A stretch of 64,000 nt of DNA from positions 1,667,317-1,731,316 of the forward strand of contig CP067345.1 in assembly GCA_020641055.1 (NCBI GenBank), in the 5' to 3' direction. The translations under genes and the position numbers were made by a program. The DNA is from Clostridioides sp. ES-S-0010-02 (lineage in GTDB: Bacteria; Bacillota; Clostridia; Peptostreptococcales; Peptostreptococcaceae). Positions 1 to 64,000 of the stretch are shown piece by piece (position 1 is the first letter of the stretch; each line of letters starts with the position of its first letter). The notes beneath the pieces were generated by a model. It was not told the DNA's origin, ran no database searches, and saw only the letters and a program-made list of their open reading frames with translations.

Positions 1-741
1 TTATTCTTAATAATAGGTGGAGTTTGTATTTTTAAAGGTAAAAGATTAGGAGACCAAATTTCTCGTTATAAAAAATACTGTACAATCATAAGTAATAAAA
101 ATATTATTCCAGTAGAACTTATTGCAGAAAGTACATCTAAATCACTAAAATTTATAATAAAAGATGTGCAAAAGATGATAGATAAAAATTACTTTATAAA
201 TACTTATATTGATAAAAGAAATAATCAAATTGTATTGACAAATGAAGATGGAGTTCCACCAACATATGAAGATATAGTATATGAAGTTGAAGAAGATGAA
301 GTTGAGAATAGCAATGAAGCTGATATGATTATTAAAAAGGGAATGGACTATTTGAGACAAATAAAAGAGGCTAATGAAAATATTAAATCAGAATCAATGT
401 GCAAGAAAATTATACAAGTAGAAGATGTTACAAGTAAAATATTTGATGTTGTAAAACATGACCCATCAAAACTTATTCAGATACAAAAATTTATGGATTA
501 TTATATTCCAACTACTTTAAAGCTTTTAAATTCATATCATACATTGGAAGAACAAGGAATAGACAGAGAAAATATAACAACAACTATGGAAAGCATTGAA
601 AGTACAATGAGTACAATTGTAGTGGCTTTTGAAAACCAACTGGATTCTCTATTTGAGGATGAAGCTATTGACATATCTACAGATATTACTGTTTTAGAAA
701 ATATGTTAGTTCAAGAGGGATTAACAGGTGGAAAGTTTTAA
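1..741 (+). CDS. xpaC: XpaC-family protein (5-bromo-4-chloroindolyl phosphate hydrolysis family), N-terminus outside window
   Basis: The reading frame is open from base 1 to the stop at 739-741, so the gene starts upstream and 246 C-terminal residues are visible. The first visible residues (LFLIIGGVCIFKGKR) look like the end of a membrane anchor. The rest is acidic and helical, ending in GLTGGKF. The XpaC assignment rests on this layout and on the next gene being telA, its usual partner in Firmicutes. The pair is linked to toxic-anion or cell-envelope stress resistance, but the biochemical role is unknown. An in-frame ATG at 166 is internal, because coding character continues upstream of it. 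Confidence 0.75.
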   Translation, partial: LFLIIGGVCIFKGKRLGDQISRYKKYCTIISNKNIIPVELIAESTSKSLKFIIKDVQKMIDKNYFINTYIDKRNNQIVLTNEDGVPPTYEDIVYEVEEDEVENSNEADMIIKKGMDYLRQIKEANENIKSESMCKKIIQVEDVTSKIFDVVKHDPSKLIQIQKFMDYYIPTTLKLLNSYHTLEEQGIDRENITTTMESIESTMSTIVVAFENQLDSLFEDEAIDISTDITVLENMLVQEGLTGGKF

Positions 742-859
742 CTGTAATATAAAAAATATTCTGTTATTTTTGAACAGTTAAGTAGTTATGAAGGATAAAA
801 ATATGTAAGATATAAGTATATAATTAGTACTTTATGAAGGAAGAGGAGAGAACTATAGA

Positions 860-2017
860 ATGAATAATTTAGATGATATACCAGTTATGCCAACACTAAC
901 ACTTGACCCATTTGGTGAAGAAACAAAAACAAATGATATAAATAATTCTGACCTATTAATGAAAAAGAATGAAAAAGACCCAGAAGAAGAAAAACTATCA
1001 GAAGCTGAGCGTAAAATGGTAAAAGAGTTTGCAGAAAAAATAGATATTACAAATACAAATATGATTTTGCAATATGGAGCTGGGGCTCAAAAAAAGGTAG
1101 CAGGATTTTCGGAAACCGCTTTAAAGAGTGTTAAAACTAGAGATTTAGGCGAAGTTGGTGATATGCTTACAAATCTAGTTACTGATTTAAAATCATTCTC
1201 AGCTGACGAAAAAGAACAAGGTGGTTTTTTAGGAATTTTTAAAAAGGCAAATAATAAAATTTCAAATTTAAAAACTAAGTATGATAGCGCAGAAGTAAAT
1301 GTAGACAAAGTAAGTAAAGAACTTCAAAAGCATCAAGTTAAAATATTGAAAGATATAGCAATGCTTGATAAAATGTATGAATTAAACTTAGCTTATTCAA
1401 AAGAGCTTACAATGTATATTATAGCAGGGAAACAAAAGCTAAAAGATATGAAAGAACTTGAGATGCCAAAATTAAGAGAAAGAGCAAGTTTGTCTGGTTC
1501 AACAGAAGATGCTCAATCTGTAAACGATATGGTTTCACTTTGTGACAGATTTGAAAAGAAGATTCATGACTTAGAATTAACTAGAATGGTATCACTTCAA
1601 ATGGCTCCACAGATAAGATTGGTTCAAAATAGCAATAATCTAATGGCAGAAAAAATTCAATCTACTATAGTAAATACTATTCCATTGTGGAAAAATCAAA
1701 TAGTACTTGCTCTTGGAATATCTCATTTGAATCAAGCTATGAAAGCACAGCGTGAAGTTAGTAATATGACAAATGAACTTCTACTAAAGAATGCAGAGAC
1801 ATTGAAAATGGGAACAATAGAAACAGCCAAAGAATCAGAAAGAGGAATTGTAGATATAGATACAATTAAGAAAACTAATCAATCTTTAATATCAACTATT
1901 GATGAAGTAGTTAAGATACAGAATGATGGTAGAATAAAGAGACAGGAAGCAGAAGTTGAATTATCAAAAATAGAAAATGAACTTAAAAGTAAGCTTCTTG
2001 AATTTACAGTTAAATAA
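860..2017 (+). CDS. telA: TelA-like toxic anion resistance protein
   Basis: This is a 385-residue, highly charged and mostly helical soluble protein without signal peptide or membrane segment. Length and composition fit the TelA family (tellurite and other toxic-anion resistance). A GAGGAGAG ribosome site lies about 9 nt before the ATG. It lies 118 bp downstream of xpaC with no terminator between, so the two are probably co-transcribed; a strong hairpin follows at 2043-2090. Typical TelA features are the long coiled-coil stretches (roughly residues 130-180 and 300-380). The molecular function of TelA is not established, so the call is family-level only. Confidence 0.85.
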   Translation: MNNLDDIPVMPTLTLDPFGEETKTNDINNSDLLMKKNEKDPEEEKLSEAERKMVKEFAEKIDITNTNMILQYGAGAQKKVAGFSETALKSVKTRDLGEVGDMLTNLVTDLKSFSADEKEQGGFLGIFKKANNKISNLKTKYDSAEVNVDKVSKELQKHQVKILKDIAMLDKMYELNLAYSKELTMYIIAGKQKLKDMKELEMPKLRERASLSGSTEDAQSVNDMVSLCDRFEKKIHDLELTRMVSLQMAPQIRLVQNSNNLMAEKIQSTIVNTIPLWKNQIVLALGISHLNQAMKAQREVSNMTNELLLKNAETLKMGTIETAKESERGIVDIDTIKKTNQSLISTIDEVVKIQNDGRIKRQEAEVELSKIENELKSKLLEFTVK

Positions 2018-2042
2018 TAACTCATAAATAATAGCTTATATT

Positions 2043-2090
2043 AAAATAAAAAGTGTAGTTGATTTTACAATTAACTACACTTTTATTTAT
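2043..2090. terminator. Bidirectional terminator between telA and guaB
   Basis: AAAAAGTGTAGTT at 2048-2060 pairs with AACTACACTTTT at 2073-2084. The stem is flanked by A-rich and T-rich runs on both sides, so it can end transcription of telA (+) and of the convergent IMP dehydrogenase gene (-). Confidence 0.85.
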
Positions 2091-2091
2091 A

Positions 2092-3591
2092 TTATAAGTT
2101 TCTGTTATCTTTTAGCATAACATCATGAGCTCCACCTTCAACGATACTAGTAGAAGATACAAGTGTTAGCTTAGCATTTTTTTGAAGTTCAGGAATACTA
2201 AGAGCACCACAGTTGCACATAGTAGAACGAACCTTACTTAGAGAAAGTGTCACATTGTCTTTTAAAGAACCAGCATAAGGAACATAAGAGTCAACACCTT
2301 CTTCAAAAGAAAGTTTCTTATCTCCACCAAGGTCATATCTTTGCCAGTTTCTAGCACGTGCAGAACCTTCTCCCCAATACTCTTTCATGTAACTACCATT
2401 TATATTAACCTTATTAGTTGGACTCTCATCAAAACGAGAGAAATATCTACCAAGCATTATAAAATCAGCACCCATAGCTAAGGCTAAAGTTATATGATGG
2501 TCATAAACAATACCACCATCAGAACAAATTGGAATGTAAATACCTGTTTTTTCAAAGTATTCATCTCTAGCTTGAGCAACTTCAATTATAGAAGTAGCTT
2601 GTCCACGTCCTATACCTTTTTGTTCACGAGTGATACATATAGAACCACCACCAATACCAACTTTAACGAAGTCAGCACCAGCTTCAGCAAGGTAAAGGAA
2701 TCCTTCACGGTCAACTACATTCCCAGCTCCAACCTTAACTGTATCACCGTATTTTTCACGAATAAAATCAAGAGTTATTTTTTGCCACTCAGAAAAACCT
2801 TCTGAAGAGTCTATACATAAAACATCAGCACCAGCTTCAACTAAAGCAGGAACACGCTCAGCAAAGTCTCTAGTATTGATACCAGCTCCAACTACATATC
2901 TTTTAGAAGAATCTAAAAGTTCAAGTGGATTTTCTTTATGAGAAGAGTAATCTTTACGGAATACCATATATACAAGATTACCATTGTCATCAAGTACAGG
3001 AAGAGAATTAAGCTTATGGTCCCATATAATATTGTTTGCTTCTTTTAAAGTAACATCTTTGTTAGCATAAACTATGGACGACATAGGAGTCATAAACTCA
3101 CTAACTTTAGTGTCTAAGTCCATACGACTTATACGATAATCACGACTTGCAACAATACCTAATAATTTACCAGTTGAAGTACCATCTTCAGTAACTGCAA
3201 CCGTAGAATGACCAGTTCTCTCTTTTAGTTCAAGTATGTCTTTTAATGTATTGTCAGGTTTAATATTTGAATCACTCACAACAAATCCAGCTTTATGAGA
3301 TTTAACACGTGCTACCATAGCAGCTTCACTTTCAATAGATTGAGAACCATATATAAATGAGATGCCACCTTCTTTAGCAAGTGCAATAGCCATCTTGTCA
3401 TCAGAAACAGATTGCATAATAGCAGAAGTTAAAGGTATATTCATATGAATATCTGCTTCCTCGCCCTTTTTAAATTTAGTAACAGGTGTTTTTAAACTTA
3501 CATTAGCAGGTATACAGTCAGTAGAAGAGAAACCTGGTACAAGTAGGTATTCACTGAAAGTATGTGATGGTGTATCAAAATAAAACGCCAT
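2092..3591 (-). CDS. guaB: IMP dehydrogenase, Tritrichomonas-like type
   Basis: The enzyme oxidises IMP to XMP with NAD, the committed step of guanine nucleotide synthesis. The 499-residue protein has the catalytic loop [11 protein letters not shown] with Cys319, a CBS pair inserted at roughly residues 100-220, IMP-site residues SDGGI near 357, and the mobile flap WQRYDLGG with Arg418-Tyr419. These numbers coincide with the published Tritrichomonas foetus numbering (Cys319, Asp261, Arg241, Arg418, Tyr419), and the C-terminal residues also look trichomonad-like from memory. The ATG is preceded by AAGGAGTGATT. It is a single-gene unit convergent with telA. No purine riboswitch was seen in its leader. 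Confidence 0.93.
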
Positions 3592-3834
3592 TTTTTAATC
3601 ACTCCTTATATTTTTATACTTTATTATAATTGATAGTATTAATTATAACTTATTCTTTAATTTTATTAAAGTATTTTGTCAGATATTGAGATTTTTGAAA
3701 AATTTAAACTATTTTAACTGAATCTGTTTAATATATGTTGCTTTATACAATCAAACTGTATATTAAATAATGTTTTATTTAAGGTGGTAGCTAATTTGAA
3801 GTTAATTCTTATTATATAATATCTTACATTATGT

Positions 3835-3879
3835 CTATATACTCCTGTTGTTAATATTAAGTATATAGTATTTTTTATT
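3835..3879 (+). terminator. Terminator-like hairpin upstream of mtl operon
   Basis: CTATATACT (3835-3843) pairs with AGTATATAG (3860-3868), followed by TATTTTTTATT. The stem is AT-only and no gene precedes it on this strand. It may end a short unidentified transcript or be incidental. Confidence 0.3.
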
Positions 3880-3993
3880 GAAAGTATAAGTCAATTAAAT
3901 CTATATTAGTATGTCCAAAAGTGTCTCTAAAAAATTTATTTCATTAAATTCTTAATTTAAAATACTACATAAATAAAATTAAACAAAAACTAA

Positions 3994-4035
3994 AGTGACA
4001 AATGTCATTATCTTAAGTGACATAGAAACGATTTC
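3994..4035 (+). promoter_or_regulatory. Candidate mannitol-operon control sites (AGTGACA repeats and cre-like palindrome)
   Basis: AGTGACA occurs at 3994-4000 and again at 4016-4022, exactly 22 bp apart, and the first copy forms the inverted repeat TGACA-N2-TGTCA (3996-4007). GAAACGATTTC at 4025-4035 is a near-palindrome resembling a CcpA cre site. All lie just upstream of the -35 box, the usual position for MtlR activation and catabolite control in Firmicutes. Binding is inferred, not shown. Confidence 0.45.
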
Positions 4036-4041
4036 TTAAAG

Positions 4042-4070
4042 TTGTTACTATAAAATATAAACTCTATAAT
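4042..4070 (+). promoter_or_regulatory. sigmaA-type promoter of the mannitol operon
   Basis: TTGTTA (4042-4047), a 17-bp spacer and a consensus TATAAT (4065-4070) lie about 60 bp before the mtlA start. Confidence 0.75.
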
Positions 4071-4130
4071 AAAAGTATAACAAAAGGGAATCATATCGAT
4101 ATAGAATATAATTCAAATGGAGGTAAAATT

Positions 4131-5552
4131 ATGAGCAGTTCTAATCAATCGACAATAAAGACATCTATACAGCGAGTAGGAAAGTTTTTAAGTGGGATGG
4201 TAATGCCAAATATAGGAGCTTTTATAGCATGGGGTCTTATAACAGCATTATTTATACCAACAGGGTGGATGCCAAATGAAAAATTAAGTACTATAGGCGA
4301 TCCGATGATAAAATATCTTTTACCACTATTGATAGCATATACTGGTGGTAAAGCTATAGCAGGGCAAAGAGGCGGAGTAATAGGTGCAGCAGCAGCGATG
4401 GGAGTAATCGTTGGAGCTGATATACCAATGTTTATTGGAGCAATGATAATGGGACCATTTGCAGGATGGGTAATCAAGAAGTTTGATAAACTTGTAGATG
4501 GTAAAATACCAACAGGATTTGAGATGTTAGTAAATAACTTTTCAATAGGTATAATAGGTATGCTTCTTGCAATATTAGGTTTTTATGCAATTGGACCAGC
4601 TATAGTAGCAGGTACAGCTCTTATAGAATCAGGAGTGCAATTTATAGTTAGCAAAAGTTTATTACCTTTAGTTTCAGTATTTATAGAGCCTGGAAAGGTA
4701 CTGTTCTTAAACAATGCAATAAATCATGGTATATTAGGTCCTATAGGTATAGCTGAAGCAAAAGAAGCAGGTAAATCTATAATGTTCTTATTAGAAAGTA
4801 ACCCTGGACCAGGTTTAGGTGTTCTATTAGCATATTGGATGTTTAGTAGAGGAAGTGTAAAACAATCAGCACCAGGAGCAGTAATAATACATTTCCTTGG
4901 TGGTATCCATGAAATTTACTTCCCATATATATTAATGAATCCAGTTTTAATATTAGCTACAATGGCAGGTGGAGCAGCAGGAATATTAACTTTTTCAATA
5001 TTAGGAGCTGGACTTGTAGCAGCACCATCACCAGGAAGTATATTTGCACTTATGGCACTAGCACCAAAAGGAGGATTACTTCCAGTATTAGCAGGGGTTG
5101 CAGTTGCGACAGTTGTATCATTCTTAGTGGCAGCACCATTTGTTAAGAGAGCTTCAGCAAACCAAAGTGAAGAAGATGGTACTTTAGAAGAAGCTAAAGC
5201 AAAGATGAGTGATATGAAATCTGCAAGCAAAAGTTCAGAACAAAAAGTTAAAGAAAAGCAACTTGAATTAAATGAAATTAAGAAGATTGTATTTGCATGT
5301 GATGCAGGAATGGGTTCTAGTGCAATGGGAGCTTCTAGATTTAAAAATAGAATAAAAAACTTGAATTTAGATATAGAAATTACAAATTCATCTGTTGATA
5401 ATCTTCCAGATGATACACAAATAGTAGTAACTCACAACACATTAGTTGAAAGAGTTGCCAAAAACAATTCAAATGTTGAGATAGTATCAATAAATAACTT
5501 TTTAAATGACCCCAATTTAGATATACTGTTTAAAAGATTAGAATCTAAATAA
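4131..5552 (+). CDS. mtlA: PTS mannitol-specific EIICB component
   Basis: The protein imports mannitol and phosphorylates it to mannitol 1-phosphate. Of its 473 residues, about 1-340 form the membrane EIIC domain (NIGAFIAWG near the N-terminus, substrate-site motif GGIHEIYFPY around residue 257). A charged linker (about 345-385) leads to an EIIB domain with the phosphocysteine loop FACDAGMGSS (Cys390). The EIIA domain found in the E. coli fusion is absent here and is supplied by mtlF two genes downstream. A GGAGGT ribosome site precedes the ATG. It is the first gene of the operon mtlA-mtlR-mtlF-mtlD. Confidence 0.95.
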   Translation: MSSSNQSTIKTSIQRVGKFLSGMVMPNIGAFIAWGLITALFIPTGWMPNEKLSTIGDPMIKYLLPLLIAYTGGKAIAGQRGGVIGAAAAMGVIVGADIPMFIGAMIMGPFAGWVIKKFDKLVDGKIPTGFEMLVNNFSIGIIGMLLAILGFYAIGPAIVAGTALIESGVQFIVSKSLLPLVSVFIEPGKVLFLNNAINHGILGPIGIAEAKEAGKSIMFLLESNPGPGLGVLLAYWMFSRGSVKQSAPGAVIIHFLGGIHEIYFPYILMNPVLILATMAGGAAGILTFSILGAGLVAAPSPGSIFALMALAPKGGLLPVLAGVAVATVVSFLVAAPFVKRASANQSEEDGTLEEAKAKMSDMKSASKSSEQKVKEKQLELNEIKKIVFACDAGMGSSAMGASRFKNRIKNLNLDIEITNSSVDNLPDDTQIVVTHNTLVERVAKNNSNVEIVSINNFLNDPNLDILFKRLESK

Positions 5553-5587
5553 AAAATAAAAAGTACCACTGATTAGGAGTGGATAAT

Positions 5588-7717
5588 TTGAAAAAAAAGA
5601 AGATTACATCTAGACAAAAAAAGATAATACTCATGATAGTAGAAAATTCTAAAAAAAATATTCCAATAACTGTTTCTGAAATTGCAGGAGAGTTAGAGTT
5701 AAGTTCAAGAACTGTACTTAGAGATATGTCAGGAATTGAAAAATGGTTTGATGAAAATGATTTTAATTTTGTAAAAAAACCAGGTGTAGGTTTGATTTTA
5801 GAAGAGAATACAGAAAATCAAAATTTTATAATTGAGTTGTTAGAAGAGGAAAAAATAGAAAAAGAATATAACAAAGAAGAAAGAAACTTAATTATATTAT
5901 CAAAGCTACTAGTTTCTAATGAGCCAGTAAAATCTTACTACTTTGCAAAAATATTAAAGGTATCTGAAGGAGTACTAAATAATGATTTTGCACTAGCAAG
6001 TGAATGGTTAGAAAGATTTGATATTGAGCTTATTAGAAAACCAGGGCTTGGTGTGTATCTCAAAGGTCAGGAAAAAAACTTTAGAGAAGCATATGTAAAC
6101 CTTATATATGACTCATTTAATGAAAAAGAAATATTGGATATGGTCAGAAATATAAGTGAGAATATACAAACTGATAAAGCAATAGAGATTTTAAGTGAAA
6201 ATAGACTTTTAAATTTAATGGACAAGTGCATAATAAGAAAAGTTGAAAGTACATTAACAAAGAAGCTTTCAGAGTTAGATGTAAATTTAGCTGATAGTGC
6301 ATATATAGGGCTTGTAGTTCATATTTCATTAGCTTTACAGAGGATAAAAAATGGTGAAAATATAACTATGGAGAAAGATTTTCTAAAGGAATTATCTTTA
6401 ACCGAAGAGTTTAAATTAGCTCAGGAAATCGTAAAAGGTATGGCAGTTGATTTTAGTATGGATATACCATTAGATGAAGTTGGATATATAACTATGCACA
6501 TTAGAGGTGCAAAGCAAAGGTCATCTTCAAGTCATAAAGAGTTAAACTTAGATGACATAGAAGTAATGGACATTACAAATAAAATGATAGATTTGGCAGA
6601 AGATGAATTTAAGATAAGTCTTAAAAATGATGAAAGATTATTTAAAGACCTAGCAAACCATCTGGGACCTTCCATAAACAGATTGAATATGGGACTAGAA
6701 ATAAGAAATCCCCTTTTAGATGAAATAAAAACTAAGTATTCATATGCTTATAATGGAGTCGAAAAGGTTTCTAAAGTCATAAAAGATAAGCTAAATATAA
6801 ATTCAATACCTGAATCTGAAATAGGATATATTGCAATGCATTTTGCATCAGCCATAGAAAAAAATCTAATGATGCATGCTAATATAAATATTGTTGTAGC
6901 ATGTCCTACTGGAATAGGAACTTCAAGGTTTTTATCGACTAAAATTGAAAATAAATTTCCAAATCTAAATATACTTGAAACTATTTCAGCTATAAACATA
7001 GATGAGGAATATTTAAAAGAAAAAGAAGTCGATTTAATTGTATCTACAGTAGAATTAAATACAAACTTAGATTATATATGTGTAGGTCCATTTATGAGTT
7101 CAGATGATGAGCTGATAATCAAAGAAAAAATAAAGTCTATAGCTCAAAACAAATTAATGGATTTAAAAGTAAAAGATGATACTAAAAATAAAAATAAAGT
7201 ATATGAACAGATAACAGAAAGTATGAACATAGGAAGAGATATTCTTCAGTTTTTAGATGAAATTCAATTTAAAAAATTTAAAAGTAAAAACTTAGATGAA
7301 CTTATTATGGATTCATCAAAAATATTTGTAAAATCTAGTGAAGATGTAATATCTATAAAAGAATCATTAGAAGAAAGATTAAAAATATCAATTCCATATA
7401 TAGAAGAATCAAGGATTTTATTATTACACTGTATGAGTGAAAGAATAGATATTATGAAGTTAGCAATAATAAGATTAGAAAATAACATAAAGCTAAATTC
7501 TAAGGAAGAAATTGAGAATGTGGTTTTTATGTTACTTCCTAAAGATTCACCAAATTATCAAAGACAAATAATGAGTGAAGTAAGTGGCTCATTAATAGAT
7601 AATTTTGTTTTTACTAATAAAATAAACAAATTTTCTATACAAGAGATGACATTAGAAATAAAAGATATAGTTTTTAATTTTTATACAAATAAATTAAAAA
7701 CATTAATAGATAAATAA
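5588..7717 (+). CDS. mtlR: Mannitol operon activator MtlR (PRD-containing regulator)
   Basis: This DNA-binding regulator senses PTS phosphorylation state. In order: N-terminal HTH (SEIAGELELSSRTVLRDM), two PRDs with conserved histidines (LVVHISLAL, GYITMHIRG, GYIAMHFAS), an EIIB-like domain with Cys439 (VACPTGIGTS), and a C-terminal EIIA-like domain with His614 (LLLHCMSE). The longest frame begins at a GTG (5579), but that GTG overlaps the AGGAG ribosome site at 5575-5579. The TTG at 5588 is correctly spaced, so I use it (709 residues). Phosphorylation at the PRDs, EIIB and EIIA domains is expected to tune mtl expression, as in Bacillus MtlR. Confidence 0.92.
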   Translation: MKKKKITSRQKKIILMIVENSKKNIPITVSEIAGELELSSRTVLRDMSGIEKWFDENDFNFVKKPGVGLILEENTENQNFIIELLEEEKIEKEYNKEERNLIILSKLLVSNEPVKSYYFAKILKVSEGVLNNDFALASEWLERFDIELIRKPGLGVYLKGQEKNFREAYVNLIYDSFNEKEILDMVRNISENIQTDKAIEILSENRLLNLMDKCIIRKVESTLTKKLSELDVNLADSAYIGLVVHISLALQRIKNGENITMEKDFLKELSLTEEFKLAQEIVKGMAVDFSMDIPLDEVGYITMHIRGAKQRSSSSHKELNLDDIEVMDITNKMIDLAEDEFKISLKNDERLFKDLANHLGPSINRLNMGLEIRNPLLDEIKTKYSYAYNGVEKVSKVIKDKLNINSIPESEIGYIAMHFASAIEKNLMMHANINIVVACPTGIGTSRFLSTKIENKFPNLNILETISAINIDEEYLKEKEVDLIVSTVELNTNLDYICVGPFMSSDDELIIKEKIKSIAQNKLMDLKVKDDTKNKNKVYEQITESMNIGRDILQFLDEIQFKKFKSKNLDELIMDSSKIFVKSSEDVISIKESLEERLKISIPYIEESRILLLHCMSERIDIMKLAIIRLENNIKLNSKEEIENVVFMLLPKDSPNYQRQIMSEVSGSLIDNFVFTNKINKFSIQEMTLEIKDIVFNFYTNKLKTLIDK

Positions 7718-7748
7718 AATTTACATTAAAAAAAGGAAGGTTGATATT

Positions 7749-8171
7749 ATGAGTAAAGTATTAAATGAGAATAATATATTTTTAGGATTAGATAGTGTTT
7801 CAAAGGAAGAAGCTATAACTTTAGCAGGAAGAAAACTATTTGAAAATGGATATGTAAAAGAAGAATATATACCAGCAATGTTGGAAAGAGAAAAGGTAAT
7901 GACTACATACATGGGCATGGGTGTTGCTATTCCACATGGTGTAAATGAAGCGAAAAAAGAAATATTATCTTCTGGAATAGTTATACTACAATTCCCTAAT
8001 GGTATAGATTTTGATGGAGAAAAGGCATATTTATTAATAGGAATAGCTGGTGTTGGAGATGAGCATTTAGAGATACTATCTAATATAGCAATAGTTTTAG
8101 ATGATGATTTAACAGAGAGACTAAAAAATTCAAATGACAAACAAGCTTTTATGGAAGCTTTTGCCAACTAA
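7749..8171 (+). CDS. mtlF: PTS mannitol-specific EIIA component
   Basis: This 140-residue soluble EIIA of the mannitol/fructose type carries the phosphohistidine motif GVAIPHGV (His63). It passes phosphate from HPr to Cys390 of MtlA, and probably to MtlR. An AAGGAAGG ribosome site precedes the ATG. It lies 31 bp after mtlR and 18 bp before mtlD, so the four genes form one transcription unit. Confidence 0.95.
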   Translation: MSKVLNENNIFLGLDSVSKEEAITLAGRKLFENGYVKEEYIPAMLEREKVMTTYMGMGVAIPHGVNEAKKEILSSGIVILQFPNGIDFDGEKAYLLIGIAGVGDEHLEILSNIAIVLDDDLTERLKNSNDKQAFMEAFAN

Positions 8172-8189
8172 TCTTAGGAGGAACTTAAA

Positions 8190-9341
8190 ATGAAAAAGGC
8201 AATCCAATTTGGAGCAGGAAATATTGGAAGAGGATTTATTGGAGGTTTGTTAGTTAAGTCAGGTTATCATGTTGTATTTGCTGATGTTAATGAAGAAATA
8301 TTAAATTCAATAAATAAAGATAAAAAATATACTATACACATAAGAGATGTAGAATGTGTAGATGAGATAATTGACAATATAAGTGCAGTTTCATCTATAA
8401 AAGAAGAAATAATAGATGAGATTGTAGAAGCTGAAATAATAACTACAGCAGTTGGCCCTTTGGTTTTAACTAAAATAGCCCCTACAATTGCTAGAGGTAT
8501 AAAAACTAGAAAAGAAAAAGGATTAACAAATAATTTAAATATAATAGCTTGTGAAAATGCAATATATGCAAGTTCTTCTTTAAAAGAGGAAATACTTAAG
8601 TGTCTAAATAAAGAAGAAGAAGACTATTTAGAGAACTATATTGGTTTCCCTAACTGTTCAGTTGACAGAATAGTTCCTCCTGGTAAAAATGAGAATCCTC
8701 TTGATGTAACTGTTGAAAATTTTTATGAGTGGAATGTTGAAAAGCAAGGATTTAAAGGAGAAATACCTAATATAGTTGGAATGAATTTAGCTGATAACCT
8801 TATGGCTTATATAGAACGTAAGTTATTTACACTAAATACAGGCCATGCTATAACTGCTTATATAGGGTACTTAAAGGGATACAAAACAATAGAAGAAAGT
8901 ATAAATGATGAATATATTTGCAATATAGTGAAAAATGCAATGACAGAAAGTGGAGAAGGATTAATTAAAAAATATAATTTTGATTCAGAAGCACATTATA
9001 AATATATTGATAAGATTTTAAATAGATTTAAAAATCCATATCTTAATGATGATGTAGTCAGAGTTGGAAGAGAGCCACTTAGAAAATTAAGCGATAAGGA
9101 TAGATTGATTAAACCTCTAATGACTGCAAAATCATATGGCTTAACAGTTGATAACTTAATTCTTGGAATAGGTGCAGCACTTCATTATAACAATAGTGAA
9201 GATGCTCAAAGTGTAGAATTACAAGAACTAATAAAGTCTAATGGAGTAAAAAAAGCTATTGCTAAAATAGCTAATATAAACAAGGATGAAGTACTTCTAG
9301 ATAATATAGAAAAAAGTTATATCTTTATGGAAAATCTATAA
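8190..9341 (+). CDS. mtlD: Mannitol-1-phosphate 5-dehydrogenase
   Basis: The enzyme oxidises mannitol 1-phosphate to fructose 6-phosphate with NAD, joining mannitol uptake to glycolysis. The 383-residue length is the family norm. The N-terminus carries the dinucleotide-binding motif GAGNIGRGFIG. GFPNCSVDRIVP and the KLFTLNTGHA substrate-site motif of the long-chain mannitol dehydrogenase family are intact. An AGGAGG ribosome site precedes the ATG. It ends the mannitol operon. No clear intrinsic terminator follows immediately, so some read-through toward the riboswitch region is possible. Confidence 0.96.
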   Translation: MKKAIQFGAGNIGRGFIGGLLVKSGYHVVFADVNEEILNSINKDKKYTIHIRDVECVDEIIDNISAVSSIKEEIIDEIVEAEIITTAVGPLVLTKIAPTIARGIKTRKEKGLTNNLNIIACENAIYASSSLKEEILKCLNKEEEDYLENYIGFPNCSVDRIVPPGKNENPLDVTVENFYEWNVEKQGFKGEIPNIVGMNLADNLMAYIERKLFTLNTGHAITAYIGYLKGYKTIEESINDEYICNIVKNAMTESGEGLIKKYNFDSEAHYKYIDKILNRFKNPYLNDDVVRVGREPLRKLSDKDRLIKPLMTAKSYGLTVDNLILGIGAALHYNNSEDAQSVELQELIKSNGVKKAIAKIANINKDEVLLDNIEKSYIFMENL

Positions 9342-9412
9342 GTTTACTTAAAAAGGTTGAATTTTGTCAAGTAACTAGTGAATGTTTTATTCTACACAGT
9401 TTGAATTATTTG

Positions 9413-9441
9413 TTGAATAATAGAGAATTATAATATATAAT
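9413..9441 (+). promoter_or_regulatory. Promoter of the xpt riboswitch transcript
   Basis: TTGAAT (9413-9418), a 17-bp spacer and TATAAT (9436-9441) lie about 25 bp upstream of the aptamer. A second TATAAT at 9429-9434 has no well-spaced -35. Confidence 0.6.
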
Positions 9442-9466
9442 TAAAAAGAATAAATTAATATGTTTA

Positions 9467-9533
9467 CCTGTATACTTTTGATAATATGGTTCAAATGTTT
9501 CTACTAAGCTACCAATAATAGCTTAACTACAGG
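9467..9533 (+). ncRNA. Purine (guanine-class) riboswitch aptamer
   Basis: P1 is CCTGTA (9467-9472) with TACAGG (9528-9533). P2 is TTTGA/TCAAA with a TAATATGG loop. The J2/3 core is TGTTTCTAC. P3 is TAAGCTA/TAGCTTA with a CCAATAA loop. The position before the P1 3' strand is C (9527), the base that reads guanine or hypoxanthine rather than adenine. It lies in the leader of xpt, a classic purine-riboswitch target. Confidence 0.92.
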
Positions 9534-9597
9534 AGTGAAGATGATATAGTTTATACTTATTTTAAATTATATATTAAGTTGGTTACTTTGAATTTTA

Positions 9598-9631
9598 AGC
9601 TCCTGTCTATGATATAGACAGGAGCTTTTTT
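9598..9631 (+). terminator. Riboswitch-controlled terminator upstream of xpt
   Basis: AGCTCCTGTCTAT (9598-9610) pairs perfectly with ATAGACAGGAGCT (9614-9626), followed by a T run. ACAGGAG of the aptamer 3' P1 strand (9529-9535) can instead pair with CTCCTGT of the terminator, giving the usual antiterminator. Purine binding should therefore switch xpt off. Confidence 0.9.
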
Positions 9632-9736
9632 AGTATTCTAAGATAAAATACAAGCAATGTAGAGAGTAAAATTAAAGAGAATATAATTTTTTTTATTAAG
9701 ATTAATATAATTTAGAAAGGTTTAGGTGGGAGTACA

Positions 9737-10309
9737 ATGAAGGCTTTAGAGGAAAAGATATTAAGAGAAGGTAGTGTTTCAGGAAATGATATACTAAAAG
9801 TCGATAGTTTTTTAAATCATCAAATTGATGTAGCTTTTTTAAATGAAATAGGAAAAGAATTTAAAGAGAGATTTAGTGGAGAAAAGGTAGATAAAATATT
9901 TACAATAGAGGCTTCAGGAATAGCTATAGCATCAATTGTTTCACAATACTTTGACAATGCACCTGTAGTTTTTGCGAAAAAATCAGAATCTAAAAACTTA
10001 GATACTGATGTGTATGAAACTAATGTATATTCATTTACTAAGGCAAAAGAATATGCAGTAAAAGTTTCTAAAAAGTATATAAACGAAGGTGAAAACATAT
10101 TGGTAGTAGATGATTTTTTAGCTAATGGAAGAGCCGCTCTTGGTCTTAAAGATTTAATTGAACAAGCAAATGCAAACTTAGTTGGAGTAGGGATTGTTAT
10201 TGAAAAAGGATTCCAAGCTGGAGGAGCACTTTTAAAGGCCAATGATGTAAGATTAGAATCTTTAGCAGTAGTTGAATCTATAGATAATGGAACTGTAAAA
10301 TTTAGATAA
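9737..10309 (+). CDS. xpt: Xanthine phosphoribosyltransferase
   Basis: This salvage enzyme converts xanthine and PRPP to XMP. The 190-residue length is typical, and the PRPP-binding loop [17 protein letters not shown] lies at about residues 122-138. The ATG follows GGTGGGAG. Transcription is governed by the guanine-class riboswitch and terminator in its leader, which itself supports Xpt over a generic phosphoribosyltransferase. The usual xanthine permease gene (pbuX) does not follow. The next gene is a transaldolase 57 bp downstream with its own GGAGG site. Confidence 0.95.
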
Positions 10310-10366
10310 TTTATGATATTATATACTTGTGTTTAGCACATATTCTAATTATGGAGGATTTTTTAA

Positions 10367-11017
10367 ATGAGATTTTTTATAGACACAGCTAATATTGAAG
10401 AAATAAAGGAAGCAAATGATTTAGGTGTAATATGTGGAGTTACTACAAATCCATCTCTAATAGCTAAAGAAGGTAGAGATTTTATAGAAGTAGTTAAGGA
10501 AATCAGTGAGATAGTAGATGGACCAATAAGTGCAGAAGTAATAAGTTTAGAGCACAAGGGTATGATAGAAGAAGCAGAAAAATTATCTAAGATACATAAA
10601 AATATAGTTATAAAAATACCTATGACAGCAGAAGGTTTAAAGGCAGTAAAAGTATTATCTAGTAAAGGTATAAAAACTAATGTTACACTTATATTCTCTG
10701 CTGGGCAAGCTCTTTTAGCTGCTAGAGCTGGAGCTACATATGTAAGTCCTTTTGTTGGAAGATTAGACGATATATCACAAAATGGTCTTGATTTAATTGA
10801 AGAAATTGTTGACATCTTCAGTGTAAATAGTATTGAGTCTCAAATAATAGTTGCTAGTGTTAGAAATCCAATACATGTTTTACAAGCTGCTAGAATGGGA
10901 GCTGATATAGCAACAGTTCCTCTTAAAGTTATAAACCAAATGATTAAGCATCCTTTGACAGACAAAGGAATAGATAGCTTTATGAAGGATTGGGAAGGTG
11001 CTTCTTTAAAATTATAA
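10367..11017 (+). CDS. Transaldolase / fructose-6-phosphate aldolase family (small TalC type)
   Basis: At 216 residues this is the short class I aldolase type, with [10 protein letters not shown] at the N-terminus, the TTNPSL loop, and the Schiff-base lysine in VIKIPMT (about residue 83). Family members transfer dihydroxyacetone between sugar phosphates (transaldolase) or cleave fructose 6-phosphate, and sequence alone does not separate the two. Next to polyol-PTS loci carrying transketolase, Rpi and Rpe, a transaldolase role would complete the non-oxidative pentose phosphate pathway. A GGAGG ribosome site precedes the ATG and a strong terminator follows. Confidence 0.9.
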
Positions 11018-11070
11018 TCATATAGTTATGGTTATAATTTTAATAGAAGTTCTTATGGAAATTCTAAGTA

Positions 11071-11105
11071 ATAAGGCTAGGCTATTTTGCCTAGTCTTAT
11101 TTTGG
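11071..11105 (+). terminator. Terminator after the transaldolase gene
   Basis: ATAAGGCTAGGC (11071-11082) and GCCTAGTCTTAT (11089-11100) form a 12-bp stem with one G-U pair and a TATTTT loop, followed by TTT. Confidence 0.85.
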
Positions 11106-11153
11106 TGTATAATATATTGAAATAAACTAAAATTTAAAGTAAGGAGGCGAAAT

Positions 11154-14078
11154 ATGGATAAAATATTAAGAGAGATACAAAGAGAAGACAAGAAAAATCC
11201 ATACACTGACCAAGAACTTGCTGAAATATTAAATGTAGCTAGGTCTGAAGTAATAGCGGTTAGAAAAAAGAATAATATTTTAGATTCAAGAGAAAGAAGA
11301 AAACAAATATTAATAAAGGATATATCTAAGATTGTAAATGAGAATCCTCAAATGTCTGAAAGAAAAATAACTGAAATTTTAACCGAAAATGGCTATAATA
11401 TATCAAGAAGTGCAGTATCAAAATTACTAAAAGAAGAAAACTTAAGTCAATCGAAAGCTGAAATAAAAGATAAAGAACTAGTATCATCTGGAAAACATGT
11501 AAAAGTTAGTAAAGCTGTAGAAGAAGATGGGTTTGAAGAATTAATAGGTATAAAAGGCAGTTTGAAAGAAAAAGTAAACCTAGCTAAATCAGCAATAATG
11601 TATCCTCCTAATGGTCTTCATACTATAATATATGGAGAAACAGGTGTAGGTAAGAGTGAGTTAGCTACATGTATGTACAAATATGCTGTGAAAAATAATA
11701 TCAAAGAAGAAAATAGTCCATTCATAGTATTTAACTGTGCAGATTATGCAGAAAATCCTAATCTATTGATAGCTCAGCTATTTGGAGTAGTAAAAGGTGC
11801 ATACACAGGTGCAGATGCAAATAGAGAGGGTCTTGTAGAGCAAGCCAATAATGGAATTTTGTTTTTGGATGAAATTCATAGATTACCTGCTGCTGGTCAA
11901 GAAATATTATTTTCTTTAATAGATAGAGGTGAATTTAGGAGGTTAGGAGAGAGTAGTTCTAATAGAAAGGCAAATGTTCTCATAATAAGTGCTACAACAG
12001 AAAATCCAGATTCTAATTTACTTCAAACATTTAGAAGACGTATACCAATGGTAATAAACTTACCAAATATGAGTGAAAGACCAAAATCTGAAAGATATGA
12101 AATAATAATAAAATTCTTTGAAAGAGAAGCAAAAAGAGTAAATAAAAACTTTATAATAACTAAAGAAGTGATGTGTGCACTTATGAATTATAAATGTACT
12201 GGGAATATAGGACAGTTAAAGAGTGATATACAAGTAACTTGTGCTAGAGCTTTTAGTAAGGCAATATTTTCTAGTGACAAGGTAATTATAGATTTAGATA
12301 GCTTGAGAGATTATATAAAAAGTGGATATTATGATTGTAATTGTGAAGATGAAAAGTATTCTGAGTTTTCAGTTGAAGATATATATATAGATATTAGTGA
12401 ATTAGTAAGTGGGAAAAATAGAATTTTGTCTGATAATGAGATAAGTGAAATATACAATTATGCAGAAAAAGAATTAAAGGTTCTAGAAAGTAAGTGTTTT
12501 TCAGAAGAAGAGTTAAAAAATGCATTTATAGAAAAGTTAGACAATAAATTTAATGCTATTAAAAACAATAAAAACTTGTCTGATAGAAGAAGTCGAATAG
12601 ACTGGGGTGGACAGTTAAAAGAATCCACACTAGAGATAATGGACAAAGTAATTGTATTTATTAAAGAGCAGTTTAAGCATGTAAATCAGGGGCTGTATTT
12701 AGCTTTAGCAATTCATATTGAGCATGCTATAGATAGAATAAGAGATGGAAAAACTATAATAAATCCAAGTTTGGATAAGATAAAAGCATCAATGCCAATG
12801 GAATATGAATTATCCAGATATGTAATGGGAATAGTGGAAGATTTAACACAAGTTACATTCCCAGAGGATGAACTTGGATATTTAGCATATTATATAAATA
12901 AATTTTGTTACAATGAAGAAAGTATAAAAGATAAAGTAAAAGTAGTTATAGTTACGCATGGTAAAGTTGGAATTGAAATGTCTAATGTTGTAAATCACAT
13001 TCTTGGTATAGAATGTACACTGGGTATAGAGATAGCACTTACAGATTCACCAGCAGAAGGAATAGAACATGTATTGGATGAACTTAAAAAGATAGAAGCA
13101 CAGAAAGGAATTTTGGTTCTAATTGATATGGGTTCTCTAGTAATCCTTGGTGATGAGGTTGAAAAAAGACTTGGTATTAGATGTAAGACTGTAAACAGGG
13201 TGGATACATTATTAGCAATGGAAGCAGGAAAATTGGCGACAATTGAAGGAAAAAGTTTAGATGGTATAATAGCAGATTTAAAGAAAAATAAAAATTATGC
13301 TATGGTAAATACGAATAAATTTAGTTATAGAAAAAATGAATATGGAAAGAAAAATGTAATTATTACATTATGTTTAAGTGGGGTAGGTACAGCTTTAAAC
13401 TTAAAGGAACATATAGAAAAGCAAATTGAGGAATATGATGCTTCAATTGAAGTAAAGCCAATTGCTTTTTTAAATAATAATTTAGAAGATGAATTAAATG
13501 ACATTGAAGCTGAATATAATATTATTGCTATTTGTGGCACAATTGATATAGATTATAAAAATGTACCTTTTATTTCTTATAATGAGGTACTTGGAAAAAA
13601 TGGAATTAACAAGGTATTAGAACATTTAAATAATAAACAACCATCTTTGAGTAGCGATAATCAATTGGATAATTTAATACATGAAGATTTGATTTTATAT
13701 GATTTTGAAGGAATCTCAAAGGAGTATATAATCGACACTCTTGTATCAAAGCTTGAAGAAGGTGGGTATGTAGACTCAAAATATATATTAAGTGTGTATA
13801 AAAGGGAAGCTATGGGAAGTGTTGTAATGGCTTCAAAAGTTGCTGTACCACATGGGCTTCCAGAAAATGTTATAAAACCAGCAATAGCTATAGCAAGATT
13901 AAATAAGCCCATAGTGTGGGATAATAAATTTATGGTAGATTTAGTGGTTTTATTAGCACTTAAAGAGAATAATAAAAAAGAAATACGAAGCTTATTTTCA
14001 AAGATTAATGACCAGCATACTTTGGAAATTTTATTAAATACTGAAGATAAAAATGAAATAAAAAAGATATTAAGTTAA
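11154..14078 (+). CDS. LevR-type sigma54-dependent PTS regulator (locus 1)
   Basis: This 974-residue enhancer-binding activator starts with an HTH region (about 1-110). The sigma54-activating AAA+ domain has Walker A GETGVGKSE (161-169), the sigma54-contact loop GAYTGA (about 215) and Walker B LFLDEIHRLP (about 235). A PRD carries His521 and His524. An EIIA-Man-like domain has His602 in VTHGK. An EIIB-Gat-like domain has Cys740 in LCLSGVG. A terminal EIIA-like domain has His900 in VPHGL. An AAGGAGGCG ribosome site precedes the ATG. The expected target is the sigma54 promoter of the PTS genes at 16.6 kb; the arylsulfotransferase gene, on the other strand, lies between them. Confidence 0.9.
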   Translation: MDKILREIQREDKKNPYTDQELAEILNVARSEVIAVRKKNNILDSRERRKQILIKDISKIVNENPQMSERKITEILTENGYNISRSAVSKLLKEENLSQSKAEIKDKELVSSGKHVKVSKAVEEDGFEELIGIKGSLKEKVNLAKSAIMYPPNGLHTIIYGETGVGKSELATCMYKYAVKNNIKEENSPFIVFNCADYAENPNLLIAQLFGVVKGAYTGADANREGLVEQANNGILFLDEIHRLPAAGQEILFSLIDRGEFRRLGESSSNRKANVLIISATTENPDSNLLQTFRRRIPMVINLPNMSERPKSERYEIIIKFFEREAKRVNKNFIITKEVMCALMNYKCTGNIGQLKSDIQVTCARAFSKAIFSSDKVIIDLDSLRDYIKSGYYDCNCEDEKYSEFSVEDIYIDISELVSGKNRILSDNEISEIYNYAEKELKVLESKCFSEEELKNAFIEKLDNKFNAIKNNKNLSDRRSRIDWGGQLKESTLEIMDKVIVFIKEQFKHVNQGLYLALAIHIEHAIDRIRDGKTIINPSLDKIKASMPMEYELSRYVMGIVEDLTQVTFPEDELGYLAYYINKFCYNEESIKDKVKVVIVTHGKVGIEMSNVVNHILGIECTLGIEIALTDSPAEGIEHVLDELKKIEAQKGILVLIDMGSLVILGDEVEKRLGIRCKTVNRVDTLLAMEAGKLATIEGKSLDGIIADLKKNKNYAMVNTNKFSYRKNEYGKKNVIITLCLSGVGTALNLKEHIEKQIEEYDASIEVKPIAFLNNNLEDELNDIEAEYNIIAICGTIDIDYKNVPFISYNEVLGKNGINKVLEHLNNKQPSLSSDNQLDNLIHEDLILYDFEGISKEYIIDTLVSKLEEGGYVDSKYILSVYKREAMGSVVMASKVAVPHGLPENVIKPAIAIARLNKPIVWDNKFMVDLVVLLALKENNKKEIRSLFSKINDQHTLEILLNTEDKNEIKKILS

Positions 14079-14178
14079 TTTTCAACATGAAAAATAATAT
14101 AAAAAATTAAATAGAAAAATTTATTTTAGCACAAGTTTTAAGGTAAGTTCAATTGATAGATAGTTAATTGTTTAATAT

Positions 14179-14231
14179 AAGGTTAATACCATAAGATTGA
14201 TTTATTTAATTTTATAGTATTAGCCTTTTTT
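14179..14231 (+). terminator. Terminator after the locus 1 regulator
   Basis: AAGGTTAATAC (14179-14189) pairs with GTATTAGCCTT (14217-14227, one G-U pair), followed by TTTTTAT. Confidence 0.75.
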
Positions 14232-14694
14232 ATTTGTAGATAGCAAACATACAAAATAATAATAATTAATGATTTTATTTTTTATAGACTTGTTATAAAT
14301 TATTAAAAAGCAAATATATTGCTAAAATACAGGGCTTTTTTTATATTAATTTATGAAATTTTAGAATCATAAAGATTTGTATATGCAGATACTAAGAAAG
14401 AGCAGTAATAAAAGATGGAATATGTATTATAATAATTTATACATATACCAAATAAATAGAAATATCTAGTAGAATATAAGAAATTAAAAACAGTAGTCAG
14501 GAAAATATCAAATATGTTGGTGTTATAGTGATTTTCTAATATCAAAGCAGGTGTTATAGAAACATAAAAGTTCGCACCTGCTTTTTATATTAAAATTAAG
14601 GAAAATAATAACCCTGCAAGTAAAAATAATAGATTTATTTTCCTTGCAAGATTTGTATTAATTAAAATTGATATTTTATTTTAAGATAAGTTTT
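14232..14694. other. Non-coding gap with terminator hairpin; possible small RNA
   Basis: No convincing ORF lies between the locus 1 regulator and the convergent arylsulfotransferase gene. A hairpin with a T-run lies at 14544-14588, and a weaker AAAAAGC/GCTTTTT stem at about 14307-14343. Because the regulator already has a terminator, these extra signals suggest a short independent transcript. I could not define its promoter. Confidence 0.35.
14544..14588 (+). terminator. Intrinsic terminator of an unidentified short transcript
   Basis: AAAGCAGGTG (14544-14553) pairs with CACCTGCTTT (14575-14584), followed by TTAT. It lies about 360 bp past the regulator's own terminator and is oriented for the + strand. 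Confidence 0.6.
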
Positions 14695-16173
14695 TTATTG
14701 AATTTTATAGCATCTATACATACTTTCACCACTCTTAAAGGAGAATCTGAAATAAACTTTATCATTAGAAAAATCTTTTTCCATAGCTACTAAATCTTGC
14801 TTTTCTCCAGCCTTTCCACCAGTTCCAACTAAGAATACATCTTTTTCACTATCTATTTCTTGAACTGAACCCATATATTTGTAATAGTCATTTATGTCAT
14901 ATGAGCGATATTCAGTAACTTTTTTATTTTCTTCATCCAATTTTATTTTAATAACTCTTGTAGATTTATTTTTTACACCATTATCATATAAGGTTATATA
15001 TCCATCATCTGTAATTCTAGCATTATGCTGTCTTGAGAATTTTTGATTATCTGTTAAATTGAACTCATCACCCAATCCTCCTAGGGTCCAAATAATTTCT
15101 CCTGTTTTTCTATCTAATTTAATAACTTCATCTAAATTTCTAAATGAACAGATTAGATTTCCGTCTTTGGGGTCAATAGTCATAGAATTGAAATGTACAT
15201 AGTCTAAGGATGTATCACTTTTTTCGCTAAAATTATTTTGTTCAACACTTTCTTCATATAGTTTTTCATGGTCAATACTTTCCCACTGCCATACAACTTT
15301 ACCATCTTTTATTTCTTGTAGTACACTATTTACCACATAAGGTGAATTTCCTTTATTCAAGTTTGAAGGAATGTTTGTTGCCTTAGATTTTTGATAACTA
15401 GAAACGATATAGTGATTATCATTTATGTATATAAAGTCATGGTTTTCTAACTCAGTACCAGATTCTATGTTTTTATTTTTTTCCATAGTAATTTTATTTA
15501 TTTCATTATAATTTTCATCTAATATAACAAGATATGTTGGTGAGTATCCAACAGAACTTATTCGTTTTGTTGAGTCTTTATCTTGAAGTAAATATCCATA
15601 TCTAACTTTACCATCATCTGTAGTGATTTTTTTAAAATCAAAAGGATTTGATTCGACTTCCTTGTAAAAAACTATATTTCCTTTGTTATTTAATTTAAAT
15701 ACAAAATTATATTCTTCATTGTGTGTAGTAAGATAATAATCACCATCATAAGGGCTATTTGCAGTAACAGTATACTTTGGAAAATCTTTTGAAAGAGAAT
15801 TTATGTAATAATTTCTATATGAATTCTCACCACTATACATTACAGATATTTTTATTTTAGAAGAGCTACTGATTTCTTTCAATTTAAAAGTTGATTTATC
15901 ATTTACATTAATTTCTTTATCATCTATTTTGACACTGTTTACACTTTTAGAGTTTTTTATTGTTATACTATTTTGATTTGTTGAATTAAGTTGCTTTACG
16001 TTTTGACTATTAAAAATTCCCTCTTTAGATAGTGTTACATCATAACCATTTACAGTTATAGTAAGTGTTTTTTTCGACTTACTTTGAGATGCAAAGACTT
16101 GCTTTGCGAAAACACCAGAAACAAATAAAATACTACATAAAAATACTATCTTTAATAAATTTTTTCTTTTCAT
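14695..16173 (-). CDS. Secreted arylsulfotransferase (ASST) family protein
   Basis: Family members transfer sulfate between phenolic compounds through a sulfohistidine. The 492-residue protein has a signal peptide (KRKNLLKIVFLCSILFVSG..., likely cleaved near residue 29 after VFAS), then a lysine/serine-rich N-terminal domain and the ASST propeller. Residues corresponding to the E. coli AssT active site appear present: His245 (ENHDF), His327 and Asn329 (HFNSM), Arg345 (SFRN) and His383 (RQHNA). An AAGGAGAT site precedes the ATG. It is a monocistronic gene between the locus 1 regulator and its PTS. The export machinery and thiol partners seen in Gram-negatives are not nearby. Confidence 0.85.
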   Translation of the reverse strand: MKRKNLLKIVFLCSILFVSGVFAKQVFASQSKSKKTLTITVNGYDVTLSKEGIFNSQNVKQLNSTNQNSITIKNSKSVNSVKIDDKEINVNDKSTFKLKEISSSSKIKISVMYSGENSYRNYYINSLSKDFPKYTVTANSPYDGDYYLTTHNEEYNFVFKLNNKGNIVFYKEVESNPFDFKKITTDDGKVRYGYLLQDKDSTKRISSVGYSPTYLVILDENYNEINKITMEKNKNIESGTELENHDFIYINDNHYIVSSYQKSKATNIPSNLNKGNSPYVVNSVLQEIKDGKVVWQWESIDHEKLYEESVEQNNFSEKSDTSLDYVHFNSMTIDPKDGNLICSFRNLDEVIKLDRKTGEIIWTLGGLGDEFNLTDNQKFSRQHNARITDDGYITLYDNGVKNKSTRVIKIKLDEENKKVTEYRSYDINDYYKYMGSVQEIDSEKDVFLVGTGGKAGEKQDLVAMEKDFSNDKVYFRFSFKSGESMYRCYKIQ

Positions 16174-16380
16174 TCTTATCTCCTTTTCATATTAAGTTTT
16201 ATATATTTTCATATTGATTTTATTATATAAATAAAAACATACTATGAATTTAATTATGCGTAACGTGAATTTTGATAGACAATTATATGAAAATTCATTC
16301 ACACTGAAATAATTAAACAATAAATACGAAAATTAATGTTGTTTAGATTGAATAATTTTATAAAATAGCTAAGAAACAGA

Positions 16381-16432
16381 AAAAACCACCCATAAAAAAT
16401 AAAAAAACCATTTCTATAACAAAAAAAACCAC
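16381..16432 (+). repeat. Three A-tract/CCA direct repeats, candidate activator site
   Basis: Runs of A followed by CCA occur three times, with the CCA at about 16386, 16408 and 16429, a period of 21-22 bp (two helical turns). They lie about 160-205 bp upstream of the sigma54 promoter, a typical distance for enhancer-binding proteins. Poly-A runs are common in this genome, so this is suggestive only. Confidence 0.3.
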
Positions 16433-16587
16433 GAAAATATAAAAATATATGGATAGTTAAGTGCTTAACAAGTGAAAATTAAAATAAAAATTAAAAAAAA
16501 TTTATCTATGAAAGTTGGCTAAAATCCTGCAATTGAACATTATTTCAAGGAAAACATTTTCTTTTATTTCACAAAAAAAGCCACTTT

Positions 16588-16604
16588 TTGGCACGGCATA
16601 TGCT
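16588..16604 (+). promoter_or_regulatory. sigma54 (-24/-12) promoter of PTS locus 1
   Basis: TTGGCACGGCATATGCT has GG at 16590-16591 and GC at 16602-16603 separated by exactly 10 nt, matching TGGCAC-N5-TGC. It lies 57 bp before the EIIA start. The presence of a sigma54 activator of the LevR type next door supports function. Confidence 0.88.
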
Positions 16605-16660
16605 TTATATAAAGACAAGAAAAACAAGATATGAGATAAGAGCAATTAGGAGGTGCAAAT

Positions 16661-17119
16661 ATGGAGTTTATAAATTTTGTAAGTGATAAAGTTATAAACC
16701 TTAAAATGGATTGTAAAACAAAAGAAGATTTCTTTAAGGAAATACATAATAAAGTTTTTGAATTAGGCTTTGTAAAAGAAGAATTTGGAGAAAAAATACT
16801 AGGAAGAGAAAATGTATTTCCAACAGGTTTAAACTTAGGTGATTATGGAGTAGCTATACCACATACAGATGCAGAATATATTAAAGAACAATTTATAGCA
16901 GTCTGTACTTTTAATGAACCAGTAGTATTTAGTTCTATGGAAGACCAAGATGAAAAAGTACCTGTAAATTTAGCTTTCGTTTTGGGGCTTAATCAACCAC
17001 ACAGTCAATTGTCTGTATTAACAGAATTGATGGGGATTATGCAAAATAAAGAATTAGTTGAGAAGCTAATGGATTCTACTGATAAAGAAGAAGTTTTAAA
17101 GACAATAAAGTCTTTATAA
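16661..17119 (+). CDS. PTS EIIA component, galactitol/pentitol type (locus 1)
   Basis: This 152-residue cytoplasmic phosphocarrier has the phosphohistidine motif GVAIPHTDAE (His68). It belongs to the fructose/galactitol EIIA superfamily and relays phosphate from HPr to the EIIB encoded next. A TTAGGAGGTG site precedes the ATG. It is the first gene after the sigma54 promoter and is followed by EIIB (67 bp) and EIIC. The substrate cannot be read from the sequence. Downstream dehydrogenases and pentose phosphate enzymes suggest a polyol. Confidence 0.92.
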   Translation: MEFINFVSDKVINLKMDCKTKEDFFKEIHNKVFELGFVKEEFGEKILGRENVFPTGLNLGDYGVAIPHTDAEYIKEQFIAVCTFNEPVVFSSMEDQDEKVPVNLAFVLGLNQPHSQLSVLTELMGIMQNKELVEKLMDSTDKEEVLKTIKSL

Positions 17120-17186
17120 AAAATAAAAGAATAAAAGATACTAACAATAAAAATAAGAAAATAAAAATTATTAGGAGGAAATAAAA

Positions 17187-17462
17187 ATGAAAAAAATATT
17201 AGTAGCATGTGGAGCAGGAATAGCAACATCAACAGTAGTTTGTGATAAGGTAGAAAGATTAGTTAAAGAAAATAATATACAAGCAGAAGTTATACAATGC
17301 AAAATAGCTGAATGTGCAACAAAGCAAGATGGAGCAGATTTAATAGTATCAACAACTATATTACCAACAACTTATAATATACCAGCAATAAAAGCAACAG
17401 CATATATAACTGGAGTTAATACAGCAGCATTAGATAAAAAAATATTAGATGCTTTAAAATAA
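17187..17462 (+). CDS. PTS EIIB component, galactitol type (locus 1)
   Basis: This 91-residue protein of the GatB fold has the phosphocysteine at residue 8 in ILVACGAGIATST, and the family-typical length. It receives phosphate from the EIIA and hands it to the sugar bound by EIIC. An AGGAGGAAA site precedes the ATG. Confidence 0.93.
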   Translation: MKKILVACGAGIATSTVVCDKVERLVKENNIQAEVIQCKIAECATKQDGADLIVSTTILPTTYNIPAIKATAYITGVNTAALDKKILDALK

Positions 17463-17519
17463 TCCTATCATAAATAAATTGAAATCATATTAAAAAAACA
17501 GAAAAAGGAGGATTTATAA

Positions 17520-18794
17520 ATGGATAAATTATTAGCAGTAGTACAGTACATTTTAAACATGGGACCAACAGTAATACTACCAATAACAATTGTAGTCTTA
17601 GGAATGATATTTAGAATTAAATTTACAAAAGCTTTAAAATCAGGTCTTACAATTGGTATAGGGTTTGTGGGTATAAACTTAGTTGTAAACCTATTAACTT
17701 CAACACTAGGGCCAGCAGCTCAAGGAATGGTTGAGAGATTTGGACTTAATTTAACAGTAATAGATGTTGGTTGGCCAACAACAGCATCAGCAACATGGGC
17801 TTCACCAGTTGCACCAATATTAATACCAGTTTGTTTATTAGTAAACTTACTATTATTATACTTCAATAAAACAAAGATATTAAACGTTGATATATGGAAT
17901 TATTGGCACTTTATAGTAGCAGGTGCAGTTGGATATATAGTAACAGGAAGTTATATCTGGGCTATATTCTGTGCAATATTAATGGAATTGTTAGTACTAT
18001 TTATTGCAGAAAAAACAGCCAAGAATGTTCAGGAGTTTTATGATTTAGAAGGTATAGCATTACCAACTGGTTCAACAGCCTCATTTGCTCCACTTGGATA
18101 TTTAGTGGGTAAATTTGTTGAAAAAATACCAGGAATAAATAAAATACAAGCAGACCCAGATTCTATACAAAAAAAATTCGGTATATTTGGTGAACCAATG
18201 ATGATGGGTATTATACTAGGGATAATACTTGGAGCTCTTGCTGGATACGATGTAGCAGGAATATTCAATGTAGGTATATCAATGGGTGCAGTAATGTTAC
18301 TTATGCCTAGAATGGTTAGAATATTAATGGAAGGTTTAATTCCAATTTCAGAATCAATAAGAGATTTCTTACAAGCAAAATATGGAGATAGAGAACTTTA
18401 TATAGGGCTAGATGCAGCAGTAGCAACTGGACATCCAGCAGTTATATCAACAGCTCTTATACTTGTTCCTATAACTCTATTCTTAGCAGTTATATTACCA
18501 GGAAATAAAGTTTTACCATTTGGTGACTTAGCAACAATACCATTCTATATGGCATTTATAGTATGTTTTAGAAAAGGTAATATAGTTCAATCAGTTATAA
18601 CAGGAACTATAGTAATAGCTATATCACTTTATATGGCTACAAATTTTGCAGATGTTCATACGCAATTATTACAACAAGCAAATATGATGCCAGAAGGAAC
18701 AACAATGGTTACAAGTATAGATACAGGTGGTAACTTACTAAAATGGGGAATATTGAAATTATCTCAATTAGTTTCTTCACTTGGAATATTCTAA
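17520..18794 (+). CDS. PTS EIIC component, GatC family (locus 1)
   Basis: This 424-residue membrane permease has about ten hydrophobic segments and family motifs such as VDVGWP-like VIDVGWPTTAS, GSTASFAPLGY and KYGDRELYIGLD. It translocates the polyol, which is phosphorylated by EIIB. AGGAGG precedes the ATG. Its paralogue at 55.6 kb shares the same architecture (DVGWQATS, GNREWYIAVND), so the two transporters are related but clearly diverged. A long hairpin follows before the dehydrogenase genes. Confidence 0.93.
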   Translation: MDKLLAVVQYILNMGPTVILPITIVVLGMIFRIKFTKALKSGLTIGIGFVGINLVVNLLTSTLGPAAQGMVERFGLNLTVIDVGWPTTASATWASPVAPILIPVCLLVNLLLLYFNKTKILNVDIWNYWHFIVAGAVGYIVTGSYIWAIFCAILMELLVLFIAEKTAKNVQEFYDLEGIALPTGSTASFAPLGYLVGKFVEKIPGINKIQADPDSIQKKFGIFGEPMMMGIILGIILGALAGYDVAGIFNVGISMGAVMLLMPRMVRILMEGLIPISESIRDFLQAKYGDRELYIGLDAAVATGHPAVISTALILVPITLFLAVILPGNKVLPFGDLATIPFYMAFIVCFRKGNIVQSVITGTIVIAISLYMATNFADVHTQLLQQANMMPEGTTMVTSIDTGGNLLKWGILKLSQLVSSLGIF

Positions 18795-18810
18795 TATTTA
18801 GTTAATAGAG

Positions 18811-18880
18811 ATTACTCTTTTTTAGTAAAGTATGCGAAAATTTAACATTTAGCAGCTACTAGAAAAGAGTAATATTTTTT
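18811..18880 (+). terminator. Hairpin terminator/attenuator within PTS locus 1
   Basis: A 17-bp stem (18811-18827 with 18857-18873, one G-U pair) closes a 29-nt loop and is followed by ATTTTTTAT. It lies between the transporter genes and the dehydrogenase genes, so it may set the ratio of transporter to enzyme rather than fully stop transcription. Confidence 0.7.
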
Positions 18881-18924
18881 ATAAATTTTAAAAAAATACA
18901 AAATACAAAAGGAGGAGATTTATC

Positions 18925-19977
18925 GTGAAAGCAGCAGTATTACATGGCACAAATGATATGAGATTTGAAGATATAGAAATAAAACCATGTGAAAGTGATG
19001 AGGTAAAAATAAAAGTTATGGCAGCAGGAATATGTGGGTCAGATCCTCCAAGAGTATTGAAACATTGGAAATATCCAGTTCCAGCTATACCAGGACATGA
19101 ATTTTCTGGAGTAATTGCAGAAGTTGGTAAGGATGTAAAAAATGTAAAAGTTGGAGATAGAGTAGTTGCGATTCCTTTTATACCTTGCAATGAGTGTGAA
19201 TATTGTAAGAGAGGGTTATTTTCATTATGTGATGACCATGGTATGTTAGGAGCTAAAACTTTTGGAGCTTTTGCAGAATATGCAAATATAAAAGCTACAA
19301 ATGTTTTACCAATAGGAGACATGGATTTTGAAGATGCCGCTATGATAGAACCACTTGCAGTTGCTATGCATGGAGTACTTAATATAGGTATCCAAGTTGG
19401 AGATACTGTAGCTGTAATGGGTAGTGGAACAATGGGTCAACTAGTAATACAAGGACTTAAGATAGCAGGAGCTGGAACAATTATAGCAGTTGATATATCT
19501 GATAATAAATTAAGAGAATCAAAAGAATTAGGTGCTGATATAATAATTAATGCTAAAGATGTAAACCCAGTAGAAAAAATAAAAGAACTTACTGGTGGAA
19601 AAGGTGTTGATATAGCACTTGAATGTGCAGGCTCTAAAATAACTCAAGAACAATGTTTACTTATAACTAAAAAGAAAAGTAAAATAGGATTTTTAGGAAT
19701 AGCATATTCAGATATAACTTTATCTGAAGAAGCATTTGAAAATATATTTAGAAAAGAACTAGAGTTAAAAGGTTTCTGGAATTCTTATTCTGCACCATTC
19801 CCAGGACAAGAGTGGACTAAAGGAATCACTCTAGTTAATGAAGGAAAAATAAAATTAAAAGAAATGGTATCTCATAGATTTTCACTTGAAGATACTTATA
19901 AAGCATTTGAAATGATAAGAGATAGAAAAGAAGAATTTAATAAGATATTAATTTTACCACAAGGGGTTGAAAAATAA
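18925..19977 (+). CDS. Zinc-dependent polyol-phosphate dehydrogenase, GatD-like
   Basis: This 350-residue medium-chain dehydrogenase has catalytic zinc ligands in GICGSD and GHEF, a structural zinc cluster CNECEYCKRGLFSLC, and the NAD site VMGSGTMGQL. GatD relatives oxidise galactitol 1-phosphate to tagatose 6-phosphate; others act on pentitol phosphates. It starts at GTG (18925), supported by GGAGGAG 6 nt upstream. Its stop abuts the next ATG, so the two dehydrogenases are translationally linked. The substrate is uncertain; see the pentitol inference in the findings. Confidence 0.85.
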   Translation: MKAAVLHGTNDMRFEDIEIKPCESDEVKIKVMAAGICGSDPPRVLKHWKYPVPAIPGHEFSGVIAEVGKDVKNVKVGDRVVAIPFIPCNECEYCKRGLFSLCDDHGMLGAKTFGAFAEYANIKATNVLPIGDMDFEDAAMIEPLAVAMHGVLNIGIQVGDTVAVMGSGTMGQLVIQGLKIAGAGTIIAVDISDNKLRESKELGADIIINAKDVNPVEKIKELTGGKGVDIALECAGSKITQEQCLLITKKKSKIGFLGIAYSDITLSEEAFENIFRKELELKGFWNSYSAPFPGQEWTKGITLVNEGKIKLKEMVSHRFSLEDTYKAFEMIRDRKEEFNKILILPQGVEK

Positions 19978-21009
19978 ATGAAGGCAGTAGTTAAAACTAA
20001 ACCAGGTTATGATAATGTAGAAGTATTAGAGGTAGAAGAGCCAAAAGCTACAGGAGATAAAGTTAAAATAAAAGTAGAATACAGTGGTATATGTGGTTCA
20101 GATATACATTCATTTAAAGGGGAGTATGCAAATATAAAAGCTCCAGTAACTTTAGGTCATGAATTTTCTGGAATTGTCGTAGAAATTGGTGAAGATGTTA
20201 AAAATATAAAAGTAGGAGATAGAGTTACATCAGAAACTACTTTTGCAACTTGTGAAAAATGTATATATTGTGCAACTAAAGACTACAATTTATGCCCAAC
20301 TAGAAAAGGTATTGGTACTCAAGCAGATGGAAGTTTTGCTGAATATGTATTATCAAGAGAGGAAAGCATACATGTACTTCCTGAAAATGTATCTTTATTA
20401 TCAGCAGCTCTTACAGAGCCACTAGCTTGTTGTGTTCATGCAGCTCTTGAAAAAACTACTATAGAAAGTGATGATACAGTATTAATAATAGGACCAGGGC
20501 CAATAGGTTTACTATTAGCTCAAGTTGTTAAATCTCAAGGTGCTACAGTTATAATGTCTGGTGTTACAAAAGATAAAGAAAGATTAGAAATAGCTAAAAA
20601 TCTTGGAGTAGATAGAACTGTAAACGTAATGGAAGAAAGTCTAGCAGATGTAGTAAATGAAATGACTGATGGAAATGGAGTAAATAAAGGATTTGATTGT
20701 TCTGGATTTATGCCAGCAGTTAATGAAGCTTTAAGATTACTTAGAAAGAAAGGAACTTTCGTACAAGTTGGGATATTTGCCAAAAAACTAAATGAAATGG
20801 ATCAAGAAGCAATAATTCAAAGAGAGTTACAATATATTGGAAGTAGATCACAAAAACCAAGTTCTTGGATTATAGCATTAGATTTAATGGCTAGTGGAAA
20901 AGTAAATACAGAAGCATTAGTTACAAGAACTGTTGGTTTAGACGAATTTAAAGAGGGTATTACAGCCTTAATGAACGGAGAAGAAATAAAAGTTGCAGTA
21001 AAATCTTAA
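19978..21009 (+). CDS. Zinc-dependent alcohol/polyol dehydrogenase (sorbitol dehydrogenase-like)
   Basis: This 343-residue medium-chain dehydrogenase is a distant paralogue of the preceding gene. Zinc-site motifs are GICGSDIHSF and GHEF. The structural zinc cluster (CEKCIYCATKDYNLC) and the cofactor motif IIGPGPIGLL are present. The ATG directly follows the previous stop. Two different dehydrogenases in one operon suggest either two related polyol phosphates or sequential epimerisation through a keto intermediate. The exact substrate is unknown. Confidence 0.85.
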   Translation: MKAVVKTKPGYDNVEVLEVEEPKATGDKVKIKVEYSGICGSDIHSFKGEYANIKAPVTLGHEFSGIVVEIGEDVKNIKVGDRVTSETTFATCEKCIYCATKDYNLCPTRKGIGTQADGSFAEYVLSREESIHVLPENVSLLSAALTEPLACCVHAALEKTTIESDDTVLIIGPGPIGLLLAQVVKSQGATVIMSGVTKDKERLEIAKNLGVDRTVNVMEESLADVVNEMTDGNGVNKGFDCSGFMPAVNEALRLLRKKGTFVQVGIFAKKLNEMDQEAIIQRELQYIGSRSQKPSSWIIALDLMASGKVNTEALVTRTVGLDEFKEGITALMNGEEIKVAVKS

Positions 21010-21100
21010 AAAAACATTTGTATTATTTTAAAAAAAATTGTAAAATCTACTGTAGGATAAGAAAATGTAAGGTCTTAAAAAATAACAGGAGGAAAAAAGT

Positions 21101-21913
21101 ATGAGCACTCTTAGAGATCATTCTAATAATATTAGAAAAAACATAATAAAAATGGTTGCAGAAGCTAAAAGCGGGCATCCAGGTGGTTCATTATCAATAG
21201 CTGACATGTTAACAGTGTTATATTTTGATAAAATGAACATATGTGTAGAAAATCCAAAAATGGATGATAGAGATAGATTTGTTCTATCAAAAGGTCATGC
21301 AGCACCAGCTTTATATGCTACATTAGCAGAAAAAGGATTTTTCCCAGAAGAAGAATTATTGACACTTAGAAAGTTTGGTTCTAAGTTACAAGGACATCCA
21401 GACATGAAAAAAGTAGCAGGAGTAGATATGTCTACTGGTTCTCTTGGACAAGGTTTATCTGCTGCAAATGGTATGGCACTAGCTGGTAAATTAGATAATA
21501 AAGACTATACAGTGTATACTATATTAGGTGATGGAGAAATCCAAGAAGGTCAAATATGGGAAGCTGCAATGACAGCATCACATTATAAATTAGACAACTT
21601 AATTGCATTTGTTGACTTAAATGGATTACAAATAGATGGTTCTAATGAAGAGGTAATGAATGTTAGTCCAGTAGATGACAAATTTAAATCTTTTGGATGG
21701 AATGTAATAGTAATAAATGGACATTGTTTTGATGAAATAGGAAATGCAATAGATGAAGCTAAAAAAGTTACAGGAAAACCAACAGTAATAATAGCTAAAA
21801 CTGTAAAAGGTAAAGGTGTTTCATTTATGGAAAATAATGCTGCATGGCATGGAACAGCTCCAAATGCAGAACAAGCAGAACAAGCATTGAAAGATTTAGA
21901 AGGAGGTCTATAG
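21101..21913 (+). CDS. Transketolase, N-terminal (TPP-binding) subunit, locus 1
   Basis: Two-subunit transketolases are common in Clostridia. This 270-residue half carries [10 protein letters not shown], the [15 protein letters not shown] segment, and the TPP/Mg site [13 protein letters not shown]. It moves two-carbon units between sugar phosphates together with the C-terminal half encoded 2 bp downstream. AGGAGG precedes the ATG. From about 21379 the gene is nearly identical at DNA level to the locus 2 copy, whereas the first ~93 codons are clearly diverged. Confidence 0.95.
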
Positions 21914-22313
21914 GAATGGGAATAGCAACTAGAGAAGCTTACGGACAAGTGTTAAAAGAACTTGCAGAAAATAAAGATATAGTAGTATTGGATGCAGACT
22001 TAGGAAAAGCTACAAAAAGTATATCATTTAAAGAAGTTGCTCCAGATAGATTTTTTGATATGGGGATAGCAGAAGGTGACATGATTGGTACAGCAGCAGG
22101 TCTTGCTACTTGTGGAAAAATACCTTTTGCAAGTACTTTTGCAATATTTGCAGCAGGTAGAGGCTATGAGCAAATAAGAAACTCTGTAGCATATCCAAAC
22201 TTAAATGTTAAAATAGCAGCTACTCATGCAGGAGTAACAGTAGGAGAAGATGGAGGAAGCCATCAAGCTATAGAAGATATATCTTTAATGAGAGGTATAC
22301 CAAATATGGTTGT
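21379..22313 (+). repeat. Near-identical transketolase block, copy 1
   Basis: This stretch matches 58720-59654 at a constant offset of 37341 bp with only scattered differences. It spans the 3' two thirds of the N-subunit gene and the 5' ~400 bp of the C-subunit gene. Identity falls abruptly at both ends. Confidence 0.9.
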
Positions 22314-22836
22314 GTTAAATCCAGCAGATGCTTTAGAAGCAAGACAAGCAATATTTGCATCTATTGATTATAATGGACCTGTATATATAAGATTAGGTAG
22401 AGCTGCAACTCCAGATGTAAACAGTGAAAACTATAAATTTGAAATAGGAAAAGGAACTGTTTTAAGAGAAGGTTCTGATATAACAGTGATAGCTACAGGA
22501 ATAATGGTAGCAAAAGCATTAGAAGCAGCAGAAGAACTTGCTAAAGAAGGTATAAATGTAGAAGTTGTTAATATATCTACAATAAAACCTTTAGATGAAA
22601 CATTAATAAAAGAAAGTGCTAAGAAAACTGGAAAAGTAGTTACAGCAGAAGAGCATAGTATAATTGGTGGTTTAGGTTCAGCTGTATGTGAAGCTTTAGC
22701 AGAAACTAAAGATGTAGTAGTTAGAAGAATTGGTGTTAAGGATGTATTTGGTCAATCAGGTACACCAGCAGACTTATTAAAACATTATGGATTAACTACT
22801 GAAGATATAGTAAAAAATATAAAAGAATTATTATAG
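21916..22836 (+). CDS. Transketolase, C-terminal subunit, locus 1
   Basis: This 306-residue partner of the preceding gene contains the pyrimidine-binding and C-terminal domains (VLDADLGKATKS, FDMGIAEGDMIGTAAGLA, THAGVTVGEDGGSHQ). The start is the ATG at 21916, 2 bp after the preceding stop. Its AGGAGG site lies inside the end of the N-subunit gene, so translation is coupled. A longer in-frame extension upstream overlaps the N-subunit gene and is not expected to be used. Sequence up to about 22313 is shared with locus 2 and the remaining C-terminal ~170 residues are diverged. Confidence 0.94.
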   Translation: MGIATREAYGQVLKELAENKDIVVLDADLGKATKSISFKEVAPDRFFDMGIAEGDMIGTAAGLATCGKIPFASTFAIFAAGRGYEQIRNSVAYPNLNVKIAATHAGVTVGEDGGSHQAIEDISLMRGIPNMVVLNPADALEARQAIFASIDYNGPVYIRLGRAATPDVNSENYKFEIGKGTVLREGSDITVIATGIMVAKALEAAEELAKEGINVEVVNISTIKPLDETLIKESAKKTGKVVTAEEHSIIGGLGSAVCEALAETKDVVVRRIGVKDVFGQSGTPADLLKHYGLTTEDIVKNIKELL

Positions 22837-22881
22837 ATGTAAATATCATTGAATAATAAATTGGTTTGATATAAATCAATT

Positions 22882-22935
22882 AAAGCTGTCTTAAAAATAG
22901 AAAGAAATTTCTACAATGGGACAGCTTTATTTTTA
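22882..22935 (+). terminator. Terminator-like hairpin between transketolase and rpiB
   Basis: AAAGCTGTC (22882-22890) pairs with GACAGCTTT (22920-22928), with an inner TAGAAA/TTTCTA hairpin, followed by ATTTTTA. It is probably a partial terminator inside the locus. Confidence 0.75.
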
Positions 22936-22975
22936 CGATAATTATAAAATTTTATATAAAGAGGGGTGCTTTTTA

Positions 22976-23422
22976 ATGAAAATATCTATTGGATGTGACC
23001 ATGGTGGTTACGAGTTAAAGGAATTTATAAAAGAAAACTTAATAAATAAAGGTATAGAAGTTGAAGATGTAGGAACAACTTCAAAAGAAAGTGTAGATTT
23101 TCCAATATATGCAAAAAAAGTAAGTCAAAATGTTCAAAGTAAAAAATCAGATTTAGGTATACTTTGTTGTGGTACAGGAATAGGCATGTCTATTGCTGCA
23201 AATAAATTTAAAGGAATTAGAGCAGCAGTTGTGTCAGATTGTTTTTCAGCTAAAGCCACGAGAGAACACAATAATACAAATGTACTTTGTTTAGGGGAAA
23301 GAGTTATTGGAAAAGGATTAGCAATGAGAATTGTTGAAGAATGGTTAAATTCAAGTTATAATGGAGAAAGACATACAAGAAGATTACAAATGATTGATGA
23401 TATAGAAAATGAAAACTTATAA
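22976..23422 (+). CDS. rpiB: Ribose-5-phosphate isomerase B (RpiB/LacAB family)
   Basis: This 148-residue enzyme interconverts ribose 5-phosphate and ribulose 5-phosphate. SIGCDHGGYELK and the LGILCCGTGIGMSIAANK motif with the catalytic cysteine region are intact, as is the anion-site NVLCLGERV. I start at the ATG at 22976 because GAGGGGTG lies just before it; the longer frame from 22916 reads through the upstream terminator and lacks a ribosome site. Some family members (LacA/B) isomerise galactose 6-phosphate, so a hexose role is not excluded. Confidence 0.9.
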   Translation: MKISIGCDHGGYELKEFIKENLINKGIEVEDVGTTSKESVDFPIYAKKVSQNVQSKKSDLGILCCGTGIGMSIAANKFKGIRAAVVSDCFSAKATREHNNTNVLCLGERVIGKGLAMRIVEEWLNSSYNGERHTRRLQMIDDIENENL

Positions 23423-23454
23423 ATAATGAAAATTTATATCTAAGGAGGAGAGTT

Positions 23455-24120
23455 ATGTCTATTATTTGTGCTTCAATAATGTGTGCAGACCAAATGAATT
23501 TAAAAAAAGAACTAGAATCTCTTGAAGAAGCTGATGTAAAATTGCTTCACTGTGATGTTATGGATGGAATATTTGTCAAAAACTTAGCTATGGGACCAGA
23601 ACTATTAAAATCAATAAGTGAAAATACAACTATACCTTTAGATATTCATTTAGCTACAGAAACTCCAAATAAGTATATTGATATGATGTCTTATATAAAA
23701 CCAAAGTATATTTCTTTTCATGTGGAATCAAGCACAGATGTAAAAGCTGATATACAAAAGTTGAGAGAATATGGAATAGGGCCAGTATTAGCGATAAGTC
23801 CTCAAACTAGTGTAGATAAAATAGAAGAATATATAGGTTTAGTTGAGGGTATCTTAGTAATGACAGTAAATCCAGGATTTGCAGGTCAAAAATTTAATCT
23901 ATCTGTTTTAGATAAGTTAGATAAGCTTACGGAGATATTAAAAGATTATGATAATCCTCCATTTATAGAAGTTGATGGAAATATAAATAAAGAGACCATT
24001 AGACTTATGAGTGGCAAAAAAGTCGATATATATGTTGTAGGTACTTCAGCTTTATTTAATGATAAGCCTCCAATTTCATATAAAGAGAAGATAAAAGAAT
24101 TAAAAGAAAGTATAAAATAG
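23455..24120 (+). CDS. rpe: Ribulose-phosphate 3-epimerase
   Basis: This 221-residue (beta/alpha)8 enzyme interconverts ribulose 5-phosphate and xylulose 5-phosphate. LLHCDVMDGIFV and MTVNPGFAGQKF carry metal and catalytic residues, and FIEVDGNIN the second aspartate. Some relatives are allulose-6-phosphate epimerases, so the hexose alternative exists. AGGAGGAG precedes the ATG. It lies 32 bp after rpiB in the same orientation, giving the locus Rpi, Rpe and transketolase. Confidence 0.88.
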   Translation: MSIICASIMCADQMNLKKELESLEEADVKLLHCDVMDGIFVKNLAMGPELLKSISENTTIPLDIHLATETPNKYIDMMSYIKPKYISFHVESSTDVKADIQKLREYGIGPVLAISPQTSVDKIEEYIGLVEGILVMTVNPGFAGQKFNLSVLDKLDKLTEILKDYDNPPFIEVDGNINKETIRLMSGKKVDIYVVGTSALFNDKPPISYKEKIKELKESIK

Positions 24121-24227
24121 TTAATAATAAAATTATAAAATATGCATATTTAAATAATGTAAACTTTAAATAAGTTAGGAATTTTATAATCTTTAATAAA
24201 AATTTTAATTGAGTAAGGAGAATGTTT

Positions 24228-25730
24228 ATGGGTGACATATACAAGCTGCAAAATGGAACAGATATTAGAGGAATAGCATATAAAAATGATTCTAAGGAAG
24301 TTAATTTAACTGTAGAAGAAGTAAAAAAAATAGCTAAAGCATTTCATATTTGGTTAAAAGAAAAAACTAAAAAAGATAAAGTAACTGTTGCAATAGGAAC
24401 TGATTCTAGAATAACAGGGAGTCAATTTAGAAATACTGTTATTGAAACTTTGATTAATGATAATTGTGATGTAATTGATTGTGAGATTGCTACAACACCA
24501 GCAATGTTTATGACAACTATCATGGATGGATACCACTCTGATGGCTCAATTATGATTACAGCTAGCCATTTACCTTATTACTATAATGGGTTAAAGTTTT
24601 TTACAGAAAATGGTGGTCTAGAAAAAACAGATATAAAAGAAATGTTAGATATAGCTGTTAAAAATGATAGTGTACAGTCTGAAGGAGTAGACAAAAAAGG
24701 AACAGCTGTAGTAAAAAATTTAATAGAAGATTATTCTAATTTATTGATAGATAAAATTAGAACAGGTGTAAATTCAAGTAAAAACTATGAAAAGCCTTTT
24801 TCTGGACTTAAAATACTAGTTGATGCAGGAAATGGAGCTGGAGGGTTCTTTGCTGAAAAAGTTTTACACATACTGGGAGCAGATACAACAGGTAGTCAGT
24901 TTTTGAACCCAGACGGTATGTTTCCAAATCATATACCAAATCCTGAGAATAAAGAAGCAATGGAAAGCATCTGTAAAGCCGTATTAGATAATAAGAGTGA
25001 TTTAGGAATAATATTTGATACAGATGTAGATAGAGCTGCTATTGTAGGTAAAAATGGGAAACCAATAAATAAAAATGCTCTTATAGCTGTTATATCATCA
25101 ATAATATTAGAAGAACATCCAAATACAGCCATAGTAACTGATTCTATTACTTCAGAAGGTCTTGCTAAATTCATAAGTGAATTAGGAGGAAGACATCATA
25201 GATTTAAAAGAGGATATAAAAATGTAATAAATGAAGCTATAAGATTAAATAGTGAAGATGAAGAGTGCCATTTAGCTATAGAGACATCTGGACATGCTGC
25301 TCTAAAAGAAAATTATTTTTTAGACGATGGAGCATATTTAATAGCTAAAATTTTAATAAAAGTTGCAAAACTGTCTTTAGAGGGAAAAACTATAGAAGAA
25401 TTGATAGAAAACCTTGAAGAAGCAAAGGAAGAAAAAGAAGTTAGAATAGGAATCAATAAAGAAGATTTTAGACCATATGCAGAAGGTATACTAAAAGAAT
25501 TAGATTCTCATGTTAATAATGTTGATGGATGGTCTGTTGCACCAAATAACTTTGAAGGTATAAGAGTCAATTGTAATGAAGCAAATGGAGATGGTTGGTT
25601 TTTACTTAGAATATCATTACATGAGCCATTGTTAGCTTTAAATATTGAATCAAATAAAGTTGGTGGAGCAGAAGAAATTTACTCTGAATTAAAACTTTTC
25701 CTAGAAAAATATGACTTAAAAGGTCTTTAG
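24228..25730 (+). CDS. Phosphoglucomutase/phosphomannomutase family protein
   Basis: This alpha-D-phosphohexomutase superfamily member has 500 residues from the ATG at 24228. The upstream ATG at 24222 is only 1 nt from the TAAGGAG site, so 24228 is preferred. The phosphoserine loop is TASHLPYYYNG (usual TASHNP with Asn replaced by Leu), the metal loop is DTDVDRAAIV and the sugar loop is ETSGHAALKEN. It interconverts 1- and 6-phosphates of hexoses or 1- and 5-phosphates of pentoses. The latter would fit the pentose theme of the operon but is inference. It is the last gene before a perfect inverted repeat. Confidence 0.85.
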   Translation: MGDIYKLQNGTDIRGIAYKNDSKEVNLTVEEVKKIAKAFHIWLKEKTKKDKVTVAIGTDSRITGSQFRNTVIETLINDNCDVIDCEIATTPAMFMTTIMDGYHSDGSIMITASHLPYYYNGLKFFTENGGLEKTDIKEMLDIAVKNDSVQSEGVDKKGTAVVKNLIEDYSNLLIDKIRTGVNSSKNYEKPFSGLKILVDAGNGAGGFFAEKVLHILGADTTGSQFLNPDGMFPNHIPNPENKEAMESICKAVLDNKSDLGIIFDTDVDRAAIVGKNGKPINKNALIAVISSIILEEHPNTAIVTDSITSEGLAKFISELGGRHHRFKRGYKNVINEAIRLNSEDEECHLAIETSGHAALKENYFLDDGAYLIAKILIKVAKLSLEGKTIEELIENLEEAKEEKEVRIGINKEDFRPYAEGILKELDSHVNNVDGWSVAPNNFEGIRVNCNEANGDGWFLLRISLHEPLLALNIESNKVGGAEEIYSELKLFLEKYDLKGL

Positions 25731-25776
25731 TGTTAATAAAAAACATATACTATATTAAAGAATGGATGTAAATTTA

Positions 25777-25817
25777 TACCTAAGATTACAAATATTACAA
25801 AATTGTAATCTTAGGTA
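25777..25817 (+). repeat. Perfect 15-bp inverted repeat after the mutase gene
   Basis: TACCTAAGATTACAA (25777-25791) is exactly complementary to 25803-25817 with an 11-nt loop. No T-run follows on either strand, so it is not a standard intrinsic terminator. It may stabilise the 3' end of the operon mRNA or bind a protein. Confidence 0.7.
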
Positions 25818-25978
25818 ACAGAGATGTAACTGATTATGGAAACTCTATGTGATATTATAAATACAGAGAGATGAAATACATGATGATTTATAGAGAAATA
25901 TAATTTAAAATGTATTAATATCGCACTAAAAGGTATAATCAAATAAATATGTAAATATAAACCCCAACATTTAGAAAG

Positions 25979-26001
25979 AGACCTCCAAGGAGGTTTTTTT
26001 C
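25979..26001 (+). terminator. Terminator in the leader region of the diguanylate cyclase gene
   Basis: GACCTC and GAGGT form a compact GC-rich hairpin followed by seven T residues. No ORF lies between 25731 and this site, so it ends either a small RNA or an attenuated leader. Confidence 0.8.
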
Positions 26002-26123
26002 TTGTTTACTTCTAAAAAAGCATAAAAAATATATTATGTATAGATATAAATTTTTTTCTTTAAACAAATACACAATGTCATGATATAATAACTTTATTAG
26101 AACGATAAGGGGATAATAATATT

Positions 26124-27119
26124 ATGTTTAAGAACAAATATGTTGAACGTGTTGAGCAGTTTATAAATGCATATTTTGTAGAGAGGGATGTGAAAAAATG
26201 TATGTCTTTTTTTCACAAAAATATATGTTGGATTGGTACTGGAAAGTTTGAAGTAGGGAATAGTATTGAAGAGGTAGAGTATTTATTAGAAGAGTATGTA
26301 AAACAATCACCAGATAGTTTTATTTTAGAAAAGTTATGGCTAGATAGTAAAGAATATTCAAAAAATTCACATACTGTATTTGGAGAGTATCTAGTTTGTA
26401 AGAAAACTAAAAAAGGCTATAATTTTCAAGTAGAAATAAGAATAACATACTTATGTGTTGAATATGAGGGAGAAATATTAATAAGTAGTGTTCATAATTC
26501 TGTTGCAAATGATTTACAAAAAATAGGTGAGTATTTTCCGATAAGTTTAATGGAAGCTGAAAATAATAGACTAGAGGCCATTATTAATGAAAAAACAAAA
26601 GAAATAGAAGAGCAAAGAGTTATGTTGTTAGAGGCAAACAGAAAACTTCAGCAACTGGCTATTACGGATGAATTAACTGGTTTATTAAATCAAAGAGCCA
26701 TTATGGGAAATATAAAATATACTGTTAAAGATAATTCTAAAAATTATGCAATAATGATAATCGACATAGATAATTTTAAACATGTAAATGATAATTATGG
26801 GCATCTAGTGGGAGATGAGGTTATAAGAGTGATGGCTTACATCATTCAATCATTTAAAGATTACTATCTATTTGCTGGTAGATATGGTGGAGATGAATTT
26901 ATTGTTTTGACAGAAAATATAGAAAAAGCAATTCATATTGAATCTAAAGTTCATAATAGTCTACTTAAATATAATTTTAAAGAACTTCAATATAAAATAA
27001 CTGTAAGCATTGGAATTTCTGAATGGATAGACTTTGATTCCTTTGAAGCATTTTTAAGCGAGGCAGATAAAAAATTATATAAAGCTAAAAAATCAGGAAA
27101 AAATAAGACTATATATTAG
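26124..27119 (+). CDS. Diguanylate cyclase with N-terminal NTF2/SnoaL-like domain
   Basis: The protein makes cyclic di-GMP from two GTP. The 331-residue soluble protein begins with an NTF2/SnoaL-like sensory domain (about 1-130, including KNICWIGTGKFEVG), then a coiled-coil linker (about 140-175) and a GGDEF domain with DNFKHVNDNYGH and an intact GRYGGDEF signature. The allosteric RxxD inhibitory motif just before GGDEF is absent, so product inhibition is not expected. The extended -10 TGATATAAT at 26081-26089 is a likely promoter. The N-terminal domain may sense a small metabolite, but its ligand is unknown. Confidence 0.88.
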   Translation: MFKNKYVERVEQFINAYFVERDVKKCMSFFHKNICWIGTGKFEVGNSIEEVEYLLEEYVKQSPDSFILEKLWLDSKEYSKNSHTVFGEYLVCKKTKKGYNFQVEIRITYLCVEYEGEILISSVHNSVANDLQKIGEYFPISLMEAENNRLEAIINEKTKEIEEQRVMLLEANRKLQQLAITDELTGLLNQRAIMGNIKYTVKDNSKNYAIMIIDIDNFKHVNDNYGHLVGDEVIRVMAYIIQSFKDYYLFAGRYGGDEFIVLTENIEKAIHIESKVHNSLLKYNFKELQYKITVSIGISEWIDFDSFEAFLSEADKKLYKAKKSGKNKTIY

Positions 27120-27174
27120 AGCAAGTATATAAAAATAAGTATATATGTATATTAAAAATAGTTTTATGATTTTA

Positions 27175-27252
27175 ATAAGGTTGTAAATTACAAGTTAACT
27201 ATTTATAGCATGTAATTTAAAATAAAAATTATTTTGCAATTTACAACCTTAT
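27175..27252. terminator. Convergent terminator between diguanylate cyclase and sensor kinase genes
   Basis: ATAAGGTTGTAAATT (27175-27189) is perfectly complementary to 27238-27252, with a structured 48-nt interior. It lies between converging genes and probably serves both strands. Confidence 0.65.
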
Positions 27253-27262
27253 ATATTTAATA

Positions 27263-28861
27263 TTAATTAATTTTTTTAAAAGCAAGGGTTACCTTAAATA
27301 AATCAGCATCTATAATTATTTCCATAGTTGCATTTTGTAATTCAATTATATTTTGAGAAATTGATAAGCCCAGACCAGAGCCATCTGTATTTCTGGATAT
27401 ATCACCTCTTCTAAATCTTTCTATTAATTCTTCTGGTTTTAGATTTAATTTATCATTTGAAATATTTTTAAAGGTTACTATTATATTTTCATCTTTTATA
27501 AACATATCTATGTAAACTCTAGTATTTTTCATAGAATATTTTAGTATATTACCAATTAGGTTTTCAAAGACCCTCCAAGTCTTTTTTCCATCTATCATAG
27601 TAAATACAGAGTCTTCTGGTGTTTCTATTATAAAATCTAAATTACTGTTTTGAATTTTATCTTCAAGTTCTACTATACTTTGAATTAAGAGTTCTTTTAT
27701 ATCAGTCTTTGTTATATTAAATTCAACATCACCACTACTAAGTTTAGAAGCTTCGAATATATCTTCTATCAATAATTTTAATCTTTGTGATTTTTTATCT
27801 AAAATATTTATATAGTCGTTTATAGTTTCTTTATCAAGGTCGTTATTTTTTAACATATCTACATAACTTAGTATAGATGTAAGTGGAGTCTTTAAGTCAT
27901 GAGATACATTTGTTATAAGCTCAGTTTTCATTCTTTCACTTTTTATATTAGCATCTACAGCAGCTTCAAGACCATCTGTTATATTATTTATGCTTTTAGA
28001 TAAAGCAGATATTTCATCATCTCCTATCACTTCCAACTTATATTTTAGATTTCCATTTTCAATGTTTTTTATATTTTTTGAGATATTATTTATGTAATTA
28101 AACTTAGTAGATAAAAAGTTGTATATATAAGAACAAGCAATTATACTTACAAGTGTAAATAAAACCTCTATAACTATAGCATTAGCGTAATATATACGCA
28201 TAAATAATACTAAAGCTATGTACTGAATAACTGCTTGTATAACTATAGAGATTAAAAATGCTATAGCTAGTTTCTTATTTATAGTTTTTCTATTATATCT
28301 GCTAACAAGATCTGAAAAGAATCTACATGTTATAGACATATCTTTTGGATTGTAGCCACCATGCTTTATGTTTTCATATATTATATAAATTACAGATAGA
28401 ATAATAAAATTAAATACAATTAAATTTGTATTGTAGAACATTTTAGTGTTTGTAAATATGTAAAATCGTAATGCTAAAAGTATTAAAATTAATATAAGTG
28501 TAAACTCAATCTTTACATTGGAAAAGAAAGTGATAATGTTTTCTAAGAATTTAACTTTATTTTGGTTATTTTTTTTATAGAATATAAAAAATAATATAGC
28601 CAATATACAACTTAATAATGCAATACCTTCACAAATAAATTTCAAATTTGTTTTTGATAAATACAAAGGAGGCCCAAAGTAGTAAAAGCAAGGTATAGCT
28701 ACCTCATTGTATAAATATTTAAATTCATTAATATCAATAAAGTTATTATTTAAATCGTATATTGTCTCAAATAATATAGAAAGCGATAGAAATAATAGTA
28801 ATAATAAAATAAATTTTGCTCTTGAATCATTAATAATTAAGTTTTTCAATTTTGTAACCAA
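27263..28861 (-). CDS. Sensor histidine kinase (two-component system A)
   Basis: This 532-residue membrane kinase has about six hydrophobic segments (residues 15-230), a HAMP-like linker, the HisKA phosphoacceptor box NVSHDLKTPLTS, and an HATPase domain with NLIGNILKYS and GSGLGLSIS. It is predicted to phosphorylate the response regulator whose gene overlaps its 5' end by 32 bp. The start is a TTG at 28861 downstream of AAGGTGG; a second TTG at 28849 is possible. The cytoplasmic part is closely similar to the kinase at 40.1 kb, so the two systems are paralogues. The signal is unknown. Confidence 0.88.
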   Translation of the reverse strand: MVTKLKNLIINDSRAKFILLLLLFLSLSILFETIYDLNNNFIDINEFKYLYNEVAIPCFYYFGPPLYLSKTNLKFICEGIALLSCILAILFFIFYKKNNQNKVKFLENIITFFSNVKIEFTLILILILLALRFYIFTNTKMFYNTNLIVFNFIILSVIYIIYENIKHGGYNPKDMSITCRFFSDLVSRYNRKTINKKLAIAFLISIVIQAVIQYIALVLFMRIYYANAIVIEVLFTLVSIIACSYIYNFLSTKFNYINNISKNIKNIENGNLKYKLEVIGDDEISALSKSINNITDGLEAAVDANIKSERMKTELITNVSHDLKTPLTSILSYVDMLKNNDLDKETINDYINILDKKSQRLKLLIEDIFEASKLSSGDVEFNITKTDIKELLIQSIVELEDKIQNSNLDFIIETPEDSVFTMIDGKKTWRVFENLIGNILKYSMKNTRVYIDMFIKDENIIVTFKNISNDKLNLKPEELIERFRRGDISRNTDGSGLGLSISQNIIELQNATMEIIIDADLFKVTLAFKKIN

Positions 28862-29546
28862 TACCCCACACCACCTTTAAATATTTTGGTTCTTTTGAAT
28901 TTACTTCAATCTTTTCTCTAATTCTTCTAATATGAACAGCAACAGTTCTTTCGCAGCTATAAGCATCTTCGTTCCAAACTTTTTCATAAATCTCATGAGA
29001 AGAGAATATTTTTCCTTTTCGTGATAGGAGAAGAACAAGTATTTTATACTCAAGAGGTGTCATTTTAACTTCTTCACCATCTAAAGAAACTATTTTTGTA
29101 TCTGTATTTAGCTCAAGACCTCCACTTTTTAAAATATAATTAGTATCATTTGAATTGTTTGTATTACTAAAATCTCCTAAGTTTATATATCTTCTAAGCT
29201 GAGATTTTACTCGTGCAGTAAGTTCGAGTGGATTAAATGGTTTAGTTATGTAATCATCAGCACCCATATTAAGGCCTATAATTTTGTCCATATCCTGTGA
29301 TTTTGCAGATAAAAGTATTATAGGAATATTCTTTTTTTCTCTTATCTTGAGAGTAGTCTTAAGACCATCTAAATTGGGCATCATTACATCCATTATTATT
29401 AATTTAATATCATTTTCAATTAATATGTCCAAAGCTTCTAACCCATCATATGCTTTTAAAACGTTAAGATTATCAGGTTTTAAATAGAATTCTATAGCAT
29501 CTACTATTTCCCTATCATCATCTACAACCAATATATTTTGATTCAC
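28830..29546 (-). CDS. OmpR/PhoB-family response regulator (two-component system A)
   Basis: This 238-residue regulator has a receiver domain with phosphoacceptor aspartate in IIMDVMMPNLDG and switch lysine in DDYITKPF, and a winged-helix DNA-binding domain ending in KYLKVVWGIGYKIEKL. The longest frame begins at 29582, but its first residues are in the leader. The GTG at 29546 follows GAGGGGG and gives the standard N-terminus NQNILVVDDD. The stop lies within the kinase gene, a translationally coupled pair. Confidence 0.9.
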   Translation of the reverse strand: MNQNILVVDDDREIVDAIEFYLKPDNLNVLKAYDGLEALDILIENDIKLIIMDVMMPNLDGLKTTLKIREKKNIPIILLSAKSQDMDKIIGLNMGADDYITKPFNPLELTARVKSQLRRYINLGDFSNTNNSNDTNYILKSGGLELNTDTKIVSLDGEEVKMTPLEYKILVLLLSRKGKIFSSHEIYEKVWNEDAYSCERTVAVHIRRIREKIEVNSKEPKYLKVVWGIGYKIEKLNY

Positions 29547-29693
29547 TTCATTAATCCCCCTCGAAATTTTATTTTTAATCAATTTTTATTTTATACTAAA
29601 AATTGGTTTCAGAAAACAGTAAGTATATAAATTGACTAGCTCTAAAAATATATTAACAAATATAAATAACAAAGGAATTTCATAATTATTAAG

Positions 29694-29739
29694 AATTTAT
29701 AACAAATATTTATTTTAAAATAAATATTTGTTATAAATT
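29694..29739. repeat. 46-bp perfect palindrome
   Basis: The 23 bases 29694-29716 are exactly complementary to 29717-29739 with no spacer. It overlaps the last codons of the PIG-L gene and lies before the response regulator gene (both on the minus strand). As RNA it would form a long AT-rich hairpin, perhaps a terminator; as DNA it could be a protein site. Confidence 0.8.
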
Positions 29740-30531
29740 AGGAGTGTGGAGTATAGCAGGAACATTTTTATCACTTAATAATTTATCAAAAGATTTGTGG
29801 TCAGATTTATAACCAATACCCTCTCTACATTCTGATTCATCAATAAGTTTATATTGTTCACATGCATTTTTAACTTTTTCATAGTCCTCAATAGAATGAG
29901 CTTTATAAACTATCTTGTTGTTAAAACTTATTTCATGAGCAAACTTAGGTTTTACAAAGTATTTGGCATCTTTGATTTGACCAGAGTTATATAGACCTTG
30001 AATAACAGAGCCATTTTTTATGTGTTGTAAATGGTCATCTAACTTGTAAGTATGTGCTATATGGGTTACACTTTTAAATTTTTTTTCAAAAGTAATTGCA
30101 ATTTCTTCCATAGAGTTAAAATTAGTAGTACCCTTTACATTTTTTTCTGGTAAGATTATTATGTTTTCTCTTTTTACTCCTAGATTATTAAGAGAAGCTA
30201 AGAACTCTCTATTTCTGTATTCTGATTTTTGGCTATCTGTAAGAGTTTCATATTTTTTATATCTATCAAAAACAGATATACCACATCCAGTAGATACTAA
30301 AACCACAAATACATTATTTTGTCCTCTTTCTTTTACAGCATTTACAATAGCACTACCAGCCCACAATACCTCATCATCTTGATGTTGAACATAGAAAACA
30401 ACATAATCTTTAAACTTTCTATTACTATAATTAACATAGCTATTAAAACCTGTTAAAATCAAGCATAAAACTAAAATGATAGATAAAATTCCATACTTAT
30501 TTATAGTAAACTTCTTGTTTTTAAGAGTCAT
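29731..30531 (-). CDS. Membrane-anchored PIG-L family deacetylase
   Basis: This 266-residue protein has an N-terminal signal anchor (YGILSIILVLCLILTGF) and a PIG-L/LmbE deacetylase domain. The usual HPDDE zinc motif is present as HQDDE (about residues 50-54), and HTYKLDDHLQH carries the third metal-binding histidine. Relatives remove N-acetyl groups from GlcNAc-containing glycans. The anchor places the catalytic domain outside the cell, where envelope glycans or polysaccharides are likely substrates. CAGGAGATG precedes the ATG. It is followed in the same orientation by the two-component genes after a palindrome. Confidence 0.85.
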   Translation of the reverse strand: MTLKNKKFTINKYGILSIILVLCLILTGFNSYVNYSNRKFKDYVVFYVQHQDDEVLWAGSAIVNAVKERGQNNVFVVLVSTGCGISVFDRYKKYETLTDSQKSEYRNREFLASLNNLGVKRENIIILPEKNVKGTTNFNSMEEIAITFEKKFKSVTHIAHTYKLDDHLQHIKNGSVIQGLYNSGQIKDAKYFVKPKFAHEISFNNKIVYKAHSIEDYEKVKNACEQYKLIDESECREGIGYKSDHKSFDKLLSDKNVPAILHTPNL

Positions 30532-30941
30532 TTAATCATCTCCTGAAAAGCTGTCTTACTTATATTATCAATCAAAGTATTAAAAATTATTTCTTAAAAA
30601 TCAAAAAATATAGAGTAGATTAATGGAATAAAATTTTTTGTTAACCAAACTAAAAATTAAAAAAATTTATATAGAAGTAAGAAAAAAGAAGGGGTGGTTT
30701 ATTGGAATAAACTTATAAATAAGCTAAATATCTACTTGACGTTTTATGAATTATTGAATCTAAGCGTACGTGGCACAAAGACTATTTTTTCATTGCTTTC
30801 ATTTAGTGAGGTATTAAGTATTTAAACTAAATTCAAAGGCGTAAATTTGGTATTATTAACGCCTTTGAAAATTTAGATACTGTTATTAATTTGGTTTGTT
30901 TATATTACTTTATATAGTATACTAGTAAAATAGTATTAACC
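30532..30941. other. Intergenic region with an inverted repeat
   Basis: No ORF was identified. An inverted repeat at 30832-30869 is the probable 3' end of the minus-strand SPOCS gene cluster. TTGACG at 30736 resembles a -35 box but no matching -10 was found. Confidence 0.4.
30832..30869 (-). terminator. Terminator-like hairpin after the SPOCS gene cluster
   Basis: TTCAAAGGCGT (30832-30842) pairs perfectly with ACGCCTTTGAA (30859-30869), and the stem extends with a 2-nt bulge to CTAAAT/ATTTAG. The T-run on the minus strand is short. Confidence 0.5.
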
Positions 30942-32141
30942 TTAATTACACAACGATTTTAATTGTGCTTTTAAGAATAATGTTATATTTTTAAATATAG
31001 TTCTTTCATCAAGATCATTTACATATATATCTTCAATACATGAATCTACAATAAATTCCTCACATAAATCCACTTCTATGTCTAGCTTAGGATTATATCT
31101 GTAACCATTTATTGTAACTACTGGTCTTCCAGGTGGTGAAATAACTATTCCTTCTTCATATGTCAAGCATTCAAATTTGGCATATGGAATTATATATGCT
31201 AAAAATGGTACTTCATAATGTGCAGAATGAACTGATTGTTCATCTACTAGAGCAGTATATACTATTTTCTGTTTTAATAAACCATTTACTATTAGTTTTC
31301 TTCCATTTAAGCATGTTCCTTCAGCATTTTGTAGTATTGCAAATGCACTAGTCTTGTCACAATCGATTGGTATTCTACTTAAACTTTCAACAAGTATAAT
31401 TAATATACCATTTTCTCCAATTAATATCTCAAATGAAGGTGTAATGATATTATTAATTATTGTTTGTAAAGTTGTTATTAATATTTCTATTAATGGTCCT
31501 TCAAGTGTACTAACTGTTTCAAATATATCATTGATAACAATTTGTATAGATTTTAGTAATCTTATTAAATCGTCTGTTCTGCATATTATAGAATTAAGAG
31601 ATTCGCATACTATTCTTGCTATATCAGTTTGAATTGTATTTAACAAATTATCAATATCAAATAAAATAGAATTCACAGATGGTTGAACTAAATCTAGTAA
31701 TCTTTGTAACTTAGCTAATAAAGGATTTATAATCTCACCTAATCCAGGTATTAAAGGTATAGCATCCTTAATTGTTGATATTAAATCATTTATTCCACCA
31801 ATCAATGTATTAATTGTTGTCTGTATATTTGCTGCTAGAAACGCATCTAATATAGCTTCTATTTTATTCAATATATCCAAGCTAATATATAAATTATATG
31901 ATTTATATGCAAATGGAGTTTCTATAAGTTTTACTGAAGTAATTGTTGCACTTGCATAAACTTGATCTATATTTTCTATATCAGGTTTTAATCTTGGGAT
32001 GGGAAGTATCTCAGGAATTGAAATCTCTGTCCAATTTAAGTTTTCTTTTTTACATCCATTCATATTTAATTTTGATACATCACATATACCTAAAGTTTTG
32101 ATATTAAAGTCACATTCACAAGTTTTTTTATTACATCCCAT
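30942..32141 (-). CDS. SPOCS/DUF3794-like protein with long helical insertion
   Basis: This 399-residue protein has no signal peptide and a Cys-rich N-terminus (KKTCECDF). The SPOCS-like domain is recognisable by ISIPEILPIPRLKPDIENI, then GRKLIVNGLLKQKIVYT, EQSVHSAHYEVPF and IEDIYVNDLDERTIFKNITLFL. Unlike its two neighbours, it carries a roughly 170-residue insertion (about 86-255) of Ile/Leu-rich amphipathic helices between the first strands and GRKL. The family is known from sporulation proteins such as SipL, but no LysM is present here. Function is unknown; a spore-coat or assembly role is inference. Confidence 0.7.
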   Translation of the reverse strand: MGCNKKTCECDFNIKTLGICDVSKLNMNGCKKENLNWTEISIPEILPIPRLKPDIENIDQVYASATITSVKLIETPFAYKSYNLYISLDILNKIEAILDAFLAANIQTTINTLIGGINDLISTIKDAIPLIPGLGEIINPLLAKLQRLLDLVQPSVNSILFDIDNLLNTIQTDIARIVCESLNSIICRTDDLIRLLKSIQIVINDIFETVSTLEGPLIEILITTLQTIINNIITPSFEILIGENGILIILVESLSRIPIDCDKTSAFAILQNAEGTCLNGRKLIVNGLLKQKIVYTALVDEQSVHSAHYEVPFLAYIIPYAKFECLTYEEGIVISPPGRPVVTINGYRYNPKLDIEVDLCEEFIVDSCIEDIYVNDLDERTIFKNITLFLKAQLKSLCN

Positions 32142-32171
32142 TTTTATTCCTCCTCATTTTATTTAAATTAC

Positions 32172-32774
32172 TTAACATATTTTTGATGCCTTTATAAAAA
32201 TAGTTGTATTTTTAAAGACACTTCTTTCTGATAATACACATGCATATATATCCTCTATATATGCTGTTATTTTAAATTGTTGGTATAGTGGTGTATTTTT
32301 CTCTATTATTATAAATACTGAAAATGGTATATTAAAATCTGCAGAATGAACTGATTGTTCACCTAGTGCTGCTGTATAGATTATTTTTTGTCTTAGTAGT
32401 CCCTCTATTATTAGTTTTTTTCCTGTCAAATTTGTACATTCTCCATTTGGTATAGTTTCTCCTGGGATATAGTATCCATTACATGAGCTGTATCCGTTTA
32501 CCAAAGGTGTTTTTATTACTCTTTGAGATATTATATCTACACAAGAATGTACTTCAACTATATCTTCTATATTTGGCTTTTGTGATGGTATATCTACTGT
32601 TTCTGATACAAAAAACTCTGTCCATTTGTTTTTATCTTCAGGACAGGGGCATTGCAAAACTTTTTCTATTTTTGATTCTGGATAGACACCAACAATATTT
32701 AATATCTTATCATCGCAACAGCATTTATCATGGAATTGATAAGATGTGCCATTTGTATAATTAGAATTTAACAT
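32172..32774 (-). CDS. SPOCS/DUF3794-like protein, short paralogue
   Basis: This 200-residue paralogue of the flanking genes shares FVSETVDIPSQKPNIEDI, GKKLIIEGLLRQKIIYTAA, EQSVHSADFNIPFSVFI and the C-terminal YIEDIYACVLSERSVFKNTTIF. A short Cys-containing N-terminus (DKCCCDDK) and a Gly/Tyr/Asn-rich linker of about 30 residues replace the insertion seen in the 399-residue protein. It is 30 bp from the neighbouring gene on either side, all on the minus strand, implying one operon. The exact function is unknown. Confidence 0.7.
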   Translation of the reverse strand: MLNSNYTNGTSYQFHDKCCCDDKILNIVGVYPESKIEKVLQCPCPEDKNKWTEFFVSETVDIPSQKPNIEDIVEVHSCVDIISQRVIKTPLVNGYSSCNGYYIPGETIPNGECTNLTGKKLIIEGLLRQKIIYTAALGEQSVHSADFNIPFSVFIIIEKNTPLYQQFKITAYIEDIYACVLSERSVFKNTTIFIKASKIC

Positions 32775-32800
32775 TTCCTCTACTCCTTATTTTTATAATT

Positions 32801-33373
32801 TTATAATGTATTTCTTGGTATTGCATATAATAATAATGTTGTATATTTAGAGATAGTTCTTGCATCTAATAGGCTTACAGACAAATCTTCTATACACGCA
32901 TTTACTTGATAGTCTACATCAAGTGAGTCTAATTTCATTGATTTTGTGCCCTTATTAAAAGTAATTTTCTGTGGTATAACTATATAGCTTGAAAATGGTA
33001 CATAAAAATGTGCAGAATGAACTGATTGAGATCTTTCATCAGCTGTATAAGATATTTTTTGACACAATTCACCCTCAACAATAATTTTTCTTCCTGTAGA
33101 GATTTTTCCTTCTAAGTTTGGTATAAAATCACAATTAGCATCTAAAGGTGATACAGGTGTTTTTACTACTTTTGTTCTCAATATATTCACTGATACATTA
33201 ACTGAATTTATCTGTTCAATATCTGGTTTTTGTATTGGGATACTTAATGTTTCTGGTATATACATCTGAAACCAATAAGGATATTGACTTATAACCTGTG
33301 TAACATCGTCTATGTCACATAAACCGCTTACATCAATTAAATCCATATTACAAGCACATGCATTACTATTCAT
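32801..33373 (-). CDS. SPOCS/DUF3794-like protein, first gene of the cluster
   Basis: This 190-residue paralogue has YIPETLSIPIQKPDIEQI, GRKIIVEGELCQKISYT, SQSVHSAHFYVPFSSYIVI and IEDLSVSLLDARTISKYTTLLL. The N-terminus again carries cysteines (NACACNMDL). It is the promoter-proximal gene of the minus-strand set, with GGAGAG before the ATG. The 198-bp gap to the divergent + strand paralogue at 33.57 kb probably holds both promoters. I could not assign a sporulation sigma-factor consensus with confidence. Confidence 0.7.
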   Translation of the reverse strand: MNSNACACNMDLIDVSGLCDIDDVTQVISQYPYWFQMYIPETLSIPIQKPDIEQINSVNVSVNILRTKVVKTPVSPLDANCDFIPNLEGKISTGRKIIVEGELCQKISYTADERSQSVHSAHFYVPFSSYIVIPQKITFNKGTKSMKLDSLDVDYQVNACIEDLSVSLLDARTISKYTTLLLYAIPRNTL

Positions 33374-33571
33374 ATTTATCTCTCCTTATATAATTTATTG
33401 AAAGTTTTTACCTCTCAATATAATTTATTTAAATTTCGACTTTTTGTTACATGTTTTTAAGATTTTTTATTTTTTTAGCTTTTTTATAACAATATATGAT
33501 TTTATATCATATATAAAATGTATATAGAAACTTTAATCTCTATATAATTATAAAATTAAGGAGATATTTAT

Positions 33572-34177
33572 ATGAATGAAAGTATTTTAAAAACGGGAAT
33601 TACACCCTTAGAAGACTATCCAGATAACAAATGTATGAAATACTATAAAGAATTTATAGAAGATGATATACTATGTGTTCCAACACAAAAACCAGATATA
33701 GAATGTATTAATGAAGTAAGTGTAAAGATATGCATAGAAGATAAGGAGATTATTAACACTATACTAGGGCCAAAATTAGTTATAAAAGGATTTAAAAATA
33801 TTAAGGTTATATATACAGGAGATAATTGTCAGCAGTCTCTTCATTCTGCACATTGGAGTATACCATTTTGTCAATTTATCTTGCTAAAAGATTTGAGGTA
33901 TGATAAGTGTGATAATATTATAGAAACTATTTTTGTTGGAATAGAGAATATTTGTGTAAAACACTTTGATTGTAGAATGATTGATTTATCACTATTATTT
34001 ATAATTTGTCCACAACTTCGTAATTGTAATAATTGTAAATGCTGTAGAAGTTATTGTATGCATAATCCAAATTTATGCTATTATGATAATGATGACTGTT
34101 CAGATAGTTGTAATAATGTTACACAATGTAAATATAGTCTTAGTGATAAATATAATAGTAAAATTAGATACAAATAA
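33572..34177 (+). CDS. Divergent SPOCS-like protein with Cys-rich tail
   Basis: This 201-residue protein is oriented opposite to its paralogues. CVPTQKPDIECINEV, GPKLVIKGFKNIKVIYT and QQSLHSAHWSIPFCQFI mark the same domain. The C-terminal ~45 residues are rich in Cys, Asn and Tyr (CNNCKCCRSYC, DDCSDSCNN), unlike the others, and could form disulfides or bind metal. AAGGAG precedes the ATG. Such tails are common in cross-linked spore-surface proteins, but that role here is inference. Confidence 0.65.
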   Translation: MNESILKTGITPLEDYPDNKCMKYYKEFIEDDILCVPTQKPDIECINEVSVKICIEDKEIINTILGPKLVIKGFKNIKVIYTGDNCQQSLHSAHWSIPFCQFILLKDLRYDKCDNIIETIFVGIENICVKHFDCRMIDLSLLFIICPQLRNCNNCKCCRSYCMHNPNLCYYDNDDCSDSCNNVTQCKYSLSDKYNSKIRYK

Positions 34178-34189
34178 ATATTTAAATAA

Positions 34190-34229
34190 GAGGCAATAGG
34201 TATATTTACATATATTTATTGTCTTTTTA
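34190..34229 (+). terminator. Terminator after the Cys-tailed SPOCS-like gene
   Basis: AGGCAATA (34191-34198) pairs with TATTGTCT (34217-34224, one G-U pair), followed by TTTT. Confidence 0.65.
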
Positions 34230-34385
34230 TTAAATTAAAGTCAGTTTATATAAGAGAAAATTTAACAATTACTATAAATAGATATATAATAAATTAATAT
34301 AATATAGTATTATTAAACTTATAATTGTTACTATTTGAGTTAAAATATTGGAAAAAATTATATATCAGTAAATTTAAGATAATAA

Positions 34386-34434
34386 AAAAAGACCTCAATT
34401 ACATATAAAAATAAGGTCTTTTTATAGATTTCAA
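34386..34434. terminator. Bidirectional terminator
   Basis: AAAAAGACCT (34386-34395) pairs with AGGTCTTTTT (34424-34433), with T-runs on both strands. It lies between the convergent Cys-tailed SPOCS gene (+) and the Cys/His-rich membrane protein gene (-). The remaining ~250 bp to 34685 hold nothing I can identify. Confidence 0.8.
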
Positions 34435-34685
34435 AAAAGTAAAAATATTATAGATTTTTACTTATACAAAAGAAGCTATCTCTTTTAGATTTTTAAACCT
34501 ATTGAAGTAACTTCTTCTGTATTATAGTTTGTATATTATTATAAAATATTTCAAATAGCTAAAAAGTCATATTATTTGTATTATTCTATATATTTAGCTA
34601 TCAAAATATATTAGATAAAAATAACAAGTTCTATTATAGTTAATAGAGCTTTTGAAAGATTTTATTTTGTATAAAAATAAGATTT

Positions 34686-35489
34686 TTAGTAGTTTCTATT
34701 ACATTTACATTTTTTTGTATAGCATTGTTTTTTGTACTTATCAAAGCATTCTTGTATATCATCTTCATAATTGTTTATATAAGATGAGTTTTCATGATAA
34801 ATATTACAATAGTCACAACCGTGATGTTCATCATGTTTACATTTTTTTGAACCACATTTTATAAATGCAATGGCTAATTTAATTAGTTCATCAATTAACT
34901 CTTCTATTTCATCCAATTCTTTTTCTAAATCACAAATTAGACAATCGCAGAAAGAAGATCTTACATCTTTTTCATCATTGCATGAAATGCAATCACTACA
35001 GAATATTAACAGTATAATTATTTTAGCTATAATAGATATTATTAAAAGTATAATTTGTACCAATAAGCAAAATAATTTTCCTACTAAAAATTCACAGTTA
35101 TCATTACAACTTATTTGTCTTATAGCTTCAGCTAAACACTCAGACAATCTAAAAGCTCTTTTTAATTCTTCTCTAAGTTTGCAGTTTTTTACATAATTAG
35201 AATCTATTAGAGATTCTAATTCTTCGGAAAGTTCATTTAATATGCCATTATCTAAATTGAAACTTAAATCTTTCTGAAAATCTAATTTAACTTTTGCATC
35301 ATATAAATCATAACTTTCGCCAACTAAAAAATATTTTATTATTCTCCATATTTGACAAGGTGTTAAATAAACTCTTGTATTTGCATCTAAATATTTCTCC
35401 TCTGTTAATCCAATTACTAATTTCATTAAATCACTAGAATATGATTCTAAATTATTTTTATAATATTCTAAACTCTTTGTATTATCCAC
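34686..35489 (-). CDS. Unrecognised Cys/His-rich protein with hydrophobic core
   Basis: This 267-residue protein matches no family I recognise. The N-terminal ~140 residues are charged and helical. A strongly hydrophobic stretch (about 145-170, LLVQIILLIISIIAKIIILL) could be one or two membrane helices and is followed by CSDCISC. An acidic helix comes next, and the C-terminus is a Cys/His/Lys-rich tail (CKHDEHHGCDYC, KKCKCNRNY). It starts at GTG 35489 after AGGAGTGG. Its neighbours with Cys-rich ends suggest a shared, possibly spore-surface, context, but this is inference. Confidence 0.6.
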   Translation of the reverse strand: MDNTKSLEYYKNNLESYSSDLMKLVIGLTEEKYLDANTRVYLTPCQIWRIIKYFLVGESYDLYDAKVKLDFQKDLSFNLDNGILNELSEELESLIDSNYVKNCKLREELKRAFRLSECLAEAIRQISCNDNCEFLVGKLFCLLVQIILLIISIIAKIIILLIFCSDCISCNDEKDVRSSFCDCLICDLEKELDEIEELIDELIKLAIAFIKCGSKKCKHDEHHGCDYCNIYHENSSYINNYEDDIQECFDKYKKQCYTKKCKCNRNY

Positions 35490-35502
35490 TCTTTACCACT
35501 CC

Positions 35503-35545
35503 TATATATATATTAGGATAAATTCAATATCCTAATATATATATA
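35503..35545 (-). promoter_or_regulatory. Perfect 17-bp inverted repeat at the RBS of the Cys/His-rich gene
   Basis: Positions 35503-35519 are exactly complementary to 35529-35545 with a 9-nt loop. The hairpin directly abuts the AGGAG site of the gene at 34686-35489. It could be an operator or an RNA structure that affects translation. Confidence 0.6.
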
Positions 35546-36100
35546 TGACTTGAGTACCTTTATGATACAAATAAAAACAAAATTTTACATTAATATATAT
35601 AAAAATGCTATTTCCAATTGAATTATATAATTTTTTTATATTTTGTGTAAATATATGAATAAACATGTGAAAGAACTTTTATGCAATAGAGGTATAATAA
35701 CTAAATTTAAGCATCCCTTAGATATAGATAAATTTATAAATTGTAATGGTGATAAATAATAATTTTGTTGTAAATGAAAATGATGTATAGAAGGCATTAA
35801 CTAATATTATAGAAGTATTAGATTCTAAAAATAAAGAAATTAGGGTAAATACAAATATAAATATATTAAAAGTCTAACTTATTTCAGACTTGAATAGAAA
35901 CAAAGTTATGTACGAAATGAAGGCAAACAGCAGTCCATGTGTTCTTTGATTTCGTACTTAAATAAAATCTCAAAATTATATCATGTTTTAATAAAAAATA
36001 AAACTGTGAATGCTAGAAATATATTTTAATTAATTTTTTAACAGAATAGTATTTAAAAGTAGATAAAACTAAAAAGGGTTTTCTAGAAAATAAGGTCTAT
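35546..36100. other. Accessory non-coding stretch with gene remnants
   Basis: Apart from the decayed ORF at 35655-35877, this region has one notable inverted repeat, GTACGAAAT (35910-35918) with ATTTCGTAC (35949-35957), and no intact gene. Confidence 0.4.
35655..35877 (+). pseudogene. Decayed small ORF (unknown family)
   Basis: A 34-codon ORF beginning MNKHVKELLCNRG ends at 35759. A +1 frame then continues NNFVVNENDV, a TAG, and KALTNIIEVLDSKNKE to a stop at 35875-35877. Read together, the parts look like one ancestral protein of about 75 residues broken by a frameshift and a stop. I cannot name the family. Phage or plasmid origin is possible. Confidence 0.45.
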
Positions 36101-36277
36101 TTAATTATACTTACTTACCAATACCATCACTTGATGCAAACAAGATTCTACTATATTTTCTCCGTATTCTAGTATAAAATCATCTAACTGTGTATCTATA
36201 AAATCACAATAATCATATGAACTACCAATATAAGCAGTTAACATATGTGTACATCTATCCATTTTATCTCTAAACAT
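36101..36277 (-). CDS. 58-residue protein under c-di-GMP-I riboswitch control
   Basis: This small ORF starts FRDKMDRCTHMLTAYIG and ends HQVMVLVSKYN. It is preceded by a GGGGG ribosome site (36288-36292) 10 nt before its ATG and by a complete promoter and c-di-GMP-I aptamer in the same orientation. It is acidic, has two cysteines near its middle and C-terminal part, no signal peptide, and no clear membrane helix. I recognise no family. The riboswitch context is strong evidence that it is expressed, and implies a role in the motile/sessile switch or in a c-di-GMP-linked mobile element. Confidence 0.65.
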   Translation of the reverse strand: MFRDKMDRCTHMLTAYIGSSYDYCDFIDTQLDDFILEYGENIVESCLHQVMVLVSKYN

Positions 36278-36311
36278 ATATTATTATCCCCCTAAAAAAC
36301 TTTCATAAAAA

Positions 36312-36333
36312 CAAAAAGAAAAATATCTTTTTG
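36312..36333 (-). terminator. Possible riboswitch expression-platform terminator
   Basis: On the minus strand CAAAAAGA pairs with TCTTTTTG around a 6-nt loop and is followed by TTTTT. It begins at the last base of the aptamer P1 helix. The stem is A-U rich and may instead be a weak attenuator. Confidence 0.45.
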
Positions 36334-36416
36334 GCAACTGGCTGACATAACTTATAATATACTTTACAAGTCTTAGTCCCTATAGCTTTGCGTCACTAAA
36401 TTTCTCTAGTTTTGCC
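36333..36416 (-). ncRNA. c-di-GMP-I (GEMM-I) riboswitch
   Basis: On the minus strand GGCAA (36416-36412) pairs with TTGCC (36337-36333) as P1. Inside are the class I hallmarks: CTAGAGAAATTTAG, with a GAAA tetraloop that docks in the receptor, then GTGACGCAAAGCTATAGGG and CAGCCAGTTGCC. It lies 55 nt before a 58-codon ORF. Confidence 0.93.
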
Positions 36417-36441
36417 GATTTAGTTTTATTCTACAACTACA

Positions 36442-36470
36442 ATAATACAACAGAATTAGTTATTATTCAA
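36442..36470 (-). promoter_or_regulatory. Promoter of the c-di-GMP riboswitch transcript
   Basis: On the minus strand TTGAAT (36470-36465), a 17-bp spacer and TATTAT (36447-36442) lie about 25 bp before the aptamer. Confidence 0.7.
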
Positions 36471-36635
36471 CATGATTGTTTGAAAATTGGATAAATTTAT
36501 AAATATGAACGTCATTTTACTTAAAAAAAACATACTAAATATATAGATTTTATGGTAAAAATTACCTGTATCAATTATGATTAGAAGCTTCTATTATTAA
36601 TTTGAACTAGACAGAATTTGAGGGAGTGACAAAAT

Positions 36636-37013
36636 GTGGAAGAAGAAATATTAATAGAACAGTTAGTAAGAGCAGAATTTGTGGTAATGTGCTATCTATG
36701 GGAAAAAGATTCTTTGATATCTAAAAAAGAAATAATAAGAGACATAAAGCAGATATATGGATGGCATAAGAGTACAATAAAAATAATATTAAAAGGATTA
36801 ATTTGTAAGGATTTTTTAGCTAGAGATATTATAAGATTTCAATCGCATTATAAAATAATAATAACTAGTGAAGAGTATGATACTTTCAAGAAAAAAGTAT
36901 TAAAATCTACTAAAAACAGAAAAATTATACGTTCTCTTACGACTACACATAAGTCCATAAGTAAAGAAAAACTATATTATTTAGAAGAGTATTATAGGAA
37001 TTTTGAAGAATGA
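36636..37013 (+). CDS. BlaI/MecI/CopY-like winged-helix repressor
   Basis: This 125-residue protein's N-terminal ~80 residues (AEFVVMCYLWEKDSLISKKE, WHKSTIKIILKGLICKDFL) match the winged helix of penicillinase-type repressors that bind as dimers. The start is a GTG (36636) with GAGGGAG upstream. No beta-lactamase, BlaR sensor or copper exporter is adjacent, so its target is unknown. A C-terminal fragment of a paralogue (EEYFKNLK against EEYYRNFEE) survives at 38569-38622. The region carries toxin-antitoxin and riboswitch elements typical of accessory DNA. Confidence 0.7.
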   Translation: MEEEILIEQLVRAEFVVMCYLWEKDSLISKKEIIRDIKQIYGWHKSTIKIILKGLICKDFLARDIIRFQSHYKIIITSEEYDTFKKKVLKSTKNRKIIRSLTTTHKSISKEKLYYLEEYYRNFEE

Positions 37014-37127
37014 CTTGGAATAAATTGCAAAAATATTTATATAAATTCTCTTGTTTAGAAAACTTTATTGAGATAGAATTTATATATATATAAATCAATA
37101 ATTTAAAAAATGAAAATGATAGATAAT

Positions 37128-37200
37128 TAAATAATAAAAACAATGAAGGTATGAAAGTATAAGTTTTTGTACCTTTATTTTATTTATTATTCTGAACATA
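37128..37200 (+). repeat. Hairpin repeat, copy 1 (degenerate)
   Basis: AATGAAGGTATGAAAG...TACCTTTATTTT...TTATTATTCTGAACAT matches the element at 38642-38710 through stem and loop. It lies about 120 bp after the BlaI-like gene, and the stem has a few mismatches here. It may act as a terminator. Confidence 0.65.
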
Positions 37201-37263
37201 TTTTAAAGATAAAAAATGTAGATAATATATCATTAATTAAAAAATAACAAAGAAATCTAAATT

Positions 37264-37533
37264 ATGAGAGGTATATTTATAGAAAATAATGATATTAAAC
37301 TTACAATATGTATATTTGCTTTTGTAATTGGAATAATAGTGTTATTTTGCTGTATAGCCTTAGGGCAATTTAATATAGATTGTATTATGTGACAAAATGG
37401 TGGAACAATGGATACCAACCAATACAATGTATATTTAGAACAATCTATTTCACAATATAGAAATTTTGGTTCTATATTGGCTTTACTAGGAGGAATAGGA
37501 ATACTGTTTGATAAAAGTGTTAGAAAAGATTAA
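37264..37533 (+). pseudogene. Small membrane protein ORF interrupted by TGA
   Basis: A single 89-codon frame has a first half starting MRGIFIENNDIKL with a membrane helix (TICIFAFVIGIIVLFCCIAL), then a TGA at 37390-37392, then a second half ending LALLGGIGILFDKSVRKD. The second half could be translated alone from ATG 37408 after GGTGGA (41 residues). Either it is a pseudogene or only the downstream part is used. The family is not recognised. Confidence 0.45.
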
Positions 37534-37706
37534 AAGAGTAAAAAATATTCTTAGTGATTATATTTTTGGTGTAATTAATACTAATAGAGATTAGAGTAAA
37601 GATATATAAGAATAAAGAAGCACCTACTTAAATGGTAGGCGCTTTTGCTTTGTTCAAATTTGCTTAGTTAAATATATAATAGGTAAAATATGTAAAAGTT
37701 ATATGT

Positions 37707-37712
37707 TATAAT
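37707..37712 (+). promoter_or_regulatory. -10 element upstream of the type I toxin gene
   Basis: TATAAT lies 92 bp before the toxin ATG. No consensus -35 is visible at the right spacing, so the transcript start is approximate. Confidence 0.45.
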
Positions 37713-37771
37713 CTTTTTAGCAAGAAGATGTAATCTACAATTTATAGAGTGGAGTTCATACAAAAGATTAT

Positions 37772-37794
37772 CCTCCCAAGGTATAGAAGGGAGG
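37772..37794 (+). promoter_or_regulatory. Hairpin masking the toxin ribosome site
   Basis: CCTCCC (37772-37777) pairs perfectly with the Shine-Dalgarno GGGAGG (37789-37794) around an 11-nt loop. Such masking is a common feature of type I toxin mRNAs and would limit translation of the full-length transcript. Confidence 0.7.
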
Positions 37795-37803
37795 TGAATA
37801 TGT

Positions 37804-37974
37804 ATGGATAATTTTTTACAGGGCATACTAGCCAGTTTAATAGTTTACTTAATTAGTAAGTTATTTAAAAAAGTAAAAAGCCACTCTGGCAGGAGTGACT
37901 TTAGTTTTGAACTAAAAATCAAGTTCAAAAAGAATAAACATTTAGTATTTGAACTTCACTCTACGTCTAAATAG
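37804..37974 (+). CDS. Type I toxin, small hydrophobic/basic protein
   Basis: This 56-residue protein has one N-terminal membrane helix (FLQGILASLIVYLISKLF) followed by a Lys-rich tail (KKVKSHSGR, KIKFKKNKH). The layout and the DNFLQ...ILASL start strongly resemble the membrane toxins of C. difficile type I toxin-antitoxin pairs. GGGAGGTG precedes the ATG but is masked in a hairpin. An antisense promoter lies just beyond the 3' end. It is expected to damage or depolarise the membrane when overproduced. Confidence 0.85.
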   Translation: MDNFLQGILASLIVYLISKLFKKVKSHSGRSDFSFELKIKFKKNKHLVFELHSTSK

Positions 37975-37989
37975 ATTGTAGTTCTTCTT
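37804..37989 (-). ncRNA. Predicted antisense antitoxin RNA
   Basis: A strong promoter on the minus strand just downstream of the toxin gene would start a transcript near 37989 that runs antisense through the toxin 3' half. The extent toward the toxin 5' end is not defined by the sequence; the left boundary given is a maximum. Convergent antisense antitoxins are the rule for this toxin family. Confidence 0.65.
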
Positions 37990-37995
37990 GCTTTT

Positions 37996-38025
37996 ATTAT
38001 ACCACAAATTGGTACACATATTCAA
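37996..38025 (-). promoter_or_regulatory. Promoter of the antitoxin RNA
   Basis: On the minus strand TTGAAT (38025-38020), an 18-bp spacer and consensus TATAAT (38001-37996). Confidence 0.75.
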
Positions 38026-38161
38026 AAATAATATTATTATGATATAATAAAAATATAGAAGTTTTGTAGTGTGCGATTTTTCTACTAAAGTATAGTTTAA
38101 CAGTTGGAATATAAGGTGTTGAGAGACTTTAATAAGTGTTATCAATTGCACTATTAGCCAC

Positions 38162-38338
38162 TCACTGCAAATTTAAGAGAGTTGTATATGTGTAAGTATT
38201 GGAAATGCTCAATTTGTTTTGGGGTTTTTCTAAAGACAAAGCTTTTGCATTAGAATTGTTTGCATACTTTCCATCAATTCTATCATGATTATCTACTGCT
38301 ACTATAGGTTTATGTGACAAATACTCAGCTACTCTCAT
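38162..38338 (-). pseudogene. N-terminal fragment, possibly DUF6530 family
   Basis: A 58-codon ORF begins MRVAEYLSHKPIVAVDNHD and contains DGKYANNSNAKALSLEK, which I recall from the start of DUF6530-type proteins. It then runs into unrelated low-complexity residues (NTYTYTTLLNLQ) and a stop. The family is usually longer, so this looks like a truncated, shifted remnant. The assignment is from memory. Confidence 0.4.
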
Positions 38339-38568
38339 TTTATCAATATCCTTTTATTTAAAAATTTTATTAAATTCATTCTAATAAACAACATAATAAA
38401 TGCCAATAAAATAAATAAATTTATTAGTAACATATTTAGTAATTATATTGAAATAACTAGATTATATAAAAAATACAACTAAGGTATATGCAATTCATAT
38501 AGGTTATATGGTAAAAATTAGATGGATATATTCAGCTAAATTCTCTTATTTGAAAAACTTTAGTGATA

Positions 38569-38622
38569 GTGGATGAAGATAAATTAATTGAACTCGAAGA
38601 ATATTTTAAGAATTTGAAATAA
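38569..38622 (+). pseudogene. C-terminal remnant of a BlaI-like repressor gene
   Basis: Eighteen codons (VDEDKLIELEEYFKNLK, stop) match the end of the intact repressor at 36636-37013 (EKLYYLEEYYRNFEE). The downstream hairpin is also duplicated in the same relative place, so this is the tail of a decayed second copy. Confidence 0.55.
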
Positions 38623-38641
38623 AAAAATGACAAATAGATAC

Positions 38642-38710
38642 ATAATAAACAAAATGAAGGTATGAAATTATAACTTTTTCTACCTTCATTTTGTTTATTA
38701 TTCTGAACAT
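38642..38710 (+). repeat. Hairpin repeat, copy 2: 21-bp perfect inverted repeat
   Basis: Positions 38642-38662 are exactly complementary to 38681-38701 with an 18-nt loop. The T-rich 3' arm can act as a terminator. Stem, loop and the following TTATTATTCTGAACAT are shared with 37128-37200. Confidence 0.8.
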
Positions 38711-38852
38711 GTTAAAAAAATGAAATAAGTTTATCTTCTGTTTATATAAATTTTAATAGGATATGTATAGTATATAGTAGATAGGATGTATAAAAATTGA
38801 ATTTAAATAAGTAGCTATTATTGCAGTGAAATAAATGCTTCTAAGTATATTC

Positions 38853-38912
38853 AGGAGGAAGAATGGTGGAAGAAAATTAGTAAAATATGATTCTTCCACC
38901 ATTTTTCCTCCT
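38853..38912 (+). repeat. 22-bp near-perfect hairpin of unknown role
   Basis: AGGAGGAAGAATGGTGGAAG... (38853-38874) pairs with 38891-38912, one G-U pair, 16-nt loop. The 5' arm contains a ribosome-site-like AGGAGG, an ATG and a TAG five codons later. No T-run follows, so it is not a standard terminator. Confidence 0.7.
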
Positions 38913-39043
38913 AGAAAATAAAAACTACTCAATAAGAATTAATATACATTAATTCAGCTGAATCCAATCAAAATACTTAAATGAAAGTAATCTGAAAACA
39001 ACATAATTCAAATTAATTAATTCAAATAAACCTCAATTTATCT

Positions 39044-39093
39044 TAAATCTTAAGAAATATTTAAGATTTAGGATAATATTTTCTTAAGATTTA
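39044..39093 (+). promoter_or_regulatory. Three TTAAGATTTA motifs, candidate response-regulator sites
   Basis: TTAAGATTTA occurs at 39061-39070 and 39084-39093 (23 bp apart) and inverted at 39044-39053. They lie about 140-190 bp upstream of the response regulator start, fitting an autoregulatory OmpR-type operator. Binding is inferred. Confidence 0.45.
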
Positions 39094-39233
39094 TACTCTA
39101 TTATATAGATATAAAGAAAAATTATAAAAATGTAAGATAATACAATATAACAATTTAGTCATTATTGAGAAAGGGAGTGAAAGATATTGTATAATAAATA
39201 TAAGGATTATTATACAATAGAGGAAGTGAAAAT

Positions 39234-39926
39234 ATGTACAATATATTAGTAGTAGATGATGATAAAGAGATTGTTGATTCAATAGAGATATATCTTAAAT
39301 CAGAAGGATTTAAAATACATAAAGCATATGATGGAATGAAAGCATTAGAAGTAATAACAAAAAATGATATCCATCTAATCTTAATGGACATAATGATGCC
39401 TAAATTAGATGGAATCAAAGCAACTGTAAAAATACGTGAAGAAAGAAATATACCAATAATTTTAATCTCAGCAAAAAGTGAAGATACAGATAAAATAATG
39501 GGATTAAACATTGGAGCTGACGATTATATAACAAAACCATTTAATCTATTAGAACTTGTAGCTAGAGTAAAATCAAACTTAAGGCGATATGTAACCTTAG
39601 GTAACTATGAAGATACATGTAAAGAAATTTTAAAAAGTGGGGCTCTAGAGCTAAATACATTGACAAAAGAAGTTAAGATTGATGGCGAAAATATAAAAAT
39701 GACACCAATTGAATATAAAATAATTGAACTTCTTTTAGAAAATAAAGGACGAGTCTTCTCGATAGATGAGATATACGAAAAAGTATGGAATGAAGAAAGT
39801 TTTAATTCAGAAAATACAGTAGCAGTACACATTAGACGAATAAGAGAAAAGATTGAAATAAATCCAAAAGAACCAAGATTTTTAAAGGTGGTGTGGGGAG
39901 TTGGTTATAAGATTGAAAAATTTTAG
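39234..39926 (+). CDS. OmpR/PhoB-family response regulator (two-component system B)
   Basis: This 230-residue regulator has NILVVDDDKEIVDSIEIYL, the phosphoacceptor region ILMDIMMPKLDG, switch lysine in DDYITKPFN and a winged helix ending FLKVVWGVGYKIEKF. It is closely similar to the regulator at 28.8-29.5 kb. GAGGAAGTG precedes the ATG. A small membrane ORF and the kinase gene follow in the same orientation. Candidate binding sites lie upstream. Confidence 0.93.
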   Translation: MYNILVVDDDKEIVDSIEIYLKSEGFKIHKAYDGMKALEVITKNDIHLILMDIMMPKLDGIKATVKIREERNIPIILISAKSEDTDKIMGLNIGADDYITKPFNLLELVARVKSNLRRYVTLGNYEDTCKEILKSGALELNTLTKEVKIDGENIKMTPIEYKIIELLLENKGRVFSIDEIYEKVWNEESFNSENTVAVHIRRIREKIEINPKEPRFLKVVWGVGYKIEKF

Positions 39927-39936
39927 CGGAAAACTT

Positions 39937-40107
39937 ATGAAAGAAAAGAGTTTAATATTTAATTGCATTTTGATTTTAGTCGTTTTTACTTTTACACAAA
40001 TATTAGGAATTCTTATATGTTTTAACTTCTTCTCAAGTAGCTTAGTGTACTCTATGGGAATTATGCTTGTATTGAATTTTATTTTATATAAGATATTGAC
40101 GATGTAG
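39937..40107 (+). CDS. Small membrane protein between regulator and kinase
   Basis: From the ATG at 39937 this is 56 residues with two hydrophobic segments (LIFNCILILVVFTFTQILGI and MGIMLVLNFILYKIL). A TTG at 39901, overlapping the end of the regulator gene, would give 68 residues and mirrors the kinase start in the paralogous system A. It may be an accessory membrane protein or the relic of a kinase 5' end. Ribosome sites are weak for both starts. Confidence 0.5.
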   Translation: MKEKSLIFNCILILVVFTFTQILGILICFNFFSSSLVYSMGIMLVLNFILYKILTM

Positions 40108-40121
40108 ATGAGGTGAACAAC

Positions 40122-42191
40122 TTGGAAAAATATAGAGCATTAAAGTTAGTAGCATTAATAATAGTATCTATTTCGTTTCCATTAGCTATACTATTTGCAT
40201 CAATAGGACTTGCTGAACCTAAACACAATATACAAAAAACTTCTACAAATAGTGGAATTTTTCGAATATCTGATGATTTTTATGACAGCAATATATTTGA
40301 TGAAAGTACAATTCAAGATTTATTATATAATTTGAAACTATCTGTAAGTAGTGGATACACCAAAGAAGAAAAACTTAAATTAAATTATGAGGATTCAAAA
40401 TCAGAAGGAAACGGAAAAAATGTTGCTTTAAATAATGATTATGATAACTTTGTAAATGATAAACTATCATCTATAGAATACTTAGACTCTTTAAAAAATG
40501 TAAAAATGTATATTAGAAATACATATACAGGAGAGTATTATACGAACACAATATATAATGATTTAGATGAATTTAAGCAAAACATAAAGGGTTATTGTGA
40601 TGTAGAAATAATAGAAGGAGTAGAAAAAAGTTCCTATACTAAAAAACTAAATGGAAAAAAATCTGAATTAAATAATATCGATTTAAAACTAAATGGTATG
40701 GATAAAGCTTTTGAAGTCTATGTATCTTTTCCTAAAGAGTTAAGTATTGAAGATGGAATTGTATACAATAACTTTGAAACGTTTAAGCAAGCTACAGAAA
40801 AAGTGCAATTATTTTTTGTAGCTAGTTTAATTTTAGCTATTATATGTTTATTGTCCATTATATTATGTAAACGAATTAAATACAAGGCATTAAAGAAAGA
40901 CAATGTATTTTTATTAATATACAATAAAATACCTATGGAATTTAATGCAGTAATAATAGTTACCTCAATAATACTTCTATTTCTGTATGTTATTGATACA
41001 TCCTATGATATTTATATTATATTACTAATTTCTATAGCATCATTACTAATTTCAAATAATATATTTTTTATAACTGTTCAGTTAAGTCATTTAGAAAATA
41101 AAATATGTATATTTAAGTCAAGTATTATAGTAAGGGTGATTTTATGGTTAATAAAAACTGTAAGGGAGGTCATTAACGCTATAAAAAAAGTATCTTTAGC
41201 AAGAAAAGTTATTGGTATAGTAATAATATCTTTGGTTTTAACAATTGTAATTAGTGTTCAAAGTGTGAGCCTAGGATTGTTATTTTCTATATGTATATTT
41301 TTGGGTTTTGCACTTTATATAACCAAAAGGCTTTCTTATTTGAGTTATGTTATAGAAGGTACCGAAAAAATAAAAGATGGTGAATTAGACTATAAGATAA
41401 AAATTAGTGGAAATGATAATTTTACATCTTTAGCAGAAAATATAAATAATATTGGAGAAGGTCTGGATAAAGCAATAGAAGAACAGGTAAAAAGTGAAAG
41501 GATGAAATCTGACCTTATAACTAATGTATCTCATGATTTAAAAACTCCACTTACTTCTATAATAAATTATGTAGATTTAATTAAAAAAGAAGATTCTATA
41601 CAACCAGAATATATAAACGATTATATAAATGTACTAGAATCAAAGTCAAAGAGGTTAAAATTATTGATAGAGGATTTATTTGAAGCAAGTAGAGTAAGTA
41701 GTGGAAATATAGAGTTACAAATTAGTAAAATTGATTTGGTGCAACTCTTAAGGCAAAGTATAGGTGAACTAGAAGAAAAGTTATCTACAAATAATTTAAG
41801 TATAAGACTAAATGTTCCAAATGAAAAAGTGTATATATGGGCAGATGGAAGAAGAATGTATAGAGTTTTTGAAAATCTATTATCAAATATAGCTAAGTAT
41901 TCTTTAGAAAGTACTAGAGTTTATATAGATGTTTATGAAAATGGTGAAAATGTAAAGGTGGTTATGAAAAACATATCTTCATATGAGTTAAATTTTGACC
42001 CAAGTGAAATTATGGAAAGATTTAAAAGAGCTGACGAATCAAGAAATACTGAAGGTAGTGGGTTAGGACTTGCTATTGCAAGAGATTTAGTAAACTTACA
42101 AGGTGGAAAATTCTATATAGAGATAGATGGAGATTTGTTTAAAGCAAATTTAGAATTTCAAAAATATGAAGAAGAAATAAAGATAGATTAA
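40122..42191 (+). CDS. Sensor histidine kinase (two-component system B)
   Basis: This 689-residue membrane kinase has one N-terminal helix, a large extracellular domain (about 30-225, Lys/Asn/Asp-rich), several further membrane helices (about 228-390), a HAMP-like segment, NVSHDLKTPLTS as phosphoacceptor box, and ATP-binding motifs NLLSNIAKYS and GSGLGLAIA. I start at TTG 40122 because GAGGTG lies 6 nt before it; the GTG at 40113 is inside that ribosome site. The cytoplasmic half is a clear paralogue of the system A kinase. The sensor domain is different and much larger. Confidence 0.88.
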   Translation: MEKYRALKLVALIIVSISFPLAILFASIGLAEPKHNIQKTSTNSGIFRISDDFYDSNIFDESTIQDLLYNLKLSVSSGYTKEEKLKLNYEDSKSEGNGKNVALNNDYDNFVNDKLSSIEYLDSLKNVKMYIRNTYTGEYYTNTIYNDLDEFKQNIKGYCDVEIIEGVEKSSYTKKLNGKKSELNNIDLKLNGMDKAFEVYVSFPKELSIEDGIVYNNFETFKQATEKVQLFFVASLILAIICLLSIILCKRIKYKALKKDNVFLLIYNKIPMEFNAVIIVTSIILLFLYVIDTSYDIYIILLISIASLLISNNIFFITVQLSHLENKICIFKSSIIVRVILWLIKTVREVINAIKKVSLARKVIGIVIISLVLTIVISVQSVSLGLLFSICIFLGFALYITKRLSYLSYVIEGTEKIKDGELDYKIKISGNDNFTSLAENINNIGEGLDKAIEEQVKSERMKSDLITNVSHDLKTPLTSIINYVDLIKKEDSIQPEYINDYINVLESKSKRLKLLIEDLFEASRVSSGNIELQISKIDLVQLLRQSIGELEEKLSTNNLSIRLNVPNEKVYIWADGRRMYRVFENLLSNIAKYSLESTRVYIDVYENGENVKVVMKNISSYELNFDPSEIMERFKRADESRNTEGSGLGLAIARDLVNLQGGKFYIEIDGDLFKANLEFQKYEEEIKID

Positions 42192-42368
42192 AATAAAATT
42201 TCAAGATATAATATAATTTTTACAGAAAAATTAAGATATTGAAAGGTTTCTTACAAAACAATTATATAGGTACTTTTAAAGAAAGGAATACTTTTAATTA
42301 ATTTTATGAGAATATAGATAGATTTGTGTAAATATATTTTTCTTATTCAATATTACTGGAAATTTTGA

Positions 42369-42437
42369 TATGCTCCCTTTATAAGTATACAGTTGAAATA
42401 ATAACAACTGATGCTATGAAGGGAGTATATTTTTATG
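42369..42437 (+). terminator. Terminator after two-component system B
   Basis: GCTCCCTT pairs with AAGGGAGT, with an inner CAGTTG (42390-42395) / CAACTG (42405-42410) helix, followed by ATATTTTTATG. Confidence 0.65.
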
Positions 42438-42476
42438 TCATGAAAATCTAAAATAGATTTTGAAATAAAAATTAAA

Positions 42477-42563
42477 TCAGTTGAAATGTATTGTTTCGCC
42501 CCACTCTTGTTGTTCAAAAACGATAGTAACTGGAAGATTATAAGATAATTTAGATATTTCTTT
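42477..42563 (-). pseudogene. Short C-terminal protein remnant
   Basis: The minus strand encodes EISKLSYNLPVTIVFEQQEW followed by GETIHFN and a stop, with a stop codon directly upstream in frame. The composition is protein-like but the frame is only 28 codons. It looks like the tail of a lost gene of unknown family. Confidence 0.3.
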
Positions 42564-42601
42564 TAAAATAAATTCTCAATCTCCTTTATTCAAAATATTT
42601 T

Positions 42602-42622
42602 ACATACATACTGTACGTATGT
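42602..42622 (+). promoter_or_regulatory. Palindromic operator for the TetR-family repressor
   Basis: A 21-bp imperfect palindrome (ACATACATAC ... ACGTATGT) lies about 40 bp before the first gene of the cassette that encodes the TetR protein. Size and placement fit an autoregulatory TetR operator. Confidence 0.6.
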
Positions 42623-42659
42623 TATATTGATGATACCAAATATAAAGGAGATTATTTTT

Positions 42660-43088
42660 ATGAAAAATAGTTTTTATCCTGTACTAATGTGCAATGATAT
42701 AAGAAAAGAAGCAGATTTTTTTATAGAATTATTTGATTTCAAGGAAACCTTTAATAATGATTGGTATATTAGCTTAAAAGACAATGATGAATTTGAGTTG
42801 GCATTGATTGATAGTTCACATGATTCAATACCTAAACTTTATAGAAAACAGTGTGAAGGCCTTATTCTTAATATTGAAGTTAATGACGTAAACACTGTAT
42901 ATTCAGAAGTAATTAGTAGAAAAAAATCATCACTTTTATTAGATATAAAAAATGAAGAATTTGGACAAAGACATTTTATTATTGAAACTCCAAGTAAAAT
43001 TTTGGTTGATATTATTCAAATAATTCCGCCATCAAATGAGTATCTTAAAAATTATAAGAAATCGGGTAAAGAAAATGAACAAAAATAA
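42660..43088 (+). CDS. VOC-superfamily (glyoxalase/bleomycin-resistance-like) protein
   Basis: This 142-residue protein has the paired beta-alpha-beta-beta-beta pattern of the vicinal oxygen chelate fold (SFYPVLMCNDIRKEADFFIE, then GLILNIEVNDVNTVYSEVIS). Start at the ATG 42660 after AAAGGAG; an upstream in-frame ATG at 42627 lacks a ribosome site and overlaps the operator region. The ligand is unknown. It is encoded with a TetR regulator and a DNA alkylation repair-like protein, suggesting a role in electrophile or drug defence. Confidence 0.8.
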   Translation: MKNSFYPVLMCNDIRKEADFFIELFDFKETFNNDWYISLKDNDEFELALIDSSHDSIPKLYRKQCEGLILNIEVNDVNTVYSEVISRKKSSLLLDIKNEEFGQRHFIIETPSKILVDIIQIIPPSNEYLKNYKKSGKENEQK

Positions 43089-43665
43089 AAAAGAATTAGC
43101 ATCTATAAATACTACAAAAAATTTGATTGCTATTGCACGTAATCATTTTTCTACTTATGGCTATGAGAAGACATCATTAGAAGCTATCGCAGAAGAAGCT
43201 AATATGACTAGAGGTGCAGTATATCACCATTTTAAAAATAAAAAAAATCTATTTAAAGCAGTTTTAAATCTTGTTCAGTATGAAGTTGGATTAAATGTAG
43301 AAAAAGAAGCTATGAAATCCGAAGATATATGGGAACAGTTAATTTTAGGTTGTGTTGGATTTGTACAATCAGCTACTTTAGAATCTAACAAAAGAATATT
43401 ATTAATCGAAGCACCCAATATTATAGAATGGACAGAGTGGAAAAAAATGGATAATGAGAATTCTGTTTTACTTTTGGAAGAACAACTCTTAGTTGCACAA
43501 AAAAATGGGAAATTAATAGAGTTTGATATTCATATGATTTCACATATGATTTCTGGTGCATTAAATGATTTATCTATTTTTCTTGCAGAAAGCAATATTT
43601 TAGATAAAAATCAAGTTTATAAAGCGATTTCTCATTTATTGACAGGGTTTAGAAAAGATGGCTAA
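43075..43665 (+). CDS. TetR/AcrR-family transcriptional repressor
   Basis: This 196-residue protein has an N-terminal helix-turn-helix (TSLEAIAEEANMTRGAVYHHFKN is the recognition region, about 30-55) and a helical ligand-binding domain. The start at ATG 43075 overlaps the end of the VOC gene by 14 bp, and its stop overlaps the next start (ATGGCTAA), so the three genes are translationally coupled. It probably represses its own operon through the palindrome at 42602-42622 and releases on binding an unknown ligand. Confidence 0.9.
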   Translation: MNKNKKELASINTTKNLIAIARNHFSTYGYEKTSLEAIAEEANMTRGAVYHHFKNKKNLFKAVLNLVQYEVGLNVEKEAMKSEDIWEQLILGCVGFVQSATLESNKRILLIEAPNIIEWTEWKKMDNENSVLLLEEQLLVAQKNGKLIEFDIHMISHMISGALNDLSIFLAESNILDKNQVYKAISHLLTGFRKDG

Positions 43666-44401
43666 GAAAGTGAAAGACTACTATGACATTGAATATGTAA
43701 ACTTCTTAGCTGAAAAAATAAAATCAGTATATCCAGAATTTATTATTAATGAGTTTTTTTCACTAACAAAACCAACTATTGAATTGTTAGAATTCAATGA
43801 AAGGCAAGAGTTATTAGCAAATGCTTTAAAAAAGTCTATCAATTTAAACTATTCAGATACTATTAATGTTTTTGAGAATATATTAGGTCCAGAGTTAGAA
43901 GGCAGTTTAGGCATGTTTACAGAGGGTTATTGGTTATGGCCCATTGGAAAGTATGTAGAGAAGTTTGGTGGAGAAAATTTTGAAGTAAGTACAACTTTCA
44001 GTAAGGAGTTGACAAAAAGATTTACTAGTGAATATTGTATGCGTACTATAATAAATAATTTTCCTGAACAGTCTATGGAATTGCTTTTAAAATGGAGTAA
44101 AGATAGTAATAAAAGAGTTCGTCGATTAGCCAGTGAATGCCTCAGAATACGGTTGCCATGGGCAAAAAAAATGTATGTTGCCTTAGAATACTTTGATACT
44201 TATTTTGAATTATTGTCTAATCTAAAAAATGATACAGATAAAACAATTCAAAAGAGTGTAGCAAATAATCTAAATGATTTATACAAAGAAGAGCAAGATA
44301 AATTTGAATTAATTATTTCTAGTTGGCAAACAGAAAATATAACAAAAGAATGTCAATGGATTATTAAGCATGCTTCAAGAACAAAAAATAAAAAGAAATA
44401 A
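43658..44401 (+). CDS. DNA alkylation repair protein, AlkC/AlkD-like HEAT-repeat fold
   Basis: This 247-residue, all-helical protein carries VRRLASECLRIRLPWAK, close to the signature of AlkC-type DNA glycosylases, and a Trp-rich segment EGYWLWPIGKYVEKFG. Enzymes of this group excise positively charged alkylated bases such as 3-methyladenine. It overlaps the TetR gene by 8 bp. I am confident of the fold family and less so of AlkC over related HEAT-repeat proteins. Confidence 0.82.
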   Translation: MAKKVKDYYDIEYVNFLAEKIKSVYPEFIINEFFSLTKPTIELLEFNERQELLANALKKSINLNYSDTINVFENILGPELEGSLGMFTEGYWLWPIGKYVEKFGGENFEVSTTFSKELTKRFTSEYCMRTIINNFPEQSMELLLKWSKDSNKRVRRLASECLRIRLPWAKKMYVALEYFDTYFELLSNLKNDTDKTIQKSVANNLNDLYKEEQDKFELIISSWQTENITKECQWIIKHASRTKNKKK

Positions 44402-44487
44402 TGTTTGTAGTATTTATATTCAAAAATATGTCTAAAGATGATATCTTTCTAATGAAAAAAGGTAATTAAAAAGTAATTATAAAAAAA

Positions 44488-44530
44488 CTCTATAAGAAAA
44501 TTGTATTTTTCAAAATATTTTCTTATAGAG
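44488..44530 (-). terminator. Terminator of the DUF2185/DUF4241 gene
   Basis: CTCTATAAGAAAAT (44488-44501) is perfectly complementary to ATTTTCTTATAGAG (44517-44530). On the minus strand the stem is followed by TTTTTTT, so it mainly serves the minus-strand gene. It may also stop the + strand repair operon. Confidence 0.8.
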
Positions 44531-44596
44531 GCAAACATATATTGTGTATAATACTAATATTAATGATAAATTTAAACTGATAATCAACCTAATATC

Positions 44597-45685
44597 TTAA
44601 AAATATGTTGGATTCATAAATGGGATTACAAGTTCTGCGACCTCTCCATCTGCATCAAGCCCCCAATATCCGCTGTAAATACCATCACCTATACCGCTTG
44701 TGAACATAATTAATCTGTAGGATGTTTGTGGTAATTTTAAAAGTAAGAAATTGCCATTTTTATTCTGTAAATTTGGATGCATTTCATGACTTTTTTGAAA
44801 AAGTGTTGCAAAATAATCATTATATTTGTTTTTACCTGGATTTTCATTTTGCCATTTTGTTATAAAATTACTATACTCCTTTGCAACTTTTGCGTCTGAA
44901 AAACAGGCTAATCCTGTATCCACACCAAAGAAAGTCCATGCTCCTGACTTTCCAAAATCTTTGCATTTCTTTCCCTTTGGCATTGCAATTTCATACTTGA
45001 TAGGTTTTTTGTCATTGATAATCAATCTTGATGCTGCAATTCTAAGTCCTGCAATTTTAGAATGGCAGATAGAAATTTCTACCGAATAACTTCCAACAGG
45101 TATTTTTCTTTCTAAATAAGTCATATATTCACTACCTAAATACGCAAGAGGGTCTGCAAGGACAACTTCTCCACTTGGGAAATCTGTTTCTCCTATAATG
45201 AATGGTTCAAGTTTCTCACTTCTTTGAAACAAGCTTTGAAAGAATTCTATTGAATAGTTTTCATGATTTAGAAATTTTAGGTTTTTTTCAAATGCTATTT
45301 GAGCAGGATGTTTAACTTGTTCTCTAATTTCTTTTCCTGTATTTGTATCAATAAAATATTTTCCACTTTTATTAGAGTGAAATTCTAAATCAGTTCCTAT
45401 GGGCATATAAAAAATATTCAAAGTAGTTGGTTCAACGTTAATAAGTGTATTAAAATCTACAATTGCCATATTCTTGGGATTGTCTACATACTCTTGTGTA
45501 TCTGTATCACCAAAAGCAATCCATCCATTTCCAAACTCACTATGCTCTCTAAAAAGCCACCTCAGTTTTGATGTTCCATTGAGAATCGATTTGCTGACAA
45601 TACAGTCACCTGCCCCAGTAATATACTGCTTTACTTCTGATTTTTCGACTTTTGTTTCTTTTTTATTTTTGCTAAACAGTTCCAT
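44597..45685 (-). CDS. DUF2185-DUF4241 fusion protein, possible immunity protein
   Basis: This 362-residue soluble protein has an N-terminal part (GAGDCIVSKSILNG, GWIAFGDTDTQEYVDNP) resembling DUF2185/Imm33-type immunity domains. The C-terminal half (LADPLAYLGSEYMTYLERKI, GVDTGLACFSD) resembles DUF4241. Start at ATG 45685 (ELFSKNKK), which has AAGGAGAA upstream; the longer frame from 45736 lacks support. Both domains occur in polymorphic-toxin immunity contexts, but no toxin gene is adjacent. Family calls are from motif memory. Confidence 0.65.
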   Translation of the reverse strand: MELFSKNKKETKVEKSEVKQYITGAGDCIVSKSILNGTSKLRWLFREHSEFGNGWIAFGDTDTQEYVDNPKNMAIVDFNTLINVEPTTLNIFYMPIGTDLEFHSNKSGKYFIDTNTGKEIREQVKHPAQIAFEKNLKFLNHENYSIEFFQSLFQRSEKLEPFIIGETDFPSGEVVLADPLAYLGSEYMTYLERKIPVGSYSVEISICHSKIAGLRIAASRLIINDKKPIKYEIAMPKGKKCKDFGKSGAWTFFGVDTGLACFSDAKVAKEYSNFITKWQNENPGKNKYNDYFATLFQKSHEMHPNLQNKNGNFLLLKLPQTSYRLIMFTSGIGDGIYSGYWGLDADGEVAELVIPFMNPTYF

Positions 45686-45736
45686 ACGAATTCTCCTTAC
45701 TTTCAAAAATTTCTTGATAATAAATATAATAGACAT

Positions 45737-46126
45737 TATTTTATTTGATGGTTGATTTGTTATCTTTCAATTTATTTGTTAAATATATCGTATCATACCT
45801 TCATACTAAATTCTGTGTTTTTCTGATTTTAGCAAAGATACTTATTTCAATCTGTATGGTAATAATTGTATTTGATTGTATTAAATCATTACAGTACTAT
45901 TTATTTAAGTAGACACAACTTAGGGATTTTTTACTCAGTATAGATTGTTTTTTTGAAAAAATAATCTATGCCATTCCCATATTTTTTAAAAAATACTTTT
46001 TAGTATCATTTATCTTTTAGATTAGGGTTAAACTGTGCAAAATTATAGAATAAGGTAAAATCATGTGCAATTATTTGGTATGGCACTATGTATGTAAAAT
46101 ATAGATAATAAAATTAAGGAGGCAGT
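45737..46126. other. Upstream region of the ascorbate-type PTS operon
   Basis: Divergent intergenic region. ATAGATT (45940-45946) and AATCTAT (45963-45969) with T and A runs form a hairpin that could be an antitermination or termination element. No ORF and no confident promoter was found. Confidence 0.35.
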
Positions 46127-48046
46127 ATGAAGGAAAGGGCTAAAAAAATATTAGATTTTATTATTAAAAATAACAATGTAACATCACAAGAGCTACAAGA
46201 AAAGTTTAATGTATCAAAAAGAACTGTTTATTACGATATCCTATCTATAAATGAAGAACTAGGAAAAAGAGGTAATATAAAAAATATAAAGCACAAATTT
46301 ATATTTGAAGGTAACTTAGGTAATGTAAGAAAAATAATTTCAGCTGAAGAAGATAAATTTCTAGATAGTGAATATAGAAAAACTTTTATATTAAACAAGA
46401 TATTACATGATGAAAAAATATCAATAGAAAAACTAACAAATGAAATGTTACTTTCAAAAAACACAGTAGTACAAACAATAACTGATATAAAAAAGCACCT
46501 TCAAACAATGGGACTAAAATTAGAGTACAAGGGAAAGTACAAAGTAATAGGTGATGAATATGTTATTAGAGAACTTTTCTTGCTACTTACACAAGAAAAT
46601 GTATTAGAAATTAATTCTATAAGTAAGGAAGTAACTGACTTTGATACAAAGGGATGCATAAACCTTACAGATTACTCTTTATTAAATTTAACTAAGTTTA
46701 CAAAGTTTCTAAATAAAAGAATAAGAGATGGGAAAACCTTGTATTCTTATAAATATCTAAATAAAGCTAAAAAAATTAGTTACTTTAATAATTGTAAAGA
46801 ACTTTTGTGTGAAGAAGCTAATGAAAATGAACAAGCCTATGTATGTGCTTATGTAAGTTCACTTCCTAGTTTAAATAGTGAAGTTAAGGAAGATGTTGTT
46901 GAAGAATATGTAGATAAACTTATAGACAAGTTTGAAGTAAATACAGCAATAAAATTAGAAAGTAAACATGAGTTTAAAAAAAATATTTTAAGGCACTTGC
47001 ATTCTTCTTACAACAGAATAAGATTTAAGTTTCCTATTAGCAACCCTATGCTAGACGAAACGAAGTATAAACATAAGTCACTTTATAAGATTATAAAGTC
47101 AATTATAGAAAATGAAGAAGAGTTTCCTGTATTTGAAGGTATAAGAGAAGAAGAAATAGGATTTATAGCAGCATATTTTGGAGGATACTTAAGAGGTTCT
47201 AGAGATAATGGTCTAAGAAAGAATAAAGTTTTACTAGTTTGTCCTAATGGTCTTATGGTATCAAAGAGTTTGGAAATACAGCTATACAAATACATACCAA
47301 CTATAGAAATAGTAGGTATAGTATCTATTAAGCAACTAAAAGAAGTAAATATATACTATGATTACATAATTACAACCATAGACATACAAAATGTAAGTAA
47401 TGTAATAGTTGTGAATCCTCTTTTAACAACATCAGACATTCAATTACTGATGAACAAACTCATAAGTGTAAAAGAAAATGAGAAGTATTTCAATCTTGAA
47501 CTGATAATACAGGCGATAAGAAAAAATGGAGTTATTAATAACGAAGAATCATTAAAAGCTGACTTATTAAACATAATACATAAGATAGATGAAGGAGAGA
47601 TGTATCAACCAATGTTAAAGGAATTAATTAATGAAGATAGGGTCAATATAATAAAAAATGTTAAAGATTGGAAAGAAGCAATAAAAATAGCCTCAAAACC
47701 ATTGTTAGAAGACAACTCTATAGAAGACTTGTATATAGAAAATATGATAAAGTCAGTTGAAAAGTATGGACCTTATATTGTTTTAGCTGATAGATTTGCT
47801 CTACCACATGCAAGTTCTAAAGAAGGGGTAAACAAACTTGCCATGTCTTTACTTATAGTAAAAGATGAGGTTGATTTATTAGGAAAGCCAGTGAATATAT
47901 TTATGGTACTAGCTGCTATAGATAACACTACTCACATCAGAGCATTAGCATCACTTTCAGAAATGATGTATGAAGAAGAAAATATAAATTTAATAATTAA
48001 TGGAGACAAAACCTCAATACTAGAACTTATAAATAAACAAAATTAG
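46127..48046 (+). CDS. PRD-containing transcriptional regulator with EIIA domain
   Basis: This 639-residue regulator of the BglG/LicR-like group has an N-terminal HTH (TSQELQEKFNVSKRTVYYDI), a second helix-turn-helix region, PRD(s), an EIIB-like domain (LLVCPNGLMVSKSLE) and a C-terminal EIIA domain with His561 in RFALPHASS. The adjacent PTS operon encodes EIIB and EIIC but no free EIIA, so this C-terminal domain may also serve as the EIIA of the transporter, or an EIIA is borrowed. AAGGAGGC precedes the ATG. The EIIB gene follows after 12 bp. Confidence 0.88.
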   Translation: MKERAKKILDFIIKNNNVTSQELQEKFNVSKRTVYYDILSINEELGKRGNIKNIKHKFIFEGNLGNVRKIISAEEDKFLDSEYRKTFILNKILHDEKISIEKLTNEMLLSKNTVVQTITDIKKHLQTMGLKLEYKGKYKVIGDEYVIRELFLLLTQENVLEINSISKEVTDFDTKGCINLTDYSLLNLTKFTKFLNKRIRDGKTLYSYKYLNKAKKISYFNNCKELLCEEANENEQAYVCAYVSSLPSLNSEVKEDVVEEYVDKLIDKFEVNTAIKLESKHEFKKNILRHLHSSYNRIRFKFPISNPMLDETKYKHKSLYKIIKSIIENEEEFPVFEGIREEEIGFIAAYFGGYLRGSRDNGLRKNKVLLVCPNGLMVSKSLEIQLYKYIPTIEIVGIVSIKQLKEVNIYYDYIITTIDIQNVSNVIVVNPLLTTSDIQLLMNKLISVKENEKYFNLELIIQAIRKNGVINNEESLKADLLNIIHKIDEGEMYQPMLKELINEDRVNIIKNVKDWKEAIKIASKPLLEDNSIEDLYIENMIKSVEKYGPYIVLADRFALPHASSKEGVNKLAMSLLIVKDEVDLLGKPVNIFMVLAAIDNTTHIRALASLSEMMYEEENINLIINGDKTSILELINKQN

Positions 48047-48058
48047 GAGGAATTTAAA

Positions 48059-48337
48059 ATGAAAATATTAGCAGTATGTGGATTTGGTGTAGGTTCATCA
48101 ATGGTATTAAAAATGACGATACAAAAGGTTTTAAAGCAGTTAAGTATAGAAGGTGAAGTAGAAAATACAGATATAAACTCAGCTAGAGGAGCTGATTGTG
48201 ACTGTATATTTACAAGCCAAGAATTATTAAATGAATTAAAAGGAACTTGTAATGTACCAGTATATCCAGTTAAGAAGTATATGGACTTAGCAGAAGTTAC
48301 AGAAGTTGTTCAAACCTTTTTAAATGATAAGAAATAG
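48059..48337 (+). CDS. PTS EIIB component, ascorbate (UlaB/SgaB) type
   Basis: This 92-residue protein has the phosphocysteine Cys7 in ILAVCGFGVGSSM. The arrangement with an SgaT-type EIIC supports the ascorbate/L-type family. The true sugar is unknown, as many family members transport other compounds. AGGAGGAA precedes the ATG. It lies 12 bp after the regulator gene. Confidence 0.9.
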   Translation: MKILAVCGFGVGSSMVLKMTIQKVLKQLSIEGEVENTDINSARGADCDCIFTSQELLNELKGTCNVPVYPVKKYMDLAEVTEVVQTFLNDKK

Positions 48338-48423
48338 TATAAATTTAAAAAAGTAAATTTAAAAGTAAATTTAAGTTAATCGACATAAAATAAAAGCTTA
48401 CTGAAATTAAAAATAGTAAGCAA

Positions 48424-48485
48424 GAGAGGGGGATTTTAGTGGTAGAAAACTTAAATAGTTAACCTATCACTAAAAAAATATAATG
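48424..48485 (+). promoter_or_regulatory. Hairpin-bridged ribosome site of the EIIC gene
   Basis: The only strong Shine-Dalgarno, GAGAGGGGG (48424-48432), is about 50 nt from the ATG at 48483. Between them TTTAGTGGTAG (48435-48445) pairs with CTATCACTAAA (48464-48474). If folded, the spacing from SD to ATG shrinks to about 10 nt. No in-frame start lies closer, because a stop at 48471-48473 closes the frame. Confidence 0.55.
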
Positions 48486-49742
48486 CTTGATTTTATTTCA
48501 AATAATATTTTACGTAATCCGTCTATGCTAATTGGATTAATAGCAGCATTTGGTCTTATATTACAGAAAAAGAAAGCATCAGATGTTATAAAGGGGGCAT
48601 TACTTGCAGCTTTTGGAATCATAATTATGGAAACTGGAACAGGTATGTTAGTCAGTTCGATAGCACCAATTAATGGAGCTTTCCAAAGTATAAGTGGTGG
48701 TGCGGTAACAGAAGGTTTAAGTGATGTTACTTTTACTGCAAGTTATGGAGGAGTTATAGGTTTAGCTATGTTTGTAGGTCTAGCTCTTCATTTAATGATA
48801 GCAAGATTTACACCTATTAAGACAATCTTCTTAACAGGTCACATGCTTTACTGGTTTCCGTTTATATTTGTAGCATCAGGAGTTGAAGCTGGATTAGGTG
48901 GTGGAGTATTAATAGCTTTTGCAGCAGTACTATCAGCACTTTACTGGTCAATAATGCCATGGTTATTAAGAAAGTATGTATTTGACGTTATTGGAGATGA
49001 ATCTTTTACACTAGGGCATCCAGCGGGTTGTTTAGCACTTGTATCAGGGTTTGTCGCTAAGTTAGTAGGAAATAAAGAAAAGTCTACAGAAGATATAAAC
49101 ATACCTCAAAGTTTATCATTCTTTAGAGAAATATCTATAAGTGGTGGAATGGCAGTATTTTTAATGTTTATAGTTGTTGGAATAGTAATACCAGGGGCAT
49201 TTAAGGATGCTAATGAGTTTATTGGAACATATGCAATAAAGCAAGGTCTTTCTTTTGGGGCAGGTCTTATAATCATGCTTCATGGGGTAAGAATGTTAAT
49301 AAATCAAATAATGCCAGCATTCCAAGGCATATCAGAAAAAGTTGTACCAAACGCACTACCAGCTTTTGACTGTCCAATACTATTTAACTATAAGCCAAAT
49401 GCTGTATTAATAGGATTTTTAGTTGCTACGTTAACATCTACAGCTATGATTTTAATATGTAACTATTTCAATATATTTAACATGTTAATTATACCACTTG
49501 TTATAACTTCATTCTTTGAGTGCGGAGCAGCAGCAGTAATAGGAGAATCGCAAGGTGGTATACGTGGAGCTATAATAGGTACAGCTGTAGCTGCAATACT
49601 TATGGTAGCTTTAGTAGGAATATCTGCTGTAATTTACTCAGGAACTATTAAAAACTGGATACTAATATTTGGTGGTAACGACCTTTCATTATTTGGTATA
49701 ATCAGTAAGTTTATAGGTTCATTATTTGGAGGAGTATTATAA
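48483..49742 (+). CDS. PTS EIIC component, UlaA/SgaT family
   Basis: This 419-residue membrane permease has about ten hydrophobic segments. LIGLIAAFGLILQKKKASDVIKG at the N-terminus and the TLGHPAGCLAL and FDCPILFNYKPNAVLIGF segments are typical of the ascorbate-type IIC family. It works with the EIIB encoded upstream. The unusual start region is described separately. The SIS-domain gene follows after 2 bp. Confidence 0.9.
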   Translation: MLDFISNNILRNPSMLIGLIAAFGLILQKKKASDVIKGALLAAFGIIIMETGTGMLVSSIAPINGAFQSISGGAVTEGLSDVTFTASYGGVIGLAMFVGLALHLMIARFTPIKTIFLTGHMLYWFPFIFVASGVEAGLGGGVLIAFAAVLSALYWSIMPWLLRKYVFDVIGDESFTLGHPAGCLALVSGFVAKLVGNKEKSTEDINIPQSLSFFREISISGGMAVFLMFIVVGIVIPGAFKDANEFIGTYAIKQGLSFGAGLIIMLHGVRMLINQIMPAFQGISEKVVPNALPAFDCPILFNYKPNAVLIGFLVATLTSTAMILICNYFNIFNMLIIPLVITSFFECGAAAVIGESQGGIRGAIIGTAVAAILMVALVGISAVIYSGTIKNWILIFGGNDLSLFGIISKFIGSLFGGVL

Positions 49743-49744
49743 GT

Positions 49745-50485
49745 ATGAAATTTAAATACATAGATGAGATAAAAAGATTAATTGACATAATAGAAAATGA
49801 AGAAAAAGTCAATATGGAAAAAGCAGTACAAATCCTTGTTGAGGCAATAGAAAACAAAAGTGCTATATTTTCCTTTGGGGCTTCACATGCAGGAATACTA
49901 ACAGAAGAATTATTCTACAGGGCAGGTGGATGTGTTCTTATAAATCCAGTATTTGCAAAGTCTCTAATGCTAGATACAGCACCAATAACTCACACTAGTA
50001 AGATGGAAAGGCTAGAAGGATATGGTGCAGCTCTAGCTGATAAGACTCCAATTAAAGAAGGAGATGTAGTTATAGTTCACTCAGTATCTGGTAGAAATCC
50101 AGTAAGTATAGAGTTTGCTATAGAAGCTAAAAAAAAGATGGCAACAGTAATATGTATAACTAATTTAAGTTATTCAAAGAGCGTATCTTCAAGACATTCT
50201 TCAAGAAAAAATCTTTATGAGGTGTGTGATTTAGTAATAGATAATCATGGTCAAAAGGGAGATGCCTGTGTAGACATAGATGGACTAAATCAAAAAGTTA
50301 GTCCAACGTCTACTGTAATTGCAACCACTGTTATGAATTCTATTATAGCTCAAGTTACTCAAGAGTTAGTTAATAGAGGGTTAAAGAATCCACCAATTTT
50401 TTATAGTGCAAATATAGACGGTGGAGATGAGTTAAATAAGAAGATTTTTGATGAGTATAAAGATGTAATCTACTATGAGTATTAA
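49745..50485 (+). CDS. SIS-domain sugar-phosphate protein (UPF0309-like)
   Basis: This 246-residue soluble protein has the SIS signature IFSFGASHAGILTEELFYRAGG and VIVHSVSGRNPVSIEFA. SIS proteins isomerise or bind phosphosugars, and the UPF0309-type group is often next to PTS genes for amino sugars. Starting 2 bp after the EIIC stop, it is translationally coupled to it. This suggests that the imported compound could be an amino sugar or N-acylated sugar rather than ascorbate, but that is inference. Confidence 0.82.
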   Translation: MKFKYIDEIKRLIDIIENEEKVNMEKAVQILVEAIENKSAIFSFGASHAGILTEELFYRAGGCVLINPVFAKSLMLDTAPITHTSKMERLEGYGAALADKTPIKEGDVVIVHSVSGRNPVSIEFAIEAKKKMATVICITNLSYSKSVSSRHSSRKNLYEVCDLVIDNHGQKGDACVDIDGLNQKVSPTSTVIATTVMNSIIAQVTQELVNRGLKNPPIFYSANIDGGDELNKKIFDEYKDVIYYEY

Positions 50486-50545
50486 GGCGAATAAAGTATT
50501 TCAATAAGATTCAAAAGGTCTTAACAATGTAAATAAGTAGTATCT

Positions 50546-50580
50546 AAAAAAGCTGTAGGTAAAATCTACAGCTTTTATTA
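50546..50580 (+). terminator. Terminator of the ascorbate-type PTS operon
   Basis: AAAAGCTGTAG (50548-50558) pairs perfectly with CTACAGCTTTT (50566-50576), then ATT. The stem is 11 bp with a 7-nt loop. Confidence 0.88.
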
Positions 50581-50712
50581 TTAGGTAATCGCATAGAATA
50601 AAGATAATTAAAAGTACTCCTTATTTATCTTATAGTATAAATTATTTAACTATTTAATTTCTATAATAAATATATTTAATTGTTTTTAAGTACAATAGTA
50701 TTTAATTTATAT

Positions 50713-51135
50713 TTATGAATTAATCTTTTTATTTGCTAGTTCTAGTTCTAATTTTTTTATAAAATTATTAAATTCATCTGGTTGTCTTTTTCCAAATAAG
50801 ATTCTTACAATAAGTGAATTAATTTTTCCAAATATATTTCTATCACTTTCACTTTCAGTGAAAATAAGTTTTGTATTTTCTAAATCAATATGTATAAGTT
50901 CATATCTAGTAATAAAACTTTCTCTGTTATTGCTTGTTTTTATCTCATATATTCTATTCTTCTCAAAATTAGTTATTTCAACCTTAAATCTTTTATTATT
51001 TTTTTGTTGTACAAATGTACCTACCGCCCTCTTCTCGTTAAAATTAGGGAAATTTAGTCTTGCAGATTTTATAAATATATTAAATATATCTTTTGCAGAG
51101 TATTTCAATAAAGCTTCAGATTTAAATGTTTTCAT
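50713..51135 (-). CDS. DUF3284-type protein
   Basis: This 140-residue protein has the pattern of the START-like DUF3284 family, often encoded near PTS operons (ALLKYSAKDIFNIFIKSA, IYEIKTSNNRESFITRYEL). No enzymatic motif is evident. It is on the opposite strand from the PTS operons on both sides and alone. Its role is unknown, and a sugar-phosphate binding function is only conjecture. Confidence 0.65.
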   Translation of the reverse strand: MKTFKSEALLKYSAKDIFNIFIKSARLNFPNFNEKRAVGTFVQQKNNKRFKVEITNFEKNRIYEIKTSNNRESFITRYELIHIDLENTKLIFTESESDRNIFGKINSLIVRILFGKRQPDEFNNFIKKLELELANKKINS

Positions 51136-51455
51136 ATTATTTTCCTCTCTGTGTGTAATTTTAATACTTGTAAATTATTTTTATAAATAAAATAGTATAA
51201 TATGTCATATAAAGTCATACCTCAGTTAGAGATATGATTAAATTACTGTGTATATGAGCATTTAATAAAATACTATTATATCGAATTAAAATTTAAAAAC
51301 AGAAAGTGTTAAAAGCATAAGGGTTCATAAATTCTTTGTTGAGTAGATATATAATATTATATCTAATTAAATAAACTTTTCAATCCTAATTCTATAACTA
51401 ATTTATATGATAATCTATATTATGAATTATAATATCAGCAATCAAAAACAGTTAA

Positions 51456-51480
51456 TACATTTAGTAAATTACTAAATGTA
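51456..51480 (+). promoter_or_regulatory. Candidate enhancer site for the locus 2 LevR-type activator
   Basis: TACATTTAGTA (51456-51466) is perfectly complementary to TACTAAATGTA (51470-51480) around AAT. It is centred about 105 bp upstream of the sigma54 promoter, the usual place for an enhancer-binding protein. The activator gene is directly downstream. Confidence 0.65.
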
Positions 51481-51570
51481 CAAAAAGCAAATGTTTATCA
51501 AAATGTATGAATGCTTATGAAAAAGTAGTCATTTACAAGCGTTGCAAAGAAAAAAAGTATTGAAATAAGT

Positions 51571-51587
51571 ATGGCATGATAGTTGCT
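51571..51587 (+). promoter_or_regulatory. sigma54 promoter upstream of the locus 2 regulator
   Basis: TGGCATGATAGTTGCT has GG at 51573-51574 and GC at 51585-51586 with exactly 10 nt between. It lies 32 bp upstream of the regulator's ATG, implying autoregulation. Confidence 0.85.
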
Positions 51588-51618
51588 TATATATTTATCA
51601 AGAAAGGAGTTATCAAGC

Positions 51619-54516
51619 ATGGAGTTGAGAGATAAACTTGTAAACATCATAAATACAGAAAATAAAAAAGACCCACTAACAGATGTTCAAATAGCAAAGT
51701 TTTTAAATACAACTAGAGAAAATATAACTAATCTAAGGAAAGAACTCAATATAAGTAATTCGAGACAAAGAAGATATCCTTATTTAAAGTCAGCGATTTC
51801 AGCAATATTGCAAAACAGCAAGGATATTTCTATTTCAGAAATTACCAGAGAGTTGATGACAGAAGGATTCAATATATCAAGAAGAGTTGTAGAGGAAATT
51901 TTACCTAAAGAAAGTTTAGAAATGGAAATCGTAGAGGTAATTGAAGAAAAATCAAGCGACCCGTTTGAAACTTTGATTGGAAATAAGGGAAGTCTTAGAA
52001 ATGCTGTAGAACAAGCAAAGTCTGCTATATTGTATCCTCCAAAAGGTCTTCCAACTTTAATTGTAGGAGAAAGTGGAGTTGGTAAGAGTTTATTTTCTAA
52101 ACATATGTATGAGTTTGCAAAGAAAAAAAAGGTAATAAAAGAAAATTCTAATTTTGTTGTATTTAACTGCGCTGATTACAGTGATAATCCACAATTATTG
52201 TTATCTTTATTATTTGGATATAAAAAAGGTGCATTTACAGGAGCTGAATATGATACACCAGGTCTTGTAGAAGAAGCTGATGGAGGAGTTTTATTTTTAG
52301 ATGAAATTCATAGATTACCTCCAAAAGGTCAAGAAATACTATTTTCTATTTTAGACAGAGGCAAATTTAGAAGATTAGGTGAAACTAATGCTGAAAGAAA
52401 GGTAAGCATGATACTGATTGGAGCAACTACTGAAAACGTAGAGACTAATTTATTGTTGACATTTAGAAGAAGAATACCAATGCTAATAACATTACCATCA
52501 TTACATGATAGACTGTTAAAAGAAAAAATAGACCTTATATACAATATCTTTCAACAAGAGTGTAACAGAATAAATGCAAAAATATTTGTAGATAAAAATG
52601 TGATTGAAATACTTGCATTAAAAAAATTTAGTGGAAATATAGGGCAATTACAAAATATGATTCAGGTTCTTTGTGCAAGAGCTTTTATGAAGTTTATAAA
52701 TTCTAAAGATGAAGATTGTGAATCAATAGTAGTAGTAGATATAAATGAAGTTTTAAAGCTTAAGGATTCTTTCAAAGATGCTGCTTTTCAAGAGGTTGAA
52801 TACACAGAAATAAGAAAGTATTTAAAAAATGCTATATTTATACCATTTAATGTAGAGGAATCCTCAATAAAAGAAAATATTGTGAATGATGAGTACATAT
52901 TACCAGAGGATATATATAAAACAATTGAAAAGAAATATTATGATTTAAAGTCTCTAGATATTGAAGATATTGACATAGAAAACATTTTATGGACTTTTGT
53001 TTTAAATAGATTTGCTGACATAAAGTTTAATCTAGAAAACGATGAAGAAATCTTCTCAATGAGTGATTTAAATAGCTTTGTAAGTGATAGTCTAGTAAAA
53101 CTGGTAAAAGAGCTAATGAATAATATAATTGAAAAAAATACTAATTTAGAAGTAAATAAAAATGCATTTAAATATCTAGCAATACATTTAGAAGAAGCAA
53201 TAAAAAGGATTAAACTAAATCAAAAGATAATAAATGTAAACTTAGAAAAAATAAAAATAGATTTTTCAAAAGAATATGAAATAGCAAAACGCTTTGCAAT
53301 AAAAATTGAAGATACAAATGAAATTAAGATTCCAGAAGATGAGATTGGATTTATAACACTTTATATAAAATCAGCCTTAAAGAATGAAGTAAAAAAAGAT
53401 AAAGTTGGATTGATAATAATCTCTCATGGTCGTATAGCTACAGAAACTGTAAATGTTGTTAAAGAGCTTTTGGGAGTAAAATTTCCTGTGGCCATAGACA
53501 TGCCTTTAGATGAAAAACCAATGAATATATATAACAAGGCGGTGGAGTTGTCAAAAATAATAGACCAAGGGAAAGGAATATTATTTCTAGTTGATATTGG
53601 GTCACTTACAAATATAGGACAAATAGTAAATAAGAGAACTAACATAAATACTAAAACTATTGATAGAGTAGATCTTTTAATGGCATTAGAAGCAGCTAGG
53701 AAAGTTTCTATGGGAGATGAAGAACTTGATGAAATGTTTTTTTCTCTTGTAAAAGATAGGATGGGATATAATTATGAACTGGAAAAGCATATAGATAAAA
53801 CCAATGCAATTGTAGCCTTATGTCTTACTGGAGAGGGAACCGCTAAGTACATAAGCAAAACATTAGAAGAAAAGTACAACAATACTAAATGTTATCAAAT
53901 GAGTGCTTTGGATGAGAATCTTCCCTATAAAATTGAAAAATTAAGAGAAAAAAATAATATATTAGCCATTGTTGGTACAATAAATCCCAAAATACCAGGT
54001 ATAAATTTTATTCCATATAATAAAGATGTTTTTAAAAACCTAGATATCTATCTTTCAAAAAAGCAAGATGATAGTCAAATCAAAGGATATGGAAGAATGC
54101 TTGATGAGGATTTAGTAATATTTGAGCCAGATATATATTTTAAAAAGGATTTACTAGAATATGTATGTTCAATTCTTATCAATAAAGGATATGTGGAAAA
54201 AGATTATTTGGATTCAGTTCTGCATAGAGAAGAAATGCTTCCAACTTATTCTAAAGGGGCTACAGGTGTACCTCATGGAGATTCTTCTACAGTAAATAGT
54301 ACAAGATTTGTTTTTATTAAATTAAAAAACCCTATTGACTGGGGTGTAGGCAATGTGAATTTTGTATTTATGCCAGTTTTTAAGACTAATGATAAAGATA
54401 TTGTTAAGAATGTTCTTGAAATTTTAAAAGATGAAAAGTTTATGAATAGTGCTAAACAGTGTTTTGATAAAGAAGATTTTAAGAAGATTATATTTGATAA
54501 ATTTAAAAATATATAG
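51619..54516 (+). CDS. LevR-type sigma54-dependent PTS regulator (locus 2)
   Basis: This 965-residue paralogue of the locus 1 regulator has an HTH region (about 1-105), an AAA+ domain with Walker A GESGVGKSL (150-158), sigma54-contact loop GAFTGA (about 204) and LFLDEIHRLP. A PRD has His523, with Glu526 where locus 1 has its second histidine. An EIIA-Man-like domain has His603 (ISHGR), an EIIB-Gat-like domain Cys735 (LCLTGEG) and an EIIA-like domain His886 (VPHGD). The ATG at 51619 follows AAAGGAGT; the longer frame from 51583 begins inside the sigma54 promoter and is rejected. Confidence 0.9.
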   Translation: MELRDKLVNIINTENKKDPLTDVQIAKFLNTTRENITNLRKELNISNSRQRRYPYLKSAISAILQNSKDISISEITRELMTEGFNISRRVVEEILPKESLEMEIVEVIEEKSSDPFETLIGNKGSLRNAVEQAKSAILYPPKGLPTLIVGESGVGKSLFSKHMYEFAKKKKVIKENSNFVVFNCADYSDNPQLLLSLLFGYKKGAFTGAEYDTPGLVEEADGGVLFLDEIHRLPPKGQEILFSILDRGKFRRLGETNAERKVSMILIGATTENVETNLLLTFRRRIPMLITLPSLHDRLLKEKIDLIYNIFQQECNRINAKIFVDKNVIEILALKKFSGNIGQLQNMIQVLCARAFMKFINSKDEDCESIVVVDINEVLKLKDSFKDAAFQEVEYTEIRKYLKNAIFIPFNVEESSIKENIVNDEYILPEDIYKTIEKKYYDLKSLDIEDIDIENILWTFVLNRFADIKFNLENDEEIFSMSDLNSFVSDSLVKLVKELMNNIIEKNTNLEVNKNAFKYLAIHLEEAIKRIKLNQKIINVNLEKIKIDFSKEYEIAKRFAIKIEDTNEIKIPEDEIGFITLYIKSALKNEVKKDKVGLIIISHGRIATETVNVVKELLGVKFPVAIDMPLDEKPMNIYNKAVELSKIIDQGKGILFLVDIGSLTNIGQIVNKRTNINTKTIDRVDLLMALEAARKVSMGDEELDEMFFSLVKDRMGYNYELEKHIDKTNAIVALCLTGEGTAKYISKTLEEKYNNTKCYQMSALDENLPYKIEKLREKNNILAIVGTINPKIPGINFIPYNKDVFKNLDIYLSKKQDDSQIKGYGRMLDEDLVIFEPDIYFKKDLLEYVCSILINKGYVEKDYLDSVLHREEMLPTYSKGATGVPHGDSSTVNSTRFVFIKLKNPIDWGVGNVNFVFMPVFKTNDKDIVKNVLEILKDEKFMNSAKQCFDKEDFKKIIFDKFKNI

Positions 54517-54547
54517 ATATAGCAACAATTTGAGAGGAGTTAGAGTA

Positions 54548-54994
54548 ATGAATGTAGATTTAATATCATTAGGTTTAGAAGCTAATGATTATGAAAGTAT
54601 TATCAGAGAATTAGGAAATAAAATGTATCAAAAAAAATATGTAAAAAATACATATATAAATGCCGTTTTGAAAAGAGAAAAAACATTACCTACAGGGCTT
54701 AATATTGGAGAAATGTGTGTTGCGATTCCACATACAGACTCACAACATGTAAATGAATCTAATGTAGCTGTAGGAATATTGAAAAATCCAGTAAAATTTA
54801 ATTCAATGATAGACCCAACAGATAAATTAGATGTGGAGCTTGTATTTTTACTAGCAGTAAAGAATCCAGACTCTCAAGTAAAATTATTAAAAGATTTAAT
54901 GTCAGTTTTTCAGAATATAAAGCTGTTGAGAGATATAAAAAATGCATCAACAAAAGAAGAAGTAGCTGAATTATTAAATTTTATAGAAATATAA
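54548..54994 (+). CDS. PTS EIIA component, galactitol/pentitol type (locus 2)
   Basis: This 148-residue protein has the phosphohistidine motif CVAIPHTDSQ (His62). The ATG at 54548 follows GAGGAGTTAG; a longer frame into the regulator gene is rejected. It is a paralogue of the locus 1 EIIA and lies 31 bp after the regulator gene, so regulator and transporter are in one transcript. Confidence 0.92.
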   Translation: MNVDLISLGLEANDYESIIRELGNKMYQKKYVKNTYINAVLKREKTLPTGLNIGEMCVAIPHTDSQHVNESNVAVGILKNPVKFNSMIDPTDKLDVELVFLLAVKNPDSQVKLLKDLMSVFQNIKLLRDIKNASTKEEVAELLNFIEI

Positions 54995-55112
54995 TGAAAA
55001 GATGTTTTAGAAGTAAATAATAGAAAATTAGAAACTTAAAAGCAGTATTAACTTTTGAGCAATTTAATTTATATAAAATAAAACTTAACTATAATATTAG
55101 GAGGAAATTATT

Positions 55113-55415
55113 ATGAAACAATTTAACGTATTATCAGTATGTGGTTCAGGAACAGTTACATCATCAATGGTGGCAGGTAAATTAAAAGAAGTATTAGGAG
55201 ATAAGGGTATATCTATTACAACAACAGAGGCTAGACCAACAGAAGCATTAAATTTGGCACAATCAGGAAGATTTGATTTTATAACATTTACAAGCCCACT
55301 TCAATCAGGTGATTACGGAATACCAACTATAAATGCATTTGCTTGTCTTACTGGTATAGGAGAAGATGCATTCTTTGAAGAAGTTTTAAAGGTTATTGAT
55401 AGTTTAAATAAATAG
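55113..55415 (+). CDS. PTS EIIB component, galactitol type (locus 2)
   Basis: This 100-residue protein has the phosphocysteine Cys10 in LSVCGSGTVTSSM. It lies 118 bp after the EIIA gene with AGGAGGAA before the ATG. Relative to the locus 1 EIIB it is slightly longer and clearly diverged, so the two PTS probably differ in substrate. Confidence 0.9.
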   Translation: MKQFNVLSVCGSGTVTSSMVAGKLKEVLGDKGISITTTEARPTEALNLAQSGRFDFITFTSPLQSGDYGIPTINAFACLTGIGEDAFFEEVLKVIDSLNK

Positions 55416-55603
55416 TGTTTATAGTATTTAAATTAATAATTTAGATACTATAATAAACTATTATTCAAATAACTACTATCAAAATAAATTTAATTAAAGT
55501 GGCATCATTTAAGAATTTATTAGAATAAAAATGACAACAAAAAGATATTTATTTAGACATATTTAATTAATTTGATAAATGTTTAGAAATAGGAGGGTAA
55601 AAG

Positions 55604-57010
55604 ATGTTAACATTTATGAAATCTATAATCGATACATTTGGTTCTGCAATTATAGTTCCAATTATAATATTCATAATAGCAAAAATATTTAAAGTGACTA
55701 CTAAGAAATCGTTTCTTTCAGCTGTATATGCAGGTGTTGCTTTGCAAGGTTTTACGTTAATATTAAATTCATTTACACCAATAATAACACCAGTAATTAA
55801 TAGAATGGTAGATAGTACAGGAGTAAATTTACCTGTGTTTGATGTTGGTTGGCAAGCTACATCATTAGTTGCATTTTCAACAAGTGCAGGTATGATATAC
55901 TTAGGTCTTGGAATATTATTGCAAACTATTTTATTTTTAGTAAAGTGGACAGATGTATTCCAACCATCAGATTTATGGAATAATTATTCCTATATGGTTT
56001 GGGGAGCAATGGTAATAGGAGTGACAGGCAATTTCCCTTTAGGTATAGGATGTATGGTCTTGTTAAACTTATACAGTTTATTAATATCAGAATTAGTTGC
56101 AAAGAGATGGTCTAGTTATTATAGATATCCTAATTGTACAATAATAGCTATGCACAATGTTGAAGCTTCTGTCTTTGCAGTATTTGCAGACCCTATATAT
56201 AACAAACTTGGACTAAATAAAATAAAGTTAAACCCTAAAGAATTAGAAAAGAAATTAGGATTTTTAGGTGAGCCGATTACTCTAGGTCTTTTCTTGGGTA
56301 TGTTTATTGGTATACTAGGTAATATGACTAGAATAACTACTATGGAAGCTTGGGGAGAAATAATGAAAGTTGGTATATCTACAAGTGCTGTTATGGCAAT
56401 ATTCCCAAAAGTAGCAAGTATGTTTGCTCAAGCATTTGCACCTATAACAGAAGCTGCTAGAAAGATTATGCAAAAAGCTGGAAATCGCGAGTGGTATATA
56501 GCAGTAAATGATGCTGTGGGATATGGTGAACCTGCAACTTTAATATCAGGTCTTATCTTAATTCCAATAATGCTTGTAGTAGCTATGATACTTCCAGGGA
56601 ATCAGGTATTACCAGTTGTAGACTTACTTGCAATTCCATATATGGTACAAGGTTTAGTTGCAGTACATAATGGTAATATACCAAAAGTAATAGTTTCAGG
56701 TATAATATGGTTTGGATTAGGATTATATATATGTACATCTACAGCTCCATTATTTACAGATATGGCTACAAGTGTAGGTGTTGCTATACCAGCTGGAGCT
56801 ATGCTTATAACAAGTTTCAATATACTAGGAAAACCTTTGATGGGATTAGTGTTCTTTGCATTCTTAAGTGCAAATCCAATTTATATAGGATTAGCAGTTG
56901 TAATTTATTTTGTCTTATGGGCATTATTTAGAAAGAATAAAACAAGTATACTTGAATATTTAGAAAAACAAGCACTTAAAAATGTTGCAGAAGAACCTGT
57001 AGTAGCATAG
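55604..57010 (+). CDS. PTS EIIC component, GatC family (locus 2)
   Basis: This 468-residue membrane permease is about 44 residues longer than the locus 1 EIIC, mainly through its C-terminus. Family motifs include VFDVGWQATSLVAFS and GNREWYIAVNDAVGYGEPA. AGGAGGGT precedes the ATG. A gap of 188 bp separates it from the EIIB gene; I found no terminator there. Confidence 0.92.
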   Translation: MLTFMKSIIDTFGSAIIVPIIIFIIAKIFKVTTKKSFLSAVYAGVALQGFTLILNSFTPIITPVINRMVDSTGVNLPVFDVGWQATSLVAFSTSAGMIYLGLGILLQTILFLVKWTDVFQPSDLWNNYSYMVWGAMVIGVTGNFPLGIGCMVLLNLYSLLISELVAKRWSSYYRYPNCTIIAMHNVEASVFAVFADPIYNKLGLNKIKLNPKELEKKLGFLGEPITLGLFLGMFIGILGNMTRITTMEAWGEIMKVGISTSAVMAIFPKVASMFAQAFAPITEAARKIMQKAGNREWYIAVNDAVGYGEPATLISGLILIPIMLVVAMILPGNQVLPVVDLLAIPYMVQGLVAVHNGNIPKVIVSGIIWFGLGLYICTSTAPLFTDMATSVGVAIPAGAMLITSFNILGKPLMGLVFFAFLSANPIYIGLAVVIYFVLWALFRKNKTSILEYLEKQALKNVAEEPVVA

Positions 57011-57087
57011 CTTAAGTTTATTAAATATAAGAATACAATGAATCAAGAAATCTATAATTGATTTTATAGGAGTATCAGAGATTATCT

Positions 57088-57121
57088 GAAAATCTATAAA
57101 TGAAATGTAGATTTCTTTTTA
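57088..57121 (+). terminator. Terminator after the locus 2 transporter genes
   Basis: AAATCTA (57090-57096) pairs with TAGATTT (57108-57114), followed by CTTTTTATTTT. It separates the transporter transcript from the enzyme transcript, which has its own sigma54 promoter. Confidence 0.65.
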
Positions 57122-57308
57122 TTTTGATAAATATTAGGATTCTGTTTTATTGTGCTCAACTATTAATTTTATGAATTTTATTTTGTTATTTAAAACATAT
57201 TTTTTTATATTTATACAATAATGTAATTTGATTTTATAAAATGTATTATACACTGTCAAAATGCTTTGTATGTAAGGTATTTGTAGATATGAATTATTTG
57301 TTTTTTGT

Positions 57309-57325
57309 ATGGCATAAATATTGCT
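57309..57325 (+). promoter_or_regulatory. Second sigma54 promoter of locus 2
   Basis: ATGGCATAAATATTGCT has GG at 57311-57312 and GC at 57323-57324 with exactly 10 nt between, 36 bp before the dehydrogenase ATG. An AAATGTA half-site (57239-57245), like those in the palindrome at 51456-51480, lies about 65 bp upstream. Confidence 0.82.
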
Positions 57326-57360
57326 ATATATAAGTGTATAGCATGAAGGGAGAGGTTTAT

Positions 57361-58419
57361 ATGGCAAATAAGATGAGAGCATCAGTACTATACGATATAG
57401 GTGATGTTAGATATGAAATGGTTGATATACCAGAAATAACAGATGGAGAAGTACTTGTAAATGTTAAATATGTTGGAATATGTGGCTCGGATTTACCTAG
57501 GTCTATGGTTAGTGGATTGAGTGGAGGTACAGCATATCCATTAATCTTAGGACATGAGTTTTCTGGTGAAGTTGCTAAAGTAGGGTCAAAAGTAAAGAGT
57601 ATTAAAGTAGGAGATAGAGTAGCTGTTGCCCCATTAGTTCCTTGTGGAGAATGTGGTTATTGTAAAGAGGGGAATTTCGGATTATGTAATGACTACAATA
57701 TAATTGGGACAAGAGTAAATGGAGCTTTAGCAGAGTATGTGAAAGTTCCTGAAGAGCATGTTTTAAAATTACCAGATACATTAGATTATGAAACTGCTGC
57801 TGGAATTGAACCAGCAACTATAGCATATCATGGGATTGCAAAAGCAGATATTAAGGTAGGAGATAGTGTAGTTGTACTAGGGTGTGGTCCAATAGGTCAG
57901 TTTGCTTTACAATGGGCAAAGGTTTTTGGAGCATCTAAAATTATAGCTGTTGATATTTTCAATGAAAAGCTAGAACTTTCTAAAGGTCTAGGAGCGAACT
58001 ATACAGTAAATTCAAAAGAAGTAGATGCAATTGAAGAAATAAAAAAAATAACTAATGGTGGTGCTGATATTGTCATAGAGACTGCTGGTAGTAGGTTTAC
58101 TCAAGAGCGATCTCTACTTATAGCAAAAAAAAGAGGAACTATAGTATTTGTAGGTATTTCGCATACAGAATTACCACTTAGTGCAAAAGCTACGGAGAGC
58201 ATATTACGTGGAGAACTTACTTTGAAAGGTTCTTGGAATTCATATACAAGTCCTTATCCTGGAAGAGCATGGACCGCAACATTAGATTTTATGGGAAAAG
58301 GAGATATTATTTTTACACCAATGATTTCACATAAAATAGGTCTTAATGAGGTAGGAGAATTTCTGCGTAAAATGGCAAACAGAGAAATAAATTTTAATAA
58401 AATCCTAGTAGAAATATAA
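57361..58419 (+). CDS. Zinc-dependent polyol-phosphate dehydrogenase, GatD-like (locus 2)
   Basis: This 352-residue medium-chain dehydrogenase has zinc-site motifs GICGSDLPRS and GHEFSGE, structural zinc cysteines CGECGYCKEGNFGLC, and the cofactor motif VLGCGPIGQF. The ATG at 57361 follows GGGAGAGG; the GTG at 57334 is at the predicted transcript start and is rejected. It is paralogous to the locus 1 GatD-like protein (shared KGxWNSY and YPGRAWT-like segments). First gene of the enzyme transcript. The substrate is probably the polyol phosphate delivered by the locus 2 PTS. Confidence 0.87.
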   Translation: MANKMRASVLYDIGDVRYEMVDIPEITDGEVLVNVKYVGICGSDLPRSMVSGLSGGTAYPLILGHEFSGEVAKVGSKVKSIKVGDRVAVAPLVPCGECGYCKEGNFGLCNDYNIIGTRVNGALAEYVKVPEEHVLKLPDTLDYETAAGIEPATIAYHGIAKADIKVGDSVVVLGCGPIGQFALQWAKVFGASKIIAVDIFNEKLELSKGLGANYTVNSKEVDAIEEIKKITNGGADIVIETAGSRFTQERSLLIAKKRGTIVFVGISHTELPLSAKATESILRGELTLKGSWNSYTSPYPGRAWTATLDFMGKGDIIFTPMISHKIGLNEVGEFLRKMANREINFNKILVEI

Positions 58420-58438
58420 AAATTTAAGAGGTATAAAA

Positions 58439-59254
58439 ATGAATAAAAAACTAAAACAAATAGCTAAAAACATAAGAATAAGTATTATAAAAAGTATAAC
58501 AGAAGCTAAGTCTGGACACCCAGGAGGTTCGCTGTCAATAGTAGATATATTAACTGTATTGTATTTTGAAAAAATGAATATAGACCCTATAAAATTTAAT
58601 GATGAAGATAGAGATAGATTTGTATTATCAAAAGGGCATTCTGCACCAGCATTATATGCAACTTTGGCAGAAAGAGGTTATTTTGAAAAAAAGGATTTAA
58701 TAAGTTTAAGAAAATTTACTTCTAAGTTACAAGGACATCCAGACATGAAAAAGGTAGCAGGAGTAGATATGTCTACTGGTTCTCTTGGACAAGGTTTATC
58801 TGCTGCAAATGGTATGGCATTAGCTGGTAAATTAGATAATAAAAGCTATAAAGTATACACTATTTTAGGAGATGGCGAGATTCAAGAAGGACAAATATGG
58901 GAAGCTGCAATGACAGCATCACATTATAAATTAGATAATTTAATTGCATTTGTTGACTTAAATGGATTGCAAATAGATGGTTCTAATGAAGAAGTAATGA
59001 ATGTTAGTCCAGTAGATGGCAAATTTAAATCTTTTGGATGGAATGTAATACTAATAAATGGACATTGTTTTGATGAAATAGGAAATGCAATAGATGAAGC
59101 TAAAAAAGTTACAGGAAAACCAACAGTAATAATAGCTAAGACTGTAAAAGGTAAAGGTGTTTCATTTATGGAAAATAATGCTGCATGGCATGGAACAGCT
59201 CCAAATGCAGAACAAGCAGAACAAGCATTGAAAGATTTAGAAGGAGGTCTATAG
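58439..59254 (+). CDS. Transketolase, N-terminal subunit, locus 2
   Basis: This 271-residue half has [10 protein letters not shown] and the TPP site [13 protein letters not shown]. Its first ~93 codons differ from the locus 1 copy at many positions, but from about 58720 onward the DNA is nearly identical to it. AAGAGG precedes the ATG. The gene lies 19 bp after the dehydrogenase gene. Confidence 0.95.
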   Translation: MNKKLKQIAKNIRISIIKSITEAKSGHPGGSLSIVDILTVLYFEKMNIDPIKFNDEDRDRFVLSKGHSAPALYATLAERGYFEKKDLISLRKFTSKLQGHPDMKKVAGVDMSTGSLGQGLSAANGMALAGKLDNKSYKVYTILGDGEIQEGQIWEAAMTASHYKLDNLIAFVDLNGLQIDGSNEEVMNVSPVDGKFKSFGWNVILINGHCFDEIGNAIDEAKKVTGKPTVIIAKTVKGKGVSFMENNAAWHGTAPNAEQAEQALKDLEGGL

Positions 59255-59654
59255 GAATGGGAATAGCAACTAGAGAAGCTTACGGACAAGTGTTAAAAGA
59301 ACTTGCAGAAAATAAAGATATAGTAGTATTGGATGCAGACTTAGGAAAAGCTACAAAAAGTATATCATTTAAAGAAGTTGCTCCAGATAGATTTTTTGAT
59401 ATGGGGATAGCAGAAGGTGACATGATTGGTACAGCAGCAGGTCTTGCTACTTGTGGAAAAATACCTTTTGCAAGTACTTTTGCAATATTTGCAGCAGGAA
59501 GGGCTTATGAACAAATAAGAAACTCTGTGGCATATCCAAACTTAAATGTTAAAATAGCAGCTACTCATGCAGGAGTAACAGTAGGAGAAGATGGAGGAAG
59601 CCATCAAGCTATAGAAGATATATCTTTAATGAGAGGTATACCAAATATGGTTGT
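58720..59654 (+). repeat. Near-identical transketolase block, copy 2
   Basis: Matches 21379-22313 in direct orientation at an offset of 37341 bp. The block ends abruptly at a NPAD codon run in the C-subunit gene, after which the two copies differ in most wobble positions and many residues. Confidence 0.9.
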
Positions 59655-60174
59655 ATTAAATCCTGCTGATGGAATAGAAGCAAAGAAAGCTATATTTTCT
59701 GCTGTAGATTACAATGGTCCTGTATATCTAAGACTTGGAAGAGCAACTACTGAAGATATACATAATGATGATTATAATTTCAAAATTGGAAAGGGCGAGA
59801 TTCTTAGACAAGGTTCAGATGTAGCTATAATTGCAACTGGAATAATGGTTTCAAAAGCTATTAAATCTGCTGAATTATTAAGTAAAGAGGGACTTGAAGC
59901 TATGGTAGTTAATATATCAACTATAAAACCAATTGATAGTGAACTTATAGTAGAGGTAGCTAAAAATACTGGTAAGGTGGTAACTGTAGAGGAACACAGT
60001 GTAATAGGTGGATTAGGTTCTGCTGTTACAGAAGTTTTAAGCGAGAAATACCCTGTTGTAGTAAAGAGGATAGGTATAAATGATGAATTTGGTCAATCAG
60101 GAAATCCAGAATCTCTATTAAACTATTATGGATTGACTGTAGAAAATATAGTTAGTACTGCAAAATCATTCTAA
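59257..60174 (+). CDS. Transketolase, C-terminal subunit, locus 2
   Basis: This 305-residue partner of the preceding gene starts at ATG 59257, 2 bp after the N-subunit stop, using the AGGAGG inside that gene. The N-terminal ~130 residues are essentially those of the locus 1 subunit (FDMGIAEGDMIGTAAGLA). The C-terminal part is a distinct sequence (GIEAKKAIFSAVDYNGPV), so this is a mosaic with a shared front end. Confidence 0.94.
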   Translation: MGIATREAYGQVLKELAENKDIVVLDADLGKATKSISFKEVAPDRFFDMGIAEGDMIGTAAGLATCGKIPFASTFAIFAAGRAYEQIRNSVAYPNLNVKIAATHAGVTVGEDGGSHQAIEDISLMRGIPNMVVLNPADGIEAKKAIFSAVDYNGPVYLRLGRATTEDIHNDDYNFKIGKGEILRQGSDVAIIATGIMVSKAIKSAELLSKEGLEAMVVNISTIKPIDSELIVEVAKNTGKVVTVEEHSVIGGLGSAVTEVLSEKYPVVVKRIGINDEFGQSGNPESLLNYYGLTVENIVSTAKSF

Positions 60175-60242
60175 ATAAATATAATCAATAATAAAAGCAA
60201 ACTAAAAATAAATTTTATCAAAAAAATATAGGAGGAATCAGA

Positions 60243-60929
60243 ATGTTAGAGACTCTAAAAGAAGAAGTATTAAAAGCAAATTTGGAATTACCTAAAAGAG
60301 GATTAATCACTTATACATGGGGAAATGTAAGTGGAATAGATAGAGAAAAAGGGTTAGTAGTAATAAAACCAAGTGGTGTTGAGTATGATAAGATGACTGT
60401 AGAAGATATGGTAGTAGTTGATTTAGATGGGAATATAGTAGATGGTAGATTAAGACCTTCTTCAGACACTCCAACTCATCTAGTTTTATATAAAGAGTTT
60501 GAGGAATTAGGAGGTATAGTACATACACATTCAAGTTGGGCTACAACTTGGGCTCAAATAGGTAAATCTATACCAGCATGTGGGACTACTCATGCAGACT
60601 ATTTTTATGGAAGTATACCATGTACTAGAAAAATGACTCGAGAAGAAATAAGTAGTGAGTATGAAAGAGAAACTGGTAATGTAATTGTTGAAGAATTTAT
60701 GGGGAAAAACCCAATACACTGTCCAGGAGTAATTGTAAATGACCATGGTCCTTTTACTTGGGGTAAAAATGCAAAAGAGGCTGTTCATAATGCAGTGGTT
60801 TTAGAAGAAGTTGCAAAGATGGCATATTATACAGAATTAATGAGTCCTGAGAATACTATGGATAGATTACTTATGAACAAGCATTTTTCAAGAAAACATG
60901 GTAAAAATGCATACTATGGTCAAAAATAA
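60243..60929 (+). CDS. araD: L-ribulose-5-phosphate 4-epimerase
   Basis: This 228-residue zinc enzyme of the class II aldolase family has [13 protein letters not shown] and [18 protein letters not shown], closely matching the AraD signature with zinc-binding histidines. The typical length is about 230. It converts L-ribulose 5-phosphate to D-xylulose 5-phosphate, which the adjacent transketolase would use. AGGAGG precedes the ATG. No araA or araB is nearby, so L-ribulose 5-phosphate would have to come from oxidation of a pentitol phosphate. Confidence 0.9.
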
Positions 60930-60946
60930 CTATCTGGAGGTAAATT

Positions 60947-61594
60947 ATGCTAGAATCTTTAAAAGTTAAAATTGTAGAAGTAGCAATTAAAGCAGAGAAT
61001 TATGGCTTGTGTAAGGAAAAAGCTGGTAATTTTAGCATTAGAGATAAGGATACTGGATATATACTTATAACACCTTCAGGTATAGGAAGAGAAGAATTGA
61101 AGACAGAACACATTTGTGTATTAGACTTGGATGGGAATGTAATAGAAGCTGAGAAAGGTATTAAACCTAGTAGTGAGGTACTAATGCATATTGAAATATA
61201 CAAAGTGAGAGCAAATGTAAATGCTATATCGCATACACATTCTCTCTATGCAACAGCATTTTCAGTGGCAAATAAACCAATTATACCAATTGTATATGAG
61301 TCAGTTAATTATGGTGGTTATGTAGACATAGCTCCATATGAAAGACCAGGGACTTTGGAACTAGCCAAAAGTGTTTCAAAGTTATTATTAGATACGGATG
61401 CATGTTTATTAGAAAGGCATGGATTGACAACTGTAAGTAATGACCTTGAAGATGCTTTGTTAAAATCGAGATATGTAGAAGAAGTAGCAGAAATATACTA
61501 TAGGTCTTTAGTATTAAATCAATTTAAAGAACCTAAGGCAGTAGATATTAATGAATTTAAAGCATGGAAATATCCAGATGAAATAAAATTTTAA
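60947..61594 (+). CDS. Class II aldolase/epimerase family protein (FucA/AraD-like)
   Basis: This 215-residue protein has AISHTHSLYATAFSVANK and CLLERHGLTTVS, with zinc-binding histidines, and an N-terminal GNFSIRDKDTG loop. It belongs to the same superfamily as araD but without the AraD-specific GTTHADYF motif; it could be an L-fuculose-phosphate aldolase or a related pentulose phosphate enzyme. TGGAGGT precedes the ATG, 17 bp after araD. Two family members side by side suggest sequential or alternative steps. Confidence 0.85.
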   Translation: MLESLKVKIVEVAIKAENYGLCKEKAGNFSIRDKDTGYILITPSGIGREELKTEHICVLDLDGNVIEAEKGIKPSSEVLMHIEIYKVRANVNAISHTHSLYATAFSVANKPIIPIVYESVNYGGYVDIAPYERPGTLELAKSVSKLLLDTDACLLERHGLTTVSNDLEDALLKSRYVEEVAEIYYRSLVLNQFKEPKAVDINEFKAWKYPDEIKF

Positions 61595-61708
61595 TTAGGA
61601 TGATTTAAATTAAATAGATGAACTATAATAGATATTAGCTTCTTTATATAGTGTAGTACTTCTTAAGTAAATATATTTAATCTGATATATTCATTTAAAA
61701 CAAAAATA

Positions 61709-61760
61709 ATATAAAACCCTAAATCGATTCTTATATTGGTTTAGGGTTTTATATTTTTTA
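61709..61760. terminator. Bidirectional terminator between locus 2 and agcS
   Basis: ATAAAACCCTAAA (61711-61723) pairs perfectly with TTTAGGGTTTTAT (61740-61752), followed by ATTTTTT on the + strand and A-rich flanking on the other side. It serves the convergent genes. Confidence 0.88.
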
Positions 61761-61775
61761 TTTATATATTTCTAC

Positions 61776-63143
61776 TTATGCATTTCTTTTTAGTTGATTT
61801 TCTGGAGAATTTATATATTCAAAGTATTTTTTAGTTTCAGATACTATTATAGGTGATAGTGCAAGCAAAGCTATTAAGTTAGGTATTGCCATAAGTCCAT
61901 TTACAATATCAGCAATTATCCAAACTACTTCTAACTTTAAGAATGCACCTAATAATACCATAGCTACAAATACAGTTCTATATCCATTCATACCTTTTAC
62001 ACCAAATAGGAATTCAAAACATCTTTCTCCATAATAACTCCACCCCAAAATTGTAGTGAATGCAAATAATGTTAAGCTAACTGTAAGTAATATTGGTCCA
62101 AATGTAGGAATAGCACCATTAAAAGCTGCTTGAGTCATAACAGCACCATTTAAGTCTGAACACCAAACACCTGATATAACAAGAGAAAATCCAGTAAGTG
62201 TACAGATTATAATAGTATCTATAAAAGTTCCTGTCATAGATATAAGTCCTTGCTCTGCTGGCCACTCAGTTTTAGCTGCAGCAGCTGCTATTGGAGCACT
62301 ACCTAAACCAGATTCATTTGAAAATACACCACGGGCGATACCATTTCTAATTGCTAGTGACATAGTTGCACCTAGAAAACCACCAGTTGCAGCAGTAGGT
62401 GTAAATGCACTTTTAATTATCAATACAAAAGTTTCAGGTATTTTATTCCAATAAGATATTAAAATGACTCCACAGATTACAATATAGATAACTGCCATAA
62501 AAGGTACTATCTTAGTAGCAACATTAGATATACTTTTAAGACCTCCAAATACAACTAAAGCTACAAATACTGCTAGTACAACACCTGTAATTCTAGGGTC
62601 CACTCCAAAGCTACTATTGATAGCGTCTGTTATTGAATTTACTTGAGTAAAAGTACCTATTCCTAAAAGTGCAACTAATATACCACTTATAGCAAAGAAT
62701 ATTGCAAGAGGTCTCCATTTTTCTCCCATACCATTTACTATGTAGTACATAGGTCCACCAGATACTTGACCATTTTTATCTTTAGTTCTGTATTTTATTG
62801 CAAGGACACCTTCTGAGTATTTAGTAGCCATCCCAAAGAATGCAGCTATCCACATCCAAAAAAGTGCACCAGGTCCACCAGCTTTAATAGCTGTGGCAAC
62901 CCCAACGATATTACCAGTACCAACTGTAGCAGCCAATGCAGTACATAAAGCTGCAAAACTTGAAACATCACCACTACCTTTATTTTCAGCAGCAAATATT
63001 AGCTTAAGAGCACGTGGAAGTTTTGTTATTTGCACAACGCCAAGTTTAACAGTAAGTAATATACCAGTACCAACTAGTAGTACCAACAGGGGCGGTCCCC
63101 AAATAAAAGCATCAACTTTGTTTAAAATATCAATTAGATTCAT
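61776..63143 (-). CDS. AGCS-family alanine/glycine:cation symporter
   Basis: This 455-residue sodium- or proton-coupled amino acid transporter has about eleven hydrophobic segments. Family signatures FAALCTALAATVGTGNIVGVA, GPMYYIVNGMG and ARGVFSNESGLGSAPIA are intact. The tandem glycine riboswitch in its leader argues that the transported amino acid is glycine. The gene starts at ATG 63143 with GGGAGTG upstream. Confidence 0.92.
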   Translation of the reverse strand: MNLIDILNKVDAFIWGPPLLVLLVGTGILLTVKLGVVQITKLPRALKLIFAAENKGSGDVSSFAALCTALAATVGTGNIVGVATAIKAGGPGALFWMWIAAFFGMATKYSEGVLAIKYRTKDKNGQVSGGPMYYIVNGMGEKWRPLAIFFAISGILVALLGIGTFTQVNSITDAINSSFGVDPRITGVVLAVFVALVVFGGLKSISNVATKIVPFMAVIYIVICGVILISYWNKIPETFVLIIKSAFTPTAATGGFLGATMSLAIRNGIARGVFSNESGLGSAPIAAAAAKTEWPAEQGLISMTGTFIDTIIICTLTGFSLVISGVWCSDLNGAVMTQAAFNGAIPTFGPILLTVSLTLFAFTTILGWSYYGERCFEFLFGVKGMNGYRTVFVAMVLLGAFLKLEVVWIIADIVNGLMAIPNLIALLALSPIIVSETKKYFEYINSPENQLKRNA

Positions 63144-63243
63144 AAAAACACTCCCTCATTTTTTTGCTTTACACAATCAATAGAATTTTTAATGAAGTAA
63201 TTGACAGGAAATTAGTATAATTTATTAATAATTTCTAGTGTAA

Positions 63244-63275
63244 TAAAAAAAGCTAAATCTAAAATAGATTCAGCT
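63244..63275 (-). terminator. Riboswitch expression-platform terminator upstream of the symporter
   Basis: On the minus strand AGCTGAATCTA (63275-63265) pairs with TAGATTTAGCT (63261-63251, one G-U pair), followed by TTTTTTTATT. It lies between the glycine aptamers and the symporter ATG. Confidence 0.85.
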
Positions 63276-63334
63276 CTGGATATACACTAATTAGCAACCA
63301 AAATAAAAGTATTAATAATACTAGTTTTGGTAGA

Positions 63335-63495
63335 TAATCCCTGTCCTTTTGCCTGAGAGATTGAGCACAAATGCCTTGCCCCTTCGGCGCCCATAATGGG
63401 TCTCTCCAGAGTTCCGTAAATTTTACAGTCCTACTTTAAAAAAGTACCTGAGAGTGTTACTCCTTCGGTGTGCCATATGGCAACTCTTCTATAAA
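63335..63495 (-). ncRNA. Tandem glycine riboswitch
   Basis: On the minus strand two consecutive aptamers are visible. The first (about 63492-63425) contains ACACCGAAGGAGTAACACTC and CTCAGGTAC...GGACTGT. The second (about 63424-63338) contains GGAGAGACC, GCGCCGAAGGGGCAAGGC and CTCTCAGGCAAAAGGACAG. The order and short linker are those of cooperative tandem glycine riboswitches. Confidence 0.95.
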
Positions 63496-63539
63496 ATCTT
63501 AACCGGATATTGATTTGTCATAGCTTATTGTATTAATAA

Positions 63540-63568
63540 TATTAATATAAGGTTTTGTGTTTTGTCAA
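63540..63568 (-). promoter_or_regulatory. Promoter of the glycine riboswitch transcript
   Basis: On the minus strand a consensus TTGACA (63568-63563) is followed at 17-18 bp by TTAATA/TAATAT, about 45 bp before the first aptamer. Confidence 0.6.
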
Positions 63569-63847
63569 CTAAAAAATTTAAAAACAGGAAAAAAATATAA
63601 AAATATAAGTCTAATTACGAATTATAAACTTACAAATTTAAATAATATACGTAAAAATAAATAGGATAGTAGGTGTGTAAATCAAATTAAATATAGGTTT
63701 GTGATAAAAAAAGAAGAAAATATTAAATAATTAATTAGAATTGATTTAATTATGGTAATATTATAGTTACAATGTTAAGAAAAAGTATATTTATTTAGCT
63801 TTTAAGTGTAGTGTAAGATTGGAGAAAGAGAAAGGAAGTATTTTAAA

Positions 63848-64000
63848 ATGGGAAAAATATTAGTACTAGCAGAAAAACCTTCTGTGGGAAGAGATATAGC
63901 AAAAGTTTTGGGTTCAAAAAATGAAAAAAATGGATATATAGAGGGACCAAAGTATATTGTTACCTGGGCACTAGGTCATTTGGTTACACTTGCTGACCCT
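63848..64000 (+). CDS. topB: DNA topoisomerase III, N-terminus (cut by window end)
   Basis: The first 51 residues are visible and the frame is open at the window end. [20 protein letters not shown] and [15 protein letters not shown] are the start of the TOPRIM domain, with the catalytic glutamate in AEKPSV. Type IA topoisomerases of the TopB group start this way. AAAGGAAG precedes the ATG. About 270 bp upstream, beyond the divergent glycine-riboswitch promoter, hold no other gene. Confidence 0.9.

What the first reader, a model, noticed from the sequence alone, without database searches (positions are those of the whole stretch)
36101..36470. c-di-GMP-I riboswitch controlling an unrecognised 58-residue protein
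A complete unit (TTGAAT-17-TATTAT promoter, class I aptamer, candidate terminator, GGGGG site, 58-codon ORF) lies on the minus strand in a stretch otherwise poor in genes. Such short ORFs are usually missed by annotation. Direct c-di-GMP control implies a role in lifestyle switching or in the surrounding accessory element.
Basis: partly seen in the sequence, partly recalled or inferred. Interest (0 to 1): 0.72.

Follow-up and report, generated by a model that had tools for sequence, protein, structure and literature searches.

The report
c-di-GMP switch on sporulation-brake protein family
A known RNA switch that senses a bacterial signal molecule controls a tiny protein of Clostridioides, and that protein belongs to a family in which one member has been reported to hold back spore formation, which gives a testable link between the signal and sporulation.

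Summary
In detail: a full c-di-GMP-I aptamer (RF01051, 76.6 bits), a sigma-A-type promoter, an A-T-rich terminator-like hairpin and a 58-codon ORF lie on the minus strand. It is not unrecognised: by gene length, order and neighbours it is Cdi-1-9/CD2309 (CD630_23090) of C. difficile, published as an OFF switch and core rather than accessory. What I add: (1) The protein belongs to a family found in 8 of 147 genomes searched, all of this genus, 7-12 hits each; 44 of 78 class I aptamers in those genomes precede a member. (2) The family includes CD16671, target of antisense RNA SpoZ, whose overexpression was reported to reduce sporulation. So these riboswitches probably set the dose of sporulation brakes, a link I did not find in the papers seen. 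(3) Copies without a recognisable aptamer carry VirR/RgaR-like boxes, driving the gene or, for CD16671 (8 of 8 genomes), the antisense RNA. (4) The mRNA 3' end is complementary to its own 5' leader, beyond chance but without covariation. Against: raised c-di-GMP is reported to inhibit sporulation, the opposite of what lowering a brake predicts, so this branch may counteract another, or CD2309 does something else.

The parts
36442..36470 (-). sigma-A-type promoter TTGAAT-17-TATTAT
   Evidence: hexamers and spacing recognisable in the 11 units aligned; PMC3649979 Table 3 gives TATTAT 17 bp TTGAAA for the relative RCd5 (passage).
36419..36434 (-). 5' leader GTAGAATAAAACTAAA, complementary to the 3' block
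   Evidence: The transcription start was not mapped here; if it lies inside this stretch the helix is shorter.
36330..36426 (-). c-di-GMP-I aptamer (RF01051)
   Evidence: 76.6 bits; alignment.
36307..36333 (-). expression platform: A-T-rich terminator-like hairpin with U-run
   Evidence: PMC3649979 reports a terminated 140-nt transcript for Cdi1_9 (section read).
36288..36292 (-). ribosome binding site GGGGG
   Evidence: AGGGGGAT (AGGAGGAT in 2 rows) in the 31 units aligned.
36101..36277 (-). 58-aa protein of the CD16671/CD2309 family (phrog_9888)
36059..36090 (-). conserved 3' block TTTTCTAGAAAACCCTTTTTAGTTTTATCTAC, complementary to the leader and part of the 5' half of the aptamer; near the right edge of the duplicated unit

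Best explanation
The locus is Cdi-1-9/CD2309. At low c-di-GMP, RNA polymerase reads through the leader and a 58-aa soluble-looking protein is made; c-di-GMP binding favours termination and lowers the mRNA (shown in the literature for strain 630, inferred here by homology and synteny). The protein belongs to the same family as CD16671, a 58-aa protein whose accumulation was reported to inhibit sporulation and sigE/sigG expression. I infer that CD2309 and its riboswitch-controlled paralogues act as dose-dependent brakes on early sporulation, made when c-di-GMP is low, while the copies without a recognisable aptamer are wired to an RgaR/VirR-type regulator. Family membership and the boxes are shown here by sequence; that RgaR acts on the 60-aa copies, and that CD2309 itself is a brake, are inferred.
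For: Riboswitch. Regulation: PMC6200980 Tables 1-2 (section read): CD630_23090 -4.66 in RNA-seq, 0.31 in qRT-PCR under DccA (significance marks are lost in the held text, and the paper says 3 of 7 such genes missed significance); Northern blot in PMC3649979 (section read). Identity: same 177-nt gene length; phosphoribosyltransferase gene with purine riboswitch 26 kb away (xpt is CD2330 in PMC11477304); other own-genome aptamers near the expected 630 places in inverted order (compared by hand). Family: 8 of 147 genomes, all one genus, 7-12 hits each; 44 of 78 aptamers precede a member by 42-71 nt. CD16671 identification: own-genome copy L032/L090 is 47/58 = 81% identical in protein and 81.6% in DNA to the Cdi-1-8-type copy, against 81% and 80% published for CD16671/CD19903; an antisense double box with 1-2 mismatches starts 372-379 nt past its stop in 8 of 8 genomes; a 528-nt antisense RNA placed by the published G-51/G-72 positions would end 17 nt past its start codon, as described for SpoZ. 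CD16671 overexpression: sporulation down 1.8-fold, sigE/sigG down 1.6-fold. Purifying selection. CD16671-type copies nest among riboswitch copies.
Against: Raised c-di-GMP lowers sporulation (PMC8653836, passages), whereas an OFF switch on a brake predicts more. Deleting CD16671 alone had no effect, its overexpression effect is small, and the spoZ-CD16671 mutant could not be complemented. I saw no phenotype reported for CD2309. Nesting of the CD16671-type in the tree has only moderate support (86/79 and 92/59) and the tree carries a long-branch warning.
Confidence: 0.6

Rival explanations
1. Plain OFF riboswitch on a small protein with a surface, motility or other vegetative role at low c-di-GMP; the CD16671 effect on sporulation is an overexpression side effect.
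For: Other class I OFF targets in strain 630 are flagella, a putative adhesin and the ZmpI protease; deletion of CD16671 did nothing; the sign conflicts with c-di-GMP inhibition of sporulation.
Against: CD16671 is placed under the sporulation-promoting RgaSR/SpoZ system, and its overexpression lowers sigE/sigG.
Confidence: 0.3
2. The RNA is the main product: the terminated leader, or the mRNA 3' block, acts in trans on family mRNAs through the conserved complementarity, and the protein is secondary.
For: Leader and 3' block are nearly invariant and stay almost unchanged in 5 of 8 copies with a broken ORF; 3' block hits with at most 1 mismatch adjoin a family member in 40 of 40 cases; the relative RCd5/Cdi1_6 is reported as Hfq-associated and 199-fold stationary-phase induced (passages).
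Against: The ORF is under purifying selection; no covariation in the long-range helix; flgB and three other own-genome aptamer leaders also pair with the 3' block (-21.5 to -14.0 kcal/mol against -24.6 for the RCd5-like leader), so specificity is weak; no trans interaction has been tested.
Confidence: 0.1
3. The inverted similarity of leader and 3' block is the terminal inverted repeat of a small mobile unit, which explains the dispersed copies.
For: Dispersed units of roughly 450-500 bp in most paralogue pairs compared, with edges past the 3' block; broken copies exist.
Against: Homology continues upstream of the left repeat through the promoter. Target duplications and recombinases were not looked for.
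Confidence: 0.05

Closest known systems
Cdi-1-9 / CD2309 (CD630_23090), C. difficile 630
   Same: Same riboswitch class, gene length, place and neighbours; taken to be the same locus.
   Different: The window is from an unnamed Clostridioides genome of 4.259 Mb; the letters of strain 630 were not available for comparison.
CD16671 with antisense sRNA SpoZ (PMC10602386)
   Same: Homologous 58-aa protein (the own-genome CD16671-type copy is 44/58 identical to the window ORF) with homologous promoter, leader and 3' block.
   Different: Aptamer no longer recognisable (no RF01051 match at E 10); reported to be controlled by an RgaR-driven antisense RNA.
CD1990.3 (CD19903) and CD3368.2 with Cdi-1-8 and Cdi-1-11
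   Same: Riboswitch-small-protein units that PMC3649979 calls highly homologous to Cdi1_9, also lowered by c-di-GMP in RNA-seq.
   Different: Other loci; CD19903 is the only one that the sections I read of the SpoZ paper compare with CD16671.
RCd5 / Cdi1_6
   Same: The likely own-genome counterpart L008 has an identical 24-nt leader and a related aptamer.
   Different: No 58-aa ORF; a csp-like ORF follows (by eye).

Membership tests
c-di-GMP-I riboswitch (RF01051) | Covariance-model score above the gathering threshold | tested here: met
   76.6 against 35 bits.
c-di-GMP-I riboswitch (RF01051) | Conserved core around the ligand pocket (GGCAAA, GAAA, GACGCAAA, CUAAG) | tested here: met
   Alignment; which residues touch the ligand is recalled.
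c-di-GMP-I riboswitch (RF01051) | Binding of c-di-GMP and ligand-dependent termination | not testable with these tools
   In-cell regulation reported for the strain-630 locus.
CD2309/CD16671 small-protein family | Full-length sequence homology | tested here: met
   CD16671-type copy matched over residues 1-58 at E 1.7e-27; phrog_9888 matched by all 6 proteins tried.
CD2309/CD16671 small-protein family | Inhibition of sporulation when expressed | not testable with these tools
   Published for CD16671 only, as far as seen.
Known domain family (Spo0E-like considered by eye) | Profile match | tested here: not met
   No Pfam match up to E 10 for 6 members; none in NCBIfam up to E 1 for the window ORF. 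HMMER filters drop most weak matches, so a remote relation is not excluded.
Type I toxin | Short hydrophobic membrane protein | tested here: not met
   Mean hydropathy -0.10, best 19-residue window 0.75, 10 acidic and 4 basic residues.
Type I toxin | Antisense RNA at the locus | tested here: inconclusive
   A + strand promoter-like site at 36331-36358 scores 11 of 12 but is not kept in the copies by eye; no transcript data.

The most novel reading that the evidence does not exclude
c-di-GMP riboswitches directly set the dose of a multi-copy family of sporulation brakes in Clostridioides, with RgaR (direct boxes, and the SpoZ antisense) as the second input; in addition the terminated leaders and the complementary 3' blocks of the copies cross-talk in trans, so that one c-di-GMP signal reaches even the copy that has lost its aptamer.
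Probability: 0.15. Interest if true: 0.75.

Novelty: already known. Interest (0 to 1): 0.45.

Why it matters
PMC8653836 states that c-di-GMP inhibits C. [quoted passage not shown] If the 58-aa proteins are sporulation brakes like CD16671, at least three functional riboswitches (Cdi-1-8, -9, -11) do, and the question becomes directly testable, including why the sign seems reversed. The locus itself is already published; the family-level link is what I did not find in searches (listings, several capped at 15-20 rows) or in the parts of papers that I saw.

Tried and rejected
Accessory or phage element: tblastn of the peptide finds no phage record and 1 plasmid. IMG/VR gives 20 loci, several near contig ends, and a PHROG exists, but PMC6200980 reports the switch in all 54 complete genomes it looked at, so I rejected a mobile-cargo reading for this copy. 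Spo0E-like fold: a resemblance by eye only, no profile support, dropped. PDB sequence search: one non-significant hit, E 0.15. Covariation for the 5'/3' helix: 0 pairs with both sides changed, and the shuffle control equals the observed value because the columns hardly vary. The first double-box search had the spacing one base short and found 0; repeated with 10 bases. The box pattern was taken from family copies, so '10 of 10 next to a family member' is partly circular; published RgaR targets such as agrB1D1 do not show up among its hits, and at 3 mismatches it also hits an unrelated place in the window (17805). An antisense promoter inside the aptamer was dropped because it is not kept in the other copies by eye.

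Full report
What is there. The minus strand of 36059-36470 carries a promoter, a c-di-GMP-I aptamer (36426-36330, 76.6 bits), an A-T-rich hairpin with a U-run (36333-36307), a GGGGG site and a 58-codon ORF (36277-36101), followed by a conserved 32-nt block (36090-36059; letters checked). The aptamer aligns to the whole model with its core stretches intact.

Which locus. The genome is an unnamed one of 4.259 Mb. The 21 named loci found with the peptide in genome contigs are all Clostridioides difficile records, and the one plasmid hit is Clostridioides sp., so I place the window in Clostridioides, species not resolved. PMC6200980 Table 1 (section 8 read) lists CD630_23090 as 177 nt downstream of Cdi-1-9; the window ORF is 177 nt. 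A phosphoribosyltransferase gene with a purine riboswitch lies 26 kb away, as expected near CD2330 (xpt, passage). With this anchor and inverted order, the own-genome aptamers L001, L006 and L002 fall within about 25 kb of the places of flgB, CD2797 and zmpI (by hand). I take the locus to be Cdi-1-9/CD2309. PMC3649979 (section read) reports by Northern blot a terminated 140-nt RNA and repression of the CD2309 transcript by c-di-GMP; PMC6200980 gives -4.66 (RNA-seq) and 0.31 (qRT-PCR; significance marks not visible in the held text). [quoted passage not shown] So switch, gene and direction are already in print.

The family. The peptide matches 8 of 147 genomes searched, all of one genus, with 80 places, 7 to 12 per genome, some broken. 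Class I aptamers number 78 in those 8 genomes; 44 of them lie 42-71 nt upstream of a family member on the same strand, in the window's own genome 3 of 8. Selection on 36 distinct 58-codon ORFs is purifying: median dN/dS 0.128 over the 618 of 630 pairs with dS above 0.1 (maximum 0.47). Most paralogue pairs compared share a unit from the promoter region to just past the 3' block. No Pfam or NCBIfam family matches; PHROG 9888, of unknown function, does. The protein is acidic and not hydrophobic.

Link to sporulation. PMC10602386 (sections 8-10 read, other passages seen) describes CD16671, a 58-aa ORF under antisense sRNA SpoZ, which RgaR activates. Overexpression of CD16671 lowered sporulation 1.8-fold and sigE/sigG 1.6-fold; deletion had no effect. 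The paper names one relative, CD19903 (81% protein, 80% nucleotide identity), which is the Cdi-1-8 gene in PMC6200980, and its main text contains the word riboswitch 0 times. In the window's genome the copy at 2570658 (L032/L090) is 81% (47/58) and 81.6% identical to the Cdi-1-8-type copy. A VirR-like double box with 1-2 mismatches lies on the opposite strand, starting 372-379 nt past its stop, in 8 of 8 genomes (6, 2; distances). From the published G-51/G-72 positions, a 528-nt antisense RNA would end 17 nt beyond its start codon, close to what is reported. I therefore identify it as CD16671. It keeps promoter, leader and 3' block but gives no RF01051 match even at E 10. In a tree of 42 ORFs the six distinct CD16671-type rows form one clade (100/100) placed among riboswitch copies with moderate support, and the six 60-aa rows form another (99/99); the program warns that long branches meet between the 60-aa rows and the rest. 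The likely history is loss of the aptamer in the CD16671 lineage.

Second input. In the six 60-aa copies looked at, the leader and aptamer are absent (by eye; no RF01051 there). A double box CCAGTTTNNCA-N10-CCAGTTTNNCA (at most 1 mismatch) occurs 10 times in 7 of 8 genomes and not in G005; all 10 lie 106-141 nt upstream of a family match. The pattern came from family copies, so this is partly circular, but the 21-nt spacing of its G residues equals that of the two G residues mutated in the spoZ promoter. Two further 60-aa copies (L086, L100) have a weaker version with 3 mismatches, a level at which an unrelated place in the window also matches. The VirR consensus as such is recalled.

5'/3' complementarity. 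The 3' block is close to the reverse complement of the leader and of part of the 5' half of the aptamer. In 32 units above 80% identity, leader and 3' UTR pair with median -17.3 kcal/mol, z -5.4; 6 of 9600 shuffles reach the observed values. A further riboswitch unit, L005, gives z -4.9; five CD16671-type units give z -1.9 to -3.9, with 0 to 15 of 300 shuffles reaching them; copies without a 58-codon frame were left out. On 31 aligned units 97.8% of cells pair, against 33-53% when slid, with 0 compensatory changes; RNAalifold recovers most of the helix. Whole-mRNA folding of the window copy also has it, but the total energy is only modestly low (z -1.32, 9 of 100 shuffles). 3' block hits with at most 1 mismatch adjoin a family member in 40 of 40 cases; 5 of 11 two-mismatch hits do not. 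Leaders of four other own-genome c-di-GMP-I genes also pair with it (-14.0 to -21.5 against -24.6 kcal/mol for the RCd5-like leader), so it may be a generic anti-aptamer sequence. Its function is unknown; fold-back control of the mRNA, or trans pairing with terminated leaders, are candidates. The transcription start was not mapped.

How it most likely works. Shown elsewhere: c-di-GMP lowers CD2309 mRNA, with a terminated short RNA. Shown here: homology to CD16671 and the boxes. Inferred: CD2309 restrains early sporulation at low c-di-GMP. The difficulty is the sign: raised c-di-GMP is reported to lower sporulation about 1.4- to 4-fold, by strain and construct (PMC8653836, passages). Either the riboswitch branch counteracts a stronger inhibitory route, or CD2309 has a different role. 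PMC8653836 says that no riboswitch appeared to affect sporulation-related genes; the homology makes that worth re-testing.

What is new. Riboswitch and gene: known. That the riboswitch-controlled 58-aa proteins are one family with the sporulation inhibitor CD16671, wired to c-di-GMP and RgaR-type boxes, was not found in search listings 15, 16, 23, 31, 51, 61, 78 and 85 or in what I saw of the papers; the library lacks most subscription journals. Papers seen: sections of PMC6200980, PMC3649979 and PMC10602386; part 1 of 3 of PMC6366702; passages of PMC11477304, PMC7699646, PMC8428550, PMC8653836, PMC11706538 and PMC11651100.

Noticed in passing
window 26124-27119 (+): A GGDEF (diguanylate cyclase-type) protein lies about 9 kb from the riboswitch unit.
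   Followed up: no
window 30942-34177: Four similar ORFs of SipL/SPOCS type by eye; three were tested, two above the Pfam cut-off and one just below; an unmatched 267-aa ORF follows at 34686-35489.
   Followed up: no
window 36636-37013 (+): A BlaI/Penicillinase_R-type regulator (PF03965) is divergent from the 58-aa unit.
   Followed up: no
window 21101-22836 and 58439-60174: Two transketolase-like gene pairs with near-identical protein stretches, 37 kb apart (by eye).
   Followed up: no
L008 (own genome 2110614-2110710): Likely counterpart of RCd5/Cdi1_6: identical leader and aptamer with a changed 3' end, no 58-aa ORF, followed by a csp-like ORF.
   Followed up: partly
L057, L058 (4844 and 7319), L022 (2511-2879), L040 (9276-9644): Five of the 8 copies with broken 58-aa ORFs keep leader and 3' block almost unchanged; in L059 the 3' block is altered, in L084 and a third L058 copy it was not found.
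   Followed up: partly
L101 8001-8183: A 60-aa family member with a perfect double box on the Clostridioides sp. plasmid pESS17301a, in the neighbourhood of secretion-type genes.
   Followed up: no
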